A stretch of DNA of 39,258 bases from Desulfobacterales bacterium (GTDB lineage: Bacteria; Desulfobacterota; Desulfobacteria; Desulfobacterales; SpSt-501), in NCBI GenBank assembly GCA_030834695.1, contig JAUQXK010000030.1, positions 1 through 39,258 on the forward strand, read 5' to 3'. Both the position numbers and the translations under genes were made by a program. This document shows, piece by piece, positions 1 to 39,258 of this stretch (within the stretch, counting starts at the first letter, position 1; each line of letters starts with the position of its first letter). The notes under the pieces were generated by a model, which was given only the letters and a program-made list of their open reading frames with translations, did no database searches and was not told the origin of the DNA.

Positions 1-1478
1 TACTTCTTCAGCTTGATCACCAGGAATCCGGCATTTTTGCGCCACACGAACAGGTTGACGGTACTGTCCTTGGAAACCTTCTTGAGGGCGTCGGAATAAT
101 CCTTCACCGATTCGACGGTCTGGTGGTTGACTTCCTTGATGATATCCCCCACGCGCATCCCGCCCTCGTCCGCCTGGCTGCCGCTCTGGACCTCGATCAC
201 GACCACGCCGGACGCCTCCCGAATATTGAAGCGCTGAGCGATTTCCGGCGTCAGGCTGGAGACCCGCAGCCCCAACTGGTCTTCGCGCTTCTCGGGGACC
301 TCGCTGCGCGCCGCCACCTTGCCGTCGTCGCGCTTGGCGATCTTCACGGAGAAGTTTTTCGGCTGTCCGTCGCGGATCACCTTCAGCTTGGCGCTCTGGC
401 CGACGGGGATGCCGGCCACCAGGCTGGTGAGCTGGCGCGTGGATTCCACCTTCTGGCCGTTGACCTCCACGATGATGTCCTTGGGTTTGATGCCGGCGGC
501 ATCGGCCGGATCGCCCTTGAACACATCGGCCACGAAAACGCCCTTTTTGGCTTCGATGCCGTAATATTCGGCCATTTCCGGGTTGACGTCCTGGATCGCC
601 ACCCCGAGCCACCCGCGGGTCACTTCGCCGCCGGTTTTGAGCTGGGCGATGATCCCCTTGGCCAGATTGATGGGGATGGCAAACCCGATCCCCTGGCCGG
701 AGGCGATGATGGCGGTGTTGATGCCCACCACTTCGCCCTTCAGATTCAACAGCGGCCCCCCGCTGTTGCCCGGGTTGATGGAGGCGTCGGTCTGGATGAA
801 GTCGTCATACGGCCCGGAGCCGATCACGCGGCCCTTGGCGCTGACGATCCCGGCGGTCACGGTGCGTTCCAGGCCGAAGGGGCTGCCGATCGCAACCACC
901 CACTGGCCCACCTTGAGCTGCGCCGAATCGCCCAGCTTGACGACCGGGAAATCGTGGCTGTTCGACTTGATTTTCAGAAGGGCGAGGTCCGTGCTGGGGT
1001 CGCGTCCGATCACCTGCGCGTCGAACTCCTTTTCATCGTCCAGCTTGACCTTGATCTGGTCGGCGTCTTCGATCACGTGGTTGTTGGTCACCACGTGGCC
1101 TTCCTTGTCGATGATGAAGCCCGACCCCAGGCTGGGCTGCTTGAACTCCCGCTGCATCTCGTCGCCGAAAAACCGCTCGAAGAACTCGTTGAACGGGTTC
1201 TCGCGCCCGCCCGGTTCGCGCTGAAAGTGGCGGAACACGGGACCTCCGCCCTTCAGGGTTTTAACCGTGCGGATGTTCACCACGGTCGGCCCGACCGACT
1301 CGGCCAATTGGCTGAAGCTGGCCGGCACCATGGGCGGCTCGACGGAAGCGGTCGCCCAGGCCGGCGGGGTTAAACCGCCACCGGATCCGCCGATGATCGC
1401 CAGCCCCGCCAGGGTCATTGCTGCCGCAACGGCAACTGCGGCATACCTGCTCGATGATTTCTCCTGCCTGAAACGCAT
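1..1478 (-). CDS. degP: DegP/HtrA-type periplasmic serine endoprotease (lacks only the final stop base)
   Basis: Do-family serine protease and chaperone that degrades or refolds misfolded envelope proteins. The 492 codons read from the ATG at 1478 end in two bases (TA) at the window edge, so the stop almost certainly completes one base outside. An N-terminal hydrophobic segment (residues about 12-31) with an Ala-rich end (about residue 44) fits a signal peptide or anchor. The trypsin-like domain shows the full catalytic triad: His134 (TNNHV), Asp164 (STDLALL) and Ser239 (GNSGGP). Two PDZ domains follow (about 285-375 and 395-490), the usual DegP/DegQ layout and length. The start is fixed by an AAGGAGG Shine-Dalgarno 8-9 bases upstream. 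It is divergent from the ABC operon and has its own sigma-70-like promoter. DegP versus DegQ/MucD naming cannot be settled from sequence alone. Confidence 0.95.
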   Translation of the reverse strand, partial: MRFRQEKSSSRYAAVAVAAAMTLAGLAIIGGSGGGLTPPAWATASVEPPMVPASFSQLAESVGPTVVNIRTVKTLKGGGPVFRHFQREPGGRENPFNEFFERFFGDEMQREFKQPSLGSGFIIDKEGHVVTNNHVIEDADQIKVKLDDEKEFDAQVIGRDPSTDLALLKIKSNSHDFPVVKLGDSAQLKVGQWVVAIGSPFGLERTVTAGIVSAKGRVIGSGPYDDFIQTDASINPGNSGGPLLNLKGEVVGINTAIIASGQGIGFAIPINLAKGIIAQLKTGGEVTRGWLGVAIQDVNPEMAEYYGIEAKKGVFVADVFKGDPADAAGIKPKDIIVEVNGQKVESTRQLTSLVAGIPVGQSAKLKVIRDGQPKNFSVKIAKRDDGKVAARSEVPEKREDQLGLRVSSLTPEIAQRFNIREASGVVVIEVQSGSQADEGGMRVGDIIKEVNHQTVESVKDYSDALKKVSKDSTVNLFVWRKNAGFLVIKLKK

Positions 1479-1527
1479 TTTTTAGATTCCTCCTTTTACG
1501 CCCGAATCGGTGCGCCCTTTCCATATG

Positions 1528-1556
1528 ATTATAAGCGCTGCGATCGAATTTGCCAA
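1528..1556 (-). promoter_or_regulatory. Sigma-70-like promoter of the DegP-type protease gene
   Basis: Reading the minus strand, TTGGCA (1556-1551) is followed after exactly 17 bases by a perfect TATAAT (1533-1528), about 50 bases before the protease start codon. Seen directly; activity is inferred. Confidence 0.7.
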
Positions 1557-1577
1557 TCCGGCCCTCGACGGCCTGCC

Positions 1578-1606
1578 TTGACATGCGGCTCTGAATTTTT
1601 TATAGC
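1578..1606 (+). promoter_or_regulatory. Sigma-70-like promoter of the ABC exporter operon
   Basis: TTGACA (1578-1583), a 17-base spacer and TATAGC (1601-1606) lie 44 bases upstream of the ATPase start. The element is back to back with the divergent protease promoter, leaving only 21 bases between the two -35 boxes. Confidence 0.65.
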
Positions 1607-1649
1607 CCATGTCCCGGCCCAGCCATTTCTTTTTGAGGAGCACGATGGA

Positions 1650-2585
1650 ATGATCCATGTCGAAAACCTGACCAAGTATTACGACGATGTCTGCGCGGTG
1701 GACCAGATCTCCTTCGACGTCCGCAAGGGGGAGATCCTGGGGTTGCTCGGACCGAACGGCGCGGGCAAAACCACCACGCTGCGCATGCTGACCGGCTTTC
1801 TGAAGCCCAGTTCCGGCCGGATTCAGGTGGGGGACTATAGCATTGAGGACCAGCTTCTGGAAATCAAAAAAATCCTCGGCTACCTCCCGGAGTCCGCCCC
1901 CCTTTACCACGACATGCTGGTGCTCGACTACCTGCGGTTCGTGGCCGATCTGCGCGGGATGGACGCCGCCGGCAACCTCGACCGCATCCGCGAGGTCGGC
2001 GACCTGTGCGGCATCAACGAGGTCATGCACCAGCCGATCGGCGAGCTTTCCAAGGGCTACCGGCAGCGCGTGGGGCTGGCCCACGCCATGATGAACGACC
2101 CCGAGGTCCTGGTGCTGGACGAACCCACTTCCGGCCTGGACCCCAACCAGATCGTGGAGATCCGCGAAATCATCCGCCGCATCGGCAAGGCCAAGACGGT
2201 CGTCTTCTCGACCCACATTCTGAGCGAGGCCGAGGCGACCTGCGACCGGGTGATCATCATCCACCACGGAAAGGTCGTCGCCGACAGCAGCACCGCCCGC
2301 CTGCAGGAAACCCTGGGCGGCCGCAACCAGATCCACCTGACGTTGGCGGGGGCCGAGGCGGCGGCCGTGCAGCAGGAGCTCGCCGCGGTTTCGGGCGTCA
2401 GCCGGCTGGACGTGCTCGATCCGGTGGACGGCGCGATCCGGCTGGTGCTCACCTGCGAGGCCTCCCGCGATCCGCGCGCCGAGCTCTACCACCGCATCCG
2501 CCGGACGGACTGGACCCTGCTGGAATTCCACCAGGAGACCCTGAAGCTGGAAGACATCTTCAGGGAACTTACGAAGGAGGGCTGA
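1650..2585 (+). CDS. ABC exporter ATP-binding protein (GldA/CcmA type)
   Basis: Cytoplasmic ATPase of an ABC-2 type exporter, 311 residues from the chosen start. Visible motifs in order: Walker A GPNGAGKTT (34-42), signature LSKGYRQRV (133-141), Walker B VLVLDEP (153-159) followed by the D-loop SGLD, and an H-loop in STHILSE (about 190). A C-terminal extension of roughly 80 residues is typical of the GldA/NodI-like class. The ATG at 1650 (MIHVENLTKYY) is preferred over an in-frame start 72 bases upstream because a GAGGAG Shine-Dalgarno precedes it and the domain begins here. It is the first gene of a four-gene operon; an AAGGAGG site inside its 3' end serves the permease, one base after its stop. 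The substrate is unknown; in Bacteroidetes the homologues support gliding motility, which need not apply here. Confidence 0.93.
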   Translation: MIHVENLTKYYDDVCAVDQISFDVRKGEILGLLGPNGAGKTTTLRMLTGFLKPSSGRIQVGDYSIEDQLLEIKKILGYLPESAPLYHDMLVLDYLRFVADLRGMDAAGNLDRIREVGDLCGINEVMHQPIGELSKGYRQRVGLAHAMMNDPEVLVLDEPTSGLDPNQIVEIREIIRRIGKAKTVVFSTHILSEAEATCDRVIIIHHGKVVADSSTARLQETLGGRNQIHLTLAGAEAAAVQQELAAVSGVSRLDVLDPVDGAIRLVLTCEASRDPRAELYHRIRRTDWTLLEFHQETLKLEDIFRELTKEG

Positions 2586-2586
2586 C

Positions 2587-3291
2587 ATGCGCCACGCCCT
2601 GTGCATCGGCCGCAAAGAATTCAACGCGTATTTCACTTCGCCCATCGCCTACATCGTCATCGCGATCTTCCTGCTGGTGACGGGCTGGTTTTTCTTTTCC
2701 ACGTTTTTCCTGCTCAACCAGGCCAACCTCCGGAACTTCTTCGGCCTGCTGCCCGTCATTTTCGCGTTCGTGGTGCCGGCCGTCACGATGCGCCTGTTCG
2801 CGGAGGAATTCAACATCGGCTCCTACGAGACCCTGCTGACCCTGCCGGTGCGCTTCAACGACGTCATCCTCGGAAAATTCGCGGCGGCCGTTGCATTCGT
2901 CGCGGCCATGCTGGTGCCGACCCTGGCCTATCCGGTCACGGTCGCCGCCCTGGGCACGCTCGACTGGGGGCCGGTCATCGGCGGCTATTTGGGCGCGGTA
3001 TTTCTGGGGGCGTCCTTTGCGGCCGTCGGGTTGTTCGCCTCGGCCCTCACCCGCAATCAAATCGTCGCCTTCATCATCGGGCTGGCGATCTGTTTCGGAC
3101 TGACACTGGTCGACCAGATCGCCTTTTTCCTGCCGCCGGCCGGTTCGCTGGTTTTCTCCTATCTGGCGGCGGACGTCCATTTCCAGAACATCGCCAAGGG
3201 AATCATCGACACGCGCGACCTGGTCTACTTTCTCAGCGTCTGCTTCATCGGCCTTTACGCCACGCACCTCGTCCTGAAGGCGCGCGACTAA
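2587..3291 (+). CDS. ABC-2 type permease (GldF-like)
   Basis: Membrane subunit of the exporter energised by the preceding ATPase; 234 residues with about six hydrophobic segments (for example around 20-40, 53-70, 97-120, 133-155 and 162-185, with the last near 210-228). The motif RLFAEEFNIGSYETLLTLPV, between the second and third segments, is characteristic of ABC-2 permeases of the GldF/YhaQ type. It starts one base after the ATPase stop behind AAGGAGG at 2574-2580, so the two are probably translationally coupled. The cargo cannot be predicted. Confidence 0.92.
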   Translation: MRHALCIGRKEFNAYFTSPIAYIVIAIFLLVTGWFFFSTFFLLNQANLRNFFGLLPVIFAFVVPAVTMRLFAEEFNIGSYETLLTLPVRFNDVILGKFAAAVAFVAAMLVPTLAYPVTVAALGTLDWGPVIGGYLGAVFLGASFAAVGLFASALTRNQIVAFIIGLAICFGLTLVDQIAFFLPPAGSLVFSYLAADVHFQNIAKGIIDTRDLVYFLSVCFIGLYATHLVLKARD

Positions 3292-3309
3292 CCGCAGAAG
3301 GAACGGAAC

Positions 3310-5499
3310 ATGTTCAGATCCAAGCGATCCGCCGTCTATATCAAGTTCGGCTTCTACCTGCTGGCCGTGGTGTTGATCAACCTGGCCGGCATGACCCTGT
3401 TCGCGCGCTTCGACCTGACCCGCGACGGCATCTACTCCCTGTCCGACGCCAGCCAGACGTCGGTGTCCACGCTTTCGGAGCCGCTGACCCTGCACGTCTT
3501 CTTCAGCCGCAACCTGCCCGCGCCCTACAACAGCATCGAGCAGTATCTGCGCGACCTGCTCGAAGAGTATGCGCTGCGCGCCAACCGCCACCTCAGCTAC
3601 CGGTTCTACGACGTCAGCGCCGAGGAAGGCGATGTCCCGGCGAACGCCGGCGAGAACCAGAAACTCGCCAACAGCTACGGGATCCACCCGATCCAGGTTC
3701 AGGCGATCGAGAAGGACGAGGTCAAATTCCAGCGAGCCTACATGGGAATGGTCCTGATCCACGGCGATCTGATCGAGCGCATCCCGACCATCACCGCCAC
3801 CGACGGCCTGGAGTATCAGATCACCACCGCCATCCGGAAGATGAACGCCAAGATCAGCGCGCTCCTGCGGCTGACCGGCAAGATCCAGGTGCGCATGTTC
3901 CTGTCGCCCTCCTTGAAAGCCATCGCCCCCCTGATGGGGCTCAAGCAGCTGCCCGACCTGCCGGCCGAGATCGAGCGGACCGTGAAGGACCTGAGCGCCA
4001 AGACGTACGGCAAGCTCACCTACGATTTCAGCGAGCCGCCGGCCGGCCCGGAGTTCGAGGAGGTCTCGCGCGTCAACAACCTGCTGGCCCTTTCCTGGCC
4101 GGCATCGGCCGACGGCAAGATCGCGGCCGGAAAGGGTGCGATCGGGCTCGTGGTCCAGTACGGCGAGCGCAAGATCAACCTGCCGCTGATCGACGTCGTG
4201 CGGATCCCGATCATCGGCACCCAATACAAGCTGATGGAGATGGAAGACCTTGAGCGGATGATCAACGCCAGCGTGGAGTCGCTGATCGACATCCACAGCC
4301 AGCTGGGATTCGTGGCGGACCGGGGCGCGGCGCCCATCGGCGGCGGGAGCCCCGGCGGCCCCGGCCGTCCGGACGAAACGCAGGCCTTCGGCAACATCCG
4401 CGAGCTGATCTCCCGCAACTATTCCCTGAAGCCGGTGGCCCTGGCCGACGGCCGCATCCCCGAGGGCATCGCCTGCCTGTTGATCGTCAAGCCCCGAGAG
4501 AAGCTCAGCGACTACGACCTCTTCCAGATCGATCAGTTCCTGATGCAGGGCAAGAGCCTCGCCCTTTTCGTGGATGCCTTCGATGAAATCCAGATGCAGG
4601 GGCAGGCGGTCTACCCGCCGATCGAAACCGGACTGGAGGCGCTCCTGGAGCACTACGGCGTGCGGATTCAGCGCTCCTATGTTCTGGACGAAAACTGCTA
4701 TCGCCAGGAACTGCCGGCGCAGCTGGGCGGGGGGGACCGGCCGATCTATTACGCGCCGCTCATCAAGAGCCGGTTCATCGATCCGGATCTCGGTTTCATG
4801 CGCAACATCAAGGGGCTGGTGGCGGTGAAGGCATCGCCCGTCGAGATTATTCCCGAGCGCATCCGGGAGAACAGCCTGAAGGCCTGGCGCCTGCTGGCCT
4901 CCTCGGAGCGATCCTGGGAGATGAAGGCGCCCATCAACCTGAACCCCATGGGCCTGCGGCCGCCCGGCCGGGCCGAGGAAATGCACAGCCAGCCCCTGGC
5001 CTATCTCATCGAGGGAGCGTTCCCGAGCTTCTTCGCCGGAAAGCCCCTGCCGGTCCGCACCGTCGATCCCCCGGCTGAGGGCCAAACGCCCGCCCCGACC
5101 CCGCCGCCGGAGCCGGCCGCCGCACCGGCGGTCGACCCCGGCGGGATCGAGCGCCAGGGCCAGTTCATCGCCCAGGGCCAGCCCGGCCGGATCTTCGTCA
5201 TGGCCTCTTCGGATATGCTCAAGGACGTGGTGATCGATGAAACCGGGCGCGGCCCCAACTCGGTCTTCGCGCTCAACGTTCTGGACTACCTGAACGGCCG
5301 CGAGAGCATCGCCGTCATGCGCGCGAAGGAGCAGAAATTCAATCCGCTGAACGAAACCGGCCCCGGCGCCAAGTCCCTCATCAAATGGTTCGCCATCGCC
5401 GGGCTGCCGCTGCTGGTCGCGCTCTTCGGCGCCGGGGTGTGGTTCCGCCGCACCGCGCGCAAACGGCGCATCCGCGAGATGTTCGCGTCACAACCCTGA
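3310..5499 (+). CDS. GldG-like ABC auxiliary protein
   Basis: Protein of 729 residues with one N-terminal membrane segment (about 14-34), a large extracytoplasmic part and a C-terminal membrane segment (about 700-720) followed by a short basic tail. This is the architecture of GldG/ABC-type uncharacterised transport auxiliary proteins, which are encoded beside GldA/GldF-type transporters. The N-terminal part (about 45-320) reads like the GldG domain (SLSDAS, LHVFFSRNLPAPY, YGIHPIQVQ). A Pro/Ala-rich linker sits at about 590-620. It begins 18 bases after the permease behind an AAGGAA site. The role is inferred: a periplasmic partner that receives or shapes what the transporter exports, or an anchor for a machine. 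Confidence 0.88.
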   Translation: MFRSKRSAVYIKFGFYLLAVVLINLAGMTLFARFDLTRDGIYSLSDASQTSVSTLSEPLTLHVFFSRNLPAPYNSIEQYLRDLLEEYALRANRHLSYRFYDVSAEEGDVPANAGENQKLANSYGIHPIQVQAIEKDEVKFQRAYMGMVLIHGDLIERIPTITATDGLEYQITTAIRKMNAKISALLRLTGKIQVRMFLSPSLKAIAPLMGLKQLPDLPAEIERTVKDLSAKTYGKLTYDFSEPPAGPEFEEVSRVNNLLALSWPASADGKIAAGKGAIGLVVQYGERKINLPLIDVVRIPIIGTQYKLMEMEDLERMINASVESLIDIHSQLGFVADRGAAPIGGGSPGGPGRPDETQAFGNIRELISRNYSLKPVALADGRIPEGIACLLIVKPREKLSDYDLFQIDQFLMQGKSLALFVDAFDEIQMQGQAVYPPIETGLEALLEHYGVRIQRSYVLDENCYRQELPAQLGGGDRPIYYAPLIKSRFIDPDLGFMRNIKGLVAVKASPVEIIPERIRENSLKAWRLLASSERSWEMKAPINLNPMGLRPPGRAEEMHSQPLAYLIEGAFPSFFAGKPLPVRTVDPPAEGQTPAPTPPPEPAAAPAVDPGGIERQGQFIAQGQPGRIFVMASSDMLKDVVIDETGRGPNSVFALNVLDYLNGRESIAVMRAKEQKFNPLNETGPGAKSLIKWFAIAGLPLLVALFGAGVWFRRTARKRRIREMFASQP

Positions 5500-5550
5500 C
5501 CGTTTTGCATTTTCCATCAACGCCTCTATGGCATCGTTACGGGCTTTAAT

Positions 5551-6504
5551 ATGAAGATGAAAAAAGAATATCTCATTCTCGGGATCGTCATCGCGGCGCT
5601 GGCCGTTTATCTCTACCAGCGCAGCGCCGACCGCACGCATTACACCCTGCCGGCCCTGCCGGCCGTCGCCGCGGCCGACATCGACAAGATCCAGATGGCG
5701 CGGGGAGCGGAAACCGTGGTGCTGGTCCGCCGGGACGGACGCTGGCAGATCGATCCTCCCGGCTACCCGGTCGATTCCAAGCTCGCCCAGGAGATGCTGG
5801 ACACGCTCAGCGGCCTGACCCTGACCGCGCTGGTATCCGAGTCCAAGAACTATGCGCTCTACGAACTCGACGATGCCCACAAGGCCAACGTCAAGGCCTG
5901 GCAGGGCGAACAGCTCAAGCGCGACATCGACGTCGGCAAGGCGGCCCCCTCCTTCCGGCACACCTTCGTGCGGATCGCCGGAGACGACCGGGTGTTCCAC
6001 GGCCAGGACAACTTCAGCTTCCGCTTCCGGACGCGCATCGAGGACCTGCGGGACAAGACCGTGCTCGCCTTCAACCGCCCGGACATCCAGGAGGTCCGGA
6101 TCACCAAGGACGGCGCCACGTTGACCATCGCCCCCGCACCGGCCGCGACGGACGCACCGGCCGCCGGCCCGGGCGGCGCCAAGGACTGGCAGAGCAGCGA
6201 CGGCCGCCCCGTGAACGGCGCGGCCGTCGAGGCGCTCCTCGGCGAGCTCTTCAACCTGCAGGCCGACGCCTTCATCGAAGGCCGCGACAAAGCCAGCTTC
6301 AACCAGCCGGTCTATACGGTGGCCCTGAAAGGGCCGCAGGAGTACACCCTGGCCCTGTTCGCCCCGGCCGGCGGGGACAGCAAGGACCACCCGGCCGTCT
6401 CATCCGGCAGCGCCTATCCCTTCTCCTTATCGGAGGATCATGCCCAACGCATTATGAGGGGCCCGGAGGAGCTTTTTAAAAAGGAAGAAAAGAAGGAAGG
6501 CTGA
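5551..6504 (+). CDS. DUF4340 domain protein, membrane-anchored
   Basis: 317 residues: a short basic N-terminus, one membrane segment (about 7-22) and an extracytoplasmic beta-rich domain with the pattern of DUF4340 proteins (DIDKIQMARG, VVLVRRDGRWQI, FNRPDIQEVRI), ending in a charged EEKKEG tail. Genes of this type regularly close GldA-GldF-GldG operons. An Ala/Pro-rich insert lies at about 191-210. It follows the GldG gene by 51 bases with no strong Shine-Dalgarno; an in-frame ATG two codons later is an alternative start. Biochemical role unknown. Confidence 0.85.
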   Translation: MKMKKEYLILGIVIAALAVYLYQRSADRTHYTLPALPAVAAADIDKIQMARGAETVVLVRRDGRWQIDPPGYPVDSKLAQEMLDTLSGLTLTALVSESKNYALYELDDAHKANVKAWQGEQLKRDIDVGKAAPSFRHTFVRIAGDDRVFHGQDNFSFRFRTRIEDLRDKTVLAFNRPDIQEVRITKDGATLTIAPAPAATDAPAAGPGGAKDWQSSDGRPVNGAAVEALLGELFNLQADAFIEGRDKASFNQPVYTVALKGPQEYTLALFAPAGGDSKDHPAVSSGSAYPFSLSEDHAQRIMRGPEELFKKEEKKEG

Positions 6505-6857
6505 CAAAAGCTCGAAGCTGAGGCGATGGGGGCGCAAAAGAAAAAGAATGCATCCTACCCCCGAAGTCTGACCTGACTTCCACAAAGATGATGGCCGGCC
6601 GCACGTTTCCGACTTATCGGGTTGCGTTTACCTAACGAGCGTCATAGAAACCCCGTTGGTTATTTGCCATTACCCCCCAGACGAACCGAAACTAAACCCC
6701 GACCCTGCATCCGCAACCGGCATCCCGAAGAAAAACCCGCTCGGCGCCGGAGCCGCATAATACATTGGTACTTGGTAGCGTGGAAAACTGCTTTAAACCC
6801 TCCAAATCCTCTCGCCCGCCAAGATACCCAATTCTCGACACGTAACTGTTTGACAGT
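6505..6857. other. Intergenic stretch between convergent genes, nothing recognisable
   Basis: 353 bases between the end of the ABC operon (+) and the end of the dehydrogenase gene (-). No convincing terminator hairpin, repeat or coding frame was seen; open frames here are continuations of antisense shadow frames. Confidence 0.5.
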
Positions 6858-8045
6858 TTATTGTTTTGCAGGCCGAAGCCGCAGCAACCGGTCGCCTCGG
6901 GCACGCCCCGGCCCGTATGCATCGGTATCGGATGTGATTACATACAGGTATCCATCGCCCCCTTGCGCTACATCCCGCAACCGCCCGAAGCTGTCTGTCA
7001 ACAGATGTTCCTGCCCAACTGGCCTATGCCCGTCCATCTTCAGGCGGACCAGCCGTCTGCCTTTTAGATTTACAAAAAAGAAATCACCTCTCCAGGCGGG
7101 GAATGCATCACCGAGATAAAAAGTGCATCCGGCCGGTGCGAGGGCGGGGGTGTACTCAACCAAGGGCGGTGCGGTCCCTTCCAGTTTTTCGCGGTGATGG
7201 ACAAGGGGCCAGCCGTAGTTGCTTCCAGCGGTGATGAGGTTCACCTCGTCTCCTCCCCCGGGCGCGTCATCCCAGGAGGGACCGTGCTCGGTCTGGAGAA
7301 TGAGACCGGTCTCTGGATGAATCGCCATGCCCTGAGAGTTACGGTGTCCCCATGAGAATACTTCTGGACGTACGTCCTTTCGACCTACAAATGGATTGTC
7401 GCTCGGGATCAATCCGTCGTCGTTCAGCCGCAAGGTCTTGCCGTTTAAGTCCATGAGATCCTGAGCCCGCCAACCCTCGCCGCGTTCACCAAGGGTAATG
7501 TAAAGCTTTCGATCAATACCAAAGCGGATGCGGCAGCCGAAATGCTTGGCTTTGGCACTTCCAGGAACGCCCGGAAAAATCACCAGCGGGTTCATCAATC
7601 CTTCGCCAGTCTCCTCAAAACGTGTCACCCGAGTCATCAGGCCCTTATCGGTTTCCACTGTGTAGGCGAGGTAGGCAAGTCGGTTGGTGCCATATTCGGG
7701 GTGCAAAGCGATGTCGAGCAATCCACCCTGTCCCTGGTAAGCGACACGAGGGGCACCCGGCACGGGGTCCGGCAAGAGGCGGCCGTGCTCAACGATCCGC
7801 AAGCGGCCGGGGCGCTCGGTGATGAAAAGGCGGTCCCTGGAGGCCGGCACGACAGCCCATGGGCTTTCAAGACCTTCGGCGACAACATCCACGCGAAAGG
7901 TGTCGGAAGTGGATTCCAGAAAAGGAACCTCCTCCGAAGACAGCCGGGCCTTTAACCACGACAGGAGGTCGTAGGCATCCGCCATGGATGTCCACGCGAT
8001 GAAGCTGATCACTATCAGATAAGTAGCACGGACAACGATCCACAT
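6858..8045 (-). CDS. PQQ-dependent aldose (glucose/sorbosone-type) sugar dehydrogenase
   Basis: Soluble six-bladed beta-propeller quinoprotein family (YliI/Asd and GDH-B type), which oxidises aldoses with pyrroloquinoline quinone in the periplasm. From the chosen ATG it is 395 residues with a signal peptide ending near ADA (residues 1-24). Family motifs in order: LESPWAVV and LFITERPGRLR near the N-terminus, GGLLDIALHPEY (with GLL.I), YITLGERG, EVFSWGHRNSQGMA, QTEHGPSWDD with GGGDEVN, NYGWPLV, and a C-terminal GGDGYLYVITSD. A GTG three codons upstream is possible, but the ATG has a better spaced AAGGG. The gene looks intact. No PQQ synthesis genes are in the window, so the cofactor source is unknown. 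Confidence 0.88.
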   Translation of the reverse strand: MWIVVRATYLIVISFIAWTSMADAYDLLSWLKARLSSEEVPFLESTSDTFRVDVVAEGLESPWAVVPASRDRLFITERPGRLRIVEHGRLLPDPVPGAPRVAYQGQGGLLDIALHPEYGTNRLAYLAYTVETDKGLMTRVTRFEETGEGLMNPLVIFPGVPGSAKAKHFGCRIRFGIDRKLYITLGERGEGWRAQDLMDLNGKTLRLNDDGLIPSDNPFVGRKDVRPEVFSWGHRNSQGMAIHPETGLILQTEHGPSWDDAPGGGDEVNLITAGSNYGWPLVHHREKLEGTAPPLVEYTPALAPAGCTFYLGDAFPAWRGDFFFVNLKGRRLVRLKMDGHRPVGQEHLLTDSFGRLRDVAQGGDGYLYVITSDTDAYGPGRARGDRLLRLRPAKQ

Positions 8046-8247
8046 CTCCAGCACCCTTCACTTGAATTTTAAAATCATATGATACTCTGAGGCTGGGCTC
8101 ACCCAACGATAGTCCAAGACGGGGCGACTCTTGAAAGGCCGTCGGGTTGTCTGCCCTGATGTATGTTCGCAATCCCTGTACGATCGACTCGGCCAAGTGG
8201 CTCATGGTAGGCAGATTGACTGGACGCTTCGTGATCAAGTTCGGTGC

Positions 8248-8649
8248 TTATTTCAGCCGCATAATTGCATGCGAGTTTCCATTGCTATCTCTAAATTCAA
8301 ATTCGTTCTCGCCAATCTTGTAGATCTTGGAACAGCTTTCCGCACCTTTTCTCAACCATGTCCAAGTACTACAAAATTCGTCGTTATTGATCCTGTAGGT
8401 TCCTTTGTCGTTACCGGAACCCCAGTCACATTCCTGCCGCCCGTCCGGGAAGTAGGTAACGGAGACACGTGTGCCTGAACTCAGAAACTCAACGGTTCTC
8501 TCCGTGTGAAATAGACGTTCAAGCTCAGTTTGATTTAATATTTCTGCACCTGAAGGGTTCGGTTTGAGTTCAGCACATCCACAAAAAGCAATGAAGGCCC
8601 CAGCAATGGCGAGAGAAAAAAAAGGCTGCTTTTTGATGTGGCGGCTCAT
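8248..8649 (-). CDS. Small putative lipoprotein (DUF995-like, tentative)
   Basis: 133 residues from the preferred ATG. A short basic N-terminus (SRHIKK), a hydrophobic stretch and FCGC look like a lipoprotein signal with Cys about 25. The mature part is a small domain rich in aromatic residues: VTYFPDGRQECDWG, GTYRINNDEFCSTW, FEFRDSNG. This resembles the secreted lipocalin/DUF995-like pattern (dG...G.W....CW), but the family call is a guess. An in-frame ATG 39 bases upstream would give 146 residues but puts charged residues before the signal; neither start has a clear Shine-Dalgarno. Function unknown. Confidence 0.6.
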   Translation of the reverse strand: MSRHIKKQPFFSLAIAGAFIAFCGCAELKPNPSGAEILNQTELERLFHTERTVEFLSSGTRVSVTYFPDGRQECDWGSGNDKGTYRINNDEFCSTWTWLRKGAESCSKIYKIGENEFEFRDSNGNSHAIMRLK

Positions 8650-8690
8650 TTCTCTCGCAGAATCGATGCGCGTGTATCGCCATTTCACAA

Positions 8691-8708
8691 GTTGCCAATT
8701 GTGGCAAC
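8691..8708. repeat. Perfect 7-4-7 palindrome upstream of the small lipoprotein gene
   Basis: GTTGCCA-ATTG-TGGCAAC lies immediately upstream of the two candidate starts of the minus-strand lipoprotein gene. It could be an operator for a dimeric regulator or a small hairpin; there is no T-run to make it a terminator. Confidence 0.4.
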
Positions 8709-8984
8709 CCGGGGTTATCAGAAAAAAAGGAGAAAGGTGCAGCCCATATCCAGCAGGTCGGCGGGGTGAACAGCTGAGCGCGATATAGGCAGATTAAGTG
8801 ATCGAATGTTAATATCGAGGATTCTGTCTTGTCAAGAGATATCAAATAATGGCCAAACAAACGCGGATAACCCGGAATCGGCTCCGCTGTACCTTCAAGA
8901 ATCACTGGGACGGCTCATGCCCATTGAGACGGCCATGATGAGATTGGCCTTCTTCCAACCGCATGAATGAGCCTATCAATAAAT

Positions 8985-9617
8985 TCACGCCGACCACCTT
9001 GATAAATATTCGAATAAGCCGTGGATTAGAACACTGCCGCCGCCAATGAGAAACGCAAAATAGGCGATGGTGACAAAATTCGCCAGATGCCCAAGCAGAA
9101 TGCACACGCCGTCCCGCTGCAATAACCCGATGGCAAGAAAAAGGAGCGCCAAAGCGGGTAGCGTGTTGCTGAAAGGTATGAGCCCGAAAGGTGCCATCAG
9201 CAGTATGGCTCCCGTGGTTAGTGACAGGTTGTTCAGGGTGTTCGCTATCCCGTTTGAGATAAACCATTTCAGGCGATAGGGACGCGCCAGTCGCTCAAGT
9301 CGATGAAAAAACATGAGCCCCTGATGGAGGCAGGCGCGGAGTTTGTCGGTCGGTATTCTTCGCTGCTCGATTCGTTTCGGCAACCAAAGGCTACGGCCGC
9401 ACAAACGGCTGAACCCAACCAGCAGGATGACTGCACCAAACACGGTGCTGGCTCCAGGTATCGAAATCGGAATCATGAAAGGAAGGGTGAGGAAGGCGGT
9501 AAGGAGCATGAGCCCTTCCTGCCCAAAAAGATCCCGAATGTCTGCTACACCCACCCTGTTCGACGGCAGGGCATCAATCACAGCCTTTATCTTGGTGGAA
9601 AGCCGTTCCGCCTCCAA
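8985..9617 (-). CDS. ExoD-like membrane protein
   Basis: 210 residues matching the ExoD family (exopolysaccharide synthesis ExoD): an N-terminal soluble segment with the family pattern DLFGQEGLMLLTAFLTLPFM, then IPGASTVFGAVILLVG, and several membrane segments (about 35-55, 62-80, 130-150, 155-172 and 180-200). In Rhizobium ExoD affects exopolysaccharide and alkali tolerance; the molecular activity is not known. The start is an unusual TTG, chosen because a GGAGG Shine-Dalgarno lies five bases before it and no ATG fits. It is the third gene of a probable minus-strand run CNNM-type / ZIP / ExoD, 80 bases after the ZIP gene. Confidence 0.85.
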   Translation of the reverse strand: MEAERLSTKIKAVIDALPSNRVGVADIRDLFGQEGLMLLTAFLTLPFMIPISIPGASTVFGAVILLVGFSRLCGRSLWLPKRIEQRRIPTDKLRACLHQGLMFFHRLERLARPYRLKWFISNGIANTLNNLSLTTGAILLMAPFGLIPFSNTLPALALLFLAIGLLQRDGVCILLGHLANFVTIAYFAFLIGGGSVLIHGLFEYLSRWSA

Positions 9618-9697
9618 TTAGACCTCCTGCTGGTTGTCTAAACAATTTCCCCAAACAAGCTTCGAGCCCGGTTGGTTTCACATCATCCATCGACAGC

Positions 9698-10207
9698 TCA
9701 TTTCATCAAAAGCAGGCTCAGAGCCATTGTGATCATACCGCCCATAAGGCCAAGAAGACTATCGTGTCCCTTGGCGTACGCCCTGCTGGTCGGCAGAAGT
9801 TCATCCAGACTGATGTAAACCATAATGCCAGCCACACCCGCAAATAGCACCCCCATTATCTGAGAAGGGATTGCGCCGGATTCGCCGCCTACGAAAAACC
9901 TCAATCCAAAATAAGCAACGCCCGCCCCCACCGGCTCGGACAAGCCGCTCAGGAGAGAGTAGGTGAAAGCCTTCTTGCGGTTGCCCGTGGCATAGAAGAT
10001 GGGTACGGATACGCTGATGCCTTCCGGGATGTTGTGAAGCGCAACCGCCACTGCGATAGCCAAACCCAGATTGGGGTCCTGAAGCGCCGCAAGGAATGTT
10101 GCTAAGCCCTCCGGAAAGTTGTGGATCGCGATGGCAAGAGCCGTAAAGAGCCCCATGCGCAGAAGTTTTTTATGGCGGTGGCTATGATCATGGAGGCCGG
10201 GAGTCAC
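9698..10207 (-). CDS. ZIP family metal transporter, C-terminal part (frame-split ZupT-like)
   Basis: Carries the core of a ZIP (ZupT-like) divalent-metal importer: the two metal-site helices with [10 protein letters not shown] (about 29-38) and HNIPEGIS (about 58-65), then further helices to the end. The reading frame opens with GTG inside the ATGTGA that ends the upstream frame, so start and stop overlap by four bases. A normal ZupT needs the three N-terminal helices found in the neighbouring frame, so this is half of one ancestral gene. It may be translated by coupling, by frameshifting, or not at all; a sequencing error is also possible. Likely substrates for the family: Zn, Mn, Fe. Confidence 0.8.
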
Positions 10208-10599
10208 ATCTTTGCCTGCCAGTGCAACGGCTTCAAAGCCTGGATAGGGCGCGGCGGGGTCATGGAGGGCGCGGTTTCTTCTTCTTCGTGGACCTCATGC
10301 GGGTTCTTGGCCGATGGAATCAGATTGTCGATCGCACCGATTAAAAACATCCCGCTGAAGAAAGAGATCGCATTGATCCAGTGCCCTGCTGATTGGCCGT
10401 AGACTGCGACTAAAGCGTCCACCCCCTTGTAGAATATTTCGACAAATGAAACATAGAGCATCACACCGGCCGAAAAGCCTGTCGATATGGACAGAAACCG
10501 ATAGTTGGTCCGCTTTGCCGTGAAGGCGATTATGCTGCCGATACCGGTTGCCATACCGGCGAAAACCGTCAACCCAAAGGCAATCCAAACATCGTTCAT
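10204..10599 (-). CDS. ZIP family metal transporter, N-terminal part (frame-split ZupT-like)
   Basis: 131 residues containing helices 1-3 of a ZIP transporter: [28 protein letters not shown] and the [12 protein letters not shown] loop that precedes helix 4 in family members. The frame then runs into an unrelated tail ([16 protein letters not shown]) and stops. In the -1 frame the same bases read into the C-terminal half without a stop for at least 25 codons ([15 protein letters not shown]), which looks like the original protein sequence, so the break lies between about 10207 and 10295. The gene follows the CNNM-type gene by 35 bases on the same strand. Confidence 0.8.
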
Positions 10600-10634
10600 C
10601 GCACCGAGTTCTCCCGCCCGAAGCCAGATGCTCG

Positions 10635-11879
10635 CTATGCCTTCAGAGATAGGTTCTGCTTTTGTATGATCACGTCAAATATATGCCCCCGGCGAATACG
10701 CCGGACGGTGAAAGTGTGATCGGCCTCAAGATATGCTTGACCTGATTTGTACGGCTGCTTCAACTTGGATCCAAGCCAGCGGCTGAGGTTGCCTTCCGGA
10801 CCGGCGAGATTGATTTCCAACTTGGCACCGACTTGAGCGACAGGGATACCACCTCCAACGACCCATGTGTTGGGAGGAACTTGTTGTATATCACGAGGGA
10901 GCCGGTCGAATTCATCCTCCACTTCTCCAACAACTTCCTCCAATAGATCTTCCAGCGTTACCAATCCCAATACCTGACCTTTTTCGTCTTTTACCGCCGC
11001 AATGTGAATATGCTGCTCGATGAAGGCTCTCAAGCGATCGGCCACCGAGTCGTCCGGAGAAATAAAGGAAATCGAGCGAAGCACGCCTTCGATGGACGGA
11101 GAGTCTGGTTTTTTCCGTGCCAAGGTCACCATGTCTTTGAAGTTCACATATCCGACGATCTCGCACCGGTCGCTCCCCTTGCAAACAGGAAATCTGGTGT
11201 GGGAGTCATTTTCGGCCGAGGTCAACGCCTGCTCCAGGCTCTGGGAAATGGAAAGGAAAGATACCTGCTCGACCGGGATCATGACCTGTCTGATTTTCGT
11301 TTGCGCTAGTCGGGAGGCACCCCGGATGACATATTCCTGCAGGCCGCTGATCTCGCTGGATAGCCGCGCCATGGAAGCCAAGGCCCGAATCTCCTCTGTG
11401 GTTGAAGGCTGTCCTGGTTTGGCTCTTTCAATATTAAAGGGGGCATTTATCCAATGCACCAATTTGATCAAGGGCAGCGTCACATAAACCAGCGCTGACA
11501 GCGGGCCGGCGATATAGGGGGCAATCTTACGGTTGAAACGAACCCCCAACCCTTTGGGCAAAATCTCTGTAAACTGAAGCATCGCAAACGTGAAGACCAA
11601 AGAAAACAGCCAGATCCATTCATCACCCCAGAGTTCGTCGAACTGCGAGCCGGCAATGGAAGCGCCGATGGTATGGGCCGATGTGTTCAGGATCAAAATG
11701 AAAGCGATCGGCCGTTCAATATTGGTTTTAAACGACTGCCAGACTTGACCGACTCTTGGATTCTTGATCGACAAATCCGCCACTTGGGATGGGGTTAGGC
11801 TTAAAAGAACAGCTTCCGCAAGCGAACATAGGGCGGAAACAATTAAAGCCACTAACACGCTGACCACAAATAGAAACAT
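10635..11879 (-). CDS. CNNM/CorB-type transporter (DUF21, CBS pair, CorC_HlyC domain)
   Basis: Membrane protein of 414 residues in the CNNM/CorB (hemolysin C-like) family, linked to Mg or Co export in known members. The DUF21 membrane domain (about 1-165) shows [12 protein letters not shown] and TEILPKGLG, both conserved. A tandem CBS pair (about 195-325) begins at [10 protein letters not shown] and ends at [19 protein letters not shown]; a C-terminal CorC_HlyC domain (about 335-405) follows. The length is normal for the family and the gene looks intact. A GGAG site lies nine bases before the ATG. It leads the run with the ZIP gene, so the two may be co-expressed metal transporters. Confidence 0.9.
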
Positions 11880-12391
11880 CTACGCTATCTCCGATTTTTC
11901 AGGTCTATTTTGATAAAAATCATACATTTCGGACAATTGGCAAGGAGCCTCAATTCAGTCGGGTTGGTTGTTATTCTAGTTTAATGCCTCACCGCATTGA
12001 GGCTCCGGGAAGATCGCCCACTTTCCCTGAATCCGTGCGGCGGGTTTGGGGTTGCGCCTGTCGAGGAGCCTCTCCAGGCTGTCCTGACGATAGAGTTCCC
12101 CTTGGAGGTCGTTGTAGGGTGTGGGGAAAATTCGGAGTTGCGTGAAACGCTTTTAGAGCAGCAACCACCTCGTCGCCCCCATGTTATCATTCGGGGTGCA
12201 CGACGGAAACCGACCGATTCAAGACGGCCGTCAATGTGGTCATTTCCTATCAATGCGCGCAGGCTCGACCATCCTCGGGCTGCTTTCACTGTCGCAGACA
12301 AGGTGTGTGAATGATTAGGCCCGAGATACCGACAGATCGGAAACGCTCTCGGGCCTAATCCCAGTGATGTTCGCGCTAAATTTCGAATCGG
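11880..12391. other. Intergenic stretch with a possible coding remnant and a strong palindrome
   Basis: 512 bases between the Bax-inhibitor-like gene and the CNNM-type gene. On the minus strand 12152-11976 there is a protein-like but start-less frame of 58 codons (RIFPTPYNDLQGELYRQ, then ARIQGKWAIFPEP) bounded upstream by TAA. It looks like the C-terminus of a lost gene, family not recognised. A 14-base inverted repeat at 12313-12360 is listed separately. Nothing else stands out. Confidence 0.35.
12313..12360. repeat. Perfect 14-base inverted repeat (GATTAGGCCCGAGA), possible stem downstream of the BI-1 gene
   Basis: Arms 12313-12326 and 12347-12360 are exact reverse complements around a 20-base spacer that itself holds a CCGA/TCGG mini-stem. 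It starts 31 bases after the stop of the minus-strand Bax-inhibitor gene, where a terminator would sit, but no T-run follows on either strand. It could be an mRNA 3' stabilising stem, a Rho-type or non-canonical terminator, or a mobile-element end. Confidence 0.5.
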
Positions 12392-13099
12392 TTACTTGTC
12401 CCGGCTTCCCCCGAATATTCTCAGAAGCATGAGAAAGAGATTGATGAAGTCGAGATAAAGCTTCAGCGCTCCGAGAATGGCACCCTTGCGGACGGCACCT
12501 GCATCGATGCTATCCGGTTGCGCCATGGCCATTTTTTTGATGTCCTGAGTGTCGTAGGCCGTGAGGCCCACGAAAACCAGCACTCCGATGTAGCTCACGA
12601 TGGTGCTGAGGGCGCTGCTCTGAATAAACAGGTTGACCAGCGATGCGATGACAATCCCGATCAGCCCCATGGTCAGGAAGCCTCCCATGGAGGTCAGATC
12701 ACGCCGGGTGGTCCAGCCGTAAATGCTGCAAGCCACAAATGTCCCCGAGCAGACGAAAAACGTGCTGGTGATCGTGGATTGAGCATAGGCCAGAAAAATC
12801 GCGGATAGCGTCGCTCCGTTCAAGGCCGAGTATATGATAAACAGAGCGGTTGCCGTCCCCGCCTGCATCCGGTAAATCCGCGAGCTGATGATGAAAACGA
12901 GCGCGAGCTGCGCAATGATCAACCCGAAGAATACGATGTTTGAGCCGAAAATTACGTTCCTGACTTCCGGTGTATTGGCGACCGCGTAGGCGATAAACCC
13001 GGTGAGCGCCAACCCGATGGCCATCCAGTTGTAGACGCTGCGAACAAACGAGTTAACCCTTACTTGAACCTGGGTTTGCCGCATGGTCAAAGAATCCAT
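12392..13099 (-). CDS. Bax inhibitor-1 / TMBIM (YccA-YetJ) family membrane protein
   Basis: 235 residues with seven predicted membrane segments, the fold of bacterial BI-1 proteins such as YetJ, a pH-sensitive Ca2+ leak channel. The two acidic residues of the di-aspartyl sensor are present: Asp183 (GLTAYDTQ) and Asp217 (LYLDFINLFL). The ATG at 13099 is chosen over one ten codons upstream because AGGAGA lies seven bases before it. The gene follows the Tim44-domain gene by 48 bases on the same strand and would share its transcript, so expression should depend on the Mn riboswitch in that leader. An ion-permeation role is inferred from the family. Confidence 0.9.
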   Translation of the reverse strand: MDSLTMRQTQVQVRVNSFVRSVYNWMAIGLALTGFIAYAVANTPEVRNVIFGSNIVFFGLIIAQLALVFIISSRIYRMQAGTATALFIIYSALNGATLSAIFLAYAQSTITSTFFVCSGTFVACSIYGWTTRRDLTSMGGFLTMGLIGIVIASLVNLFIQSSALSTIVSYIGVLVFVGLTAYDTQDIKKMAMAQPDSIDAGAVRKGAILGALKLYLDFINLFLMLLRIFGGSRDK

Positions 13100-13147
13100 T
13101 TTGGTCTCCTGTCTCAAATGATATTGCATTAAGCTGGTGCGCTCTGC

Positions 13148-14044
13148 CTATTCGACCTGCTGAATCCCTTCAAGCATCCAGAAGTCTTTCGGCTTTTGTG
13201 TGTCCCGGATGAAATGCCACAGTTCGCGGACCTGTTTGGTCATCTCGGTTCCGTTCTCCCGCATCATTACGTCATAAAGGACCGACACAATCGTCTGGTT
13301 GCCGACTTCGCGCACTTCGAGAATGCTCGGGTTGATTAGCAACAGTTCGGTTTTTCCAGGTTGAGGGTCTTCTTGTATCTGCTGTTTGATTTCTGCAAGA
13401 ACCTCCGGTGACACAAACTGGCGAATGTCCTCAATGTCGCGTTTGTCCCACGATGCTTGCAGTCGGGTATAGATAGCCTTAGCCCCTTTCAGGAAATCTT
13501 CCGCGTCGAAACCCGGTGGAAGAGTGGGTTGGCCTGCGGCGGTCGTCGCCGGTTCAATGGCAGGAGTATATCCTGACGCACCCCAAGACTGGGAAGGGCT
13601 GGGTTCAAAAGACATCGAACCCGCAGGAGCGGCTGACGCAATGGCCATCCGCCTGCCACGTAGAAAGCGATAAAGCAGAAAGAGCCCCCCGCCTATAAGC
13701 AGGATGTCGAACAACCCTGGACCGCCGTATGCGTGCCCGCCTCCAAACAACAGCGAGCCGATAAGACCGCCCATGAGCAGACCGCCCAGCATGCCACCCC
13801 ATCGACCCATCGGCGACGGCGTGGGGCCTGCAAGGGGCCTTTGTTGGGTCGGCTGACTGGGGCTCACCTGGGGCGAGGTAGGACTTGGAGTGGTGGCCGG
13901 GGCACTGCGTTGATAGCTGGGCTTGCTTCCGAAGGATTTCCCTCCTCCAAGCCGGGCGGCCTCTGCCACGTCCTGCCAGAAATAGAGCAAGAACGCCATA
14001 ATTCCAAAACTAATCAGGATGCCGATTTTCGCCTCTTTGTTCAT
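13148..14044 (-). CDS. Tim44-like domain membrane protein
   Basis: 298 residues: an N-terminal membrane or signal segment (8-24, ending near DVAEAA), a Pro/Ser/Thr-rich linker (about 42-80), a Gly-rich hydrophobic hairpin (about 82-127) with an arginine cluster behind it (RFLRGRR), and a C-terminal Tim44-like domain (about 180-298: AKAIYTRLQASWDKRDIEDIRQFVSPE cut short, then LLINPSILEV and VRELWHFIRD). Bacterial Tim44-domain proteins of this layout are common but of unknown function. The start at 14044 has GGCAGG just upstream and gives the signal segment at the N-terminus; a longer in-frame reading would run into the terminator. First gene of the riboswitch-controlled operon with the BI-1 gene. 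Confidence 0.85.
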   Translation of the reverse strand: MNKEAKIGILISFGIMAFLLYFWQDVAEAARLGGGKSFGSKPSYQRSAPATTPSPTSPQVSPSQPTQQRPLAGPTPSPMGRWGGMLGGLLMGGLIGSLLFGGGHAYGGPGLFDILLIGGGLFLLYRFLRGRRMAIASAAPAGSMSFEPSPSQSWGASGYTPAIEPATTAAGQPTLPPGFDAEDFLKGAKAIYTRLQASWDKRDIEDIRQFVSPEVLAEIKQQIQEDPQPGKTELLLINPSILEVREVGNQTIVSVLYDVMMRENGTEMTKQVRELWHFIRDTQKPKDFWMLEGIQQVE

Positions 14045-14113
14045 GCGCCTGCCTTTCCCCTTTTGGGTAAACCAGATGTTAAGATCATCACCAGTGAGCA
14101 TCTTGGGTGCCGC

Positions 14114-14168
14114 AAAAAAAAAGACCGTTGCTCGCAGCATGTTTTAACATGCTTTAAGCAAAGGTCTT
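14114..14168 (-). terminator. Intrinsic terminator forming the riboswitch expression platform
   Basis: On the minus strand a long hairpin, whose outer arms AGACCTTTGCT (14167-14157) and AGCAACGGTCT (14132-14122) pair with one mismatch, encloses a perfect inner stem AGCATGTT/AACATGCT (14136-14153) and is followed by nine T. Its 5' arm overlaps the 3' P1 strand of the riboswitch, so aptamer folding and termination are mutually exclusive. Confidence 0.85.
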
Positions 14169-14278
14169 GCAAACTCACGACGAAAGGTGTCGAGATGCCG
14201 CGCCCGGGTGGAAATATCCACCGTATTGGCGATGCGCGGCCCGGCAGGTATATCGCCGATAGCTACTCCCCTTTACAG
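14158..14278 (-). promoter_or_regulatory. yybP-ykoY manganese riboswitch
   Basis: The minus-strand leader begins AAAGGGGAGTAGC (from 14274) and ends GCAAGACCTTTGC (14170-14158). These are the two conserved ends of the yybP-ykoY Mn2+ riboswitch class, which pair as P1 (AAAGG with CCTTT). Between them are paired segments such as ATCGGCGAT/ATCGCC and GGTGGATATTTCCACC. Because P1 and the terminator stem compete for the same bases, Mn2+ binding is expected to turn downstream Tim44/BI-1 transcription on, as in known members. Class assignment is from remembered consensus, not a covariance search. Confidence 0.85.
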
Positions 14279-14286
14279 CTGATGTA

Positions 14287-14315
14287 AGATAACAACAATC
14301 CTCGTATCTTGTCAA
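14287..14315 (-). promoter_or_regulatory. Sigma-70-like promoter of the riboswitch operon
   Basis: Minus strand: TTGACA (14315-14310), 17 bases, TTATCT (14292-14287). The predicted transcription start falls near 14280, right at the 5' edge of the riboswitch. Confidence 0.75.
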
Positions 14316-14570
14316 GCAAGGGACGGGAATGGCAACAACCAGAGATGTTCTACTTTGTCAATTTCGATCATCCCTGGATGAAGTGACACAACCAGGTTGG
14401 TACGGATCGGCAGGTCTCCTTGGAATCGCAAGATTTTTGTCTTCGAGGCAGAAATCAACGAGCTTGCTGGCTAGTGGACAATTTTCGAGGCGCCGCCGTC
14501 TAACCCTTTAAAGCATCCGGGATACCATTATATTTGATTCTAAACCTTCTGTCGGTTGTAAAAACGAAAT

Positions 14571-15587
14571 ATGGACACCGTAACGCAAATAGGATTGGGG
14601 GCCGCTGTAGGCGAGGCCGTGCTGGGGAGGCAGGTCGGCCGCCGCGCCTTGGTGTGGGGTGGAATCTGCGGGCTGCTCCCCGATCTGGACGTACTGGTGC
14701 CGCTGGGGGATGCCGTTAGAAATTTCACCTATCACCGCGGCCCCAGCCACTCGCTGTTCGTTCTGTCCGCTTTCACCCCCCTGATGGTTTACTGGATTTT
14801 GAAAGTTCACCCCCAAACCGTCCTTCACCGGATGCGCTGGCTTTGGCTCGTCTTCCTCGCCTTTACCACGCACGTGCTTTTGGACTGTCTGACGGTTTAC
14901 GGCACGCAGATCTTCTGGCCGCTCCCGACACCGCCGGTGATGTGGTCGACGCTGTTCATCATCGATCCGACCTACTCGCTGCCCTTGCTGGCAGGCGTGC
15001 TGGCCGCCACCATCATGTCTCGCAAGACAACCCGCGGACACACGGTGAATGCCGCCTGTCTTGCGATCAGCACCCTGTATCTTTTCTGGAGCATCGGGGC
15101 CAAGATCCACGTTGAAAGTGTGGCGCGTGAATCCCTGGGGCGCCAGGGCATCGGCCACAGCATGCTTCTTACCACCCCGACGGCCTTCAACACCCTCCTC
15201 TGGCGGGTGCTGGCGGTGGACGGCGAGGGGTATGCCGAAGGTTACTATTCGCTTCTGGACGGACATCGTGAAATCCGGATGACACGCCATCTCACAAACC
15301 GTCATCTGCTGGAAGGCATTGAAGATCACTGGCCGGTTCAACGGTTGCAATGGTTCACGCATGGATTTTACTCCGTACAGCAGATCGCAGGCGGGATCGT
15401 GATGACCGATCTTCGCATGGGCATGGAGCCGGACTACACATTCCGCTTCCGGGTGGCTGCAGTGGAAAACCCACATCTTGTGATAGAGGAAGGCCGCCGT
15501 GTTAAAGAGCCGCGCAACACCAATGCGCTGACCTGGATTTGGCGGCGGATTTGGACGAACACAGCGGGAACTTCTCCTTCAGGTTGA
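14571..15587 (+). CDS. DUF457 / YdjM-type metal-dependent hydrolase-like membrane protein
   Basis: 338 residues of the family annotated as LexA-binding inner-membrane hydrolase-like (DUF457). The N-terminal membrane half carries the conserved polar motifs: GAAVGEAVLG, PDLDVL (about 38-43), HRGPSHSL (about 55-62), HVLLDCLTVYGTQIFWPL (about 99-116) and DPTYSLPLL. The His/Asp residues suggest a metal site. The C-terminal 130 residues are soluble and less conserved. No good Shine-Dalgarno is seen; the ATG is set by the start of the conserved MDTVTQIGLGA N-terminus. It stands alone, divergent from the riboswitch operon. Activity has not been established for the family as far as I know. Confidence 0.85.
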   Translation: MDTVTQIGLGAAVGEAVLGRQVGRRALVWGGICGLLPDLDVLVPLGDAVRNFTYHRGPSHSLFVLSAFTPLMVYWILKVHPQTVLHRMRWLWLVFLAFTTHVLLDCLTVYGTQIFWPLPTPPVMWSTLFIIDPTYSLPLLAGVLAATIMSRKTTRGHTVNAACLAISTLYLFWSIGAKIHVESVARESLGRQGIGHSMLLTTPTAFNTLLWRVLAVDGEGYAEGYYSLLDGHREIRMTRHLTNRHLLEGIEDHWPVQRLQWFTHGFYSVQQIAGGIVMTDLRMGMEPDYTFRFRVAAVENPHLVIEEGRRVKEPRNTNALTWIWRRIWTNTAGTSPSG

Positions 15588-16171
15588 TGCTCCAGCAAGG
15601 GCTGCTAAAGGCATTCAAAATTATTCGAATCCCAAGTAACTCGAGTGGTAGATAGCGTGCCCTGAGTCGAAATGCAGGCGGATTCGAAGGAGGCTGGGAT
15701 TAGCTAAACAAAGGTTCAGGTTCCGGAAGGGGCACTTTAATCGCCGAATGCCTGTATTTGGCCATTAACACCACCGTGGCCACGGTGATCCGGTCTCCTA
15801 ATACCAGCCGCTTAAGCACCTTGTAGCCGATGGTCTGGCTGGCGATGACAGCGCTGGGCGCTGCATCGTTAGGTCTTGGGCAGGAAGTGGAATAGGCGTA
15901 AAGACCCTCCCAGCCGTACCGGCCGGTTCGGTGAGCCGCTTGCGGTCAGACCAAAAGCAGCGGCGCGGGATCTTGGGAATGCTGAAAACGATGTGCCGTC
16001 GGCAGCGCATCCGGGCAATGCCGTTGCGCACGTCTCCGAAGTTCAGGCAGCGTAGGTCACCAGGCGGACATAGGGCCGGAAAAAAACCGATCGGCGCTCA
16101 GAACGCTCTTCATAGGACAGCTCGAAGGATCGCTGCACAGATTCTGCGAGGTCTGGAGCAATTTTTGGATA
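15588..16171. other. Non-coding stretch containing transposase debris
   Basis: 584 bases between convergent genes. The right part holds the IS91-like transposase remnant listed separately. The left part (15588-15780) shows no recognisable feature. Confidence 0.5.
15835..16060 (-). mobile_element. Remnant of an IS91-like (Y2) transposase gene
   Basis: Two minus-strand frames together resemble IS91/IS1294-type transposases. Frame one (16060 to about 15930) reads NFGDVRNGIARMRC and then, with the Cys-rich zinc-finger segment missing, HIVFSIPKIPRRCFWSDRK. The next frame (about 15929-15835) continues RYGWEGLYAYSTS and DAAPSAVIASQTIGY, matching the family pattern AW..L.AF, DAVPGAVIAIQTFG. So the gene has at least one internal deletion and one frameshift and lacks both ends. 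No terminal ori/ter sequences were identified. Family call rests on recognised motifs only. Confidence 0.6.
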
Positions 16172-17809
16172 TCAGCGATGGAGCGCTCGCTGGATGATTC
16201 GCTCAATCGATTTGAGCGCTTCGCGTTGGACGTTGGTCCGCTCGGCGTGATCCTCAATGCCTTTGGCCGACTCGTACACGTCGAGAAGTCTCAGGATGTC
16301 AATCGCCGGCTCGTGCGGTGGAACTTTCTTGATTTTGCCGTTCGGCAGCACGATCCAGCCGCCTGCATCTACGTCCACGCCGCCGAAGATAATGCCGCCG
16401 AGGTCCCCCTCGACGCGATACTCTTTCTCGACGGCGAGCGTCGCCGAGAAGAGTTCCTGCATCCCGGTCCGCGTGTCGGTCCAGAGCAGCGTAAAGCCGA
16501 GGCTGCTGGCATCGAGACCGAAGTACTCGCCGATGAAAGTCAGACCGGACTGGCCATGGACGAGCGGTGCGCCCACAGCGGGATCCCAAGGCAGGGTGTT
16601 GACCGTCCTCAAGAGCGAGAAGGTCTGACCGCCATCGAGCGACGCGGCGAGCTTGACGTCGATGAGGAAGCGCAGCAGGTTGTCTTTGCCGGTCTTATAG
16701 CCAAGCTCGTAAAAGGCGCAGCCGATGCGGCCGTCCGGCGCGCTGATAATCTGCGGGTGAAAGTAATGCGCCCGGTGATCTTCGACCCTGGCGAGCAGGG
16801 GCTGGCCAGAGGCAGCCCCCTCCCACGTGGTACCGCCATCGGGCGACCGGCGATAGTAGATACGCGACACGTGAAAGCCTGGAGTGACGTCCGAGACACC
16901 CACGATCTCCCTCCCGTCAGCCCACGCGACGACGAGCGCATTGTTGAGGCCGATGCAGCCGGTTGCGATCGTGAGCACGCGGAACGTGTTCCCGGGAAAG
17001 TGATGCCAGCCCGCTTTCTCGGGCAGCACTGCTTCGAGGTCCGTGATCCCTTCGGCCACGACGATGGGCGCCGAGAACGTGTCGCCTCCGTCGGTCGACT
17101 TCACCAGTTTTACAGACTTGGTGGTCGTTGAGGAATACCGGTTCCAGTAGACGATGTAGATCGCACCGTCCGGGCCGACCGAGATCTCCGGCGAGAACGA
17201 ATCGTCTGCGAGCACGGTTTCGGCGATCGACTTATTGCCGGCGCCTTTCCAGGTGGCCCCATGATCGGTCGTGCGGGCGAAGCACAGCGCGTGCCCGACG
17301 TCCCACACCGCGTATACGTTGCCGAAGAACGGGCTGCTCGGGCTCAAGTCGCCGGCCGTCCACTGCTTGTCGTCGCTGCCCGAGTGGATGACGTTTGGGG
17401 CACTCCACGAAGCCCCGCCATCCACCGACTTGTAAACGGCGATGCTGTGCGCGGGTCCATCGTTCGGCGCGAAAGGGAGCGCGACGAGGAAAACGTTGCC
17501 CTGACTGTCCCATGTCAGAGCCGGATCTGAAATGCCGCCCCAGGGCCGGCCGAACGTATCGTGCCCAAGCGCGAGCGGCGCAGATTCTATCCAGGAGCGG
17601 CCGCCGTCGATCGAGTAACACGTCGCCAGCGTGAAGTCGTAAATCTCGGGGTTGATGAACCGTTTGGATGCGCCCACCACCCTAAGCGAGTTCGTCGGGT
17701 TCACCACGACGACGGATTCGCTCCGAGCATGCTTGGGACTGGCGCTGTACGTGGCCTGGACGTTGGCCGTCTTGACCGCGAGGACGTCTTGGATGGTGAC
17801 CTTCGGCAT
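16172..17809 (-). CDS. BNR/Asp-box repeat protein, sialidase-like beta-propeller
   Basis: 545 residues from the chosen ATG. Six Asp-box (S.DGG.TW) motifs are spread along the chain: SIDGGRSW, SVDGGASW, TTDHGATW, STDGGDTF, SPDGGTTW and SLDGGQTF, the hallmark of sialidase/BNR six-bladed propellers. A C-terminal tail (about 455-545) is non-propeller and charged. No signal peptide is visible at this start (MPKVTIQDV) nor at the upstream in-frame ATG at 17920, which is odd for a family that is usually secreted. Catalytic sialidase residues (Arg triad, Tyr) could not be assigned, so glycosidase activity is unproven. It lies beside transposase debris and has no operon partners, suggesting acquisition. 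Confidence 0.75.
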   Translation of the reverse strand: MPKVTIQDVLAVKTANVQATYSASPKHARSESVVVVNPTNSLRVVGASKRFINPEIYDFTLATCYSIDGGRSWIESAPLALGHDTFGRPWGGISDPALTWDSQGNVFLVALPFAPNDGPAHSIAVYKSVDGGASWSAPNVIHSGSDDKQWTAGDLSPSSPFFGNVYAVWDVGHALCFARTTDHGATWKGAGNKSIAETVLADDSFSPEISVGPDGAIYIVYWNRYSSTTTKSVKLVKSTDGGDTFSAPIVVAEGITDLEAVLPEKAGWHHFPGNTFRVLTIATGCIGLNNALVVAWADGREIVGVSDVTPGFHVSRIYYRRSPDGGTTWEGAASGQPLLARVEDHRAHYFHPQIISAPDGRIGCAFYELGYKTGKDNLLRFLIDVKLAASLDGGQTFSLLRTVNTLPWDPAVGAPLVHGQSGLTFIGEYFGLDASSLGFTLLWTDTRTGMQELFSATLAVEKEYRVEGDLGGIIFGGVDVDAGGWIVLPNGKIKKVPPHEPAIDILRLLDVYESAKGIEDHAERTNVQREALKSIERIIQRALHR

Positions 17810-18429
17810 AAGTATAAGAACCCGCTTTCTTTTTTTGGGGAGGCAGTTGCCTATGGATGATATTGTGTTTCGACCGCCTGGATGCCCCGAAATGTTGAAT
17901 TGGCGTTTAGCCCCATGCACGGCCAGACAATAAGTGCGACCTCCAGTGGCTCTGAACTACGATGAACTCGGTAAGATCCGTTTTGTCTTCTTCCGCTCAA
18001 ACCACACCTCATCGCGCTGAACGCTTTTTCAAATTTTGATCTTGTACCGTGCTATGGCAATGGTCGCTTAGGGCTTTTTTTAGTAATAGATATGGCCAGC
18101 GCCCAAAAATAAAAGTGTTTCGAGTATCAACAGCAGGCTTTTATTTTTCGCGGCGTCGTGACCAGGCCACAGCGGAAGAAAATAGAAAAGGCGTATCCGA
18201 TTGCTGCGATGATCATAATTTGCCGCGGCTGGTTAGCCGGGTAAATACTGTCAATCAAGTATTTTTTGTTGGGATTTGCGGTATGAACTCATCTTACACA
18301 AACTAATTATCGTGGGACACCCTATAGCTGTGGACATACAGCAAACCAATAGGTTTGGAGATTTGTCGGATGATTTCCCAACGCCCACCAACCTTGTTAT
18401 TACTTCGGCAATTGAATATGCCAAGATCT

Positions 18430-18515
18430 GTCATTCCGGCGAAAGCCGGAATCCAGAGCGGGAGTGGATGCCCCCGTATCCTGGTACGGGGCAGGCTTAT
18501 CAAGTCCGGCATGAC
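18430..18515. repeat. REP-like extragenic palindromic element (GTCATTCCGGCGAAAGCCGG type)
   Basis: The element opens with GTCATTCCGG and closes with CCGGCATGAC, near-perfect inverted ends. Inside are two hairpins: TTCCGGC-GAAA-GCCGGAA (18434-18451, a GNRA tetraloop) and CCCGTA-TCCTGG-TACGGG (18473-18490). This is the widespread proteobacterial extragenic repeat whose translated shadow reads WIPAFAGMT. Further copies in the genome are expected but none was noticed in this window. Confidence 0.75.
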
Positions 18516-18815
18516 GGTATTTGGGTATTTCGCTGCCGGTCTGGTAATAGGCAATTGAAAACAAATCTATCCGGCTCTTGCCTGAAAGATAGGTTTCGTG
18601 CCCTGGGTCGAATCCTTGATGATTCCAGTGAATGGTTGCGCCTTTGGTCTGCCAATCTAAAAAACCACCCCTACAATCTTACCGGCCACAAAAAAATCAG
18701 GGAAAATGAACTTATTTTTTGTCCCCGCCAAGCTTCTTAAGTTCAGCAAGATGAAAAATTTCGGCCGCGGGAATTTTCCTCCACAGGCAAGGTCGAGGTT
18801 CGCGGAGGGTAGCCA

Positions 18816-18843
18816 TTGAAACTCAATAGATTTAAGGTATACT
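18816..18843 (+). promoter_or_regulatory. Candidate sigma-70 promoter of the acyl-CoA synthetase gene
   Basis: TTGAAA (18816-18821), a 16-base spacer and TATACT (18838-18843). It would give a leader of about 125 bases before the GTG start; no known riboswitch was recognised in that leader. Confidence 0.5.
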
Positions 18844-18976
18844 CAGCAAACTCTTTTGCTATCAGCTGTTTTCTCCGCGAATGACAGATTCGCGTCTCTG
18901 TATAGCCATGAGGCCGGATTGACCGGGCCGAGCGGCGACACCCACAACCTGATATGTTGTATGAAGGAGGTGTACC

Positions 18977-20641
18977 GTGACAAGCTTATTCAAGCCGCTG
19001 ACGCCGGAAGAAAATGCCTGCTATGCGTCGCTCACCCAAAAGAATCTCGACTTTCTCATGAACCGGTACAATCCGGTGAACCGATGGGTGATCGCCGATA
19101 TGATCCGGCGAAGCTGCTACCACTATCCTGATAAGAAGGCCTTGATTTACAATGACAGATCTCTCACTTACGCAGAACTGGAGGCCGAGAGCAACCGGGT
19201 GGCCAACGCCCTTATGGACCTTGGCATTCGAAAATACGACCGGGTCGCCATTCTCGCGCACAACACGATCCACCACGTGCTTACGTGGCTGGCGTGCTGC
19301 AAGATCGGCGCCGTGTATCTGGCCATCAACTATCTTTTGAAAGGAAAAGACATCTCCTATTGCATCAACCACTCCGAGAGCAAACTCTTCATCATCGAAG
19401 ATGCCCTGTACGATCTAACCAAAGATGTGCTCGGAGAACTGCCGGCCGTCAAGGCCCTGATCTGGTCAGACGATATGGCCGGGGCAAGACCTCCCGACGA
19501 TCGATTCAAGGAATTCACGGCTTGGTATAAAGCCTACCCGGCCACGGAGCCTGACACCATCCTGCGCATTGAAGATCCCTGCCAGATGACTTACACCAGC
19601 GGAACTGAATCGCTGCCCAAGGGAGTGATCATCAGCAACCAGGCCCTCATCGCCCAGTACATGGGTTGCATCATCGATGGTGGCTACGACGCCACGGACA
19701 TCAATGTAAACGCCCTTCCAATTTATCACTGCGCACAGCGAGACGTGTTCCTGAACCCCATCTTCTGGCTTGGGGGAACCAACATCCTAATGGTACCGGA
19801 TATCGGAAGAATACTGAAATCCATCGCTGATTACCGGGCATCCATGTTTTTTGCGCCGCCCACCGTCTGGATCGGCCTGCTGCGGCATCCTGATTTTGGC
19901 AAACATGATCTTACCAGCTTGAAAAAATGCTACTATGGTGCGTCAATCATGCCGGTGGAGGTCCTTAAAGAGATGCTGGATCGACTGCCCGGCGCCAAAA
20001 TCTACAATTATTACGGACAGACGGAATTGGCACCCTATCATACAATTTTGAAAGCCGCCGACGCCATGACCAAACTTGGCTCCGCTGGCATGGGGGGGCT
20101 GAACATGGAAACCCGGCTTGAAGACGCGACAGGTGATCCCGTCCAGGCTCCAGGCGTCCCCGGCGAGATATGCGGTCGAGGCCCCCATGCTCTGATCATG
20201 TACTTCAAGGAACCGGAAAAGACCGAGGAAGCCATGAAGGGCGGTTGGTTCCATTCCGGCGACATCGGCGTCATGGACAAAGATCGGTATATTACCGTTG
20301 TCGACCGGAAAAAGGACATGATCAAAACCGGGGGCGAAAATGTTTCCACCAGAGAAGTGGAGGAGGCGATCTATCGGGATAAGAGAGTAGAGGAAGTGGC
20401 CGTAGTGGGAGTCAGTCATCCGAAATGGGTGGAAGCGGTAACGGCCGTTGTTGTTCCTCGCAGAGGTGAAACGATCCAGGAGGCTGAACTCATAGAACTC
20501 TGCAAACTCCATCTGGCGCCTTTCAAGGTTCCCAAAAAGATCATTTTTGTGGATGCCCTTCCGAAAACCCCCACAGGTAAAATTCTGAAAAGGGATATGC
20601 GAAAAAGCTTCACCGACGTTTTTCAGGGTAAAACCACGTAA
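18977..20641 (+). CDS. AMP-binding acyl-CoA synthetase (fatty/carboxylic acid-CoA ligase)
   Basis: 554 residues of the ANL adenylate-forming family, which activates a carboxylic acid with ATP and joins it to CoA. Core motifs: YTSGTESLPKG (206-216), YYGQTELAP (about 344-352), GDIGVMDKDRYITVVDRKKDMIK cut at about 440-460, and the catalytic lysine region PKTPTGKILKRDM near 530-542. The P-loop motif differs from the common YTSGTTG.PKG by ES in place of TG, a variant seen in some fatty-acyl ligases. The start is GTG, fixed by AAGGAGG six bases upstream. The gene stands alone with its own promoter and terminator. Substrate chain length cannot be read from sequence. Confidence 0.92.
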   Translation: MTSLFKPLTPEENACYASLTQKNLDFLMNRYNPVNRWVIADMIRRSCYHYPDKKALIYNDRSLTYAELEAESNRVANALMDLGIRKYDRVAILAHNTIHHVLTWLACCKIGAVYLAINYLLKGKDISYCINHSESKLFIIEDALYDLTKDVLGELPAVKALIWSDDMAGARPPDDRFKEFTAWYKAYPATEPDTILRIEDPCQMTYTSGTESLPKGVIISNQALIAQYMGCIIDGGYDATDINVNALPIYHCAQRDVFLNPIFWLGGTNILMVPDIGRILKSIADYRASMFFAPPTVWIGLLRHPDFGKHDLTSLKKCYYGASIMPVEVLKEMLDRLPGAKIYNYYGQTELAPYHTILKAADAMTKLGSAGMGGLNMETRLEDATGDPVQAPGVPGEICGRGPHALIMYFKEPEKTEEAMKGGWFHSGDIGVMDKDRYITVVDRKKDMIKTGGENVSTREVEEAIYRDKRVEEVAVVGVSHPKWVEAVTAVVVPRRGETIQEAELIELCKLHLAPFKVPKKIIFVDALPKTPTGKILKRDMRKSFTDVFQGKTT

Positions 20642-20678
20642 CGCGAGCTGTCCACGTAGGTCCGTCCGTGAGATTCTT

Positions 20679-20711
20679 AAAGAGGCAGGGAGTCAACGAC
20701 CCTGCCTCTTT
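20679..20711 (+). terminator. Intrinsic terminator after the acyl-CoA synthetase gene
   Basis: A perfect 12-base stem, AAAGAGGCAGGG (20679-20690) with CCCTGCCTCTTT (20700-20711), nine-base loop, followed by CTTCC; the A/T base of the stem supplies the U-rich 3' side. It lies 38 bases after the stop codon. Confidence 0.85.
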
Positions 20712-21186
20712 CTTCCGGGCACGCATGACCATTATCGGCATCCGCGATTGCCGGAAAGTGTTCGCCACAAGGCGCACCATTTACCTGCCCATGGCCTGAG
20801 TGGTTATAGATGGCGGGGCTGACAAGAGGCGCTCCAACAGCAATAAAGAGAATTGCTGCTAAGGAAAGCAGGGTGGAGGGAGCATCGTTATTTAATATCC
20901 ATACCAGCGTTCCGAACGATTTTTCCAAATAAATACTTGTTGCAATCTCCCCTAGCTCAATTTGCCAAGAGGTACAAAAGCTTCTCGAGCTATTCAGGTC
21001 TAACTGGCTTCAAGTCCAATTGGCAATGTAATAGCCTCGCATCTTAAAGCAAGGAGTTTGTTGCCAGTATCACTGTCACGGTTCTTCGCTGGTGAACTGG
21101 ATAATGCCCAAGACCTCGTCAAAGTTGCAATCGGTTACGCCCCTTGCCCCAACCATGATATTTTCCAGGATGCTGTCAGGAATTAT
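20712..21186. other. Intergenic stretch between convergent units
   Basis: 475 bases between the synthetase terminator and the end of the minus-strand permease gene. The first 110 bases past the permease stop stay open in the permease frame (see findings). A minus-strand frame at 20928-20677 has one hydrophobic segment but only a TTG start and overlaps the terminator, so it is not called. Confidence 0.45.
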
Positions 21187-22485
21187 TCAAGGAATGGTTT
21201 TACGATGGGGATCCTGGAAAGGATACCCTGCCTCCTCAACCAGTTGGTCCTGTAAGGCTTTGTCGGTGACATGCTCCAGTCGGTGCGCGGAGTAGTGCAC
21301 ATCCTCGGCGCAGAACCCCATTTTGTTGCACAGGTAGGTTTCCCAGAGCCGATGCGAACGGACGAGGCTGCGGGCAAGGCCCCGGCCCTCCTCGGTCAAT
21401 GAGAGCCCTTCGGCTGATCGGTCCACATACTTTCTACGAACCAGATCCCACATCACAAGTCTGGCCGCGCTGCCGGCCTTAACGGCGTTTTCCACGTCTG
21501 ATGCCGAGACCGGCGGGGAACCTTCCGGAGCCAGTTCCTGGAAGCGATACAGGAAGGCCAGGATGTCGTCTCGTGTGATTCTCATCGAAAGCAAAATCCG
21601 GTTGAAGGCGCGGCCGGTGACTCCATGGTGCGGTGCAAAAAAGAAAACACAGACAAAAATGGCACCGGCCGCAACCGCCATCATGCCGGCGGTGCTGGTG
21701 TCCCGCAACCCGAACCAGCCGGGGACGGTAATGGCGCCGATGTGGCCGAAGACGGCGGAAAGCCCGGCGATAACCAGGCTGAGAGCGAGCATGCGCGCAA
21801 GCCGGTCGGTCAGAAGATGGGCCGCTGCCCCGGGGACGATCAACATGGCGATCACCAGGATGCTGCCCACGCTTTCGAAGGCGGCGATCGTGGTCGCTGC
21901 CACCAGCGTCATCAGGACGTAATGCATCCCGCTCGCATTGATCCCGATGGTGGTGGCCAGGGCCGGGTCGAAGGAGGTGATCTTCAACTCCTTGTAGAAC
22001 GCGAGCACGAAGGCAAGGTTGACCAACAGCATGGCAGCGTTGGTGACCGCCGCCCGCGGAATTTCAAGACCGCCCCATTCGTAGACGTCGAGCGGTGTCA
22101 ATTCGATCGCACCATACAAAACGCAGCCGGGGTCCAGGTCCACATGGTCGGCCGCCTGCCGGATAAGGATCAAGCCTAAGGCGAAAAGAGTGGTGAAGAT
22201 CACCCCCATGGAAGCGCCCCGATCGAGGCCGCTCAGCTTTTGGATGGCTTCGACCAGGAAAGCGGTCATCACCCCGATCAGAACGGCGCCGACCATCATG
22301 GTGAGACTGTCCCGGCTGCCGCTGATCAGAAAGGCGATGGCCAGGCCGGGCAAAACCGCGTGGCTGATGGCATCGCCCATCATGCTCATGCGGCGCAGCA
22401 CGAGGTAGTTGCCCAAGAGCGCGCAGGACATGGCGCTCAGCATTCCAGTGACCACAATCCAGCTGTCCAGAACGGTCCAGTCCAT
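21187..22485 (-). CDS. Metal ABC transporter permease (TroD/MntD-like) fused to a DtxR-type C-terminal module
   Basis: 432 residues. The first about 290 form an ABC-3 family permease with about eight to nine membrane helices (motifs GNYLVLRRMSMMGDAISHAV, LRDTSTAGMMAV) for Mn/Zn/Fe import. About residue 298 onward is a winged-helix and dimerisation module as in DtxR/MntR regulators: RDDILAFLYRFQE, SLTEEGRGLARSLVRSHRLWETYL, then HYSAHRLEHVTDKALQDQL and GYPFQDPHRKTIP. It begins two bases after the previous permease stops and is the last gene of the operon. Ordinary TroD-type permeases end near 280-300 residues, so the fusion adds about 140. The module may sense metal in the cytoplasm and gate the transporter; that is inference. 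Confidence 0.9.
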   Translation of the reverse strand: MDWTVLDSWIVVTGMLSAMSCALLGNYLVLRRMSMMGDAISHAVLPGLAIAFLISGSRDSLTMMVGAVLIGVMTAFLVEAIQKLSGLDRGASMGVIFTTLFALGLILIRQAADHVDLDPGCVLYGAIELTPLDVYEWGGLEIPRAAVTNAAMLLVNLAFVLAFYKELKITSFDPALATTIGINASGMHYVLMTLVAATTIAAFESVGSILVIAMLIVPGAAAHLLTDRLARMLALSLVIAGLSAVFGHIGAITVPGWFGLRDTSTAGMMAVAAGAIFVCVFFFAPHHGVTGRAFNRILLSMRITRDDILAFLYRFQELAPEGSPPVSASDVENAVKAGSAARLVMWDLVRRKYVDRSAEGLSLTEEGRGLARSLVRSHRLWETYLCNKMGFCAEDVHYSAHRLEHVTDKALQDQLVEEAGYPFQDPHRKTIP

Positions 22486-22487
22486 GG

Positions 22488-23960
22488 TTACACGTTCCTT
22501 TCGGATGCCGCGAGCTCATGCGGGCTCTGCGGCATGCCCGCAGGTCGGGTGGCGGTCAGCACCTGCTCGAGCGTGGCGATCAAATCGAGGTCCAGCACAT
22601 GTTCGATTTCATCGGCTCCCCAGTCCACATTCCCGGGAGCGATATCGGCGTGCGTAATCAGATAGGTTTCCCAGAGGCGGTGCTTGCGCACCACCGCCTG
22701 AGCCTTCGCCAGACCCTCGGGCGTGAATCCAAAGGCGTCGGAAGAGATTTTCTTCAATAGACCTGCAGATTGGAGTTCGCGCAGGGATCGTCGGAAATGC
22801 GCCGGCGTCCAGGCACGGAGGGACAAGAGCTCCGGCCGTCCCGGGGCGTTCAGCAATTGGCATTCGTTGAAGCCGGGATCGGAGGTGCCGCAGCGGGTTT
22901 CGAACCATTCATAGAGCTCCCGCAGCAGGTTCTCCCGGTTGATCTTGAGCCGCAGCCTCCGGCGTTCCAGTCCCAGACGAACCAGGCCTCGGGCGGTGCC
23001 GAAGGTCAGGCTGAGAATAAACAACAGCGACGCCGTCAAGACAATCACCGCTCCGGCGGGAAGATTGGCCATCAGTGCGCTGATGCCGGCCCCGACCAGG
23101 CCGCTGAGCGCACCGAAGGCCCCGGAGAGCCACAGCATGCTGCGCAGACGTTCGGTCCAGAAGCGGGCCGCTGAAGGCGGTATGATCAGAAGGGCGACGA
23201 CCAAAATCAGCCCGACCGCCTGCAACCCGATGACAGTGACGACCACCACGAGGGCCATCATGAAAAAATCGAGCCGCCCCACCGGCCATCCCTGGCTCGC
23301 GGCATAGGCCGCATCGAAGCAGACCAGCGTGAACTCCTTGAAAAAGAGCAGGCAGAACAGGATGCAGACCACTGCGGCGGCTCCGATCAGAAGCGCGTCG
23401 AAAAATACCATCGAGGCGGTCTTGCCGTAGATGAAGGAGGAAAGCCCGGCGGCATTGCCGCTTTCCATGCGGGTGGCGAGGCCCATCAGAGCGATGCCCA
23501 GCCCGAAATAGACACTCAGCACGATGCCCAGGGCCGCATCGTCCTTGAGCCGCGAGTGGCGCTGGATCAACATGACGGAGCCGGTCCCCAGAACCGAGAA
23601 CACCGCGGCCCCGGCGATCAGCCCCAGCAGGTGCTTGCCGTCGCCCCAAATCGCCACCATCAGCATGAAGGCCAATGCAATCCCCGGCAGGGTGGCATGG
23701 CTCAGAGCGTCGCTCAGAAGAGCGCGCTTGCGCAACAGCAGAAACGTACCGATCAAGCCGGCCGCCAGTCCGAGAAGCCCCGCCCCGATGATCACCACGC
23801 GGGTGTTGTAATCCTGGAGCGTCAGCACCCTCAAAAGCTCCGCGCCGGATGGCCATTCCAGCGCATGCTCGGCCAAGCCGCCCGACCAAGCCCGGCCAGC
23901 TGAAATCACCAGCAGCCCGGCACAGATGCCGGCACGCCTCATAATGCCCATACCGTTCAT
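22488..23960 (-). CDS. Metal ABC transporter permease (TroC/MntC-like) fused to a DtxR-type C-terminal module
   Basis: 490 residues: a signal-like N-terminal segment (about 10-28), an ABC-3 permease domain (about 50-330; GLLGLAAGLIGTFLLLRKRA, LSDALSHATLPGIALAF) and a C-terminal module (about 340-490) with a winged-helix region (WTPAHFRRSLRELQSAGLL, GFTPEGLAKAQAVVRKHRLWETYL) followed by the DEIEHVLD dimerisation helix that in DtxR-family repressors supplies Glu/His metal ligands. Its ATG overlaps the stop of the ATPase gene (ATGA) and has AAGGAGG six bases upstream. Longer than family norm both at the N-terminus and the C-terminus. It would pair with the following permease as a heterodimer. 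Confidence 0.9.
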   Translation of the reverse strand: MNGMGIMRRAGICAGLLVISAGRAWSGGLAEHALEWPSGAELLRVLTLQDYNTRVVIIGAGLLGLAAGLIGTFLLLRKRALLSDALSHATLPGIALAFMLMVAIWGDGKHLLGLIAGAAVFSVLGTGSVMLIQRHSRLKDDAALGIVLSVYFGLGIALMGLATRMESGNAAGLSSFIYGKTASMVFFDALLIGAAAVVCILFCLLFFKEFTLVCFDAAYAASQGWPVGRLDFFMMALVVVVTVIGLQAVGLILVVALLIIPPSAARFWTERLRSMLWLSGAFGALSGLVGAGISALMANLPAGAVIVLTASLLFILSLTFGTARGLVRLGLERRRLRLKINRENLLRELYEWFETRCGTSDPGFNECQLLNAPGRPELLSLRAWTPAHFRRSLRELQSAGLLKKISSDAFGFTPEGLAKAQAVVRKHRLWETYLITHADIAPGNVDWGADEIEHVLDLDLIATLEQVLTATRPAGMPQSPHELAASERNV

Positions 23961-24799
23961 TCCCCGCCTCCTTTTTTCCCCGGGGAAGGACGAGGGGCCT
24001 GCGCATATTCGTGCAAGGCCTGGGACAGCAGGGTCAATTTGCCGCCGTAGGTTTTGCGGAGGTTTTCTTCGGTGAACACATCTTGGGTCGGTCCGGCCGC
24101 CACCACCCGCATGTTGATCAAGACCACATGGTCGAAGTAGGTCGGCACCGTCTGCAGGTCGTGATGCACGACCACGCAGGTTTTACCCTCGCTTTGCAGC
24201 TCTTTCAGCAGAGCGACGATCGCCTTCTCGGTTGCGGCGTCGACCCCGGCAAACGGCTCGTCCATGAAATACAGCCGAGCATCCTGGGCCAGCGCACGCG
24301 CCAGAAAAACCCGCTGCTGCTGGCCGCCCGACAGCTGGCTGATCTGGCGCCGGGCATAGGGGGCCATGCCGACCTTTTCGAGCTCCCGTAGAGCAGCCTG
24401 GCGATGGCGCCGGCTGACCGGCCGGAACCAGCCGATTTTGCGGTACAGGCCCATGGCCACCACGTCCAGTGCGCTGACCGGGAAATCCCAGTCGACGCTT
24501 TCGCGCTGGGGAACGTAACCCACCAGGTGGCGTTGAATCGCGTATGGCCTGCCGTAGATCGAAACGGCGCCGGAAGCCCTCGGGATGAGGTTCAGGATGG
24601 ACTTGATCAAGGTGCTCTTGCCGGCACCGTTCGGGCCGACCACCGCGATGAGTTTGCCTTCCGGAAGCGAGAGGTCCACGTCCCACAGAACCGGCTTGCG
24701 ATGGTAGGCAACCGTCAGGTCTTCTACCCAGAGCGGGATATCCGCAGGCCCCGCCATCGCGGCGGATGCAGCGGATGGTTGAAAAAATGCTCCAAACAT
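23957..24799 (-). CDS. Metal ABC transporter ATP-binding protein (TroB/MntB-like)
   Basis: 280 residues from the chosen ATG. Walker A GPNGAGKS (55-62), Q-loop in GYVPQRESVDWDFPV (about 94-108, the sequence typical of Mn/Zn importer ATPases), signature LSGGQQQRV (156-164), Walker B LYFMDEP (176-182) with GVDAAT, and an H-loop in VVHHDLQTV. The start at 24799 has GGAGG eight bases upstream; an earlier in-frame ATG at 24826 has its AGGAG only one base away and is less likely. It follows the binding-protein gene closely and overlaps the next permease gene by four bases. Confidence 0.92.
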   Translation of the reverse strand: MFGAFFQPSAASAAMAGPADIPLWVEDLTVAYHRKPVLWDVDLSLPEGKLIAVVGPNGAGKSTLIKSILNLIPRASGAVSIYGRPYAIQRHLVGYVPQRESVDWDFPVSALDVVAMGLYRKIGWFRPVSRRHRQAALRELEKVGMAPYARRQISQLSGGQQQRVFLARALAQDARLYFMDEPFAGVDAATEKAIVALLKELQSEGKTCVVVHHDLQTVPTYFDHVVLINMRVVAAGPTQDVFTEENLRKTYGGKLTLLSQALHEYAQAPRPSPGKKGGGE

Positions 24800-24830
24800 G
24801 GCTTTGCCCTCCGTTATGACCGGCATGCTC

Positions 24831-25832
24831 CTAATGTTTCGGTGAGAGCTTTCCGGACATGCCGCCGGCGGGTGCGTTTCCGCCCAGCGCCCGGCTGATG
24901 GTGGTCACGTTGTGGTCGATCATGCCGATGTAGGTTCCCTCGTAGGTCCCGGGGTTTCCCATGGCGTCGGAGAAAAGCTCGCCGCCGATGGTCACGCGAT
25001 GGCTCCTCGCGGCTGCGCCTTCGATGAGCGCCTTTACGTTTTTATCGGACACGCTGGTTTCAACGAAGACGGCCGGGACGATGCGCGTGACCAGGATTTC
25101 GACGATGCGGTTGATGTCCTTGAGCCCCGCCTCGGATTCCGTCGAAATGCCCTGGATGCCGAGGACCTCGATGCCGTAGGCACGGCTCAGGTAGTTGAAG
25201 GCGTCGTGGGCGGTGACCAGGACCCGGCGGTTTTCCGGAATCGAAGCGATGGCTGTGCGGGAATATTCATCCAGCTCCTTGAGCCGGACCAGATAGGACT
25301 CCGCATTCTTGCCGTAGTAGGCAGCATTCGGCGGATCAAAGTCTGCGAGTGCTTTGGCGACGACCTCAACGGCCTTGCTCCACCCCTTGACGTCCATCCA
25401 CACGTGCGGGTCATCGTGGTTGGTCGTGTCGTCATGAATGAGATATTCCTTTTGCAACAGCTCGGTGACGGCGTGAACCGGCTTTTTAGCGCCGACCTTG
25501 GCCAGGATTTCCGTCATCTGGCCTTCGAGCAGAAGGCCGGAGTAAAAAATGATGTCGGATTTCATGAGCACGGCGACATCCCCGCGCGTGGGGTTGTACA
25601 CGTGCGGGTCCACGCCGGCGCCGATGATGTTGGTGACCACCGCCATGCTTCCGGCCACTTCCTTGACGATGTCGGCCACCATCCCGACCGTTGTGCCGAC
25701 CTTGATGGGATAGCTTCCCTTGAAGACCGCTCCGACAGCGAATTGCGCATACGAAACACCCGACAAGAAAGCCAGAATCGCTAACGTCCACCTAAATCTT
25801 CGAAAAATGCTTCTTGGCGGATACCCGTTCAT
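24831..25832 (-). CDS. Metal-binding lipocalin-free TroA/MntA-type substrate-binding protein
   Basis: Cluster 9 (ZnuA/TroA/PsaA) periplasmic binding protein of 333 residues that hands Mn, Zn or Fe to the permeases. An N-terminal membrane segment (about 14-36) acts as signal peptide; no lipobox Cys is seen. The four expected ligands are present: His77 (VDPHVYNP), His143 (DDPHVWMD), His209 (TAHDAFNY) and Asp289 (FSDAMG). The long His-rich loop of ZnuA proteins is missing (only HDDTTNHDD before His143), which favours Mn/Fe-type TroA over ZnuA. It is the first gene of the transporter operon, behind two palindromic operators; GGGGGAAGG precedes the ATG. Confidence 0.93.
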   Translation of the reverse strand: MNGYPPRSIFRRFRWTLAILAFLSGVSYAQFAVGAVFKGSYPIKVGTTVGMVADIVKEVAGSMAVVTNIIGAGVDPHVYNPTRGDVAVLMKSDIIFYSGLLLEGQMTEILAKVGAKKPVHAVTELLQKEYLIHDDTTNHDDPHVWMDVKGWSKAVEVVAKALADFDPPNAAYYGKNAESYLVRLKELDEYSRTAIASIPENRRVLVTAHDAFNYLSRAYGIEVLGIQGISTESEAGLKDINRIVEILVTRIVPAVFVETSVSDKNVKALIEGAAARSHRVTIGGELFSDAMGNPGTYEGTYIGMIDHNVTTISRALGGNAPAGGMSGKLSPKH

Positions 25833-25912
25833 GACCCTTCCCCCTTTTTGATCGTGGATCGCTTCAGGCCGATCTCCTGAAGATGCATGGATAGGAAAAT
25901 AAGCATGGCTTT

Positions 25913-25949
25913 AATTAGGTCAACCTAATTTTATTTTTAGGTCGACCTA
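25913..25949. promoter_or_regulatory. Tandem palindromic operators for the adjacent DtxR-family regulator
   Basis: Two palindromes share the core TAGGT-N2-ACCTA: AATTAGGTCAACCTAATT (25913-25930) and TAGGTCGACCTA (25938-25949), with centres 22 bases apart, about two helical turns. They lie between the regulator stop and the binding-protein start, in an AT-rich segment where the transporter promoter must be. The core resembles DtxR-family boxes (TTAGGT...CCTAA). Repression of the importer when metal is plentiful is the inferred function. Confidence 0.8.
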
Positions 25950-25966
25950 TTTTTAAGAGATGGGTA

Positions 25967-26644
25967 TCAATCGCGCAGGAGTTCAATCAAGATATGATCA
26001 GCGGTATTTTTGCCGATTACGTGATCGCGTGTCTGGCCGCCGCTGGTGACTCGCAGCGTTATCGAACCCTCATAACCCTCGGCATGGGTGATCGTCGCAA
26101 CCGTCCGGATGCCGATCTTCAGTACGCTCAGATAATGCAAGAGCTGGTCGGTCGGAGATTGCAGGCCGACAACCCGGATCTTCACCCCTGCATTCGCCTC
26201 CGAGAGTGTCATTTGGGATAAGTGGCTCATCTCCCCTCGGACCCCGGGTATGGGTTCGCCATGGGGGTCGAACTCCGGATGCCCCAGAAAATCCGCCAGG
26301 GCCTCTGTCAGTCGTTCGGATAAATGATGCTCCAAGAGATCGGCTTCCTGGTGGACTTCATCCCATGGCAGGCCGAGTACCTTGTGAAGAAAGGTCTCAA
26401 GCAGCCGGTGCCGCCGGACAATGTCGAGGGCCGCCTTTTCACCTTTGGCGGTCAAACGAACTCCATGCCGAGGCTCATGAACGAGCAACCGTGGCCGTTG
26501 AATTGCCAGTCGCTTGATCATCTCCGTCACGGAGGCGGATTTGATCAGGAGCTTTTCAGCGATGTGCGATGTCTTGGCGCGGCCCTCGGCTGTTTGCAAC
26601 TCATAGATGGCCTTAAGATAGTCTTCGACGTTGACCGACCGCAT
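25967..26644 (-). CDS. DtxR/MntR-family metal-dependent transcriptional regulator
   Basis: 225 residues: winged-helix DNA-binding domain (about 1-65; VEDYLKAIYEL, SVTEMIKRLA), dimerisation and metal-binding domain (about 66-140; RRHRLLETFLHKVLGLPWDEVHQEADLLEHHLS cut short in the middle) with the conserved Glu/His ligands in HQEADLLEHHLS, and a C-terminal FeoA/SH3-like domain (about 150-225) as in DtxR/IdeR rather than short MntR. It sits directly upstream of the Tro-type transporter on the same strand, with the operators between them. The DPHGEPIP segment before the FeoA domain is typical. Metal specificity (Mn versus Fe) cannot be settled. Confidence 0.93.
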   Translation of the reverse strand: MRSVNVEDYLKAIYELQTAEGRAKTSHIAEKLLIKSASVTEMIKRLAIQRPRLLVHEPRHGVRLTAKGEKAALDIVRRHRLLETFLHKVLGLPWDEVHQEADLLEHHLSERLTEALADFLGHPEFDPHGEPIPGVRGEMSHLSQMTLSEANAGVKIRVVGLQSPTDQLLHYLSVLKIGIRTVATITHAEGYEGSITLRVTSGGQTRDHVIGKNTADHILIELLRD

Positions 26645-26861
26645 AATGAGGCGCTCTTTCTTTAGAGTGATCCGGAGGAGGCGCGTTTGAGCCCAAGGCC
26701 TGATGGTGTTTTATCGTCAATGCGTAGAAACGTTAAGGACACGCTTACGAGTTTATGGAACGCTCGTTTGAGGCGAGTCATGGCGGATATTTACGGTGCG
26801 GTTCCGGGAAGTTGCGCTGCAACTTGCTTTTGCGCTTGCGCTCATTTCAGTTTGGTCGCCC

Positions 26862-27791
26862 TCATTGTTTCGCGAGAACGCAAAAGATAAAATCCCCGCC
26901 GTCATGCCCGGCTTTGTGGATGTCTGCATACTCAGGTGTTTGATCAGAATTCAAAATAACGGAGTTGCGAATTCTAGCGAATATTTCAGTCCCGGATTCA
27001 ATGCCAGAATTATCATTTAAGGCCAGAAGGAAGGCAGCGGAAAAAACAGAATGATTATTAATGCCGCCGCTATCCGAAACAGGCTCCAAGCCGCCTGAAG
27101 TCATTACGATTCTAGCCCTTTTTTCCGATAATCGTTTTAATGTATCCACAGCGCCAATGTCCGCTTTTGCGCTTCGCATTATTTTTCCAGAATAACAACT
27201 ATCCGAAATTATCAAAACATGCTTGGCTTGCATGGCCCTTATGGAGGACGTCAGTGAGGTGTTCGAGATCCAATTAGATTCGCTGCTTCTTGTCGCATCA
27301 ACCGCCAGCCAATATCCTTCATCAGCTTCTTTATCCAAAATACCATGTCCTGAATAGTATATGAGCAAGTTGTCCTTGTTTGTAAGACGCTTTCGGTATT
27401 CGGACAAGGCTTCAATAATCTGGTTTCGTGTGCAGTCGATCAGCGTCTCAACTTTATATCCGTATTTATTGCGGAGTATAGAGGCAACCGAATTGGCATC
27501 GTTGACGGCGCATTTTAATTTGTCGATCCATTTATAATCGTTTATCCCGATTACCAGCGCATAATAATTGCCATAAGAGAAATTACCGTCCGCTTTTGGA
27601 GACCCCGAAGCTGTTTTTGCCTGGCCGTCGTCCTCCGGGGCGGACGCGACCTTGATCCCCCTATTCGGATCTCCTTCCATTTTAGCCACTATCTGGTCGG
27701 GCTTATAATTGATATTCGATATCTTTGGACTGGCGCATCCGGCCGCCACCATGCTGAGAAGCAATGTTGTGATAATCGCCGCTCTTCGCAT
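26862..27791 (-). CDS. Caspase-like (peptidase C14) lipoprotein
   Basis: 309 residues from the ATG preceded by AGGGGG. An N-terminal lipoprotein signal ends VAAGC (Cys19). A linker (about 20-72) leads to a caspase-fold domain: YYALVIGINDYK (about 76-87), the catalytic His149 in IYYSGHG and catalytic Cys199 in IISDSCYSG. Both dyad residues are intact, so a peptidase cutting after basic or acidic residues is plausible. Other domains are absent. It follows the unknown lipoprotein gene by ten bases on the same strand. Base composition is more AT-rich than the flanks. Envelope-anchored metacaspase-like proteins may act in stress or cell-death pathways; that role is inferred. Confidence 0.88.
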   Translation of the reverse strand: MRRAAIITTLLLSMVAAGCASPKISNINYKPDQIVAKMEGDPNRGIKVASAPEDDGQAKTASGSPKADGNFSYGNYYALVIGINDYKWIDKLKCAVNDANSVASILRNKYGYKVETLIDCTRNQIIEALSEYRKRLTNKDNLLIYYSGHGILDKEADEGYWLAVDATRSSESNWISNTSLTSSIRAMQAKHVLIISDSCYSGKIMRSAKADIGAVDTLKRLSEKRARIVMTSGGLEPVSDSGGINNHSVFSAAFLLALNDNSGIESGTEIFARIRNSVILNSDQTPEYADIHKAGHDGGDFIFCVLAKQ

Positions 27792-27801
27792 TTGCGACCC
27801 C

Positions 27802-28743
27802 CTACTCGTCAAAATTGTTCATAATATTAACCAATTCAACCAGATAATTGTAAACAAGTAATTTTAGGTTGCCATAACCGGAAAAGTACAGTTCCCTATA
27901 TGCCCTCATTCTGGTGTCGACGATATAGTCGCCACCCTTCTCTAAGTATAATTTGCCCACCCTTGGGTTATTGACGTCCTTGTTGTTAAAAACCAACTCC
28001 GTCTTTGTTTTTCCCATTGAATCAAAAACAGTTAACTTTCCGAGGTGGTCTCTATTCAACCCGGCATGGACGCGGGTTGTGTTGGACGCAATATATCGTG
28101 ACATGACGACTTGGTCGTCCCATACTGCCAAACTGCTCAGGGTATCATTCATATGGGTGCCCTCTTTGGCCCAACTACTCTTGCAACCATACTCCTCTAT
28201 CAGCGAGAATAAATGTTCAAACCTGAAGGCTTTATTATTTATGCCAGTCTCAATGTTCAAAATACTTTTTGTGGTTGTGTAAAGCTTAAAATCTTTTTCT
28301 TCCCCTGGAGATAGTATTTGGGTGTCGCCTTCCCTTTTGGCATCTACGATTTGAGAATAAAATTTATTGATATTGGCCTGCAAGGCAATGTCAACCGGTT
28401 CGGCTTCGACAACTATCGCCCCGCAGCACCGTTCTAATACCGCAGCAAGCTTATCTTTTAAATCTGTTGAAATGCTTCCCGAGTATTCTGTCTTATTTAT
28501 CTCTAAAGTGCGAAATGGAAGGTTCCCTTTGATATTTTCAAGGAAGATGGAGCCGTTCAAATTGCTGGTGGCGGTTATCTTGATTCTCTTGTCTTTTAGT
28601 CGATCACATTTAATCTGGTCTATCCCTGCAATGCTATCTGCCGTTGGCGACAACTGTTCGGCACCGAACCTTTTCGGGATATTAACGTTCGGGGCACAGC
28701 CATATACAAGGAGCAAGCTCAGCAGAATTGTTATTAAGGGCAT
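27802..28743 (-). CDS. Unknown lipoprotein paired with the caspase-like gene
   Basis: 313 residues, not recognised. The first residues form a lipoprotein signal ending VYGC (Cys16). The remainder has no membrane segments; it begins with an extracytoplasmic region containing paired cysteines (ERCCGAIV) and ends with a hydrophobic helix (LKLLVYNYLVELVNIM). A GGGAAG site lies before the ATG. It shares AT-rich composition with the caspase gene, and the ten-base gap makes a two-gene operon likely. It could be an assembly partner or substrate of the caspase; nothing in the sequence decides. Confidence 0.75.
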   Translation of the reverse strand: MPLITILLSLLLVYGCAPNVNIPKRFGAEQLSPTADSIAGIDQIKCDRLKDKRIKITATSNLNGSIFLENIKGNLPFRTLEINKTEYSGSISTDLKDKLAAVLERCCGAIVVEAEPVDIALQANINKFYSQIVDAKREGDTQILSPGEEKDFKLYTTTKSILNIETGINNKAFRFEHLFSLIEEYGCKSSWAKEGTHMNDTLSSLAVWDDQVVMSRYIASNTTRVHAGLNRDHLGKLTVFDSMGKTKTELVFNNKDVNNPRVGKLYLEKGGDYIVDTRMRAYRELYFSGYGNLKLLVYNYLVELVNIMNNFDE

Positions 28744-29374
28744 ATAGTCTTCCCATTTTCAACCAGGGCAGGCTGCCCTTCCAAATTGGTCTACTGCCGC
28801 AGGTGCGCCAGTGCCGCCGGAAGGCATTTTCGCTGTCGTTTGAGTGAAGCGGCCGTCGTGCCCCGGTTGGTTTCAGAAGGGCTTATCATAGGCGGGGATT
28901 ATGCGCGGGATAGTTTCAAAAGACAAGTCGAAAGTAATATTTCCGAATGTCCAATTGTTTTGCTTTAGGGCAGAGCCCCAAAAATTTTTAGCGCCGTGAG
29001 GATCCGATCGGCGATTGCATTCGACAACAAGCACTTGTGCTTATTTTTCCTGTCCCACATCAAATATACAGTATTGACCCTATTTCTTTCATTTTCCTCT
29101 GCATGGTATTTCCTGCTAAAAAAAGCATAATAGGCTGGCTGACCTGTCTTCAATGGCAACTATCGTCATGAAGTCAGATAGGTAACAGGCAAGAATGCCA
29201 GAAAAAATGCCCCCGATATCCCCTCAAGCCGGCTTCTTAAAAGAGCGACTGCCGAGGCATTCTTTTCTTGATCTCGTCAGCTATCTGCATAGCTATCCCA
29301 TTTATTTCTTATGTCTCATTTACCCCTCCTTCAGTGCCTTTTTTTACAACGATAAAGCCGCGGCTTCCTTCTAC
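28744..29374. other. Intergenic stretch without recognisable genes
   Basis: About 630 bases between the lipoprotein gene and the oxidase remnant. A minus-strand frame of 64 codons (29159-28965) shares the AT-rich style but starts with TTG and lacks a Shine-Dalgarno or domain. Nothing else is supported. Confidence 0.4.
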
Positions 29375-29550
29375 CCGGCTTATGCCTCACTGCCCGCCTG
29401 GGAGGACACGGTTCTGGTGCCCAAATGGGGCAGCGTGACCCTGCTCGCGCCGGTTCGACCTGGCCGGGAATGACCATGTTTTATTGCCACATCCTGGAAC
29501 ATGAAGACTCCGGCATGTTGGGAATGCGGCACATCATGGGAAGGGGTTAG
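29375..29550 (+). pseudogene. Degraded C-terminus of a multicopper oxidase
   Basis: Three plus-strand frames in succession spell the last copper-binding part of a multicopper oxidase: SLPAWEDTVLVPKWGSVTLL (to about 29450), then RFDLAG in the next frame, then PGMTMFYCHILEHEDSGMLG ending at TAG 29550. HCH-type ligand motif H-C-H is read as CHILEHED, the normal pattern HCHILEHED.GMM. At least two frame changes and the loss of the rest of the gene make it a pseudogene, unless the breaks are sequencing errors. A complete-looking oxidase gene lies 9 kb downstream. Confidence 0.7.
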
Positions 29551-29567
29551 ATGAGAAGGATGATACA

Positions 29568-30041
29568 GTGACGATTCGCGTGTTGCTTGCCGATGACAAC
29601 GCCCTTTTTCGAAACTGCCTTGCCCGCCTTTTGATGAAAAAGCCGGATATCGAGATCGCAGGGCAGGCCGCTGACGGGAAGATGGCAATCGAACTCGCGC
29701 GAAAGCTTAAGCCAGACGTCATACTGATGGACGTCACGATGCCCCGGGTCAACGGAATCGAGGCTACACAGATCATTCATCGTGAGTACCCGGATATCCG
29801 CATCATTGGCTTTTCGATGCATGAAGGTCAAGCGATCATACGAGCCATGCGTGATGCCGGAGCGACCGGCTATATAACCAAAGGGTGCTGTCTTGCCGAG
29901 CTCGTTGCAGCGCTTCGGGCATGCTCACGAGCGCATGAGTCTTCACCAAAAACCGAAGCGTCGCTTCGCTGCGGAACACCGGAGAAGGTTCTCGGAGTAA
30001 ACGGAAGGTGGGGCAATGGTGCCTACCCTCCATATGGATAA
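29568..30041 (+). CDS. Response regulator receiver domain, output domain missing
   Basis: 157 residues. The receiver domain (about 1-118) has the acidic pair Asp9-Asp10 (LLADDN), phospho-acceptor Asp55 (ILMDVTMPR), Ser83 and Lys105 (GYITKG). Its style is that of NarL/FixJ-type regulators, whose LuxR-type helix-turn-helix would follow; instead the last about 40 residues are unlike any domain (TPEKVLGVNGRWG). So it may be a truncated regulator or a stand-alone receiver. The start is GTG with AGAAGGA seven bases upstream. It lies 18 bases after the multicopper-oxidase remnant, and no cognate kinase is adjacent. Confidence 0.78.
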   Translation: MTIRVLLADDNALFRNCLARLLMKKPDIEIAGQAADGKMAIELARKLKPDVILMDVTMPRVNGIEATQIIHREYPDIRIIGFSMHEGQAIIRAMRDAGATGYITKGCCLAELVAALRACSRAHESSPKTEASLRCGTPEKVLGVNGRWGNGAYPPYG

Positions 30042-30118
30042 ATTCAAATGAGTGAAGCGAGTTAAATTGCGAATTGTACGCTGGCAGGCACTTTTCCTAA
30101 TCTTTTAGGGGGGAACCC

Positions 30119-31840
30119 ATGCGAATCCTATCCAATCTTGTCATCGTGTTGGCCATGTTAGTTTGCGCCTGTGGTGGGGGCGGCGGCGGAAGCAGCGACG
30201 GCAACGGGAGCGGGACCACCCCGCCGCCGACACCGACCGCATCCGCTGTGGTGCTCGCCGCAAACGATCTCGGGATGCATTGCATGGACCGGGAGTTTTC
30301 CATTTTCTCCATCCTGCCGCCCTTCAATGTTCTGAACGTTCAGGTGATCGGACATGACGCCAACGGCAGCCCGGTGCTGCTCGGCGATGCGGATGTGGAC
30401 GTACGCTACGGGGCGGCAGCGGATTCGCAGGGCTCCATCAACTCATACAGCAGCGGCAAAACCGACTTCTGGTCATATGCCAACGGTCTTTTCGGGACGA
30501 GCCTGGCGGACGGCGAGGGATTGACCGGCCTCTTCATGCCGGCCGACGATCCGCAGAGCCGCGGGGCGCAGCCCATGGGCTACAATCTGGCGGAGCAATG
30601 GTTTAGTGCGGGGGGCATCCCAATTACTCCGACAGATGACGGGGCACTGACTAACCCCTACCCTCTCATGGAAGTGACCGCCCATGACAAACAGACCGGC
30701 CAACAAATGGGAAGCCTCAAGGCGGTCGTGCCGGTTGCGACCGAAACCGAATGCCGCGGCTGCCACCTCACGGGCGGCATCGCTTCCACCCGCGGCGGCA
30801 TTACCTGGGCGAACGATGCGGACACCGAAGTGCAGAGCAAGAAAAACATCCTGCTCCTGCACGACGACTCGCATGCAACGAACCTGCAGAACTCGACCCC
30901 GGTTCTCTGTGCGGGCTGCCACTATTCTCCGGCGCTGGATTTAAGCGGCTCGGGCCCAGCGGGCAATCAGGTGGGAAACCACACCTTTTCTCAAGTGATG
31001 CACGGCTATCACGGCGAGCTCCAAAATGCAGGTCAGCCCATTTTCCCGGCGACGATCGCCTCCTGCTACGAATGCCACCCCGGCCAGATCACTCAGTGCC
31101 AGCGCGGGGCGATGAAGACCGGCGGCATGGACTGCATCGACTGCCACGGCGGCATGCTGGCGGTGGGCGGCGGGTTCAACCTGTTGGCCGGCGGCAGCAT
31201 CGATGGTACCAACGACGGCAATCCCCGCCGCCCATGGAAAGACCTGCCGCGCTGTCAGTCCTGCCACACCGGGGATGCCGTGAGCCACCTAAGCGGGGTC
31301 GATCTTGTTCCCGACGCTTCGGGTATTCGCCTGACGCAGGCCTACCGCACGGGAGATGATTCGGCCTCACCGCTGCTGGCGACCAACAAACGTTTTGCAG
31401 AGCAGGACAACACCCTGTATCGCTTCAGCAAGGGGCACGGCGGAGTGAGCTGCGAGAACTGCCACGGCAGCACCCACGCCGAGTGGCCGATCGCCGACGA
31501 TGCCGCCAACGACAACGTGGCGGCCAAGGCGCTCCAGGGATATTCCGGTAAGATCATCGAGTGCACGGTCTGCCATGCCCAGGAAAGCCTCCAGTTGACC
31601 ACCAACGGACCGCATGGGCTCCACAACGTGAACGACAACGGTTGGCTGGATGGAAATCATGGTGAGTTTTACGAACAGAACAAGTCTAGCTGTAAGGCCT
31701 GCCACGGATTGGACCTGCTCGGGACGCCTTTGGCTAAGATACCCACTGCCCGCAGCTTCACGGTAGAGGAAAACACCATCACTTATGCTCGGGGAGATTT
31801 GGTGGGGTGTGATCGTTGCCACTCTCGACCGAGCCTGTAA
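30119..31840 (+). CDS. Nine-heme c-type cytochrome lipoprotein
   Basis: 573 residues. A lipoprotein signal (VCAC, Cys18) is followed by a Gly/Ser/Pro-rich linker to about residue 40. The N-terminal third shows the NDLGMHCMDREF motif found in Geobacter-type cytochromes. Nine CXXCH heme sites begin at Cys212, 264, 316, 339, 379, 445, 482, 525 and 564. Likely an envelope or outer-membrane electron carrier for metal reduction or extracellular electron transfer. A strong AGGGGGG site precedes the ATG. It stands between the orphan receiver gene and a convergent PilZ-like gene. Confidence 0.92.
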   Translation: MRILSNLVIVLAMLVCACGGGGGGSSDGNGSGTTPPPTPTASAVVLAANDLGMHCMDREFSIFSILPPFNVLNVQVIGHDANGSPVLLGDADVDVRYGAAADSQGSINSYSSGKTDFWSYANGLFGTSLADGEGLTGLFMPADDPQSRGAQPMGYNLAEQWFSAGGIPITPTDDGALTNPYPLMEVTAHDKQTGQQMGSLKAVVPVATETECRGCHLTGGIASTRGGITWANDADTEVQSKKNILLLHDDSHATNLQNSTPVLCAGCHYSPALDLSGSGPAGNQVGNHTFSQVMHGYHGELQNAGQPIFPATIASCYECHPGQITQCQRGAMKTGGMDCIDCHGGMLAVGGGFNLLAGGSIDGTNDGNPRRPWKDLPRCQSCHTGDAVSHLSGVDLVPDASGIRLTQAYRTGDDSASPLLATNKRFAEQDNTLYRFSKGHGGVSCENCHGSTHAEWPIADDAANDNVAAKALQGYSGKIIECTVCHAQESLQLTTNGPHGLHNVNDNGWLDGNHGEFYEQNKSSCKACHGLDLLGTPLAKIPTARSFTVEENTITYARGDLVGCDRCHSRPSL

Positions 31841-31953
31841 TTATCGGCGTTCATTCAGGAGCACCGGACCCCGCCCGCTCTGAATTTTTGCAAGTGTGGA
31901 TTTTCTCCACCGATATCGCATGCATGCGGACGGGTTCCGGCGTTACTTAAACC

Positions 31954-32274
31954 CTATACAAGCAAATGTTTTAAGCCGGTGGCAAATCGGGCAGTTCCAT
32001 CAACGCAGATCGGCTTTGACCACTTTACCTGGGCAAGAGACATCGAGCGGAACCCATCCATGATTTTCGTAATAGAACGCTCCAACGAGATTCGTTTTGT
32101 CCGGCAAATCAGAACTGTTCCCTCTTTGAACTCCACCTGCAATTCAGCATAAATCCCTGAGTCACAGTAATTCTTCATTTCTCCACAAAAAGTCTCATTG
32201 GAGTGTTGGCTGCTAAGGTAGCTGCAGACAATAGAGCTTTCGATTTCATACCGGTTGCTGGCTCTGTTTTCCAT
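31954..32274 (-). CDS. Small PilZ-like domain protein
   Basis: 106 residues resembling single-domain PilZ (c-di-GMP-binding) proteins common in Desulfobacterota. The RxxxR motif is present (Arg4-Arg8, RASNR), and NYCDSGIY occupies the place of the (D/N)xSxxG motif, with Cys for Ser; the end AQVKWSK...ATGLKHL fits the fold. GGAGG lies before the ATG. Family call is from pattern only. It faces the nine-heme cytochrome gene and is downstream of the ten-heme gene on the same strand. Confidence 0.7.
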   Translation of the reverse strand: MENRASNRYEIESSIVCSYLSSQHSNETFCGEMKNYCDSGIYAELQVEFKEGTVLICRTKRISLERSITKIMDGFRSMSLAQVKWSKPICVDGTARFATGLKHLLV

Positions 32275-32373
32275 AAACCACCTCCATCTGTCAGGCGCTG
32301 AAGGTTTAAATTATGGCGACACCCCTTTGTCCGGCAAGACATTTACTGGGTTTCGCTTGAAAGCACTTCTCCT

Positions 32374-34110
32374 TTAACGGAGGCCTCTTTCCGGCCGAGT
32401 GAAGCTGTGGCACCGGGAGCAGTCGTACTTTTTATCCTTCACGTGCTTATCGTGAACGGATTTGAAGCCCGGATTTTTCTTGCTCTCGTGGCATTGGCTG
32501 CAGGTCACTGCTTCGGAATTCTTCAACCCATATCCCAGATCACCTTTCAGATTGATGCGGGTGGTCGTTCCGTGACAGGCCGCACAGCTCAGCGCCTGGG
32601 ATGGCGGGCTGACCTGATGGTTCAGCAGCTGGAACGTGTCCGTTTTGACCCAGCTGAAAGCGTCATCTTCTGGGTAGCCCATGTTCCTAAGCCCAGCCTG
32701 GACTGCCAGCGTTGCCCGGTTCTGGGCATCCGCACTGCGGAAAAACACATTCGTGTCCAGAGCGATCAGCTCCCCGCTTTCATCCCGCATGGGCTGCTCG
32801 GCCGTCTTGTACTTGAACGGGTAGAGCTTGCTGTCCGGCGATGGGTCGTTCACGGCGCCGTCCGGCCTTGAGGTCGGGTAGGCTCCTGTTTTGGGGTCGA
32901 TTTCGGCGGCTTCCCCGAGAACGTAATTGTAGCTGTAACGGTTCCAGAACCGGTATTTCGGGGTCAGGTTGTTGGCCCTGGTGCTGGTCGGATGATACGG
33001 AACCGCCGTGGCATGCGAGCTCAGCCAGGTCCGGTGGGTTTCGGTGGCCTCGTCCGCCGCAGTATCGCCGGCATTTTTAGCGTAGGTGGGAATGTGGCAG
33101 GTCTGGCAGGCTACCCGCGCCACATGTCGGTTGATATCCGCTGTCGAGTGCCCGCTGGTGGTCGTCTTATTCGTATGGCAGTTGGTGCATGCCATCTCGA
33201 CATCCAGGTCGGTCTGGCGCAGGTCGGAGCCCCGGCCGGCGATCCGGTGGTTCTGGGTGACATGGCACTCCTGGCACTTCATGTCCGCTCCGGCAACGGC
33301 CATGTGCCGGTCAAACTGAACGTCGGTGGTGTTGGCGGTCGCCAGCGCGAGATCCCCGCGTTTGACCGCATCGCCGCCGCCGGCCTTGGCGTGGCAGGAC
33401 AGGCAGTTCGACCGTTCGGGCAGATGTACGGTCTGAACGGCCTTGCTCAGCGTAATGGTCATATTGGCCGTGTCCGGCACAAAGGTGCCGTTGACCTTGA
33501 TCCGTTTGTAATCCTTCTGATGGCAGACCAGGCAGTCGATGTTCTTGAGCTGCTCGTCGGTTGGAGTTGATGTGGCAACCGGTAGGGCACCCAGGCCGGC
33601 ATGGCAGCTGCCGCAGTCCGCCCAGTTGGCCAGAATGTTGATGCAGTAGCTGTTGACGGCGTTTGAAATCTTGCCCTGAATGGGCGGGCCGCTGGTGCGG
33701 TAAAGAGCCTCTCCCTCCCACTGATAATGAGTGGAGGCGTGCATATCACGGGCCTGCTCCTTATGGCAGGACAGGCACGCCCCGGGGGTTCCGTCCCAGG
33801 CAAGATTGGCATGGGGGTTTGATTCTCCGCCGCCCCCGCCGGTGGTGACTTGATCCACGCCGTTGCAGTCCTGGTCGATCCCGTCGTCGGGAATTTCCGG
33901 GGCACCGGGATAGATGGATGCGTTACGGTCGTTGCAGTCCACGGTTTTGGGGAAACCGTCCTTGTCGCGGTCAACGCGCCGGTCTGCAAGGTTGTCGCGG
34001 CTTCTATTTTCCCTGGACTCCGCGCCCCAGGAGTTTGAAAAAAACACCCACGACATTGCGCTCAACGCCAGGATTAAAATTCCTATTCGATAGTAGGCGT
34101 CCTTGGTCAT
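32374..34110 (-). CDS. Ten-heme cytochrome with MopE-type metal-binding motif, OTR-like
   Basis: 578 residues with an N-terminal signal/anchor (about 9-30). Residues 47-86 form a MopE-like metal-binding motif (DRDKDGFPKTVDCND, then YPGAPEIPDDGIDQDCNG). Ten CXXCH sites begin at Cys112, 166, 193, 236, 279, 308, 335, 509, 537 and 564; the order and the GGGDAVKRGDL segment recall octaheme tetrathionate reductase (OTR) relatives. Residues 340-505 lack hemes. A GGAGG site is six bases before the ATG. The long leader contains a c-di-AMP riboswitch, so expression probably responds to that nucleotide. Function as oxidoreductase or electron conduit is inferred. Confidence 0.9.
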   Translation of the reverse strand: MTKDAYYRIGILILALSAMSWVFFSNSWGAESRENRSRDNLADRRVDRDKDGFPKTVDCNDRNASIYPGAPEIPDDGIDQDCNGVDQVTTGGGGGESNPHANLAWDGTPGACLSCHKEQARDMHASTHYQWEGEALYRTSGPPIQGKISNAVNSYCINILANWADCGSCHAGLGALPVATSTPTDEQLKNIDCLVCHQKDYKRIKVNGTFVPDTANMTITLSKAVQTVHLPERSNCLSCHAKAGGGDAVKRGDLALATANTTDVQFDRHMAVAGADMKCQECHVTQNHRIAGRGSDLRQTDLDVEMACTNCHTNKTTTSGHSTADINRHVARVACQTCHIPTYAKNAGDTAADEATETHRTWLSSHATAVPYHPTSTRANNLTPKYRFWNRYSYNYVLGEAAEIDPKTGAYPTSRPDGAVNDPSPDSKLYPFKYKTAEQPMRDESGELIALDTNVFFRSADAQNRATLAVQAGLRNMGYPEDDAFSWVKTDTFQLLNHQVSPPSQALSCAACHGTTTRINLKGDLGYGLKNSEAVTCSQCHESKKNPGFKSVHDKHVKDKKYDCSRCHSFTRPERGLR

Positions 34111-34384
34111 GGTTAACCTCCTGCGCTGGTGATTGCTTTCTATGTGAAACCATCAGCCGCTGCTTGGGGCGGTGATGGTGATATCAAACCACCCGGATCC
34201 GACGATCCAAAATGGACCGGAACGGACCGGGAGCTATCAACTCGTTCGTTCAGGTTGCAGAGAACTCGGGCGATAAGTTGGAATACAGGGATGTTGCTTA
34301 AAAATAGCAGATAAGCATGCGGTTCACCTCCGGAATTGAGTTGGGTGGAGGAAAGACCTCCGTTCAATTCCGAAGGTTTTCCTC
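34111..34384. other. Leader of the ten-heme cytochrome gene downstream of the riboswitch
   Basis: About 275 bases of probable 5' untranslated RNA (minus). A nested hairpin (34327-34376) has outer arms CCTCCGGAATTGA / TCAATTCCGAAGG (one mismatch) and inner GGAGG-AAAGA-CCTCC. In the transcript its 3' arm contains GGAGGTGAAC, a Shine-Dalgarno eight bases before an ATG that opens a six-codon frame (MLICYF). This could be a leader peptide controlled by the hairpin. No poly-T terminator was found. Confidence 0.5.
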
Positions 34385-34505
34385 ATCGACGCCGACGAGG
34401 TTAGCTGATGGGCTAGGGCCGAAGAGGATTACCCTTCGCCGATTGGCGATGCGCCCCGATGAATTGGATCCCCCGTTCTCGATGCTTTTCGAGATTAGGC
34501 GTTAG
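34385..34505 (-). promoter_or_regulatory. ydaO-yuaA cyclic-di-AMP riboswitch
   Basis: Reading the minus strand from about 34505: CGCCTAATCTCG, then a CTCGA...TCGAG stem, ACGGGGGATCC, ATCGGGGCGCATCGCC, a GCGAAGG..CCTCTTCGGC stem, then CATCAGCTAACCTCGTCGGC and GTCGATGAGG. Segments CGGGGGA.CC, GGGG.GAATC-like and CAGCTAACCTCGT.GGCG are the signature of the ydaO-yuaA class; ACGCC and GGCGT pair as P1. An alternative CCTCGTCG/CGATGAGG stem would compete with P1, a plausible switching element. TTGACA at 34544-34539 is a candidate -35 box, with a weak -10 near 34521. Confidence 0.88.
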
Positions 34506-34824
34506 GCTGGAATTATGGTTATCCTACCCTGTGGCATATGTCAAGGCTTCATGAAAATAGCGCCTAATTTTATTCGAAAACAGCAATTGCACGCATGCAT
34601 GATAGAGGGTGGGAAAGACCACGATGCATTGCACCGCCTACCAAATACAGTCTTTACCCCATATCCGCCCCCAAATTAATATGTTAGGCTCACATAGTAA
34701 CAAAAAGCCATGAGCCTTTTCCCAACAACGTGTATATTTACTTTAATTATAACGTGATAAGTTGGCTAGAAAGGTTCGCATACATCTTGAAAAAAAATCT
34801 TTCGTCCCCTCATTTTGACGGACA
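34506..34824. other. Promoter region between the riboswitch leader and the sigma-54 activator gene
   Basis: 319 bases separating divergent transcripts. It must hold the promoters of both: the TTGACA near 34544 on the minus strand is the only strong candidate box seen. The region upstream of the activator is AT-rich with no readable -24/-12 site. Confidence 0.4.
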
Positions 34825-37527
34825 ATGACGATTAAGGACAACAAGCGGCTTTATGCTTCGGTTCTGGTTTGGATCTCGGGATTCTGCGGGCTTTACATCA
34901 CTGCTGTCTACAGCTTCCCCCTTTTCCATTCATTGGCCGAAATGTCCAGCACGGCCGTTGCCGTAGCGATTTTCATGCTCGTCTGGAATGTCCGCCGATC
35001 TTTGGATAACACCTACCTGCTTTTTATTGGTGTGGCTTACCTCTTTATCGGTTGCCTTGAACTTATCCACGTCTTGGCCTTCAAAGGCATGGAGGTGTTC
35101 AGCGGGCATGATGAAAACCTCTCGATACAACTCTGGGTGGCTGCCCGTTACATCGAGAGTATTTCACTTCTGATCGCACCTCTTCTTGTTGGAAGAAAGT
35201 TGGACCTGAGGTTCGTCTTCACAGGATATGCTCTGGTTTTTTCCATTCTCCTGGGTGCGATTTTTCTCTGGGAGGTTTTCCCCGCCTGTTACGTGCCGGG
35301 GATAGGGCTGACCACCTTCAAGACCGCAAGTGAGTACGCCATCAGCGCTTTTCTGATAGCCTCCATCGCCATCCTGGTCAAGAACCGGGAAAACTTCGAC
35401 CCGGAAATGGTCCGGTTGCTGGTGGCGTCCATCGCCCTGTCCTTCGTTTCGGAATTTTTTTTCTCAAGCTTCGAGCATACTTACGGATTCCTGGGCCTTT
35501 GCGGCCATTTTTTGAGGCTCCTGGCTTTTTATTTTATTTACAAAGCCATCATCGAGCTAGGGACGGCCAAGCCGTTCAACATGCTTTTCAAAAACCTGGT
35601 TGAGAGTGAGAGATCTCTGAAAAAGTCCCATGACGAGCTGGAGTTGCGGGTCGAAGAGCGAACGGCCGATCTGACCAAAACCTGCGAACAGCTTTCGCGG
35701 CAGATCGAGGAGCGCACGCGCGCCGAAGAAGCGCTGCAAAAATCCGAGTTGAAATACCGCATCCTGGCAGACCACAACTATGACTGGGAGTGGTGGCGGG
35801 ACCAGCAGGGAAACTCTATCTATGTCTCACCTTCATGCGAGAAGATCTCCCAGCACACACCCGAGGAATTTTCAGCTGATCCGGATTTGATTTCCAAAAT
35901 CCTTCACCCGGAAGACCGACCTTCCTTCTCAAAGCATTTAAGCGAAATTGAGGACCAAGGCCTGTCAGGTGAGATTGAGTTTCGAATCATTCGGCCGGAC
36001 GGATCCGTCCGATGGATCGCCCACGCCTGCCAACCCGTTTTTGATGAAAACGGTAAATTTTTAGGCCGGCGTGGCAGCAACCGCGATATCACCCAGCGCA
36101 AGGAGGCCGAAAGGTCACTGAACGAAAGCGAAGTGCGCTACCGCAGCTTGGTAGATTGCATGAACGAAGGCTTCGCCATCGGGGATGAAAAAGGAACTTT
36201 CGTCTATGCCAACAATAAACTATGCGAAATGTTAGGATGTGCCTATGAAGAGGTTGTCGGTCGGCCTGCGCAAAATTGGCTGTCGGAGGCCGGCCGCCAA
36301 ATCCTCAGCGAGCAGATGATCGAACGGGAAAAAGGGGGGCGAAAGCCTTATGAAATCGAATGGAAAAGAGGAGATGGCTCAACCCGCCATGCGTTGGTCT
36401 CGCCGACGCCTCTCTTCGGGGAAAATGGTCGATTCAAAGGAAGCTCTGCGGTCATCACCGATATCACCGAACTTAAGAAGGCGGAGGAGTCATTGCGCAG
36501 AGCCTTATCTGAAAATCAGAAACTGCGGGAGCGGCTCGAGGCCGAAAACACCTATTTTCGCCAGGAAAGCGAAACAAGACACCAGTTCGGCAATATCATC
36601 GGCCAAAGCAACGCCCTGAAGCATGTCCTCTACCGGGCGGAGCAGGTGGCGGCCACGAACGCAACGGTTCTAATCCTCGGCGAGACGGGCGCGGGAAAGG
36701 AACTGATCGCCGCTGCAATTCACCAGATGAGTTCTCGCAAGGACATGCCCTTGATCACGGTCAACTGTGCCGCGCTACCGCCGCATCTGATCGAAAGCGA
36801 GCTTTTTGGCCGCGAGAAGGGCGCCTTCACCGGATCGGATGCCCGGCAGGCAGGCCGGTTCGAAATCGCCGACGGATCCACACTTTGCTTGGACGAAATT
36901 GGTGAGCTGCCGATGGAGGTGCAGGCCAAGCTGCTGAGGGTGGTTCAGAACAATGAATTCGAGCGGCTGGGCTCTCCCAGAACCATCCGGGTGAATGTGC
37001 GCATCATTGCAACGACCAATCGGAATCTTGAGGAAGAGGTCCACAAGGGCCGCTTCCGCCAGGATCTCTATTACCGCCTGAACGTCTATCCTCTCACCGT
37101 TCCACCGTTGCGGCAGCGCAGGGACGACATCCCGTTTTTGGTCCAGTTTTTTTTGGAGCAATATGCCAGGAACCTTGGTAAGGAGTTCACCTCAATCCAA
37201 AATGAGGTGATGAGGATGCTCCAGGAATACGATTGGCCCGGAAACGTACGCGAGTTGAGAAACGTCATCGAGCGCGCCGTTATTCTTTGCCCCGGTCCTG
37301 TCTTACAGATGTTCGATCGACTCGAGAATCAGGCCTGCTCCAATTCTTCGGCAGGCCTGCGTACGATGGAGGAAACCGAGCGTGAACAGATCCTCAGGAC
37401 GCTTGGCGAAACCCGGTGGCGAATCAACGGTGCCACGGGGGCCTCCGCGATCCTTGGCCTGCACCCAAGCACTTTAAGGGCGCGAATGCACAAGCTCGGT
37501 ATACGTCGCCCTGAAACCAATAATTAG
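34825..37527 (+). CDS. MASE3-PAS-PAS sigma-54-dependent transcriptional activator
   Basis: 900 residues. An N-terminal MASE3-type membrane sensor with about seven helices (about 10-235) is followed by a coiled coil (about 245-300), two PAS domains with PAC tails (about 305-425 and 430-550), a short coiled coil and an AAA+ sigma-54 interaction domain: Walker A GETGAGKE from 619, the GAFTGSD loop from 666 that contacts sigma-54, and Walker B LDEIGEL near 689. A Fis-type helix-turn-helix closes the chain (about 855-895; [22 protein letters not shown] cut). All catalytic and contact motifs are intact. A membrane-embedded activator of this layout is unusual compared with soluble enhancer-binding proteins. 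No clear Shine-Dalgarno. The -24/-12 site downstream is its probable target. Confidence 0.93.
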
Positions 37528-37640
37528 AATCAGGTTTTCCCGCCTATAACAGCCGCAGAAATATCAGCATTTTGAGACTTCACCAAATCCTGAGAGTCCG
37601 TCCTTTCAGTTTACCCTCTCATCCACCAACCAGTCCGGTG

Positions 37641-37668
37641 CTAATAAATTGTTTTTAAACAATATTAG
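37641..37668. promoter_or_regulatory. Imperfect inverted repeat, candidate activator binding site
   Basis: CTAATAAATTGTTT and AAACAATATTAG pair across a TT centre with a two-base bulge in the left arm. It lies about 65 bases upstream of the predicted sigma-54 start point, a plausible place for a Fis-type activator dimer. Confidence 0.5.
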
Positions 37669-37692
37669 TATGTTTTCGGGCCGCCGACACGA

Positions 37693-37709
37693 TTGGCAAA
37701 CTAATTGCT
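37693..37709 (+). promoter_or_regulatory. Sigma-54 (-24/-12) promoter of the ABM/multicopper oxidase unit
   Basis: TTGGCA-AACTAA-TTGCT: the invariant GG and GC are separated by exactly ten bases, as in TGGCAC-N5-TTGCW. Transcription would start near 37720, two bases before the ATG of the next gene. Confidence 0.75.
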
Positions 37710-37721
37710 AACCATCCAAGC

Positions 37722-38063
37722 ATGTTGAAGTTGATTGTCCGCATGAAAGTGCTGCCTGAAAAGCTCAAAGAACTCACCCAAACGGTCGCTACACTGGTTA
37801 AGTCTATTAGAATAGCCAATGGGTGCAAGAGCTGTGATTATTTCTGCAGCATAGAGGATGAAAACGAACTCTGCCTATTCGAGGAATGGGAAAACCACGA
37901 GGTCCTCGACAAACATTTGCAGTCGGAACACTTCAAGGTGCTGTTGGGAGCGACGAATCTTCTCGAAGCCCCTCACGAGGTTAAAGTTTACCATGGGATT
38001 AGGCCCCGTGCGGATGCGTCGGCGCTCCCAACCGATGACTTGCCGGGGTGCTTGATCATTTAG
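37722..38063 (+). CDS. ABM-domain protein (antibiotic biosynthesis monooxygenase / YgiN-like)
   Basis: 113 residues. The first about 95 form an ABM ferredoxin-like fold: [35 protein letters not shown] (cut in the middle), then [10 protein letters not shown]. The C-terminal tail ([14 protein letters not shown]) is extra. YgiN-type members act as quinol monooxygenases, others bind heme; no specific active residue can be assigned. The N-terminal strand requires the first ATG, yet the sigma-54 start point lies about two bases upstream, so the mRNA would be practically leaderless. It is 55 bases before the multicopper oxidase gene. Confidence 0.85.
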
Positions 38064-38118
38064 AATTGAGCAGTTCCCCCTCAAAGCGGTCGGTCACCCT
38101 CAAAGAAAGGAGAAAATC

Positions 38119-39258
38119 ATGAACAGGCGCAAGATTAAGGTTCTAATTTGTTGTCTACTGGCAGTCGCCGTCGCCGCCTGGTCGGTCGGCGATGCCCTGG
38201 CAGCTAAAAAGGCCACCAAAGACGAAGTGAATAAAAAGCTCGGAAAAGTGACGCCCAGCGAGCAGAAGGCCGCCGCTAAGCGCGCCAAAGACCAAGGCAT
38301 TCTACCCGGAGTAGCCGCGCTCGCTGCCCAGGCGCCCGACCCGGGCGGGGTGCCGCATTATTTCGGCCCCTACGGCAACTGGGCTTTCAGCCCGCTGCCG
38401 AGAGGGCCCGTTGCTACCGTCACCCCTATGAGTCCAGGCTCAGGGTATACCGCCCCAGTTGTAACGATCGAGGATGCATACCTCCCGGTCGGCGCGTTTA
38501 CACCGGCTGCGGTTACCGCCGTCCTCGGAGACGGACCCATCGCCAGCGTCACGGTCATCAGCGGAGGCAGTGGCTATACCGCTCCTGTGGTCACCATCAC
38601 GGACCCTACTGGCACCGGCGCTGAGGTTCTCGCCAGCGTCAATGCAGGCGTCATCGTTGACTTCACGGTCATCAACGGAGGCAGTGGCTATACCGCTCCT
38701 GTGGTCACCATCACGGATGCTTCTGGCATCGACGCTGATGCTTCGGCCGTTATTGGACAAGCCTCCATCGTTAGCTTCACCATCAACAATGGCGGCAGCG
38801 GGTATATGGCTCCCGTTGTCACCATTACGGATTCTACAGGTACAGGCGCCACGGCCGACGCAATCATTGGTGGCACGCTCGCCGGCGGCATGCGTAAGTT
38901 CGTCGACAGCATGCCAGGTCTGGGGCCTTCCGGAGCGAACACCCTTGGACAATATATCCCTGTTGCTGTAGCCGATACGACGGCCCATCAGGGATCCGAT
39001 TACTACGAAATCGCCCTGGTAGAGTATAGCGAGAAGATGCATTCAGACCTGCCAGCAACTAAACTGCGGGGCTACGTGCAGCTTGAAACGCCGGGAACAC
39101 TGGCGGCAATGGCCGCCATGAACCCGCCGCTTGTCAGCAAGCACATCGACTTAGGCGGTGGGCTTTTTGCAGTAGATAATCCCCACTACCTGGGGCCTCT
39201 CATCGTTGCCAAGGGGAGGGCTCACGGCGTAGCCAGCCCCGCGGGTGACGCGAAGCCG
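38119..39258 (+). CDS. Multicopper oxidase with tandem GGSGYTAP repeats (partial, runs off the window)
   Basis: 380 codons without a stop. A Sec signal peptide ends near GDALA (residue 28). After a Lys/Ala-rich stretch and [12 protein letters not shown], four tandem repeats occupy about 97-252. From about 257 the sequence is the N-terminal cupredoxin region of a multicopper oxidase ([61 protein letters not shown]). Relatives oxidise Mn(II), phenols or other metals. Copper ligands lie beyond the window. AAAGGAG precedes the ATG by six bases. It is the second gene of the sigma-54 unit. Confidence 0.85.
38407..38874 (+). repeat. Four tandem coding repeats of about 38-42 codons
   Basis: Within the oxidase, residues 97-138, 140-177, 178-215 and 216-252 each carry [13 protein letters not shown] followed by a variable acidic/Ala stretch. 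Repeats two to four are nearly identical in the core [17 protein letters not shown] copies are similar enough (GGAGGCAGTGGCTATACCGC twice) to suggest recent duplication. Confidence 0.9.

Follow-up and report, generated by a model that had tools for sequence, protein, structure and literature searches.

The DNA analysed here (the window) is a stretch of 39,258 nucleotides from a Desulfobacterales bacterium. Its minus strand carries a gene for a decaheme c-type cytochrome that bears a MopE-type metal-binding motif at its N terminus (32374-34110) and, upstream of it, a full-length c-di-AMP riboswitch aptamer (34511-34375) whose position and strand fit a sense leader of the cytochrome gene. When the whole window was compared with Rfam by cmscan, the aptamer matched RF00379 at 83.5 bits against a cut-off of 38 (E = 3.6e-18), covering positions 1-134 of the 134 in the model; this was the sole Rfam match at the gathering threshold in the window. 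A preliminary description had assigned the leader to the ydaO-yuaA class, pointing to conserved segments and a P1 helix. The covariance match bears out this assignment, and the elements were located: CGGGGGATCC at 34475-34466, CAGCTAACCTCGTCGGCG, and the P1 strands (34501-34498 with 34393-34390, and 34476-34471 with 34400-34395). Chance or an artefact as the source of the match was ruled out by the E value and by the copies found in other genomes. We regard the aptamer at this position as confirmed.

Read along the minus strand, the leader begins with a promoter-like pair (34516-34544) made of TTGACA (34544-34539), a 17-nt spacer, and a weak −10 element, TAACCA (34521-34516). The aptamer follows, then an expression platform that ends in GGAGGT (34331-34326), and an ATG at 34318. 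This start codon opens a leader ORF of six codons (MLICYF, 34298-34318), and 187 nt of further leader separate its end from the cytochrome ORF (34110-32374), which has a Shine-Dalgarno sequence of its own (GGAGG, 34121-34117). The span first proposed for the riboswitch, 34544-34327, runs from the −35-like TTGACA through the last base of the Shine-Dalgarno GGAGG of the platform (34331-34327).

The cytochrome has 578 amino acids, an N terminus that looks signal-like by eye, and 10 CXXCH motifs counted in the translation. Pfam recognized the MopE motif (46.4 bits; cut-off, 27) and multiheme cytochrome domains, so the target behind the aptamer is indeed the ten-heme, MopE-containing protein that had been described. 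Its residues 111-522 align to positions 22-436 of the 440 in TIGR04315, the octaheme tetrathionate reductase family. However, its score of 274.2 bits falls below the NCBIfam cut-off of 375 for that family, and it differs in its ten CXXCH motifs and its N-terminal MopE motif. Octaheme cytochromes accompany some hydrogenases (Ohc). A gene for a MASE3-PAS sigma-54 activator (34825-37527) lies upstream of the cytochrome gene and divergent from it, beside its promoter, and is possibly a second regulator of the cytochrome. Elsewhere in the window, a second multiheme cytochrome gene with MtrC/MtrF-like domain matches (30119-31840) is convergent with the first, and genes for a ZnuA-like binding protein, a regulator of the iron-dependent-repressor family, and a caspase-domain (C14) protein are clustered at 24831-28743.

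The TTGACA/TAACCA pair of the window was not listed by a consensus promoter scan requiring 9 of 12 matches. Across 24 related loci, TTGACA was present upstream of the aptamer in 21 and absent in 3. It lay 52 to 68 nt upstream of the CGGGG strand in 20 loci; the 21st is L024, whose anchor was set 16 nt too far upstream in both the promoter-box scan and the full-length folding, so that its values from these two analyses are to be disregarded. A transcription start downstream of the aptamer, named in the preliminary description as a finding that would overturn its reading, is made less likely by this upstream box.

We then consider the expression platform, in which three helices are predicted. 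The anti-aptamer hairpin (34381-34400) pairs CCTCGTCG at 34400-34393 with CGATGAGG at 34388-34381 and competes with aptamer P1; this competing stem, already claimed from the letters alone, appears in the unconstrained minimum-energy fold of the window leader. The P1 strand CCTCGT is complementary to ATGAGG of the platform, and this complementarity is conserved in the genus, so that the platform pairing is predicted to exclude the aptamer pairing. In the anti-sequester hairpin (34348-34384), GAGGAAA (34384-34378) pairs with TTTCCTC (34354-34348) and ACCTTCG (34377-34371) with CGGAGGT (34362-34356). In the Shine-Dalgarno sequester (34326-34377), ACCTTCGGAATTGA at 34377-34364 pairs with TCAATTCCGGAGGT at 34339-34326.

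The platform could be aligned for 17 of the 20 genus loci (L015, L016, and L027 align badly and were excluded), giving 16 distinct sequences. The sequester was 92.8% paired (slid controls, at most 59.5%; 2 of 500 shuffles reached the same value), the anti-sequester 95.5% (at most 63.2%; 142 of 500), and the six outer pairs of the anti-aptamer hairpin 93.8% (at most 68.8%; 500 of 500). Pairs changed on both sides numbered two in the sequester, one in the anti-sequester, and none in the anti-aptamer hairpin, and the first two counts were no better than those of about half of the shuffles. Because the platform hardly varies, covariation is scarce and the shuffle test unfavorable. A fourth, local GGAGG/CCTCC helix scored no better than its slid version.

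The order of elements in the genus is the same with small variations: switch strand GAUGAGGAAA, anti-Shine-Dalgarno ACCUUCGG, first GGAGGU, UUUCCUCC, Shine-Dalgarno sequence, and start codon. A start codon stands 6 to 9 nt past the Shine-Dalgarno sequence in 19 of the 20 loci, L027 having none there. In 8 of these 19 loci (KUP, short FnIII, and FG-GAP genes) it is the main gene's own start, which argues that the platform acts on translation there. At the cytochrome and hydrogenase loci, a leader ORF begins there instead, with 6 codons in the window and 22 codons in each of its homologues at L024 and L026. In five loci (L001, L002, L013, L014, and L018) the platform ATG opens a conserved ORF of 56 to 59 codons before the next gene, an FnIII gene in four of the five. 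With its hydrophobic core like IPxYHILILAWCALVILYGE, this ORF possibly encodes a small membrane protein whose synthesis the riboswitch would govern. By eye, the genus order of elements recurs in many KUP leaders from other genera; four look terminator-like instead.

Matches to RF00379 occurred at six places in the genome of the window. Among 58 genomes of relatives, 6 had matches: five of the seven that belong to the genus and one outside it. Within the genus the aptamer occurs at 20 places (6, 8, 1, 1, and 4 per genome), of which one scores just below the cut-off and another is truncated at the end of a contig. Using ORF maps and family searches, we assigned the downstream genes. Eight encode FnIII or FnIII/PKD proteins (seven by scan, L016 by eye), and one encodes an FG-GAP protein. 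Three are KUP transporter genes, of which one was scanned and two were recognized by likeness, and one is TrkH; three more encode GpgS-like glucosyl-3-phosphoglycerate synthases (327 to 357 bits against the model's 700). At one locus a small ORF and then a PAS ORF follow the aptamer, and the remaining places lead into two decaheme cytochrome genes and one hydrogenase operon.

The second decaheme cytochrome belongs to a sister species (G002). It is orthologous to the cytochrome of the window (83% identity) and lies behind its own aptamer. Between the two loci the aptamer is 82.5% and the platform 85.3% identical, whereas the leader between platform and gene is 57.3% identical; this better conservation of aptamer and platform speaks for selection at the cytochrome gene. 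The hydrogenase operon is found in the same species, on contig C72 (L029:1-4819). This contig starts inside an aptamer and continues with the platform, a Tat-signal [NiFe]-hydrogenase small subunit, the large subunit, and a decaheme cytochrome, all in one apparent operon. The cytochrome is 71% identical to the window protein, and by eye its start resembles that of a lipoprotein. The operon's leader aligns with that of the window at 81% identity over 280 bp. This match takes in the platform, the greater part of the aptamer, and about 115 nt past the platform ATG, where identity is 67.5% (81 of 120 columns). The two leaders thus share an origin. A third homologue (G005) is truncated where its contig begins, which leaves its leader unreadable. 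In a tblastn search of 24 of the 77 loci from wider relatives (L048 to L071) and the window, a hydrogenase stood beside the cytochrome only at L049, which is the same C72 locus. The window genome has six hydrogenase large-subunit matches, at least two of which are pieces of one gene. The best of them, on contig C134, is without an aptamer, and a weak partial match on contig C6 lies about 13 kb from one.

RF00379 matches were found in 19 of 389 genomes class-wide and in 52 of 395 phylum-wide, two sets that overlap in genomes. Outside the genus we classified 74 of 76 loci; two were dropped for want of the anchor motif, and among the 74, one is below the cut-off and one is too short for a gene. 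These Desulfobacterota loci precede 29 KUP genes, 29 genes of the KimA/APC type (21 close, 8 at 21 to 31% identity), and 4 KdpA genes, together 62 of 74. The other 12, judged by eye, include TrkA-like, RlpA-like, and 3D-domain-like proteins and KdpA behind another gene; the small secreted proteins, by eye, are RlpA-like in L168 and 3D-domain-like in L200, L201, and L202. With the decaheme cytochrome of the window and the hydrogenase small subunit as the two blastp queries (E up to 1e-4), there were no matches behind the 74 aptamers. As far as sampled, electron-transfer targets of these two kinds appear to be a feature of this genus. A tree built from 49 aptamers placed 18 genus copies beside seven KUP copies from other genera and separate from the main KimA group; the remaining two of the 20, L015 and L016, fell among other KUP copies. 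Many deep forks are unsupported. L006 paired with L021 (100/100) and L004, weakly, with L024 (90/56). A KUP-type cassette thus seems to have spread within the genus to secreted, osmolyte, and electron-transfer genes.

The preliminary description had also suggested a search of the genome for a DisA or CdaA cyclase. We found one protein with a DAC domain, a CdaA-like diadenylate cyclase of 478 amino acids in which HDGA and GTRHR are present. It scored well above the cut-off for Pfam DAC and below that for TIGR00159 (179.4 against 188.8). The genome also encodes one PgpH-type 7TMR-HDED protein.

The reading we prefer is that a c-di-AMP riboswitch operates in the mRNA leader of the decaheme cytochrome gene, as one copy of a KUP-derived cassette that spread in the genus; we give it a probability of about 0.72. 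The cassette would comprise promoter, aptamer, Shine-Dalgarno platform, and start codon, and in relatives it would belong to KUP potassium transporters. We hold this to be the best explanation because of the full-length match, the genus copies, the sister-species loci, the platform helices exceeding their slid controls, TTGACA, and the CdaA-like and PgpH-type proteins. Weighed against it are a Shine-Dalgarno sequence predicted to be hidden in both states, small differences in opening cost, scarce covariation, a leader ORF shortened to 6 codons where its homologues have 22, and the TIGR00159 score of the cyclase.

From the conserved, mutually exclusive helices we infer that c-di-AMP binding would drive a strand exchange. 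With ligand, CCUCGU would be held in the aptamer, and GAGGAAA would be free to pair with UUUCCUC; ACCUUC would be taken up by the first GGAGGU, leaving the Shine-Dalgarno sequence, which is the second GGAGGU, open. Without ligand, CGAUGAGG would pair with CCUCGUCG, and ACCUUC would close the Shine-Dalgarno sequence. Because the ligand keeps CCUCGU in the aptamer and frees GAGGAAA for the anti-sequester, this pairing logic predicts that c-di-AMP activates (ON), a sign that we favor slightly over even odds. The coupling of the opened leader-ORF site to the cytochrome start 187 nt downstream is the least certain step. We would guess that ribosomes on the six-codon ORF may shield the leader RNA from Rho or RNases.

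Folding energies, taken from full-length folds, opening costs, and shortened transcripts, gave no clear answer on the sign of control. In full-length folding with and without the aptamer helix, the Shine-Dalgarno sequence of 20 of 23 loci had an unpaired probability no higher than 0.04 in either state, L027 being omitted and the L024 value resting on its misplaced anchor. The difference between states in the cost of opening it averaged +0.89 kcal/mol over 24 loci (11 above +1, 4 below −1; window, −0.8). For 27 KUP loci of other genera the mean was +0.16 (8 above +1, 7 below −1; a 28th locus, L133, gave no start and was dropped). When the transcript was ended before the Shine-Dalgarno strand, the switch strand lay in the anti-sequester in 22 of 23 bound-state folds (L136 left out). 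In ligand-free folds of the same transcript, the anti-aptamer hairpin won in 8 of 23, the window among them at 0.60.

The strongest rival is an OFF switch, to which we assign somewhat less than an even chance: c-di-AMP would lower expression, as it does through the kdp and kimA riboswitches of Bacillus, with the platform pairings forming in another order. The portions of the sources at hand describe the kdp riboswitch of Bacillus thuringiensis as an OFF switch (PMC6488665) and report KimA and KtrAB of B. subtilis as negatively regulated (PMC7288161). OFF is also the physiological expectation, since K+ importers stand under the same platform in the genus, and the folding energies have no clear preference for ON. 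However, the known OFF cases, in the part of PMC6488665 at hand, use an intrinsic terminator, and a terminator scan found none between the window aptamer and the cytochrome gene. The strand-exchange logic and the nearly constant anti-sequester in bound-state folds of the shortened transcript also point to ON.

We consider it improbable that the aptamer is functional yet uncoupled from the cytochrome, the cassette being a relic that governs a degenerate leader ORF. The shortness of this ORF relative to its homologues and the cytochrome's separate ribosome site well past it would fit such a relic. The conservation of aptamer and platform over the remaining leader between the two cytochrome loci, the retained promoter-like box, and the identical layout at the hydrogenase and GpgS loci argue against it. 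Finally, a variant of the fold that binds another nucleotide instead of c-di-AMP is thinkable, as the window genome also has GEMM-I riboswitches (5 places, 3 above cut-off), two homologous cytochromes elsewhere use GEMM-I, and the window has GGGGCGCAU where the Rfam consensus has GGGGUGAAU, but the full-length, high-scoring match, the same RNAs before KUP and GpgS-like genes in this genome, and the encoded CdaA-like and PgpH-type proteins make it highly improbable.

The GEMM-I riboswitches on cytochrome homologues were found upstream of the gene in 2 of 16 loci (L055:3255-3331 and L063:1276-1480, in tandem in the latter). Inspection by eye shows a terminator-like stem after each of them, with the 3′ strand of the aptamer serving as the 5′ strand of the stem; this is least clear for the first of the tandem. 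This arrangement would be an ON design, with cGAMP or c-di-GMP as the likely ligand. Seven further homologue loci, searched with Rfam at E up to 0.5, had no riboswitch; one tRNA and one sub-threshold sRNA match were seen.

c-di-AMP is a signal of K+, osmolyte, and cell wall state. The control of electron transfer by c-di-AMP, as the preliminary description proposed, is plausible on sequence grounds and is strengthened by the sister-species copies, one of them before a hydrogenase operon. If the c-di-AMP riboswitch reading is true, respiratory electron transfer would join the c-di-AMP regulon (the decaheme cytochrome in two species, the hydrogenase-cytochrome operon in one), a hint that a signal of salt and pressure may have a part in tuning the respiration of this group as well. 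Together with the GEMM-I copies on two homologues, this suggests that cyclic-dinucleotide control of the cytochrome family arose more than once, with different sensors. A wider picture strikes us as doubtful: c-di-AMP would be an activator in the genus, tying turgor or K+ state to respiratory electron transfer via the duplicated KUP-type cassette, with Shine-Dalgarno strand exchange on the decaheme genes and the hydrogenase operon, while relatives would use GEMM-I on the same cytochrome family, the lineages having swapped the messenger and kept the target. The system makes it possible to ask directly whether translation can be the level at which a c-di-AMP riboswitch works, and whether such a riboswitch can be an ON switch.

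Compared with known systems, the locus resembles other c-di-AMP (ydaO/yuaA) riboswitches in its full-length aptamer above cut-off, its leader position, and the c-di-AMP enzymes in the genome. It differs in its target, a decaheme cytochrome and, in the sister species, a hydrogenase operon. The targets listed in the parts of the reviews at hand (PMC7288161 among them) are genes for K+ and amino acid transport, cell wall, osmotic, and sporulation functions. In the literature consulted, including the portions at hand of PMC9481103, PMC8835794, PMC7266159, PMC6488665, PMC6456294, PMC11224092, PMC7288161, and PMC10117731, we found no c-di-AMP riboswitch on a cytochrome or hydrogenase gene, a weak absence with the founding papers outside this set. 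The kdp c-di-AMP riboswitch has a terminator in the account at hand (PMC6488665), whereas the window has a Shine-Dalgarno platform. Cyclic-dinucleotide riboswitches on multiheme cytochromes are not new, since cGAMP (GEMM-Ib) riboswitches upstream of Geobacter cytochromes are established (PMC6456294, in the part at hand). The likeness to these lies in RNA control of multiheme cytochromes by a cyclic dinucleotide. In contrast, the Geobacter aptamer and ligand are unrelated to those discussed here and the platforms there are terminators, and RF01051 (GEMM-I) had no match at gathering in the window, the cytochrome leader included. Set beside these systems, the locus apparently joins a known aptamer class to a new target class by way of a Shine-Dalgarno platform.
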